From: a virus
Length of the DNA stretch: 24,351 bases
Strand: one strand, 5' to 3'
IMG/VR virus record: IMGVR_UViG_3300032053_007308
Span: 1-24,351 of that record
The position numbers and the translations under genes are program-made. Shown piece by piece: positions 1 to 24,351 of the stretch (the stretch's first letter is position 1; each line of letters opens with the position of its first letter). Below the pieces are notes generated by a model. The model did no database searches and was not told where the DNA came from. It saw only the letters and a program-made list of their open reading frames with translations.

Positions 1-1
1 T

Positions 2-682
2 GAGGGTGGATTCGTTGCATGTGCAAATGAAGAGTTGGAGAAGATTGCTCGCAGTTTTCGTGAATGGGGTCGTGGATGCTATTGCGTTGGTCGCAAGGCA
101 AACCTTTCAACCAAGGGAAGTTGTGGTTGCCGCTTTAGCAAGTGGTTGCCTCAAGTGCCTGATGAAATCTTCGACCACAAGTATATCTATGACAACATCG
201 GATACAATCTGAAACCAATTGAGATACAGTGCTCCATTGGTCTTGCTCAATTGGATAAGTTGCCTGAGATTCATCGCCGCAGAAAAGAGAATCACAAGCG
301 TCTGACCGAAATCTTCACCCCATATGAAGAGTTCTTTCATATTCACAAGGCAACGCCAAACTCAGACCCATCGTGGTTTGCTTTCCCCGTAACCGTGCGT
401 GACCGTGCTCCGTTTCGCCGCTCTCACTTCACGACTTGCATGGAAGACCACAAGGTTCAGACCAGAAACTATTTCGGAGGAAATCTATTGCTTCAACCCG
501 CTTACCAAGACGTTAAAGGACTTTGTTGGTTGGGTGGAACAATCGCTGACCCAAAGACGCTATTTCCCGTCGCAACCAAGGTTACAACCGATACTCTGTT
601 CTTGGGAACGAGTCCAGTGATTACCTCACAACAACTGGATTACGTCAAAGAGAACGTGGATCAATTTTTCAAAACTATATGA
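2..682 (+). CDS. RfbH/E1-like NDP-4-keto-6-deoxyglucose 3-dehydrase (DegT family), 5' end outside window
   Basis: This is the C-terminal part of a PLP/PMP-dependent DegT/DnrJ/EryC1-fold enzyme. The reading frame is open to the left edge, so the TTG at 35 is not the real start. It resembles RfbH (DdhC, E1), which removes the C3 hydroxyl of CDP-4-keto-6-deoxyglucose on the route to 3,6-dideoxyhexoses. Visible signs are EGGFVACANEEL at the edge, GRGCYC followed by GSCGCRF (two CxC pairs where E1 enzymes hold their [2Fe-2S] cluster), DHKYIYDNIGYNLKPIEIQ, GLAQLDKLPE, SDPSWFAFPVTV and YFGGNLLLQPAY. In E1 the active-site lysine is a histidine, but that residue lies outside the window. The stop overlaps the next start by ATGA. 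E1 needs an E3-type ferredoxin reductase, which is not seen here. The family call is firm; the exact nucleotide (CDP or dTDP) is inferred. Confidence 0.85.
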   Translation, partial: EGGFVACANEELEKIARSFREWGRGCYCVGRKANLSTKGSCGCRFSKWLPQVPDEIFDHKYIYDNIGYNLKPIEIQCSIGLAQLDKLPEIHRRRKENHKRLTEIFTPYEEFFHIHKATPNSDPSWFAFPVTVRDRAPFRRSHFTTCMEDHKVQTRNYFGGNLLLQPAYQDVKGLCWLGGTIADPKTLFPVATKVTTDTLFLGTSPVITSQQLDYVKENVDQFFKTI

Positions 683-1308
683 GCGAATACACACTAGTAA
701 GAGACATCACCAGCTACGATTATCCTTCCCACATGAAGCGTCCCGAAGGTTTCTTCGGGTCCAACTTCTTCGAGAAACGGATTCCACAATGGAAAACCCA
801 TCTGGGACATTTGATTGGCAAACCCGGCGTCGTCGGTATTGAAGTTGGATGTTTGCACGGAGATTGCTCGGTGTTCTGTGCCGACAAGATTGCCAATGGT
901 TCGGGAAGTGTGCATTATACCATTGACATCCATGAAAATGAATATCTCAAAAACAACATTGCACCTTATGTAGGCAAAAACATTCAGTTTATCAAGGGAC
1001 GTTCTTACGACGTACTCCGCAATGCCTTTACCGAAAAGGTTGCCGATTATATCTACATTGATGGGTCACATTTGGCGATTGACGTATTGAGTGATGCCGT
1101 GCTTGCATGGAGTATTCTCAAAGACGATGGAATCCTCATTTTTGATGATTATGGGTGGGGTATTCATACCACGGACGAGAAACAAAAGCCAAAACTGGCA
1201 ATTGATGCTTTCTTGCAAGCGTATGTCGGTCATTATGTTCTACTTCAACACGGATGGCAAGTATATTTAAAAAAATTACCGTATATATATATTCCAACGA
1301 AGAGTTAA
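679..1308 (+). CDS. Class I SAM-dependent methyltransferase
   Basis: A protein of 209 residues with a Rossmann-type SAM fold. The glycine motif is IEVGCLHGDCS at about residues 53-63. The acidic post-II strand is YTIDIHENEY, and the later strand is DYIYIDGSHLAIDVLSDA followed by DGILIFDDYGWG, typical of the Methyltransf_24/class I group often found in glycan clusters. A sugar hydroxyl is the likely acceptor, judged only from the neighbours. The ATG at 679 overlaps the previous stop (ATGA), so translation is probably coupled. The last codons, from about 1264, turn abruptly AT-rich and encode a KKLPYIYIPTKS tail, as if a recombination joint falls at the gene end. Substrate unknown. Confidence 0.75.
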   Translation: MSEYTLVRDITSYDYPSHMKRPEGFFGSNFFEKRIPQWKTHLGHLIGKPGVVGIEVGCLHGDCSVFCADKIANGSGSVHYTIDIHENEYLKNNIAPYVGKNIQFIKGRSYDVLRNAFTEKVADYIYIDGSHLAIDVLSDAVLAWSILKDDGILIFDDYGWGIHTTDEKQKPKLAIDAFLQAYVGHYVLLQHGWQVYLKKLPYIYIPTKS

Positions 1309-1328
1309 CCGCAAATTATCAATAATTT

Positions 1329-2294
1329 ATGAAGAAAAAAGTTGTTTATGTCACAGGTTGTCTAGGATTTATTGGAGCATATGTCACTGAAGCTTGCTTA
1401 AATGAAGGATGGTATGTTATTGGTGTTGATAAAATGACTTATGCTTCTCAACCTCATAAATTAACACAGTTTAAATGTCGAAAATCATTTAAATTTATCC
1501 AATCTGACATAAATGATTTGACTATGTTATATGATTGTGATTATGTCATTAATACTGCCGCCGAATCGCATGTTGATAATTCTATTGTTAGTAGTAGAGA
1601 ATTTTTACATTCCAATATTAATGGTGTTCATAACCTGTTAGAACTAATTCGTCAAAAGAATCGTTTTCAAATGCCAATACTTTTACATTTTAGTACTGAT
1701 GAAGTATATGGAGATATAGAAAAAGGATCTCATATAGAAACCGATCTTCTTACACCAAGCAATCCCTACTCTGCAACTAAGGCGTCAGCAGACATGTTAA
1801 TTACTGCTTGGGGAAGAACTTTTAAACTACCTTACATAATTGTCAGACCGACAAATAACTATGGTATTGGTCAATATCCTGAAAAACTCATCCCGAAGAT
1901 GTGTAAACTACTTCAATTAAATAAAAAAATTCCACTTCATAATAAAGGTCTTCCAAGAAGAATATGGTTACACGCAAAAGATACAGCGGATGCAATAATA
2001 ACCATTATTCATAATAATGATGATGGACAATGCCTCAATCAAATCTATAATATCTCTGGAAATTGTGAACTATCTAATATTGATGTTATCACGAAAGTTA
2101 TAACACAATTCAATGGAGATGCGGCATTCAAAATTGAAGATTACTGTGATTTTTCTTATGTTCGTGATGGACAAGATGTACGTTATAGCCTAGATGATAC
2201 AAAACTACATAAACTCGGATGGAATAATAAATGCGATCTTGATAAAGAGATACCATTTGTGGTAGAATACTACAAGAATAATTTTATATGGTAA
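1329..2294 (+). CDS. RmlB-like NDP-glucose 4,6-dehydratase (extended SDR)
   Basis: A protein of 321 residues in the dTDP-glucose 4,6-dehydratase family, which converts NDP-glucose to NDP-4-keto-6-deoxyglucose. Visible motifs in order are the NAD-binding VTGCLGFIG (TGxxGxxG), NTAAESHVDNSI, the active-site STDEVYGD with its Asp-Glu pair, the catalytic YSATK (YxxxK), VRPTNNYGIGQYPEKLIPKM, and RDGQDVRYSLDDTKLHKLGW near the C-terminus. All catalytic positions appear present. It is somewhat shorter than typical RmlB (about 350). It begins 20 nt after the methyltransferase stop and is clearly more AT-rich than the two genes before it. In this operon it would make the substrate of the E1-like enzyme. 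Whether it uses dTDP or CDP sugar cannot be read from sequence alone; no nucleotidyltransferase is in the window. Confidence 0.85.
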   Translation: MKKKVVYVTGCLGFIGAYVTEACLNEGWYVIGVDKMTYASQPHKLTQFKCRKSFKFIQSDINDLTMLYDCDYVINTAAESHVDNSIVSSREFLHSNINGVHNLLELIRQKNRFQMPILLHFSTDEVYGDIEKGSHIETDLLTPSNPYSATKASADMLITAWGRTFKLPYIIVRPTNNYGIGQYPEKLIPKMCKLLQLNKKIPLHNKGLPRRIWLHAKDTADAIITIIHNNDDGQCLNQIYNISGNCELSNIDVITKVITQFNGDAAFKIEDYCDFSYVRDGQDVRYSLDDTKLHKLGWNNKCDLDKEIPFVVEYYKNNFIW

Positions 2295-2297
2295 TCT

Positions 2298-4136
2298 ATG
2301 AAAATAAAAGTTAGCGATTTAATTGCAGAATTCTTAGAAAAATCCGAAATAAAAACAGTATTTGGCATAATTGGATCAGCCAATTCTCATATTTTTGATT
2401 CCATAACTAAACGAGGATACACACAAATTGTATGTGTTCATCACGAGCAAGCAGCAGTGATGGCTATGGGAGCATACTTTCGCACCTGTGGTAAACTATC
2501 TGCGGCTCTTGTCACTGCAGGAGCGGGGTCGTCCAATGCCATTACGGGAGTAATCAGTAATTGGGCGGATTCCATTCCGGGAATCATAATTTCGGGACAA
2601 GAGGAATCCAAATTTTTAGATCAACATGATAGACTTCGGATGTATGGCATTCAGGGATTCGATTCTCCGAAAATGGTTAAAGATGTTACAAAATATGCCA
2701 AAACCATTATTAATGAAACAAGTGTTCAAAATGAACTTGAATATGCTTATTTAATAACTCAATCTGAACGACCTGGACCTGTCTGGTTAAACTTCCCATT
2801 TGATATTCAATCTAAGATGATTGAGAGTAGTAATTGGACACTTAAATCCACTCGTCCACTTATGCAGTTCGATGCTGCACCATTGGTGGTTCAAATGGAT
2901 ATAGATTATATTCTTAAACAATTAAAAGAAGCAAAACGACCAGTTATATGGGCTGGACATGGTGTTCGACTATCAGGAATGAAAGATGAATTTAAAAAAT
3001 TAATAGAGCAACTTCAAATTCCTGTTATTTTAACATGGAGTGGTATAGACCTTCTCCATAATGAACATCCTCTCTATTTCGGGCGAGGGGGAGTAACTGG
3101 AATACGATATTCAAATTTCATAATTCAAAATTGTGATTTTTTATTGGTTGTTGGTAGTCGTTTGTCACTCATGCAAACCGGATATGATATATCCCTATTT
3201 GCTCCTAAAGCTAAAATTGTGATGGTGGATATTGACCGCAAAGAGAGTTCCAAACATCCAAATAAATATGAGCGAGTCATCCTACAAGATTGCCGCACGT
3301 TTGTTCCGGAGATGATTTCGAGAAATCAATCCTTTCCAAACCAAGAATGGATGAATTATTGTCGTAAGATGAAAGAGAAATATCCAGTCATCGAGGAATG
3401 CCATAAGGATGGTGGCCCGAACTATCTCAATTCTTACCGCTTCATTGACAAATTGTGTGACTATATTGATGACGACGCTATCATCGTCACTGATATGGGG
3501 ACCGGGTTACTAAGCGGGCACCACTCCATGCGATTAAAACCAAACCAACTCATGTTTACTTCACTTGGTCTTGGAGAGATGGGGTATGGATTACCAGGGG
3601 CGATTGGTGCTGCTAAAGCCTTTCCCGGCAGACAAGTAATCTGTCTTAACTGTGATGGTGGAATGATGATGAACTTGCAAGAACTGCAAACTATCGTTCA
3701 TCATAAACTTCCCATCAAGATTATCATATTCAATAATGATGGATACTTGATGATTAAGCATACTCAAAATCTGCTCTTCAAAGGATACCGAACTGCGGTA
3801 GATAAAAAAACTGGGGTGAGTCTGCCCAACTATCAAAAAATTGGACAGGCGTTTGAAATCAGAAGCAATCAGCTAAAAAGCTGGTCCGACTTTGACTGCG
3901 CTATTACCCACTGGTTGTACTACAAAATGCCAGCCATACTTGAAGTATTCATGGATCCAGAACAAGAATTTTTACCCAAGGTCAAAGGATTAGCAAACGA
4001 AGATGGAACAATTACCGCAGCACCACTTGAAGAAATGTATCCTCTTCTATCCTATGAAGAAATGGAAGGCGTCATGATTTCGGGAATGAGTGAACGCTCG
4101 AAAAAGATTTTAAGACTATGCAAGCTACATGAATAA
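2298..4136 (+). CDS. Acetolactate-synthase-like thiamine diphosphate enzyme (YerE-type candidate)
   Basis: A protein of 612 residues with the three-domain layout of ThDP enzymes. The N-terminal Pyr domain has KTVFGIIGSANSHIFD and the catalytic glutamate in CVHHEQAAVMAMGAY. A central domain has PVIWAGHGVR and LLVVGSRLS. The C-terminal PP domain has LGLGEMGYGLPGAIGAA and the Mg/ThDP motif NCDGGMMMNLQELQTIVHHKLPIK...FNNDGY. The first glycine of the usual GDG is a cysteine here (CDG). ThDP enzymes beside RfbH-type dehydrases include YerE, which adds a two-carbon unit from pyruvate to a 3,6-dideoxy-4-ketohexose to form yersiniose. That is the preferred reading here, by context. The stop overlaps the next start by 8 nt. 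GC content varies in blocks along the gene. Family firm, reaction inferred. Confidence 0.8.
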   Translation: MKIKVSDLIAEFLEKSEIKTVFGIIGSANSHIFDSITKRGYTQIVCVHHEQAAVMAMGAYFRTCGKLSAALVTAGAGSSNAITGVISNWADSIPGIIISGQEESKFLDQHDRLRMYGIQGFDSPKMVKDVTKYAKTIINETSVQNELEYAYLITQSERPGPVWLNFPFDIQSKMIESSNWTLKSTRPLMQFDAAPLVVQMDIDYILKQLKEAKRPVIWAGHGVRLSGMKDEFKKLIEQLQIPVILTWSGIDLLHNEHPLYFGRGGVTGIRYSNFIIQNCDFLLVVGSRLSLMQTGYDISLFAPKAKIVMVDIDRKESSKHPNKYERVILQDCRTFVPEMISRNQSFPNQEWMNYCRKMKEKYPVIEECHKDGGPNYLNSYRFIDKLCDYIDDDAIIVTDMGTGLLSGHHSMRLKPNQLMFTSLGLGEMGYGLPGAIGAAKAFPGRQVICLNCDGGMMMNLQELQTIVHHKLPIKIIIFNNDGYLMIKHTQNLLFKGYRTAVDKKTGVSLPNYQKIGQAFEIRSNQLKSWSDFDCAITHWLYYKMPAILEVFMDPEQEFLPKVKGLANEDGTITAAPLEEMYPLLSYEEMEGVMISGMSERSKKILRLCKLHE

Positions 4137-4986
4137 AGTAAAAGCAGCAATCATAGGGACAGGAAACATTGGAACAGATCTTATGGTCAAGACGCTGAAA
4201 TCCAATGTGCTTGAGTTAACTGCGTTTATTGGGCGCAGGGCAAATTCTATTGGAATTCAAAAAGCAATTGAAATGGGGGTCAATACTTCAATTGAAGGTA
4301 TTGATTATTTCAAAATAAATCCTAAACTCGATGTCGTATTCGATTGCACCGACGCATTTACTGCTAATCAAAATTGGTCAATTTTTCAGGATTTGGGGTT
4401 GCATGTTATTGATATGACACCATCCAAAATCGGTGAAATGTGTGTTCCAGTTATAAATCGAGATGTTATTCTCACTTACAAAAATGTAAATATGGTGACT
4501 TGTGGTGGACAAGCATCTATACCAATACTTAATTTAATATCAAATTGTTGTAATGAGATTGAATACATAGAAATCGTATCTCAAATCGCATCTAAAAGTG
4601 CCGGATTAGCAACTCGTGTTAATATCGACCAATATATCCATACCACCGAGGATGCCATTAGCAAATTTACTAATTGTAAATCATGTAAAGTAATTCTAAA
4701 TCTAAACCCCGCCGAGCCATGTGTGGATATGCAAACTACAATATTTGTCAAATCTGGAGAGGTCAATTTTGATACTCTTCAAGAGAATTTGAATGAACGT
4801 ATTAAGTTAGTTCGTAAGTATGTTCCTAACTATGAATTAGTTATGATGCCAATTATAAACGAAGACGGCATTCTTATATTAAGCATACGGGTTAAAGGTG
4901 CTGGTGATTTTCTGCCTAGTTATGCAGGAAACTTGGATATTATCAATTGCGCTGCCATAAACGTAGCAGAAAGGTTGATAGCATGA
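4129..4986 (+). CDS. Acylating acetaldehyde dehydrogenase (DmpF/MhpF family)
   Basis: A protein of 285 residues that in its family oxidises acetaldehyde to acetyl-CoA with NAD. The N-terminus has the dinucleotide motif AIIGTGNIGTDLMVK. The middle carries DVVFDCTDA, and the catalytic cysteine sits in MVTCGGQASIP at about residue 126. The dimer/C-terminal domain carries QIASKSAGLATRVNIDQYIHTTEDAI, and the C-terminus has GAGDFLPSYAGNLDIINCAA. The length is slightly under the usual 300-316. The start overlaps the ThDP gene by 8 nt, and the stop overlaps the aldolase start by ATGA. In degradation pathways this enzyme channels acetaldehyde directly from its aldolase partner, which is the next gene, so the pair probably forms a complex. 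A role inside a sugar operon is an inference. Confidence 0.85.
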   Translation: MNKVKAAIIGTGNIGTDLMVKTLKSNVLELTAFIGRRANSIGIQKAIEMGVNTSIEGIDYFKINPKLDVVFDCTDAFTANQNWSIFQDLGLHVIDMTPSKIGEMCVPVINRDVILTYKNVNMVTCGGQASIPILNLISNCCNEIEYIEIVSQIASKSAGLATRVNIDQYIHTTEDAISKFTNCKSCKVILNLNPAEPCVDMQTTIFVKSGEVNFDTLQENLNERIKLVRKYVPNYELVMMPIINEDGILILSIRVKGAGDFLPSYAGNLDIINCAAINVAERLIA

Positions 4987-6032
4987 GAACTATAATAATT
5001 AGTGACCCTTCCCTTAGAGACGGAAACCACTGTGTAAAGCATAAAATTGACCTTGCAAGTGTCGCTCGCTATTGCAAATTCGCTGAAAGTGCCAAAATTC
5101 CTATTGTAGAAGTGGGTCATGGCAATGGAATTGGTGCATCTTCTCTGTTAATTGGGCAAATGCCCCATACCGACGCTCAAATGCTCTCTATAGCACGGGA
5201 AAACCTCAAAGAAACGAAACTGGGGGTTCATGTTATTCCCGGTATGGCAACTATAAAAAAGGATATTCAACCCGCCATTGATGTTGGAGTTGATGTTTTC
5301 CGAATTGCGAGTCATGTTACCGAGGCAAACATTACTCAAAAGCATATTGAGTATGTTCGTAACAAGGGCAAGACAGTCTATGGTGTACTTATGATGTCTG
5401 CACTTGTCGATACCAAAACTTTAGTGTCAGAGGCAAAAAAGATGGAGTCGTATGGTGCCGAGACATTTCTAATCATGGATTCCACTGGCACATATCTTCC
5501 GAGAGATGTTGAGGGAAGAATTAAGGCACTGAAAGACAATCTATCAATAAGAATTGGGTTTCATGGTCATAACAACTTAGGACTTGCAATTGCAAATTCA
5601 CTTGTTGCAGTTCAATGTGGAGCAGATGTAATAGATGCTTGCATTCGTGGGTTTGGAGCAGGGGCAGGAAATACTCAACTTGAGGCTCTCATCCCTGTAA
5701 TGGAACAATATGGATACAACACAAACATTTCGTTTCAAAAAGTAATTATCGAAGCAGATGCCGTAATGGAATATATGGTTAAAACAGTTCCCGTGACTGC
5801 GCCTATAAACATACTAACCGGATTGACGAAACTGTTCTCTGGGTTTGAGAAACCAATTGTTAAGGCATCAAAACTATATGGAGTGGAATATTCTTCGCTT
5901 ATTTTTGAACTTGGCAATCGTAAATTGGTAGCTGGGCAAGAAGATCTGATTCTGGAAATTGCTCAAAACCTTAAAAAGACTCAAATAACTGATAAGTCTG
6001 ATAATGGATGGGAAAGAATTTCTTGTCCATAA
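4983..6032 (+). CDS. 4-hydroxy-2-oxovalerate aldolase (DmpG/MhpE family)
   Basis: A protein of 349 residues from the ATG at 4983, which overlaps the previous stop as ATGA. This start gives the normal DmpG length, while an upstream in-frame start at 4947 would run far into the preceding gene. The HMGL-type TIM barrel starts with DPSLRDGNH (usual DVTLRDG), carrying the catalytic Arg-Asp. Further motifs are VEVGHGNG, VFRIASHVTEA, MDSTGTYLP and the metal-binding HGHNN, then ADVIDACIRGFGAGAGNTQLE. The family cleaves 4-hydroxy-2-oxovalerate to pyruvate and acetaldehyde, which the partner dehydrogenase turns into acetyl-CoA. Together with the ThDP gene it forms a two-carbon/three-carbon module embedded among sugar genes. 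The direction and natural substrate here are not known. Confidence 0.87.
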   Translation: MRTIIISDPSLRDGNHCVKHKIDLASVARYCKFAESAKIPIVEVGHGNGIGASSLLIGQMPHTDAQMLSIARENLKETKLGVHVIPGMATIKKDIQPAIDVGVDVFRIASHVTEANITQKHIEYVRNKGKTVYGVLMMSALVDTKTLVSEAKKMESYGAETFLIMDSTGTYLPRDVEGRIKALKDNLSIRIGFHGHNNLGLAIANSLVAVQCGADVIDACIRGFGAGAGNTQLEALIPVMEQYGYNTNISFQKVIIEADAVMEYMVKTVPVTAPINILTGLTKLFSGFEKPIVKASKLYGVEYSSLIFELGNRKLVAGQEDLILEIAQNLKKTQITDKSDNGWERISCP

Positions 6033-6041
6033 TTTAAACAC

Positions 6042-6956
6042 ATGAAAATAATAGTTACAGGAGCAAATGGATTCATCGGACGAAACATCGTCAAAAAATG
6101 TATTGACCTTGGACATATAGTTCATGGAATTTCCCTTCATACAAACAATCTGATTGATTTACTACCAAATATGACATTCACTGCTTGTGATATGAGCGAT
6201 ATTAAAAGCATGAAAAATCAAATCGTAGAGTTTGCCCCAGATGTTATAATTCACTGTGCTTGGTGGGGTGGTAATAAATTTGCAGACACCAATCATCAAG
6301 ATCAATTTCATAAAAACATTCCGCCGTTGGTTCAACTCATGGATATCGTTTGTGACAGCGGAGCATCGAAATTTGTCGGACTTGGATCTGCGGCAGAATA
6401 TGGTAGAAATGAATGTAGCATTAAAGAATTTGCGGCATGTAATCCAGACAATTTGTATGGTGCTACTAAAAACATGGCTAAGATATACACAGAACAAATT
6501 TGCAAACAGAAATATATCAACTGGTTATGGGTTCGTCCATTCTATACCTATGGACCATATGATATTAAAACAAGACTCATTCCGAAAACCATTATAGCAT
6601 GTTTAAAAAATGAGAAAATAGTATTGAATGACTGCGAGGTTCATATTGATTATTTTTACATTGATGATTTTGTCAACTCACTCTATGATTTAATAGTTTA
6701 CGGGCACGAAGGAATAATCAACATTTGTTCGGGATACCCAACCAGTGTCAAACATGTCATCAATCAAATTAAGAACTTAACTAATAGTTCATCCGAAATT
6801 ATTTTCGACCCAACATTGAATAGGAAAGATTCTCCGAAATGGTTGGTAGGAAACAATTATAAGTTGTGTTTACGATTAAATCCTATATTAAGACCCGTAG
6901 TATTAAGTGATGGATTACTTAGAACTATAAACTTTTACAAAAACACAATGGTTTAA
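6042..6956 (+). CDS. NAD(P)-dependent extended-SDR epimerase/reductase (RfbJ/YerF-like)
   Basis: A protein of 304 residues with an intact extended-SDR core: nucleotide motif VTGANGFIGRNIV at the N-terminus, VIIHCAWWGG, GLGSAAEYG in the place of the catalytic Ser/Thr region, and the YGATK catalytic YxxxK. VRPFYTYGP and DYFYIDDFV follow. The overall form recalls CDP-abequose/paratose synthases (RfbJ) and the YerF reductase, which reduce the 4-keto group of a 3,6-dideoxyhexose as the last step before transfer. It starts 9 nt after the aldolase stop. The role as final reductase of the pathway comes from family and context. A plain epimerase remains possible. Confidence 0.75.
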   Translation: MKIIVTGANGFIGRNIVKKCIDLGHIVHGISLHTNNLIDLLPNMTFTACDMSDIKSMKNQIVEFAPDVIIHCAWWGGNKFADTNHQDQFHKNIPPLVQLMDIVCDSGASKFVGLGSAAEYGRNECSIKEFAACNPDNLYGATKNMAKIYTEQICKQKYINWLWVRPFYTYGPYDIKTRLIPKTIIACLKNEKIVLNDCEVHIDYFYIDDFVNSLYDLIVYGHEGIINICSGYPTSVKHVINQIKNLTNSSSEIIFDPTLNRKDSPKWLVGNNYKLCLRLNPILRPVVLSDGLLRTINFYKNTMV

Positions 6957-6960
6957 ACAT

Positions 6961-8238
6961 ATGGAAAAAATAACCTTTTGTATAAACACTTCCATTAATG
7001 AACGTAGCCACATCGAGTTGCTATTTCGTTCCCTGAATAAAAATCTCGCTCATAAAGACCACGACATAATAGTTTACATTGAAAACGATAATCAAAGAAC
7101 TACTGAATTTTTGTTGACGCAGAAGGAACACTTTCCAAACCTAAAAATAGTAAAAAATCCACTTCCAGTTCCACTGGACTATTCCAGAAATATCAATCTG
7201 ATGTTTGAGATGGCTAAAACCGATATCGTGTCCTATTTGCAATCAGATATGGTTATATGTAGAGGTTATGATGAAGAAGTAGTCAAACAATTAACTCCTG
7301 ATACGATTATATCATCAACCCGTATAGAACCTCCTCTACATCCGCCATCATCCGAAAAAATAACATATGATTTTGGTGTAGATCCCAAGACCTTTAATTT
7401 AGACGAATTTTCAATATTTGCAGATTCTCAGAAGCGTCTTACAACCACCGCATATTTCTTTGCTCCATTCACATTGTATAAAAAAAACTGGGTTGATATC
7501 GGAGGTCATGATATTTTATTCCGGCGATCAAGAGTAGATTCAGATATAGCATATAGATTTGCTATGCAAGGATTAAAACTCAAACAAGCATGGAATGTTT
7601 TAGTATATCATTTTACATGCACATCATCTCGTGGACCAGAATGGTGGACGGAAAAATCCAAACCCCGAATACAAATTCAAAATCAAGCGGACGTGATTGA
7701 GATGGGAAGATTTCTGCGTAAATGGCCACAGTTTAAACATCCAACGACGTTTGATCCATTAACTGAATATAAGTACCATGTAAGTGCAAATTTTAGAAAT
7801 GTAACTCCGCATAATGCACAGTCAATTCTCCAAAACTACTATCGATTCAACCATATTTATATTGATAACGAACTTGTCCGTGAAAGTCTCAGGTCCGAGT
7901 ATGATAATTTTCACACATATGCCAACATACTTCTCAATTTCACACCGGAGCAGTGGAAACAGTATAAAAAATATTTAAGAACATGGGAGTTTGATGATAT
8001 TTTTGTGTCCACACCAATTATAAATGATGATGTTATTATAGATGTTGACCCACAAACCATGGATGTATTTACTAATCCAATTGTAGTTCAAATCAATGAT
8101 ATCGTCCATCAATCTGATATAGGACAATATGAGTGTGGAACCGGCGTTTTAACTATTAACCGCGTAGTTAATCGCATCACGGAAAATATTACGGTAAAAA
8201 ATCCATCAACCGACGACATACAATTCCTTTTATTATAA
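6961..8238 (+). CDS. Glycosyltransferase, GT-A/GT2-like
   Basis: A protein of 425 residues. The N-terminal half resembles GT-A glycosyltransferases. It starts with an opening strand ITFCINTSINERSHIELLFRSL, followed by HDIIVYIEND, DYSRNINLMFEMAKTDIVSYLQSDMVI (the SDM is a possible DxD equivalent), YFFAPFTLYKKNWVDIGGHD and RRSRVDSDIAYRFAMQGLKLK, a typical GT2 acceptor-side ED-like motif. The C-terminal about 190 residues have no fold I recognise. The gene begins 4 nt after the SDR stop and ends 1 nt before the next start. It is the only clear transferase in the window, so it probably moves the sugar made by the operon. Donor and acceptor are unknown; LPS, capsule or a phage virion protein are all possible. 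Confidence 0.72.
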   Translation: MEKITFCINTSINERSHIELLFRSLNKNLAHKDHDIIVYIENDNQRTTEFLLTQKEHFPNLKIVKNPLPVPLDYSRNINLMFEMAKTDIVSYLQSDMVICRGYDEEVVKQLTPDTIISSTRIEPPLHPPSSEKITYDFGVDPKTFNLDEFSIFADSQKRLTTTAYFFAPFTLYKKNWVDIGGHDILFRRSRVDSDIAYRFAMQGLKLKQAWNVLVYHFTCTSSRGPEWWTEKSKPRIQIQNQADVIEMGRFLRKWPQFKHPTTFDPLTEYKYHVSANFRNVTPHNAQSILQNYYRFNHIYIDNELVRESLRSEYDNFHTYANILLNFTPEQWKQYKKYLRTWEFDDIFVSTPIINDDVIIDVDPQTMDVFTNPIVVQINDIVHQSDIGQYECGTGVLTINRVVNRITENITVKNPSTDDIQFLLL

Positions 8239-8239
8239 T

Positions 8240-8875
8240 ATGCAAAACATACCCGACCAATTACTATTCATAAACAATGACTTGTGGTGGCACAAATACA
8301 ATATTGGAGAATATGAATATCAGCTAAAAGTCAATAGCGATTTCATGAAGAAAGTCCTCCCACATCTAAAAGGAAACGACGTAACAATTCAAGCAGGAGG
8401 AAGTTGTGGATGGTTGGTACGTCAAATTCAATCCCATTTCAAACATACCTATACCTTTGAACCAGATTATTTAAGTTTTCTATGTTTATGTCTAAACCTT
8501 CCCTACCTGAATGTATCAAAATTCAATGCCTGTGTTGGAAATGAACGAAAATTAGTTAGTATGTCCAACCATTACGACAACCTATCAAGTTCAGGATACA
8601 TAAATGGAAAAGGCAAAATTCCAACCTTATTGATTGATGACTTAAACGTAGATGCATGTGATTTTATACAATTAGATTTGGAGGGGTTTGAATATAATGG
8701 ATTAATGGGAGCAAAAAAGACAATTGAAAAGTTTCACCCACTCATTTGTGTTGAATGCTGTTGGCAACATCGGTTTAACTCAAGTCCTGAACAAATAGAA
8801 AACTTGTTGATAAAAGAATTGGGATATACAATGGTGGAAAATCTAAACGCTGACCGAATGTATAAATACTTATAA
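8240..8875 (+). CDS. FkbM-family SAM methyltransferase
   Basis: A protein of 211 residues. FkbM-type features are TIQAGGSCGWLVRQI (glycine-rich SAM loop), YTFEPDYLSFLCLCLN, and the diagnostic IQLDLEGFEYNGLMGAKKTIEKF followed by PLICVE. FkbM proteins O-methylate hydroxyl groups in polyketides and glycans. Here it likely caps the sugar or glycan made by this operon. It starts one base after the glycosyltransferase stop. The GGSCGW variant of the usual GANIG loop is a form I associate with FkbM-like genes in phage and glycan clusters. Acceptor not determinable. Confidence 0.75.
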   Translation: MQNIPDQLLFINNDLWWHKYNIGEYEYQLKVNSDFMKKVLPHLKGNDVTIQAGGSCGWLVRQIQSHFKHTYTFEPDYLSFLCLCLNLPYLNVSKFNACVGNERKLVSMSNHYDNLSSSGYINGKGKIPTLLIDDLNVDACDFIQLDLEGFEYNGLMGAKKTIEKFHPLICVECCWQHRFNSSPEQIENLLIKELGYTMVENLNADRMYKYL

Positions 8876-8878
8876 ACA

Positions 8879-9211
8879 ATGATACTTTTAGGTTCATGCT
8901 TTATTGCTACGTTGCTTCTGATTTGGTTCAGAACTGATGCATGGTTAGAATATACCAAACTACTTCACTTGAACTTCCTCTCCTTTTACCGAGATTTTGA
9001 GGCAAAACAGGCACAGGATGTTACACTGACCTACATGCTTTATCTAAGGATGCACCACAACTGCTTCTTTGTCCGGCTAATCACTTGTCCTATCTGCCTC
9101 GGAGTGTGGTTTGCCATTTGTTGCGGAATCTGCACGTCACTAATCTCCATCCCCATATTCATCATCGGAGGATTGCTTCTATTTACGGGGATAGACCGAC
9201 TCTTGGGATAA
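8879..9211 (+). CDS. Small membrane protein with CPICLGVW motif
   Basis: A protein of 110 residues. Residues about 1-18 are hydrophobic (ILLGSCFIATLLLIWF), and a second long hydrophobic stretch runs from about 75 to the end (GVWFAICCGICTSLISIPIFIIGGLLLF). A CPICLGVW motif sits at the start of that stretch. The central part is polar, with FYRDFEAKQAQD. The motif recalls DUF1360-type small membrane proteins, in which a Cys-containing CP.C.G.W precedes a helix, but I cannot assign it with certainty. It begins 3 nt after the FkbM stop and lies just before another small gene. GC is higher than in the sugar genes. Role unknown. Confidence 0.6.
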   Translation: MILLGSCFIATLLLIWFRTDAWLEYTKLLHLNFLSFYRDFEAKQAQDVTLTYMLYLRMHHNCFFVRLITCPICLGVWFAICCGICTSLISIPIFIIGGLLLFTGIDRLLG

Positions 9212-9212
9212 T

Positions 9213-9506
9213 ATGAACATTCAAAACATCACCGAGTTTGCCACCTTTATAAGTGCCAATAACCTCGTTGGTAATGACTCTTCCTTGGTTCAGATTATTC
9301 AATGTCTGAATACTTACAAGGCAGCGTGTGCGTGCTGGAAAAAAGAAGACAAGATGATGATGTATGATACCTGCAACCGAGTGTATCACCATGCAGTCAA
9401 GCACGTCGTTCCGAGGTTGAAGGCACAGTTTCTAGCAGCAACCCCGGAACGACAGATTTCTTTCTACGACGACCATCACCAACTCATAGGGATAATATCC
9501 CGGTAA
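9213..9506 (+). CDS. Hypothetical small phage protein (97 aa)
   Basis: A protein of 97 residues beginning one base after the previous stop, with a GGGA-type Shine-Dalgarno sequence before ATG. Predicted helical and soluble, it carries NLVGNDSSLVQIIQCLNTYKAACACWKKEDK and several His and Cys residues but no motif I recognise. Its 3' end overlaps the 3' end of the - strand dNMP kinase gene by 23 nt, so the two transcription units meet tail to tail here. This marks the end of the + strand operon. No function assigned. Confidence 0.6.
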   Translation: MNIQNITEFATFISANNLVGNDSSLVQIIQCLNTYKAACACWKKEDKMMMYDTCNRVYHHAVKHVVPRLKAQFLAATPERQISFYDDHHQLIGIISR

Positions 9507-10158
9507 TCGCCTTGTCAAGACGGAAATACTTAGTTCGGTTCAATGCCTCAAGAACGACGCCTTGGAGATAATCATCTTCTATGGCTTCATCGACGGTCAA
9601 CTTTCGTTTGTTTTCCCATTCTACATTTTGGTCGGCAACTTCGATGACCAACGGATCCTGCAACCTCTCTTCATCGTTTGGAGCGACATCAAATACCTTA
9701 TAGCCATGACCATCACGAACTTCCTTGATACTCCACCGTTTCAGATGAATCAGTTCCCCCGCCCACTTCTCGTGTATCCAATCTGCTTCGTTACGAAATC
9801 GAACATCACTAATAAAAAAGATATGTTTATCATCCACTTCTTTATTACATGTTATACCATTCCGAATCTGTTCATCAATCTTGTCAATCCAATGCTTGCC
9901 TTGCGTCTGAGTGCGCTTGCCGCAGCCGTGGGCAACTAAGAATGGGCGAATGAGTGCTTTTTCTTCATCGTTTGATGTCCATACCCTAATACCATATTTT
10001 TCATTCAACCAACCCTCTAAATCTCGCTTAAGAGCATCTGCAAAGGACATTTTTTGAGAAGTGTAACCATTTTTTTCAAGAATTATCCTGGCAATCCCTA
10101 CGAATGTGTCTTTCCCTGATCTCGCAAACCCACCGACTCCTATTATTTTCGTTGTCAT
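9484..10158 (-). CDS. Deoxynucleoside monophosphate kinase (T4 gp1-like)
   Basis: A protein of 224 residues. The N-terminal P-loop is GVGGFARSGKDTF at about residues 7-19. Later features are SFADALKRDL, the HWIDKIDEQI region, and FFISDVRFRNEADWIHEKWAGELIHLKR, which matches the DVRFxNE motif of phage dNMP kinases. The enzyme phosphorylates dNMPs to dNDPs, feeding the phage nucleotide pool together with the ribonucleotide reductase in this window. The first 83 nt overlap the tail of the preceding gene, and the last 23 nt overlap a convergent + strand gene. Fold and role are well supported; which dNMPs it accepts is not visible. Confidence 0.82.
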   Translation of the reverse strand: MTTKIIGVGGFARSGKDTFVGIARIILEKNGYTSQKMSFADALKRDLEGWLNEKYGIRVWTSNDEEKALIRPFLVAHGCGKRTQTQGKHWIDKIDEQIRNGITCNKEVDDKHIFFISDVRFRNEADWIHEKWAGELIHLKRWSIKEVRDGHGYKVFDVAPNDEERLQDPLVIEVADQNVEWENKRKLTVDEAIEDDYLQGVVLEALNRTKYFRLDKAITGILSL

Positions 10159-10333
10159 TTACAAACCATCTCCTTATTTTGTAGAGGAATCGCCAAACCG
10201 AGGTTGCTTTTTTCAGCTCCCGAACTTCCATTGCATACGACTGCCGTTGGTGTGATACTAGCACGAGCGTATCATCATCGCCCAACTCACTTGCGGTTAG
10301 GCGTGGCAGTTCTGATAGTTTTATGTTTGGCAT
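10076..10333 (-). CDS. Small phage protein, 85 aa, unknown
   Basis: The ATG at 10333 gives MPNIKLSELPRLTASELGDDDTLVL, a start that looks like the short repeat found in phage tail-fibre and virion proteins (KLSELP...L..DD.L.L). A longer reading from 10390 would run through the neighbouring gene and is not preferred. The C-terminal third is basic and Arg/Asn-rich and overlaps the dNMP kinase start by 83 nt in another frame. That is unusually long for this genome and could mean that only the first 60 or so residues are conserved. Function unknown. Confidence 0.5.
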   Translation of the reverse strand: MPNIKLSELPRLTASELGDDDTLVLVSHQRQSYAMEVRELKKATSVWRFLYKIRRWFVNDNENNRSRWVCEIRERHIRRDCQDNS

Positions 10334-10334
10334 A

Positions 10335-10538
10335 TTACCCCAAGTTGTCAATAAATTTCTTGAACGGAGCGTTCCATTGCTCTGGACCATAGAACTGATA
10401 CTTACGCAATAATTCGAGGTCTTTCATCAGTTCTTGAAGTGCAAGTGACACGTCAATCCGTTTGACGTAGGTTTGTCTATCTGCTTCGGTCTGGTTCTTG
10501 AGTTTAAGATACTCTTCTTCGGTCAATATGACTTGCAT
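10335..10538 (-). CDS. Small helical protein, 67 aa, unknown
   Basis: Starts MQVILTEEEYLKLKNQTEADR with a good Shine-Dalgarno sequence (AAGGAAG) before the ATG. It is predicted to be helical, charged and soluble, with QELMKDLELLRKYQFYGPEQWNAPFKKFID in the second half. It sits in a run of tightly overlapping small genes: its start overlaps the preceding gene's end by 35 nt, and its stop comes one base before the next start. No domain recognised. It is likely real because of the ribosome binding site and the packing. Confidence 0.6.
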   Translation of the reverse strand: MQVILTEEEYLKLKNQTEADRQTYVKRIDVSLALQELMKDLELLRKYQFYGPEQWNAPFKKFIDNLG

Positions 10539-10692
10539 GTGCTTCCTTAAGTGCTGCCCTTGCGTTTACCATAGCAACCATTCTAACGGCTTTGGCATCG
10601 GCAAGCATTCTTTCAAATTGTTTTGGAGTAAGTCCCGAACTTGGGATTGATGGCGCAGGGCAGTCTAATGCCTGCATTTGTTGTAGAGTCAT
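10504..10692 (-). CDS. Small protein, 62 aa, unknown
   Basis: I chose the ATG at 10692 (MTLQQMQALDCPAPSIPSSG), which follows the preceding stop by one base. Longer starts at 10719 (ATG) and 10728 (GTG) are possible but would overlap the previous gene by 26-35 nt. The sequence LTPKQFERMLADAKAVRMVAMVNARAALKEAHAS is helical and Ala/Arg-rich. It resembles the next gene upstream (ALRNAKEALRKACES), so the two may be related small helical proteins. No function assigned. Confidence 0.5.
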   Translation of the reverse strand: MTLQQMQALDCPAPSIPSSGLTPKQFERMLADAKAVRMVAMVNARAALKEAHASHIDRRRVS

Positions 10693-10693
10693 A

Positions 10694-10873
10694 TCAATAT
10701 GGTTCCACAATCCATCCATTACTTTCACATGCTTTTCTCAATGCTTCCTTTGCATTACGAAGAGCAGTCTCTTTGGTGACTCCTAAACGAAGGAGGATTT
10801 CATCTTCCGTTACCCGAAGTCTTCGGCGCAATAGTTCTATTCTCAATTCTTCGTCTATAGCTGGATTACTCAT
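10694..10873 (-). CDS. Small HTH-like protein, 59 aa, unknown
   Basis: The ATG at 10873 has a GAGGAG Shine-Dalgarno sequence at good spacing and overlaps the clamp-loader gene's stop by 8 nt. The product MSNPAIDEELRIELLRRRLRVTEDEILLRLGVTKETALRNAKEALRKA... is helical. The segment VTEDEILLRLGVTKETALRNAKEAL has the look of a helix-turn-helix, which is suggestive only. A longer reading from 10939 would lie inside the clamp-loader gene and lacks support. Function unknown. Confidence 0.55.
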   Translation of the reverse strand: MSNPAIDEELRIELLRRRLRVTEDEILLRLGVTKETALRNAKEALRKACESNGWIVEPY

Positions 10874-11390
10874 CTTTTTTCTCCTCAAACAGTTCTTCCA
10901 CTTCTTTATCATCAAGACCGAATGCTTTACAAATTGCAACTAACTCTCCCCGTCCATTTTCATCACGAAGAAGTAAATTCACATAATCATTCGCCTGATA
11001 CTTGGAGATTTGGAATCGTTTGGAAACATATCCAAGTAGAACCTTGTTGTGCTTCATCACCCGGGATTTAACCCATGGATAGAAGCGATTACTCTTGGGC
11101 ACAAGGGCAATCAAAAGTTGATAAAACTGCGGTGAGGGAATCTTGTCAAAGATTTGATACAATTGGGCGATGTCTTCCACCAGACTATCATCCATTGCCA
11201 AGGCACGGAGAATCATAAAGTGATTGAAGGTCTTCTGGTCGAAATCAGGCAGATTGACGTAATAATTCGGATCTTGGACTTGCCGAATATGCTTTACATG
11301 GTCAAAAAGAGAACGCTTCTTCGGACCCTCATTGGGTTCGGCGGATGAAGTTTTCTTTCTTGAACTCTTTTTTATTGGAATGGAACTCAT
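10866..11390 (-). CDS. Clamp-loader small subunit, T4 gp62-like
   Basis: A protein of 174 residues from the ATG at 11390; a start at 11408 adding six residues is also possible and neither has a strong ribosome site. In T4, gp62 combines with gp44 to load the gp45 sliding clamp. The visible match is the segment QKTFNHFMILRALAMDDSLVEDIAQLYQIF, followed by FYQLLIALVPKSNRFYPWVKSR (compare the FNYLMAAVPRGKRYGKWAK of T4 gp62). The later segment reads VLLGYVSKRFQISKYQANDYVNLL (T4: LLAKRYQVNTNDAINY). The N-terminal about 30 residues are basic and low complexity, and the C-terminus is acidic (DDKEVEELFEEKKDE). gp44 and gp45 partners are not in this window. Assignment rests on remembered motif resemblance. 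Confidence 0.72.
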   Translation of the reverse strand: MSSIPIKKSSRKKTSSAEPNEGPKKRSLFDHVKHIRQVQDPNYYVNLPDFDQKTFNHFMILRALAMDDSLVEDIAQLYQIFDKIPSPQFYQLLIALVPKSNRFYPWVKSRVMKHNKVLLGYVSKRFQISKYQANDYVNLLLRDENGRGELVAICKAFGLDDKEVEELFEEKKDE

Positions 11391-11565
11391 TGCGTAATTT
11401 CTTGGCATCAGACATCAAGATATCTTGATTATCCCGTAGGGTTTGCATACCCATACCAAAGTCATTTAGATTTTTTGTAAAAGCGTCAACTCTTTTATTT
11501 AAATAGTAAAACAGAACTCCAAGTCCCACTATAAGAAAGTATGTAACGATTAAAAATACAATCAT
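11329..11565 (-). CDS. Small membrane-anchored coiled-coil protein, 78 aa
   Basis: Residues 2-22 (IVFLIVTYFLIVGLGVLFYYL) form one strong transmembrane segment. A polar helical region with probable coiled coil follows (KRVDAFTKNLNDF...LRDNQDILMSDAKKLRNEFHSNKKEF). It would insert in the host inner membrane with the C-terminus probably in the cytoplasm. The start overlaps the preceding 49-residue ORF by ATGA, which supports both. The 3' end overlaps the clamp-loader start by 62-80 nt. Function unknown; a spanin or holin role is not supported. Confidence 0.55.
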   Translation of the reverse strand: MIVFLIVTYFLIVGLGVLFYYLNKRVDAFTKNLNDFGMGMQTLRDNQDILMSDAKKLRNEFHSNKKEFKKENFIRRTQ

Positions 11566-11711
11566 TGGTAATCCGATGGATTGGTGGACTGAGTTTTTAC
11601 TGGACGGACATCTTTGTGTTTATTCTTCTTCCAAGGCTGGTTATCCTTGGTGAAGACCCTGCCTTTCACTTTTGGGAAGTATGACTGATTTTTCTTATAA
11701 GTTTTACCCAT
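11562..11711 (-). CDS. Small basic protein, 49 aa
   Basis: The ATG at 11711 opens a 49-codon frame starting MGKTYKKNQSYFPKVKGRVF and ending with NPSDYQ. It is rich in Lys and Gln, with little hydrophobic content, so a nucleic-acid-binding or RNA-associated role is conceivable but not shown. Its stop overlaps the next gene's start as ATGA, the same junction used by other genes here. That junction is the main support for it being real. It is the first - strand gene after the divergent gap at 11712-11853. Confidence 0.5.
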   Translation of the reverse strand: MGKTYKKNQSYFPKVKGRVFTKDNQPWKKNKHKDVRPVKTQSTNPSDYQ

Positions 11712-11853
11712 ATACAATCTTTAGTTCTGCTGACCTTTCATTTGCGTGATAATACCACATATCAAGTCATTGTTCAAGTTATTTTAATACTATTTATGAT
11801 ATGATTATAACAATGGAAAAATCTATTCAATACTTGAAGGAAATCCTTTTAAT
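11712..11853. promoter_or_regulatory. Divergent intergenic region, possible promoter
   Basis: A 142-nt AT-rich gap between a - strand gene and a + strand gene must start at least one transcript. On the + strand, TTGTTC (11770-11775) and TATGAT (11795-11800) resemble -35 and -10 boxes but with a long 19-nt spacer. GAAGGAAA about 12 nt before the 11854 ATG could serve as ribosome binding site. No clear - strand promoter is visible. A short open frame from 11813 (about 19 codons) overlaps the gap and is probably chance. Confidence 0.3.
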
Positions 11854-12156
11854 ATGCTCTCTAAAAACATAATAAATACTGATAAAAAATCGAATATTAT
11901 CGGAAACGTATTTCATATATTTTATCCTGATCTCAATACTTCCATCCTTTTTGACAAGGAACTCACCATTCCGATTATATGGGGTTCAAAAAATGTAGTC
12001 ATGACGTGGGTAAAGAAGCTGGATGAACTAATGAACACCAAACCAACTACGAAGGTACAAATCTATTCCTACATCCTGAGTCCTGACGGATACCGCCGCA
12101 TTGACACTTACAACGGTCCTATAGAAACCATCGGAAAATACATCAAAAGATATTAA
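11854..12156 (+). CDS. Hypothetical protein, 100 aa, lone + strand gene
   Basis: A 100-residue protein, MLSKNIINTDKKSNIIGNVF..., the only supported + strand gene between 9.5 kb and the right end. Segments such as VFHIFYPDLNTSILFDKELTIPIIWGSKNVVMTWVKKLDELM and TKVQIYSYILSPDGYRRIDTYNGPIETIGKYI look like a compact mixed alpha/beta domain. I do not recognise it. It is divergent from the 11711 gene and converges with the 12350 gene, with a 4-nt overlap at the 3' ends. Its reversed orientation suggests separate timing of expression or recent insertion. Confidence 0.6.
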   Translation: MLSKNIINTDKKSNIIGNVFHIFYPDLNTSILFDKELTIPIIWGSKNVVMTWVKKLDELMNTKPTTKVQIYSYILSPDGYRRIDTYNGPIETIGKYIKRY

Positions 12157-12350
12157 GCAAGCAAGACATCAAATGATACGATGTCAAACATATTAGAGTC
12201 ATAATCGCTCATGTCAAATTCAAGTTCCACTATCTCTCGATCTATGCTGACATGAATCAATCGGTTGGTCTTGAAATTGAAAATGCCGTATATTCGGTAT
12301 CGCTTGGGTTTGAGTTTGCCTAGCTGAATATTTTTGATATTTTTACTCAT
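12153..12350 (-). CDS. Small protein, 65 aa, with structured leader
   Basis: The ATG at 12350 (MSKNIKNIQLGKLKPKRYRIYGIFNF...) has GGAG six bases upstream. A TTG at 12356 adds two residues and is less likely. The product looks like a small beta-rich domain (KRYRIYGIFNFKTNRLIHVSIDREIVELEFDMSDYD). No family recognised. A perfect 15-bp inverted repeat links its leader to codons about 18-23 and covers the ribosome site, and an 8-codon leader ORF ends on its start codon. Together these suggest control at translation. It converges with the lone + strand gene, overlapping by 4 nt. Confidence 0.6.
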   Translation of the reverse strand: MSKNIKNIQLGKLKPKRYRIYGIFNFKTNRLIHVSIDREIVELEFDMSDYDSNMFDIVSFDVLLA

Positions 12351-12373
12351 AGACAACTCCGAATATACGGCAT
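12283..12373 (-). promoter_or_regulatory. Inverted repeat and 8-codon leader ORF over a start site
   Basis: The 15-mer ATGCCGTATATTCGG at 12283-12297 (+ strand) is the exact reverse complement of 12359-12373. In the - strand transcript, the leader copy (12373-12359) could pair with the copy inside the gene (12297-12283), closing a 61-nt loop that holds the ATG at 12350. The last two stem bases are the GG of the Shine-Dalgarno GGAG, so the fold would hide it. The leader copy itself starts with ATG and reads MPYIRSCL, ending in a TGA that overlaps the gene start (ATGA). It begins 8 nt after the previous gene's stop. Confidence 0.5.
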
Positions 12374-12380
12374 CTAGTTG

Positions 12381-12770
12381 TTAGTCAATATGGGACTGAG
12401 GGTGCCCGAGCGGAGATACATTAATTTTGAGACCTGATGGGTCAGAAATAATGCGAGGTTCGATTATGGATACCACATTTACCATCTTGTAGGCATTGTC
12501 AACGAGGTTAATCTTATTTTGCCTTGCCTTGTTGAGAATAATCTGAGTGACGGGGACCATAGAAAACACTTTTGGAGGGCGACCCGTTCCGCCGGGGAGA
12601 CATCCAATTTCAACAATCAATCCATCGTTAATTGCATTCGTCAAACGAACTCGTAACGTGATGTTGATAAAAGTGGGGTTGAGAAGATGTAATTCTTCGA
12701 TTGTAAAATATGACGTGGTTGGCCATACTATAGATTGATCGGTTTTATTCTTACGTGTGTTTTGTTTCAT
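12381..12770 (-). CDS. Winged-helix-like protein, 129 aa, possible transcription regulator
   Basis: Residues about 20-75 read as a winged helix. YFTIEELHLLNPTFINITLRVRLTNAI is the helix-turn-helix part. DGLIVEIGCLPGGTGRPPKVFSMVPV follows like the beta wing, with its basic GGTGRPPK turn. The N-terminus is basic (MKQNTRKNKTDQ). The C-terminal half (NKINLVDNAYKMVNVVSIIEPRI...NVSPLGHPQSHID) is not recognised. It stands alone, separated by 69 nt from the VWA gene and followed closely by a small gene with a structured leader. DNA binding is inferred from form only. Confidence 0.55.
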   Translation of the reverse strand: MKQNTRKNKTDQSIVWPTTSYFTIEELHLLNPTFINITLRVRLTNAINDGLIVEIGCLPGGTGRPPKVFSMVPVTQIILNKARQNKINLVDNAYKMVNVVSIIEPRIISDPSGLKINVSPLGHPQSHID

Positions 12771-12789
12771 AAATTAACTAATATATTGT

Positions 12790-12818
12790 TGATACACCTT
12801 ATGGTGAATAAGGCATCA
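12790..12818 (-). promoter_or_regulatory. Hairpin between VWA gene and winged-helix gene
   Basis: The arms CCTTAT (12797-12802) and ATAAGG (12808-12813), with outer TGAT and ATCA, can form an interrupted stem around GGTGA. An overlapping palindrome CACCTTATGGTG is also present at 12795-12806. The site lies 22 nt after the VWA stop and 20 nt before the winged-helix start. It lacks a T-run, so it is a weak terminator candidate; an operator or mRNA-end structure is equally possible. Confidence 0.3.
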
Positions 12819-12839
12819 TACCCCAGAATGTATAAAATG

Positions 12840-15131
12840 TCAAGACCTTTTTTCATTTGCCCTTGATAAAAATAATTCGTTCATCGTGCGAGCTAAATCT
12901 ACGATTGAATTAACGTCTAAAAATTTTGCATTCTTTCCATACATTTTACGGAAATTCTTGCGAAGCGGACTTTTTTCAATTTCTACCAATCTTTCTTTTT
13001 CTTCCGCCAGTTCTTTGGGAGTCATTTCTTCAATTTTCTTCCGTTTTACACCACATCGGTCCTCTTCAATGAAATAACTCAACACTTCCACGCCATGGCG
13101 ACGAATCTTATCCACCTGTGCTTTGGTATGGGTTGCCCCTACATCGTCCGTATAGTACAACGTCATGCCTGTGGCGGGCACTTTAAGATAGTAGCACGGC
13201 TCGCCATCCGAAAGGTTGAGAAAATATCGTTCCTCTTCATCAGGAGTAATACCATCAAACAGATTCATGATTGCGCTGAACGCCAGACCCTCGGGCGTCA
13301 AACCATTAGGACTTAAATAGGGAAACAGCGAGCGAACTTTCGTGAATTTATCATGTTTTGAGTCATAAGCGAGAATGATGTATGGAAGTACCGTATCCGC
13401 CGATACTTGGGTTGAACGAAAAGATACAGTAACGTGAACATTATCAATCATTGATGCTGCTTTGCAGATAGCAACGACGGCAGTCATGGTTCGCAACCAC
13501 TTATTCCCATTCATTGACCCGCTGGCATCAACCGTGATATGCAACGTCGCATCGTGATGTTCGTCAACCTTGAGTTTATAGAATAAATCCTCGGCATCAA
13601 ATGCTGCTTCATGAATCTGTCGCTTGTTTATCTTGCCCCACTTCTTGCGAACGATCTTAATTGGATTGACTTCAGAACGGATTTGCAGTTTGCGCCCCAA
13701 CTTCGTGCCGAGCAGAATACCCTTCTTGACTGCATCAGCAACGTCTTTAGGAGGTTCTGGGGTTTCTTTGCCCAACTTCATTACGCCCGATAGCGGAAAC
13801 ACGTCTTCGCCCGAAAGAATGAGTTCTTTAGTCATCTTTTGGACAACGATGCAATCCACTTTAAGATTCTTATCGTCGCCCGCTTGCAATTTAGGCATTT
13901 CCACTTGCACCAAAATAATACTGTGCTTTTCCACCAATTCAAGTAGTGCCTTCTGCTGCTCCGTCACTTTTTCTTTGGGCAGCTCACCAGCCATAAATTT
14001 GCGCTGAGATTCAACGATATTTTTGATTTGCTTCTGAAGCTCTTTCCCAATATCACCACTCATACTGATACGATTGACCGCATCATGGTTCTCTTTTAAA
14101 TTTTCGGGGGTTGGATCACGCTCATTCAGAATATCTGAAATCTCATTGACCATTTTCTTGCCGACATCAACCTCTTCGGAATCTTTACCTGCGTCCTTAC
14201 CCTTCCCCGGTCCACCATCACCTTCACTTGGTTGAGGGTCGTCATAACTATTCGTGGTCTGTTGGTTTTCACCAAAATCAAAATACTCACTTGGGTCGGC
14301 AAGTTTCTGTTTGCTCTGACTCTTTGTTGGTTGACCTTGTTGTAGTGGAAGTGGTTTGTCTAGGCAATCCAAGACGATTTCCACAACTTTGAATGCGGTC
14401 TTTACTCGGTCCTTGGTTCTTTCTAATCGGTCAATATGGGAAATGTCAATGGCCCGGGCAATATCATCCAACCGTGGTAGTGCCATGAGGTCAGTATTCA
14501 GATTGGTGAAGTTGGTAATACGAAAATTGTAGGAATCCAGACTAGGATACCTATGGACATCACTCAAAAGTAATTCGTCCACTCCAGCACAGTTCCAAAA
14601 TTTCTCATAGAGAGCAACATAATAACCCCGATATCCCGGTGCCTCATTAAAGACGTAGTTATCAATGAATCGGTCTTCAATGACATTCCACATATTGTGA
14701 ATAAACTTCTCCAACGATGCCCGTCTAATATTCTTATTGTCGGAGAGTTTGAGGATCTTAGACGGGATATTTGCCCATGCGCTTTTAACTACACTAAAAT
14801 CTGTCTTAAGTGTATGGGCACCTTCATGGAGTGCTTGTCCAACAGCAACGTCAAAATCTTGCATGGTGTTGATTTGGGCAGAGAGGTAAATGACCTTGCC
14901 GCCAAAATTCACATTGGCATCGGCATCATTGAAATAGACAGGGATGTTCTTGCGAGTCAGAATGCGGACGAAGTTAGAAACCGCTTTGCGAATAGAAGAC
15001 AGGCGAACCATGTCAATATTGAACACAAGGGTTTCGTTCGAGGAATTCCCTTGGTCTAGGAAATTGACATACTTATCAGAATCCAGCCAGAAGTCAACTT
15101 CGGCGGGAGATATGATTTTACCTCGGTTCAT
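12840..15131 (-). CDS. CobT-like protein: HExxH metallopeptidase-like domain plus VWA domain
   Basis: A protein of 763 residues. The N-terminal domain carries ALHEGAHTLKTDF with HExxH at about 102-106, followed by VIEDRFID at about 150-157, an arrangement like the EDARIE motif of CobT-type proteins. A polar, Gly/Asp/Glu-rich linker spans about 265-345. The C-terminal VWA domain has a MIDAS DASGSM at about 535-540 and LNLSDGEPCY further on. It starts within TAATG of the MoxR gene's stop, so the two are coupled, as in MoxR/VWA and CobS/CobT pairs. Such pairs act as ATP-driven remodelling or metal-insertion machines. Phage versions are often labelled cobaltochelatase, but no CobN is present, so that function is unproven. 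Confidence 0.78.
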   Translation of the reverse strand: MNRGKIISPAEVDFWLDSDKYVNFLDQGNSSNETLVFNIDMVRLSSIRKAVSNFVRILTRKNIPVYFNDADANVNFGGKVIYLSAQINTMQDFDVAVGQALHEGAHTLKTDFSVVKSAWANIPSKILKLSDNKNIRRASLEKFIHNMWNVIEDRFIDNYVFNEAPGYRGYYVALYEKFWNCAGVDELLLSDVHRYPSLDSYNFRITNFTNLNTDLMALPRLDDIARAIDISHIDRLERTKDRVKTAFKVVEIVLDCLDKPLPLQQGQPTKSQSKQKLADPSEYFDFGENQQTTNSYDDPQPSEGDGGPGKGKDAGKDSEEVDVGKKMVNEISDILNERDPTPENLKENHDAVNRISMSGDIGKELQKQIKNIVESQRKFMAGELPKEKVTEQQKALLELVEKHSIILVQVEMPKLQAGDDKNLKVDCIVVQKMTKELILSGEDVFPLSGVMKLGKETPEPPKDVADAVKKGILLGTKLGRKLQIRSEVNPIKIVRKKWGKINKRQIHEAAFDAEDLFYKLKVDEHHDATLHITVDASGSMNGNKWLRTMTAVVAICKAASMIDNVHVTVSFRSTQVSADTVLPYIILAYDSKHDKFTKVRSLFPYLSPNGLTPEGLAFSAIMNLFDGITPDEEERYFLNLSDGEPCYYLKVPATGMTLYYTDDVGATHTKAQVDKIRRHGVEVLSYFIEEDRCGVKRKKIEEMTPKELAEEKERLVEIEKSPLRKNFRKMYGKNAKFLDVNSIVDLARTMNELFLSRANEKRS

Positions 15132-15907
15132 TAAAAGTCTTCAACTCGCTTACCGGCGAGGGGGTCATTGATGGGACTCTTGACATCCTTTGGGAAATAC
15201 TTCTGGAGGATGGACTTTACAAAGGCACGTTCACTGTCCGCACCACCATCATCGGGATATTCGGGATAGATTGCTGCCTCGGCAATTTCTTCAAGGGCAA
15301 ATCCATCCATGACAAGTTCCGCCATTTCAACCATGTTGGCGGGAGAGATGAAAGTTGTAATGGGAGCATCTTCAATCTTGCATTGGGCAATCAAGTCATC
15401 CGAAATCTTGGTGATGACCTTCATCAACTTTTCTTCCTCGTCAGTTCGCCCATGGAACAGGATGCCGAACAGCTTTTGGAGTTCCCTACCCGTCAGCGGG
15501 GTCATTTCCAACTTGATGGGGAATCGGCGAGACAACGCTTTATCAAGCACTTTTGTCGCAGTATATTCATTTCCTATGTTTGCTGTAGCAATAAAACAAA
15601 CACTCTCATCCACTCTCACAACGGGAGAATTTTCGTGCTCGTCGAGACGTAAACAACGCTGCGTAGGATCTAAAACAGGAAACAAAATATTCCAAAAATC
15701 ATGCCCACCACGAGTCAACTCATCTAACAAAATAACAGCGTTTTTTGTTTGAATTGCTTCTACGAACGGTGATTTATGAAACAATGTTCCAGTGTCTTTT
15801 TTATAGGTTGTGTTTCCAATCAGTGTTGCCCGAGCATCTTGACCCCCACCACAGTTAAAAACGTGAAATGGATGGGTGTATTCTTTGTATTTTACTTTAT
15901 AATTCAT
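15131..15907 (-). CDS. MoxR/CobS-like AAA+ ATPase, C-terminal part of a split gene
   Basis: A 258-residue frame holding everything of the AAA+ module after Walker A. It has PFHVFNCGGGQDARATLIGNT, Walker B AVILLDELTR (about 57-66), FIATANIGNEY (sensor 1, about 105-113) and ALSRRFPIKLEMTPL (arginine finger region, about 124-138). A helical lid and C-terminal tail finish it. The first about 12 residues (MNYKVKYKEYTH) do not look like AAA+ sequence. The ATG at 15907 overlaps the GIY-YIG gene's stop (ATGA), and the stop touches the VWA start. The Walker A half lies at 16693-16971, and AKSFSVEH joined to PFHVFN would restore a normal AAA+ core. Whether RNA splicing or two-chain assembly does this is not settled. 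Confidence 0.8.
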   Translation of the reverse strand: MNYKVKYKEYTHPFHVFNCGGGQDARATLIGNTTYKKDTGTLFHKSPFVEAIQTKNAVILLDELTRGGHDFWNILFPVLDPTQRCLRLDEHENSPVVRVDESVCFIATANIGNEYTATKVLDKALSRRFPIKLEMTPLTGRELQKLFGILFHGRTDEEEKLMKVITKISDDLIAQCKIEDAPITTFISPANMVEMAELVMDGFALEEIAEAAIYPEYPDDGGADSERAFVKSILQKYFPKDVKSPINDPLAGKRVEDF

Positions 15908-16653
15908 TTTTGTATTATTTTGATAAATGCATATTCACCACGCAATGCTCGTTTCCAGTTAATTCGTTGTGCCCCAGACCCTCGCACTCGTCCTATTGGA
16001 ATTCCTCTATTATATTCTCGGATAAACTTTACAAAATTCGCACGACTATCAAATGTTTTTCGAACTTCCCAATTAACTTCAATTCGTATTGTATCCCATC
16101 GTTTCAACTGAGATACTCTCATTTTTTCTCTTGTCTTTGTGGATGGAATAAGACCGCAGTGAGACTTCGATATGCGGTCTTTCGTCTCGGTGGACAACCG
16201 TTTTCCTAGATGTGTTTCACTTATCATTTTTTTGAACTCCGATGTTCGTCGCTTACCATACATCGGATTATTTTCTCCTCGATTGTTAAATGATACCTTA
16301 GCGTGAACACCGGGGCGTTTCATCGCTGCTGTCACGGTCTCACTAAGCTTATTTCTATAGGATGGGTCATCATATCGCCGGTGTTTGTTGGGAGACGTTT
16401 CCCGAACCAAATTATAACATTGTTTATCTTTAATTGCATTTAACCGATCAATCCATTCAAGTTCTTTTGCCTGAAGTTCGACCTCATCGGCACATGTCTC
16501 CAATATCTCTTTTTTGAAGTTTTTTCTCCCATATTTTTGGATTGCTCGTCTTAATGCTGACCCAGATCCAAGATACCCAATGGTATATTTTTTCTGTTTT
16601 CCAATGTAAAACTTTCCGTTTATCAAATTAGTTGTTCTATAAATTATCATCAT
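15904..16653 (-). CDS. GIY-YIG homing endonuclease with NUMOD3 motifs
   Basis: A protein of 249 residues. The N-terminal GIY-YIG nuclease domain reads MIIYRTTNLINGKFYIGKQ, followed by GYLGSGSALRRAIQKYG, the catalytic arginine region, and FKKEILETC...ELEWIDRL. The middle has NUMOD3-type DNA-binding repeats (ENNPMYGKRRTSEFKKMISETHLGKRLSTETKDRIS). The C-terminus is basic (INWKRALRGEYAFIKIIQK). ATGATG at 16653 has AGAAGGG at proper spacing. It lies exactly between the two halves of the MoxR/CobS-like gene, overlapping the downstream half by ATGA. It either sits in a group I intron with very little non-coding RNA (about 110 nt before and 35-50 nt after) or has split the gene as a free-standing element. 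It is AT-richer than the host gene. Confidence 0.85.
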   Translation of the reverse strand: MMIIYRTTNLINGKFYIGKQKKYTIGYLGSGSALRRAIQKYGRKNFKKEILETCADEVELQAKELEWIDRLNAIKDKQCYNLVRETSPNKHRRYDDPSYRNKLSETVTAAMKRPGVHAKVSFNNRGENNPMYGKRRTSEFKKMISETHLGKRLSTETKDRISKSHCGLIPSTKTREKMRVSQLKRWDTIRIEVNWEVRKTFDSRANFVKFIREYNRGIPIGRVRGSGAQRINWKRALRGEYAFIKIIQK

Positions 16654-16675
16654 AATATTCCCTTCTGTGACAGTA

Positions 16676-16690
16676 ATAAATATATTCCAC
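16676..16690 (-). promoter_or_regulatory. 15-bp motif shared with the HNH endonuclease leader
   Basis: On the - strand GTGGAATATATTTAT occurs between the MoxR N-half stop and the GIY-YIG start. It matches 14 of 15 bases of the motif at 18695-18709, which sits before the HNH gene. The inner TATATT could be a -10 box, with TTGAAG 16 nt upstream as a weak -35 here only. A promoter used by the endonuclease genes is the simplest reading. Confidence 0.4.
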
Positions 16691-16692
16691 CC

Positions 16693-16971
16693 CTAGAGTT
16701 CTTCAATTTTTTGGATTTTTATATTTGGAGAATTTTTGAGAATATTTAACCGATCCTCAGTAACTATTTGTTCATGTTCAACTGAAAAGGATTTGGCCAC
16801 ACACCGAGCTGCCATGGTTTTTGCACAGCCGGAAGGACCGATTATCATGACGTTTTTTGCACGTAACACCGCTCGCACGAGATACTTCCACTTCAAGTCG
16901 CTGATAATCAACTCACTGGGCTTAAGCGTAGCGCAATTACGCAAGAGGTCGTCTATTTCTGCATCATTCAT
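16693..16971 (-). CDS. MoxR/CobS-like AAA+ ATPase, N-terminal (Walker A) part of a split gene
   Basis: A 92-residue frame from the ATG at 16971 (MNDAEIDDLL...); a GTG at 16989 would start inside the -10 box of the promoter proposed here. Residues 45-52 are the Walker A GPSGCAKT, followed by MAARCVAKSFSVEH. At that point the AAA+ homology stops, and an extra tail of about 25 residues (EQIVTEDRLNIL...KIEEL) runs to a TAG. The rest of the ATPase continues at 15131-15907 after the GIY-YIG gene. No Walker B is present, so this half alone cannot hydrolyse ATP. An 8-nt complementary pair (16781-16788 with 16754-16761) flanks the presumed break and might be part of an intron P1 stem. Confidence 0.78.
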   Translation of the reverse strand: MNDAEIDDLLRNCATLKPSELIISDLKWKYLVRAVLRAKNVMIIGPSGCAKTMAARCVAKSFSVEHEQIVTEDRLNILKNSPNIKIQKIEEL

Positions 16972-16977
16972 TCTCAC

Positions 16978-17006
16978 AGTATGGCACACCCCACGCCAGA
17001 AGTCAA
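16978..17006 (-). promoter_or_regulatory. Sigma70-type promoter with extended -10
   Basis: On the - strand TTGACT (17006-17001) is followed, after exactly 17 nt, by CATACT (16983-16978), with an upstream TG making an extended -10. The predicted transcription start, 7 nt past the -10 end, is the A of the ATG at 16971. The message for the Walker A half of the MoxR gene would then be leaderless. It lies directly after the terminator's T-run. Confidence 0.55.
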
Positions 17007-17038
17007 CAAAAAAGGCGCATCCCGAAGGATGCGCCTTT
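17007..17038 (-). terminator. Intrinsic terminator with C(UUCG)G tetraloop
   Basis: A perfect 12-bp stem, AAAGGCGCATCC with GGATGCGCCTTT (17011-17022 and 17027-17038), encloses a loop reading TTCG on the - strand, giving the very stable C(UUCG)G form. A T-run follows on the - strand (17013-17008). It sits 13 nt beyond the stop of the 17052-17795 gene and ends that transcript before the next promoter. Confidence 0.85.
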
Positions 17039-17051
17039 GTAATCGGAAAGT

Positions 17052-17795
17052 TTACGACTGTTTAACTGTCAACTTGGTGTCTGGCTTGCGTTTGCGAAGT
17101 TTAACTGGTTCACTAACTTTGTGGTCAATTTGCTTCTTTTGGTCTTTCAAATCTCTCATTGGTTGATTTGGCAAATCATCTTCCTTCTTCACTTGTTCTT
17201 CAGTGTAATTTTTGTCTTTGTTCTTCGTCTTGCTTGGAGGTTCGGTTGTCAGCGGTAAAGTCTTGGGTTTGTCCTTCTGAGGCAATCCCTTGTCAGGTGC
17301 GGGTATTTGGTCTTCACGATTGCGATATGATTTGTCGTAAGCCTTGTCAACAGCGGTTGGTTGCTTTTCCAAATTCTTCAAGTTGGTCTTGACAAACTGT
17401 TTAACTTGTTCCCAACTCTGCCCCGTGACCACAATGCGGTCCTCGTTGCGAGTCATCATTTCAATCACAAAAGAATCTTCCCATCGGGGAGAAATACGAA
17501 TATACTTCAAATCTCGGGCGTTAATCATCAAATCATCATGGTCATCCCATTGAACCAAGGAGTCCTTGTCAATTTCAGCAACGATTTTAATCAGTTCTTC
17601 GAGGAGTTGGTTCTTGCTGCCGCCATCTTTGGAGTTAGCATCTGAACCAAACTTCTTGTTCTTTCTGTCGGCATCAACGCCGTTCCCATTCATCTCAGGA
17701 ACACGGGGGGGTGACTTGGTTCCAGTTGCGCTGGTCTTCTCCACTTCTTCAGTGAGGACTCTTCGAATGAGTTGTCTAAATGTCTCTGGTTTCAT
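17052..17795 (-). CDS. Charged low-complexity phage protein, 247 aa, unknown
   Basis: The N-terminus MKPETFRQLIRRVLTEEVEK is a short amphipathic helix, of a type common at the start of phage head or core proteins. A Gly/Asn/Lys-rich stretch follows (about 22-60). A small folded domain of about 60-140 residues comes next (LLEELIKIVAEIDKDSLVQWDDHDDLMINARDLKYIRISP...FVIEMMTRNEDRIVVTGQSWEQVKQFVKTNL). The C-terminal 100 residues are Lys/Asp/Pro-rich and probably disordered. It is a single-gene unit, with TATAAT boxes upstream and a strong terminator downstream. A structural or scaffold role is a guess. Confidence 0.6.
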   Translation of the reverse strand: MKPETFRQLIRRVLTEEVEKTSATGTKSPPRVPEMNGNGVDADRKNKKFGSDANSKDGGSKNQLLEELIKIVAEIDKDSLVQWDDHDDLMINARDLKYIRISPRWEDSFVIEMMTRNEDRIVVTGQSWEQVKQFVKTNLKNLEKQPTAVDKAYDKSYRNREDQIPAPDKGLPQKDKPKTLPLTTEPPSKTKNKDKNYTEEQVKKEDDLPNQPMRDLKDQKKQIDHKVSEPVKLRKRKPDTKLTVKQS

Positions 17796-17866
17796 ATGTC
17801 TAATTATAAATATGGTTTCAGGCCAAGAAAAGTGATATTATAATAGGAACTTGGATGCCTGTGCTT
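17796..17866 (-). promoter_or_regulatory. Two TATAAT boxes before the 17795 start
   Basis: On the - strand an exact TATAAT lies at 17842-17837 and a second at 17808-17803. Neither has a convincing -35. The nearer box would start RNA about one base before the ATG at 17795, again giving almost no leader. No other gene was found in this gap. Confidence 0.35.
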
Positions 17867-17950
17867 TCATGCAAACTTCGTCGTGGCAAAATAAACCAGT
17901 TCTTTGCCACAATTTGGACATTTCTGCCCCGTCACGCTTATACCGTCCAC
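17867..17950 (-). pseudogene. Truncated C-terminal zinc-ribbon gene fragment
   Basis: The last 27 codons of a frame read VDGISVTGQKCPNCGKELVYFATTKFA and then stop. CPNCGKEL is half of a zinc ribbon, and the DNA is GC-richer than the adjoining endonuclease gene. Upstream the frame closes at once (TAA near 17957) inside the HNH gene, whose last codons overlap it. It looks like the tail of an older gene whose front was replaced when the HNH/nrdJ block arrived. A very short real gene from the GTG at 17950 cannot be excluded. Confidence 0.45.
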
Positions 17951-18687
17951 GATGTATTATACCTTACAATCGTTCTACACATATCCAAAAAATATTTCTC
18001 ATCAAAATCTTGTTTCATAAAATTGACATCTTTATGTACCCATTGAACATTCCCTGGAATATATCCCTTTTCAGAATCAATACGATCTAATGACGCAGTT
18101 TGAAGATTAGTTTTACTTCCTATATCTAATATGATATCCTTTCCAGAAAGAGCACATTTTCCCTTCTGTTGTTCGAACAATTCCCAAACATATTTTTTCG
18201 TTATCGTAAATTCAAGATTTCTTCGTTTTGCACGTCTATTGTTTTTTGCATTTCGTTCAATTTTATTCCACGTTGATCCAGATATACCGCCATATCCACT
18301 CCATCGCTGATGTTTTTCTTTTACCTTATCGTGAATCAAACATCCACAAGATTTTATATTTCCACTTTTAAGATAGATTCCAGATACTTCATATTCCTTC
18401 CCACAATCACATAAACATCTAAAAAAACTCGATCTAGTTCCATGATGAGATGGGTTATCTTTAATTCCTGTAAATTCTATAACAGTTAATTTACCGAATT
18501 TTTTTCCAACCAAATCATATTTTGGTTTATGTTTAAGCTTAGACCCATCTATATTTTTAGTTCTACCACAACATAAATTTCTCTTATTGTGATAATTTCT
18601 CCAACATAAATAACATTGTTTCCTTCCGATGGGAAACTCATTAATAATTTTAGGAATAAAACACTTAGTACAAACTTGTGTGATCAT
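17938..18687 (-). CDS. HNH homing endonuclease with zinc-binding N-terminus
   Basis: A protein of 249 residues from the ATG at 18687; an earlier ATG at 18717 would span the shared 15-bp motif. The first part has cysteine pairs (CTKCFIP...CYLCWRNYHNKRNLCCGR). The middle is the LVGKKFGKLTVIEFTG...FRCLCDCGKEYEVSGIYLKSGNIKSCGC domain, common in phage HNH proteins. The nuclease part has KCALSGKDIILD, TASLDRIDSEKGYIPGNVQWVHKDVNFMKQDF, where DRIDS and the NVQW...N segment carry the HNH residues. It stands between nrdJ and a broken zinc-ribbon gene and is strongly AT-rich. It appears free-standing, and its target was probably the nearby locus. Confidence 0.82.
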   Translation of the reverse strand: MITQVCTKCFIPKIINEFPIGRKQCYLCWRNYHNKRNLCCGRTKNIDGSKLKHKPKYDLVGKKFGKLTVIEFTGIKDNPSHHGTRSSFFRCLCDCGKEYEVSGIYLKSGNIKSCGCLIHDKVKEKHQRWSGYGGISGSTWNKIERNAKNNRRAKRRNLEFTITKKYVWELFEQQKGKCALSGKDIILDIGSKTNLQTASLDRIDSEKGYIPGNVQWVHKDVNFMKQDFDEKYFLDMCRTIVRYNTSWTV

Positions 18688-18694
18688 ATACTCT

Positions 18695-18709
18695 ATAAGT
18701 ATATTCCAC
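18695..18709 (-). promoter_or_regulatory. 15-bp motif shared with the GIY-YIG endonuclease leader
   Basis: On the - strand GTGGAATATACTTAT lies 7 nt before the HNH start and 20 nt after the nrdJ stop. It differs by one base from the motif at 16676-16690. The inner TATACT would be a good -10 box, but it would place the RNA start only a few bases before the ATG. Confidence 0.4.
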
Positions 18710-18729
18710 AAAAACAAAACATATTTATT

Positions 18730-21294
18730 TTATTTACAAACACTATATCCACAAGAAAGACATGATTTACATCCATTTTGATATACTAATTTTGAGCTAC
18801 ATTGTGGGCAGCTTTCAGTTGATACCGTATTTTCTTTAACATACTTTTTAAGTATTCTAGCTATTACTTTAGAAAATACAGTCATATCTCCTGTAGTTTT
18901 TTGTAACTGATCACATATCATATAAACGGAAGCCCCATGTCTGAGCGCACATGAAGTCATCCGAGTTAAAGCATCAGCACTATCATCACTATGACCATTG
19001 GTTAATAAATATTCGGTGCCACTATCAGCAACAAATGTATATTTTTGTTTGGAAATCTTTACGATTTTTCCAGATTCAGATTCAATTTTGTCCCTAAAAT
19101 TTATCCCAGTAAATACTTCATATAAATCATCCCCCAAAAATCCCAATGCGACATATATTTTTTCCTTCTTGTAATGTGCCGCATAAATTTCCCCCCTTAG
19201 TTCTTTTGGTCGTTTAACAGCAGTTGTCTTGACTATAGAATCATCTGATTTATTATCAGATACTAACACTCCACTACGACATCCATCACGATATATCGTT
19301 ATTCCCTTACACCCACTTTTCCATGCTGTTTCATATATTACCGAAACATCTTCCTCGGTAGCAGAGCTGGGTAAATTAACAGTCGAACTAATAGAATGGT
19401 CAATGTGTTTTTGAATTACAGCTTGAAGATTCACTCTCTGTTTCCAATCAATCTCATTAGAACAACACTTATTCCACGGGGACTTTGTAATATCAGTTTC
19501 ATCATTGATCTTCATCCACATTTCGAGAGGTTTATGATAAACCATAAAGTGTTGCCACGAATCTCCTTTACCATCTACAAAATCAACTTTAGAATTCTTA
19601 TCTCCTGGATTTATTTTCTTCCGACGCATATATGAAAGTGCATAAACGGGCTCTCCACTACTACTTGTTTGTGCAAATATACTAGGAGTTCCGGTAGGAG
19701 CTAAAGTTAATAATCCAATATTTCTTCGACCATATTTAGATATTTTTTCATATAAATCTAAATTTTCATCTTTAATTTGAAGCAGGAATTCACTATTCTT
19801 TTCGAGATTCCAATCCCAAATAGGAAATGCCCCCAATTCTTTAGCCATATCGCAAGAAGATCCAAACGCAGCATGTTTGAATTTCATCATTACTATATCT
19901 ACAAACTTTATGGACTCATCAGTATCAAACTTAATATTAAGTGCTGCAAGCATGTCGGCCAAAGCAGTAATTCCAAGTCCAGTGCGCCGACCATTTACTG
20001 CTTTAATTCTCACCCGTTTCCATAAATCTAATTCATTTTGCTTCAAAGATGTATCTTCAGGATCACTCTCAACCTTTTCGATTATACGATCAACTTTTTC
20101 AATTTCTAAATCAATTAAATCATCCATCAATCTCTGACCAATAGACACATATTCATTAAATAACTCAAAATTAAACGAAGATTTTTTAGTAAATGGATTA
20201 TCTACAAATGATAGTAAATTAACGACCATTAAACGACAACTATCATCCGCACAAAGCGGAATTTCCCCACATGGATTTGTACAAATAGTGCCAAATCCTT
20301 CTTTTTCATAACAATCCACCGCATTATATTTAATCATGCGGTCCCAAAAAATTACACCTGGCTCAGCACTTTGCCAGGCCATATGAATAATTTTTTTCCA
20401 TGCATTTTTCGCATTTACCATTTTTCTTATTGATGGATTCTTTGAGTCAATAGGAAATCGTTGTTCATAGTCAGTATTATTTTTTACTGCATCCAAAAAT
20501 TCATTAGTCAATGCCACCGATACATTTGCTCCAGTCACCATTTTTCGGTTCAATTTCATCGAAACAAAATCTAATTTTTTTGGATTATAATAACAAGACA
20601 ATGTTAAAATATCTCGTTCTCCACGAGATGAATTTCCTTTAATAAGTATTTGTTCTGGATTAGTCCACGAAACATCCGTAGATTCTGGTATAATAACACT
20701 TTCTGGATGGTGAATATTTAACATCTCCATCAAAGCCCCTCGGCGACCATTTTGACCAACTTCTCTAATTGTGTTGGAATATCTCTCAGCAAATGTTACA
20801 ATTCCAGTAGAAGTTCTGGAGGAGTTTGTGGTAGAAGACCCTGCTGGACGTAAATTAGATAAATTAGTTCCAACCCCGCCACGTCTTTTTGATAATTGTG
20901 CAATATTTTCGTCCACTCTCAAAATTCCACCATAACTATCTTTTGGAGAATCGGTTACAAAGCAATTACTCAACGATAAAATTTGGATGTCATTTCCTAT
21001 TCCAGTCATGGGAGAACTTTGGGGAATTAAATATTTGAATTTATCAAATAGTGAATATATCTTTTCCTCCGATAAAGGATGTTTGAATTTGTTTTTTTCT
21101 ATTCTTGCAAATTCTTTTGCCATACGGCGATGCATCATTACAGGAGAATTTTCCAATAGATTTCCATCTAAATCTCTTAATGCATTAGCATCCAAAAATG
21201 TTTTGGCCGCCAGTTCATCTCCATCAAAATATTTGGTTGATATTTCGAATGCTTGTTCAAATGTAAACGTATCCTTAGTTATTATTGTATCCAT
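18730..21294 (-). CDS. nrdJ: Class II adenosylcobalamin-dependent ribonucleotide reductase
   Basis: A protein of 854 residues from the ATG at 21294 (MDTIITKDTFTFEQAFEI...), which has AAGAAGA just upstream. A TTG at 21327 adds 11 residues and is less likely. It reduces ribonucleotides to deoxyribonucleotides using a B12-derived radical. Visible family features are LSNCFVTD (redox cysteine), RRGGVGTNLSNLRP, NPCGEIPL (active-site Cys and Glu), LTLAPTGTPSIFAQTSSSGEPVYALSY, NLPSSATEEDV, and a C-terminal cysteine module CPQCSSKL...CKSCLSCGYSVCK. It is intact and of normal length. It is much more AT-rich than the helicase exteins and VWA gene around it and lies beside an HNH gene, suggesting separate acquisition. 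It needs B12 from the host. Confidence 0.93.
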   Translation of the reverse strand: MDTIITKDTFTFEQAFEISTKYFDGDELAAKTFLDANALRDLDGNLLENSPVMMHRRMAKEFARIEKNKFKHPLSEEKIYSLFDKFKYLIPQSSPMTGIGNDIQILSLSNCFVTDSPKDSYGGILRVDENIAQLSKRRGGVGTNLSNLRPAGSSTTNSSRTSTGIVTFAERYSNTIREVGQNGRRGALMEMLNIHHPESVIIPESTDVSWTNPEQILIKGNSSRGERDILTLSCYYNPKKLDFVSMKLNRKMVTGANVSVALTNEFLDAVKNNTDYEQRFPIDSKNPSIRKMVNAKNAWKKIIHMAWQSAEPGVIFWDRMIKYNAVDCYEKEGFGTICTNPCGEIPLCADDSCRLMVVNLLSFVDNPFTKKSSFNFELFNEYVSIGQRLMDDLIDLEIEKVDRIIEKVESDPEDTSLKQNELDLWKRVRIKAVNGRRTGLGITALADMLAALNIKFDTDESIKFVDIVMMKFKHAAFGSSCDMAKELGAFPIWDWNLEKNSEFLLQIKDENLDLYEKISKYGRRNIGLLTLAPTGTPSIFAQTSSSGEPVYALSYMRRKKINPGDKNSKVDFVDGKGDSWQHFMVYHKPLEMWMKINDETDITKSPWNKCCSNEIDWKQRVNLQAVIQKHIDHSISSTVNLPSSATEEDVSVIYETAWKSGCKGITIYRDGCRSGVLVSDNKSDDSIVKTTAVKRPKELRGEIYAAHYKKEKIYVALGFLGDDLYEVFTGINFRDKIESESGKIVKISKQKYTFVADSGTEYLLTNGHSDDSADALTRMTSCALRHGASVYMICDQLQKTTGDMTVFSKVIARILKKYVKENTVSTESCPQCSSKLVYQNGCKSCLSCGYSVCK

Positions 21295-21327
21295 ATTTCT
21301 TCTTGAGATTGTATCTTGGTTTGGCAA

Positions 21328-21357
21328 AGTATAAGTAGATTATTCTAAAATGATAAA
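21328..21357 (-). promoter_or_regulatory. Weak promoter candidate for nrdJ
   Basis: In the 90-nt gap before nrdJ, the - strand has TATACT (21333-21328) with TTTATC 18 nt upstream (21357-21352). The -10 is good and the -35 poor. A leader of about 25-30 nt ending in AAGAAGAAAT before ATG would result. Confidence 0.35.
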
Positions 21358-21384
21358 GAGGTCGAAAACTTTTTTTAGACAGTC

Positions 21385-22590
21385 TTAGTTGGAATTGGCG
21401 TCGTTGTCGTCGCCGTGGGTTTTCTTCCATGCCTTACCGAGAATGTCCTTGATGCTCTCTTGGGCAGTTTTGGCCTTGCTCAGAATCTCCAACCCCTCAA
21501 CGGAGTCCTTGTCGTAGATGCAGATTTTTCCACATGACGTGTCAAATGCACAGACATAGGTCTGTCCATCGGGTCCAAAGCGGTTCTTCATGACATGAAC
21601 CCGGCCCGACCCCGCCAACTTGTCTTCGGTCTTGCGGGACAAGGAGAGGATGAAATCTCCCGTCATGATTTTCTTATAGCTTTCGGCAACATTGCCTGCG
21701 CCAATGACTTCTTCTTCGTGTGCTCCACGGTTTGACTGTGAAGCAGTCCATCCGGGAACTTGGAGTTCGCCCAACATGCCACGCAACTCTTCATAGACAC
21801 TTCCACCATCGCTGTAAGAGTTGGCATTTTTGTCAGCGACAAGCGGACGTAGTAAGTCTGCGTAGTCCACAATCACAAGGTCAATTTTGATGCCCGTGAT
21901 TAGTTGGAATCGGTCAATGTGCATCTTGAGAGTTGATGCCGATGCCGTTTTGATGGGAAAGTATTTGATGAAGAGTTTGCCGGGAATAGTCGCAAGTGCA
22001 TCTTTGATTTGCTGAACATTCTTACGAACTTCTTGGAAAGCGATGCCAGAGAAACATGCGTCATAACGGAGTCCGACATACTTTTCATTCAACTCCATTG
22101 TGAAATGCATCACGTTCTTGCCCTGTCGCATTGCCTCTGCTCCGATGCGAGATAAAAACCACGAATTATGAGACACTATGCCATTTGAATAATAACAGTG
22201 AACATCTTCCACCGAAATATCATATAAAATTTCCTCTTTCCATTTAGTGTATTTATTCTTTTTGCTATGTTTTTTAACTACGGATGTAGTTCCATTTTCG
22301 GTTTCTATGATATCATCTTTAGTAATATCTTTTACTTTTTTCCACTCACCATTCGCTTTTAATAAGTGATCTTCCGAAGTTTTTAACGTCGTATTATTCT
22401 TAAAATAGGTGGTAACTACTTTTTGTTTCTTAGTTCGAAATGCAGTTACAATATTCTTAAATCCATATGGAGTTTTAACCCCCAATGGGAACGGAACATT
22501 GAGATTAGCATCTTCTCGGTCTTCTATCTCTAATTTAGAGAAAAGATTGATCACTTTTATTTTTTCTGTAACAACACGTTTATAAATCAT
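21385..22590 (-). CDS. C-intein plus C-terminal extein of gp41/DnaB-type replicative helicase
   Basis: A 401-residue frame. Residues 1-142 are a C-intein: block B-like TLKTSEDHLLKANGEW (about 68-83), block F EILYDISVEDVHCYYSN (about 120-136), and block G NGIVSHN ending at Asn142, with Ser143 as the +1 nucleophile. The extein starts SWFLSRIGAEAMRQGKNVMHFTMELN, the part right after the GK of Walker A. It continues with Walker B-type LVIVDYADLL, TASQSNRGA and VMKNRFGPDG. Splicing to the upstream half (23787-24351) would restore APAGSGKS. The intein DNA is clearly AT-richer than the extein DNA. The start overlaps the endonuclease stop (ATGA). This resembles the fractured gp41 genes known from metagenomes. 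Confidence 0.9.
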   Translation of the reverse strand: MIYKRVVTEKIKVINLFSKLEIEDREDANLNVPFPLGVKTPYGFKNIVTAFRTKKQKVVTTYFKNNTTLKTSEDHLLKANGEWKKVKDITKDDIIETENGTTSVVKKHSKKNKYTKWKEEILYDISVEDVHCYYSNGIVSHNSWFLSRIGAEAMRQGKNVMHFTMELNEKYVGLRYDACFSGIAFQEVRKNVQQIKDALATIPGKLFIKYFPIKTASASTLKMHIDRFQLITGIKIDLVIVDYADLLRPLVADKNANSYSDGGSVYEELRGMLGELQVPGWTASQSNRGAHEEEVIGAGNVAESYKKIMTGDFILSLSRKTEDKLAGSGRVHVMKNRFGPDGQTYVCAFDTSCGKICIYDKDSVEGLEILSKAKTAQESIKDILGKAWKKTHGDDNDANSN

Positions 22591-22598
22591 ACTAAATA
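22587..22598 (-). repeat. 12-bp repeat at C-intein start (copy 1)
   Basis: The 12-mer TATTTAGTATGA (- strand) includes the C-intein ATG and the endonuclease stop. It is identical to 23751-23762. Confidence 0.5.
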
Positions 22599-23510
22599 CT
22601 TTCGTATTTTATCAACACATTCTTGTTTATTGGAATTCCATTCCGATTCCCACACTATTAGTAATTCATATCCTTTGGATTTTAGGCAAGATATTCTCAC
22701 ACCATCTTTCTTCCATATATCACTCGCAATCATAACAGATTTCCCATATGGATACAACTTTTTACATTCAGAAAATATTGATGGGTTGGCGTGCCAGAAA
22801 TCTCCATAAAACTCAATAATTTTTTTTCCTTTAATTACATCCACAATATAAGGACCAACTGCAACATTTGCTTCCACCGAAGCATCAATATTTTCTTTAA
22901 TGTGATTATAAAATTGTATTTCTGCTTTACTACGACCATTAAAATTTCCAAAATGCTTTGCCCAATTTCCTTTCCCTACTCTTTCTATCATTTTTTTAAC
23001 TGACGACGAAATTCGTTCATTTTCTCCATCAGTATGAACGTGACCTTCAAATTTAGATGATCGAGAAGATAATTTTGCCTGTAACTTGCTAATTTCATTT
23101 ATTGCCTCTTTTTTAGAATATCCCCGTTTAATCCAATACTTTGAATTGAAATGGGAACACTCTTGTAAATCATCTTTATCCAAGTGTTTTTGACAATTCT
23201 GTTTTTGTAATTCTGACACTTTTGTCTTTGCATCCAATTCAGACAATCCTTTATTTACCCAATATTTTATGGTCAAGCACGATGCACCATTCTTTTGTCT
23301 ATCAGAATTTTCTTTTCTGAACGATTTGTCTTGATTTAATTTTTTAAGTGTATTAGATATTTTCTTCTTCAACTCATCAGAATGGACATACAACCGACAA
23401 GGACCGAATTTTTGCCTATACTGAACCGAATTACAGGAATGCTTAAATTTAAGATGTGTTACTAAATTCATCCCCTCAAATCCACAGAATTGGCATTTGA
23501 GATTATTCAT
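22587..23510 (-). CDS. Vsr-fold (EDxHD-type) homing endonuclease between split-intein halves
   Basis: A protein of 307 residues from the ATG at 23510 (MNNLKCQFCGFEG...), which overlaps the upstream small ORF's stop by 8 nt; a longer reading from 23606 is not preferred. It starts with a C2H2-like finger (C6, C9, H19, H24). The middle has repeats resembling YW.N.G.S..DA...VSELQ (about 80-150). The C-terminal 100 residues carry the Vsr-like nuclease: SKAEIQFYNHI, PYIVDVIKGKKIIEFYGDFWHANP, DIWKKDGVR and YELLIVWESEW. This endonuclease family was described inside fractured, split-intein genes. It presumably cuts intein-less helicase genes at Walker A and so spreads the element. Confidence 0.82.
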   Translation of the reverse strand: MNNLKCQFCGFEGMNLVTHLKFKHSCNSVQYRQKFGPCRLYVHSDELKKKISNTLKKLNQDKSFRKENSDRQKNGASCLTIKYWVNKGLSELDAKTKVSELQKQNCQKHLDKDDLQECSHFNSKYWIKRGYSKKEAINEISKLQAKLSSRSSKFEGHVHTDGENERISSSVKKMIERVGKGNWAKHFGNFNGRSKAEIQFYNHIKENIDASVEANVAVGPYIVDVIKGKKIIEFYGDFWHANPSIFSECKKLYPYGKSVMIASDIWKKDGVRISCLKSKGYELLIVWESEWNSNKQECVDKIRKYLV

Positions 23511-23754
23511 AGTTGATTGTAATTTCCTCTTGTGGAGAAAAGGCATCAAAAATAATTTTGGATGAGATTGATAATATTTTACCATCAACACTTGACGATA
23601 TCGCATTTTGTCTCAACAAAGAATATTCCTCTTCTACATCGAATGATTCGGGAACTTCTCGTGGTTCATATGTTAAATTTTCGGATTTACAATATTTAAC
23701 ATATCTTAAATCATCTTTTATTTCCATGTTCAAATTTATTACTTTTGTTTTCAT
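23503..23754 (-). CDS. Small ORF between N-intein and endonuclease, 83 aa
   Basis: An 83-residue acidic frame starting MKTKVINLNMEIKDDLRY. Its stop overlaps the endonuclease start (ATGAATAA), and it starts 32 nt after the N-intein stop. The first residues (KTKVINL..MEIKDD) resemble the start of the C-intein (KIKVINLFSKLEIED), and the 12 bases around the two start codons are identical (TATTTAGTATGA). It may be a duplicated piece of the intein, or an accessory to the endonuclease. No known domain. Confidence 0.5.
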   Translation of the reverse strand: MKTKVINLNMEIKDDLRYVKYCKSENLTYEPREVPESFDVEEEYSLLRQNAISSSVDGKILSISSKIIFDAFSPQEEITINYE

Positions 23755-23762
23755 ACTAAATA
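23751..23762 (-). repeat. 12-bp repeat at small ORF start (copy 2)
   Basis: The same TATTTAGTATGA (- strand) includes the ATG of the 83-residue ORF. The two copies bracket the small ORF plus endonuclease block. This suggests duplication at insertion, or a shared translation-start signal. Confidence 0.5.
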
Positions 23763-23786
23763 AATATCATGCCAAACACAAAAGGT

Positions 23787-24351
23787 TCATTTTTTCTGTA
23801 TATTTTCCTGTTCCAGCGGGAGCGACTTCATCTTTTCAATTTCAAAGAAAATATTATCAATTTGCCATCCAAATAATAACTTTCCATCAAAATCAAACTT
23901 ATCAAATGGTTTAATCCATATGATATATTCTTTTCCCGAATTTCCGGTAACAGAAATTCCAGTTTCCATATATTTGATTTCAATTTCTGTGTTAGGACCA
24001 ACACATTTTCCCGATCCAGCGGGAGCAACGACGAATCCAAGTTCGCCCTTACCGAGTCCGCCGTCCATGTGAGTGTCAATGATTTCCCAATTGGTTTTGA
24101 TGACTTCACGTGCCATTTCCGACATGCGTTGGTCAATATCAATCAAATAGTCGTGCCCCAAATTACGTTCAAGTCCAGCACGGGATGCTTCGTTGATTAC
24201 ACTCCACACACTATCATAATCACCATGTTTCAAAAACTGACTGGCAAAAAGAATAGCATTCTTCAACTTCTGATTGCGACAAAATTCGAGAAACTGCTCC
24301 TTGATATACGCCGTGTCAGATGCCGACACTTGTTGATATGCTGCCTTGACT
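23787..24351 (-). CDS. N-terminal extein of gp41/DnaB-type helicase plus N-intein, 5' end outside window
   Basis: The frame is open to the window edge (VKAAYQQVSASD...), so the GTG at 24329 is not the true start. The extein has EFCRNQKLKNAIL and GLGKGELGFVVAPAGSGK, the gp41 hexameric helicase up to Walker A. At 24005 the N-intein starts with Cys in CVGPNTEIEIKY, a block A. Only 72 intein residues follow before the stop, and block B is absent: it lies on the C-half. So the intein is split early, as in the AceL-TerL type, rather than at the usual endonuclease position. The last about 15 residues (KMKSLPLEQENIQKK) overlap, in another frame, a copy of the Walker A DNA. Confidence 0.87.
   Translation of the reverse strand, partial: VKAAYQQVSASDTAYIKEQFLEFCRNQKLKNAILFASQFLKHGDYDSVWSVINEASRAGLERNLGHDYLIDIDQRMSEMAREVIKTNWEIIDTHMDGGLGKGELGFVVAPAGSGKCVGPNTEIEIKYMETGISVTGNSGKEYIIWIKPFDKFDFDGKLLFGWQIDNIFFEIEKMKSLPLEQENIQKK
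23800..23826 (-). repeat. Degenerate second copy of helicase Walker A DNA
   Basis: These 27 nt match 24003-24029, the codons for VAPAGSGK plus the first intein base triplet, at 23 of 27 positions. Read in its own frame on the - strand this copy gives VAPAGTGK followed by Tyr. In the N-intein frame it reads SLPLEQENI. The frame is closed on both sides, so it is a fragment, not a gene. Confidence 0.75.
24003..24029 (-). repeat. Walker A / intein insertion site, original copy
   Basis: This encodes VAPAGSGK with the intein's first Cys codon at 24005-24003. It is the functional partner of the repeat at 23800-23826 and the expected target region for the Vsr-type endonuclease in an intein-less allele. 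Confidence 0.7.

Follow-up and report, generated by a model that had tools for sequence, protein, structure and literature searches.

How might a virus obtain an uninterrupted replicative helicase when the gene for it is cut in two exactly at Walker A? The question is raised by a 24,351-nt stretch of viral DNA (IMG/VR record IMGVR_UViG_3300032053_007308), which was analysed as a whole and is called the window below. A preliminary description, made from its sequence, had proposed a fractured gp41 helicase whose halves are joined by a split intein of a possibly new subtype. The general arrangement, in which the helicase gene is fractured and a split intein comes together with an EDxHD endonuclease, is known: Dassa and colleagues reportedly described, in 2009, fractured gp41 genes with the gp41-1 and gp41-8 split inteins and an EDxHD endonuclease between the pieces. 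Those inteins have the canonical split, after block B, and lie elsewhere in the protein. Here we argue that the window very probably carries a naturally split class-1 intein at Walker A of a gp41-type phage helicase, with the gene for an EDxHD homing endonuclease between its halves, an element predicted to act by trans-splicing and homing.

Results

The window carries, on its minus strand, a gp41/DnaB-like helicase gene that is interrupted exactly at Walker A (GSGK^S). The N-half ORF (23787-24350, minus strand) encodes the helicase up to GSGK and continues into CVGPNTEI; the C-half ORF (21385-22590, minus strand) contains SEDH, YDISVEDVHCYY and GIVSHN, after which the helicase resumes with Ser. 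Both halves match PHROG 19 (E = 1.8e-12 and 8.3e-39, respectively), with the junction at profile positions 366/367, and the DnaB C-terminal domain (DnaB_C, E = 7.9e-8 for the C-half) with its Walker A motif marks the product as a gp41/DnaB-type replicative helicase. By translation, the N-extein (24006..24350, minus strand) is the N-terminal part of the helicase to GSGK, its 5′ end cut by the window, and the C-extein (21385..22164, minus strand) covers the rest of the helicase, with the Walker A Ser as residue +1, as far as the stop.

Between the exteins lies an insert of 1,841 nt (22165-24005, minus strand) with a GC content of 30.8%, versus 46-49% in the exteins. It encodes an N-terminal intein part of 72 aa (IntN), an 83-aa ORF, a 307-aa endonuclease and a C-terminal intein part of 142 aa (IntC). 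The N-half is followed by the 83-aa ORF after a gap of 32 nt, the 83-aa ORF overlaps the endonuclease gene by 8 nt, and the latter overlaps the C-half by 4 nt (ATGA); the break at Walker A, the gene order and the chaining had all been read correctly in the preliminary description. A viral contig, L001 (loci are given here by L numbers), has an uninterrupted helicase gene whose product is 93% identical in amino acids to that of the window, and its DNA aligns with the window on either side of the insert at 82-83% identity. L001 thus represents an empty site, so that the element was either gained by the lineage of the window or lost by its sister. A sequencing, frameshift or assembly error was ruled out by this alignment and by the presence of the same split in tens of independent contigs.

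Profiles and alignments assign the two ends of the insert to an intein. IntC (22165..22590, minus strand) comprises a b3/a1 element, block B (KTSEDH), block F (LYDISVEDVHCYY) and block G (SNGIVSHN). The C-half matches NCBIfam intein_Cterm at 26.8 bits, above the cut-off of 15.6, and Pfam Intein_splicing at 26.4 bits, below the gathering score of 35.8. H75 (block B), D124 (block F) and H141, N142 and S143 (the terminal HN^S) are invariant in the alignment of family IntC sequences. IntN (23787..24005, minus strand; 72 aa and a stop codon) begins with block A (CVGPNTEIEIKY), and its Cys1, which directly follows GxGK, is invariant in ten aligned members, as in class 1 inteins. Minimal inteins have no counterpart of the conserved segment, containing WxxPF and FGWQ, that follows block A here. 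The IntN fragment alone gave no match to intein profiles, and its family profile gave none in the PDB. The profile search that had been proposed for both parts was, hence, positive for the C-half and negative for the 72-residue N-part, while a split intein in the helicase is upheld by intein_Cterm and by the splicing residues conserved across the family. Among the helicase loci examined, L025/L050/L051 and L067 are exceptions; in all the others, the window included, each half has an ORF of its own.

Scans with the C-half, with IntN and with a profile of each revealed about 40 viral loci (several of them on the same contig) in which a helicase of this kind carries this intein; nearly all share the split position, and the insertion point, GK^S/T, is also shared. 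Searches of 50,697 phage records and of the genome collection yielded no relative of the intein, so that on this coverage the family comes only from uncultivated viruses; it is a distinct intein lineage. IntC is 135-142 aa long in the loci measured, whereas IntN ranges from 33 aa (L069) through 45 aa (L017/L063) to 74 aa. Contiguous TerL-type phage inteins (L073-L075) also match the IntC profile. The relatives L033, L029, L017 and L047 have another split intein, of canonical appearance, at an SQ[SA][NQ]R site; the window lacks it.

The insert sits in an essential loop and the 24 kb of virus covered leave scope for another helicase, so one could imagine a dead element, with the helicase a pseudogene or the intein inactive and the phage relying on another enzyme. 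We consider this very unlikely: exteins and splicing residues alike are undamaged and have been conserved among widely divergent members, and the frames remain open in tens of contigs, including those from which the endonuclease has been deleted, which argues for continued selection for splicing. Still less credible, indeed barely so, is an interruption by an RNA intron with its endonuclease. EDxHD enzymes have been described among intron homing endonucleases (PMC3943268), but Rfam gave no match in the window, the C-half opens with the greater part of a Hint domain, closed by HN^S, block A directly follows GK in the relatives, and in L025/L050 the intein is part of one open frame. A split intein, with trans-splicing of the two helicase halves as its likely outcome, remains our reading of the insert.

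Where the intein is split bears on its class. Early splits are known at site S1, after b2 and before b3/a1 (VidaL, PolB16), and at S2, after helix a1 (PMC13014065). In the window IntC starts with the b3/a1 element 'EKIKVINLFSKL', including 'EKIKVINLF', and also holds block B; the split thus precedes block B, as first proposed, and falls at S1, between b2 and b3/a1. An AlphaFold model of the contiguous relative L025/L050 has a Hint fold (pLDDT 79), for which VidaL was the top Foldseek match (Z 16.4, tied with other inteins). On this model, the split point of the other members comes after helix 61-77 and ahead of strand 86-96/helix 97-103. The AceL-TerL class, to which the intein had been compared, does not fit: AceL-TerL and GOS-TerL are split at S2, helix a1 is here in IntC, and the best PDB match of the intein profile was VidaL (6vgv, 6vgw; E = 1.1e-8).

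The 'very short active N-part' of the preliminary description also gave way on analysis. Natural early-split IntN fragments published so far are of 15-37 aa (PMC13014065), including the S1 cases, and beside them the predicted 72-aa IntN of the window is unusually long, as are most IntN parts of its family. The roughly 50-residue segment after block A is conserved, is kept in L025/L050 and is predicted there to form strands and a helix (residues 41-77). It is conceivable that only the first ~16 residues are active, as in VidaL, and that the other ~55 are a dispensable tail, since IntN is so much shorter in L069 and in L017/L063. We find this unlikely, as all ten aligned members, among them L017 with its 45-aa IntN, have the Trp and Pro of WxxP, the 33-aa IntN of L069 has WYDP, and the segment folds in the model and persists in contiguous L050. 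The FGWQ part appears dispensable in nature, because it is absent from IntN of L017 and L069. We therefore return to an extended IntN whose segment past block A belongs to the predicted fold.

The 307-aa protein encoded between the intein halves (22587..23510, minus strand) combines a Ros/MucR-like Cys2His2 finger, two repeated YW..RG helical motifs and a C-terminal nuclease. Its profile matched Vsr (1odg/1vsr, E about 0.0015), Ros (2jsp, E = 0.005) and I-Bth0305I (3r3p, E = 0.29) in the PDB, and the top Foldseek match of its model was the catalytic domain of I-Bth0305I (3r3p; E = 0.0026, target-length TM 0.77), which substantiates the Vsr-type endonuclease first suggested from the translation. 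The protein is full length, and E197, D224, H240 and D269 show little or no variation in the family alignment; these residues probably constitute the motif from which EDxHD enzymes take their name. A Vsr-like fold with E-D-H-D residues is that of an EDxHD homing endonuclease. The 83-aa ORF (23503..23754, minus strand) was found only in this window: it had no relative in viral contigs or phage records and no weighty family match. It is also absent from the relative L023/L033, and thus appears to lie outside the core system.

The distribution of the element is patchy. In the helicase tree, presence or absence of the intein requires at least four changes; the window groups with the empty L001 as its sister (support 99/96), and L033 stands beside the empty L005. 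In L045, L055 and L065 the body of the endonuclease gene has been deleted and its 3′ end kept, and L047 apparently retains a tail of it (judged by eye). The halves are separated by just 15 nt with two in-frame stops in L017/L063, and overlap by 4 nt in L068. In L025/L050 the same intein is contiguous, in one open frame. L025/L050 could be taken for the ancestral form, but the IntC tree speaks against this, since in it L050 lies, on a long branch, inside a clade of split, endonuclease-bearing inteins (96/97). It is better read as a re-fusion, and splitting therefore appears to be reversible. Empty sites, endonuclease deletions and a contiguous derivative are what a homing cycle would predict, and the empty L001 together with the patchy distribution is an indirect sign that the endonuclease may cleave the intein-less allele.

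We noted a copy of the presumed homing target inside the element itself. The left half of that target (GTTGCTCCCGCTGGATCGGGAAAA; 24006..24029, minus strand) ends exactly at the insertion point. By sequence comparison, the 3′ end of IntN contains GTCGCTCCCGCTGGAACAGGAAAAT (23802..23826, minus strand), which matches the target half-site at 22 of 25 positions, lies just upstream of the endonuclease gene and is in another frame than the Walker A motif that it resembles (it reads VAPAGTGK). Its alignment score of 19 compares with a maximum of 16 in 2000 shuffles of the element. In 19 of the 30 loci the core pattern GGNNNNGGNAAR lay no more than 60 nt from the IntN stop, where 0.36 loci would be expected to have it, and none of 500 shuffles gave more than 3 (one of the 30, L064, is cut by the contig end). 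All 19 carry the endonuclease gene or, in L065, a remnant of it, and the pattern occurs in none of the seven other loci that are contiguous or lack the endonuclease body (L045, L047, L055, L063, L068, L050 and L067). L052, L053 and L069 have the endonuclease and miss the strict pattern. In two of the three endonuclease deletions the left end lies inside the copy of the mimic. Hairpins between IntN and the endonuclease gene vary among loci.

A precedent exists in the T4 td intron, where I-TevI binds, without efficient cutting, a homing-site-like operator upstream of its gene that is identical to the site at 15 of 20 positions (PMC2988022). Like that operator, the mimic of the window is a homing-site-like sequence just upstream of the endonuclease gene. 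I-TevI differs in being a GIY-YIG enzyme of a group I intron, with an operator that overlaps a mapped late promoter, whereas here the enzyme is of the EDxHD type and the element is a split intein; no T4-type late promoter (TATAAATA) was found between IntN and the endonuclease gene in the loci examined. The mimic could instead be a captured flank of an endonuclease gene once inserted at Walker A, a leftover of its entry. Indeed, the similarity to the target spans -24 to 0, with none beyond, and ends right at the insertion point, as that of a captured left flank would, and we put the probability of this explanation somewhat short of even. A neutral relic should, however, decay without tracking its target. 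The copy in the window still matches at 22 of 25 positions, and over -24 to -13, outside the search pattern, the copies match the target of their own genome better than those of others (permutation p 0.007; the loci are related, and the result is suggestive only). On these data and the I-TevI precedent we favour an operator through which the endonuclease may repress its own gene, to which we give an even chance, a judgement separate from our confidence in the split intein.

Discussion

The element may thus answer the opening question as follows. Translation of the two helicase ORFs would give separate products, whose IntN (72 aa) and IntC (142 aa) parts would associate to rebuild the Hint domain, and splicing via Cys1 and Ser+1 would yield a helicase with an uninterrupted GSGKS. 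The endonuclease, in turn, would cut intein-less alleles at Walker A, so that the whole cassette is copied in.

How far is this new? Our sequence comparison with VidaL draws on PDB chains. The fractured gp41 genes with gp41-1 and gp41-8 share with the window a gp41-type helicase in two pieces, intein halves and a Vsr/EDxHD endonuclease gene in between, and differ in split point and insertion site. VidaL presumably comes from a T4-like helicase and is named after it, so that a gp41-type gene with an intein split at S1 is probably already known, contrary to the initial supposition that fractured gp41 genes are split only after block B. VidaL also has the S1 split (PMC13014065) and, in the solved chain, Ser at +1; its IntN, however, is of 16 aa (PMC13014065), as opposed to the 33-74 aa of the present family, whose additional segment is predicted to fold, and identity is low (18% in structural alignment). 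PolB16 OarG (8cpn) is likewise split at S1, but is cysteine-less (Ser1), with a 15-aa IntN and a PolB host, in contrast to Cys1 and a helicase host here. AceL-TerL and GOS-TerL resemble the window intein in being split before block B and differ in the S2 site and, for AceL, in an IntN of 25 aa (PMC13014065). In Aeromonas phage Aes123 an annotated VSR endonuclease, ~26% identical to that of the window, lies with short overlaps between two intein-bearing polB pieces; the host gene is different, and so is the intein, which is cysteine-less (PMC11923092). What appears to set the present family apart from described cases is an S1 split combined with a long and conserved IntN, together with the indications that the split can be reversed and the copy of the target site.

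Taken as a whole, an early-split lineage with an extended, folding IntN, an EDxHD endonuclease that controls itself via a homing-site copy co-evolving with Walker A, and a split reversible by re-fusion after loss of the endonuclease is a tentative picture, which we regard as possible but rather doubtful in its entirety. Early-split inteins are sought after as protein-joining tools and only a handful have been described; a family with natural IntN parts of 33-74 aa at one structural position makes the requirements on IntN directly testable. For the viruses concerned, the family offers snapshots of a homing cycle at one target site: empty, split with the endonuclease, split with the endonuclease deleted, and re-fused into a contiguous intein. 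If the mimic is an operator, autorepression as known from I-TevI would be a principle shared by a second endonuclease fold and found in inteins as well.

Other genes of the window

A second gene of the window, encoding a MoxR/AAA_5-like ATPase (15131-16989, minus strand), is interrupted shortly past Walker A. Its N-part (16693-16989, minus strand) and C-part (15131-15907, minus strand) are separated by a gene for a GIY-YIG/NUMOD3 SegE-like endonuclease (15904-16653, minus strand). No group I intron match was obtained, and no intein motifs were seen, in this interrupted gene (15131-16989). A 259-aa ORF (17938-18717, minus strand), which has a Cys-rich N-terminus, an HNH-like appearance (KGKCALSG) and no match in Pfam or NCBIfam, probably encodes another endonuclease. 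The adenosylcobalamin-dependent ribonucleotide reductase gene (NrdJ; 18730-21327, minus strand; above the NCBIfam cut-off) is uninterrupted. The window also carries a metabolic cluster unusual for a phage contig (1329-6032, plus strand), composed of dTDP-glucose dehydratase-like, acetolactate-synthase-like, acetaldehyde dehydrogenase and 4-hydroxy-2-oxovalerate aldolase genes.

Inteins and endonuclease loss in related loci

At the related viral loci L055 / L059, a short direct repeat (GCATA) flanks the deletion of the homing endonuclease in L055; its left copy lies inside the target-site mimic, the copy of the enzyme's presumed Walker A half-site. The repeat might be a trace of self-cutting or of microhomology.

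The inteins of L073-L075, whose host gene is probably the terminase large subunit, belong to the same broad family as the helicase intein; they are contiguous and lack the extra segment following block A. In L033, L029 (L043), L017 (L063), L047, L052 and L067, a second intein N-part begins after the helicase SQ..R motif, and therefore each of these helicases should be built from three polypeptides.
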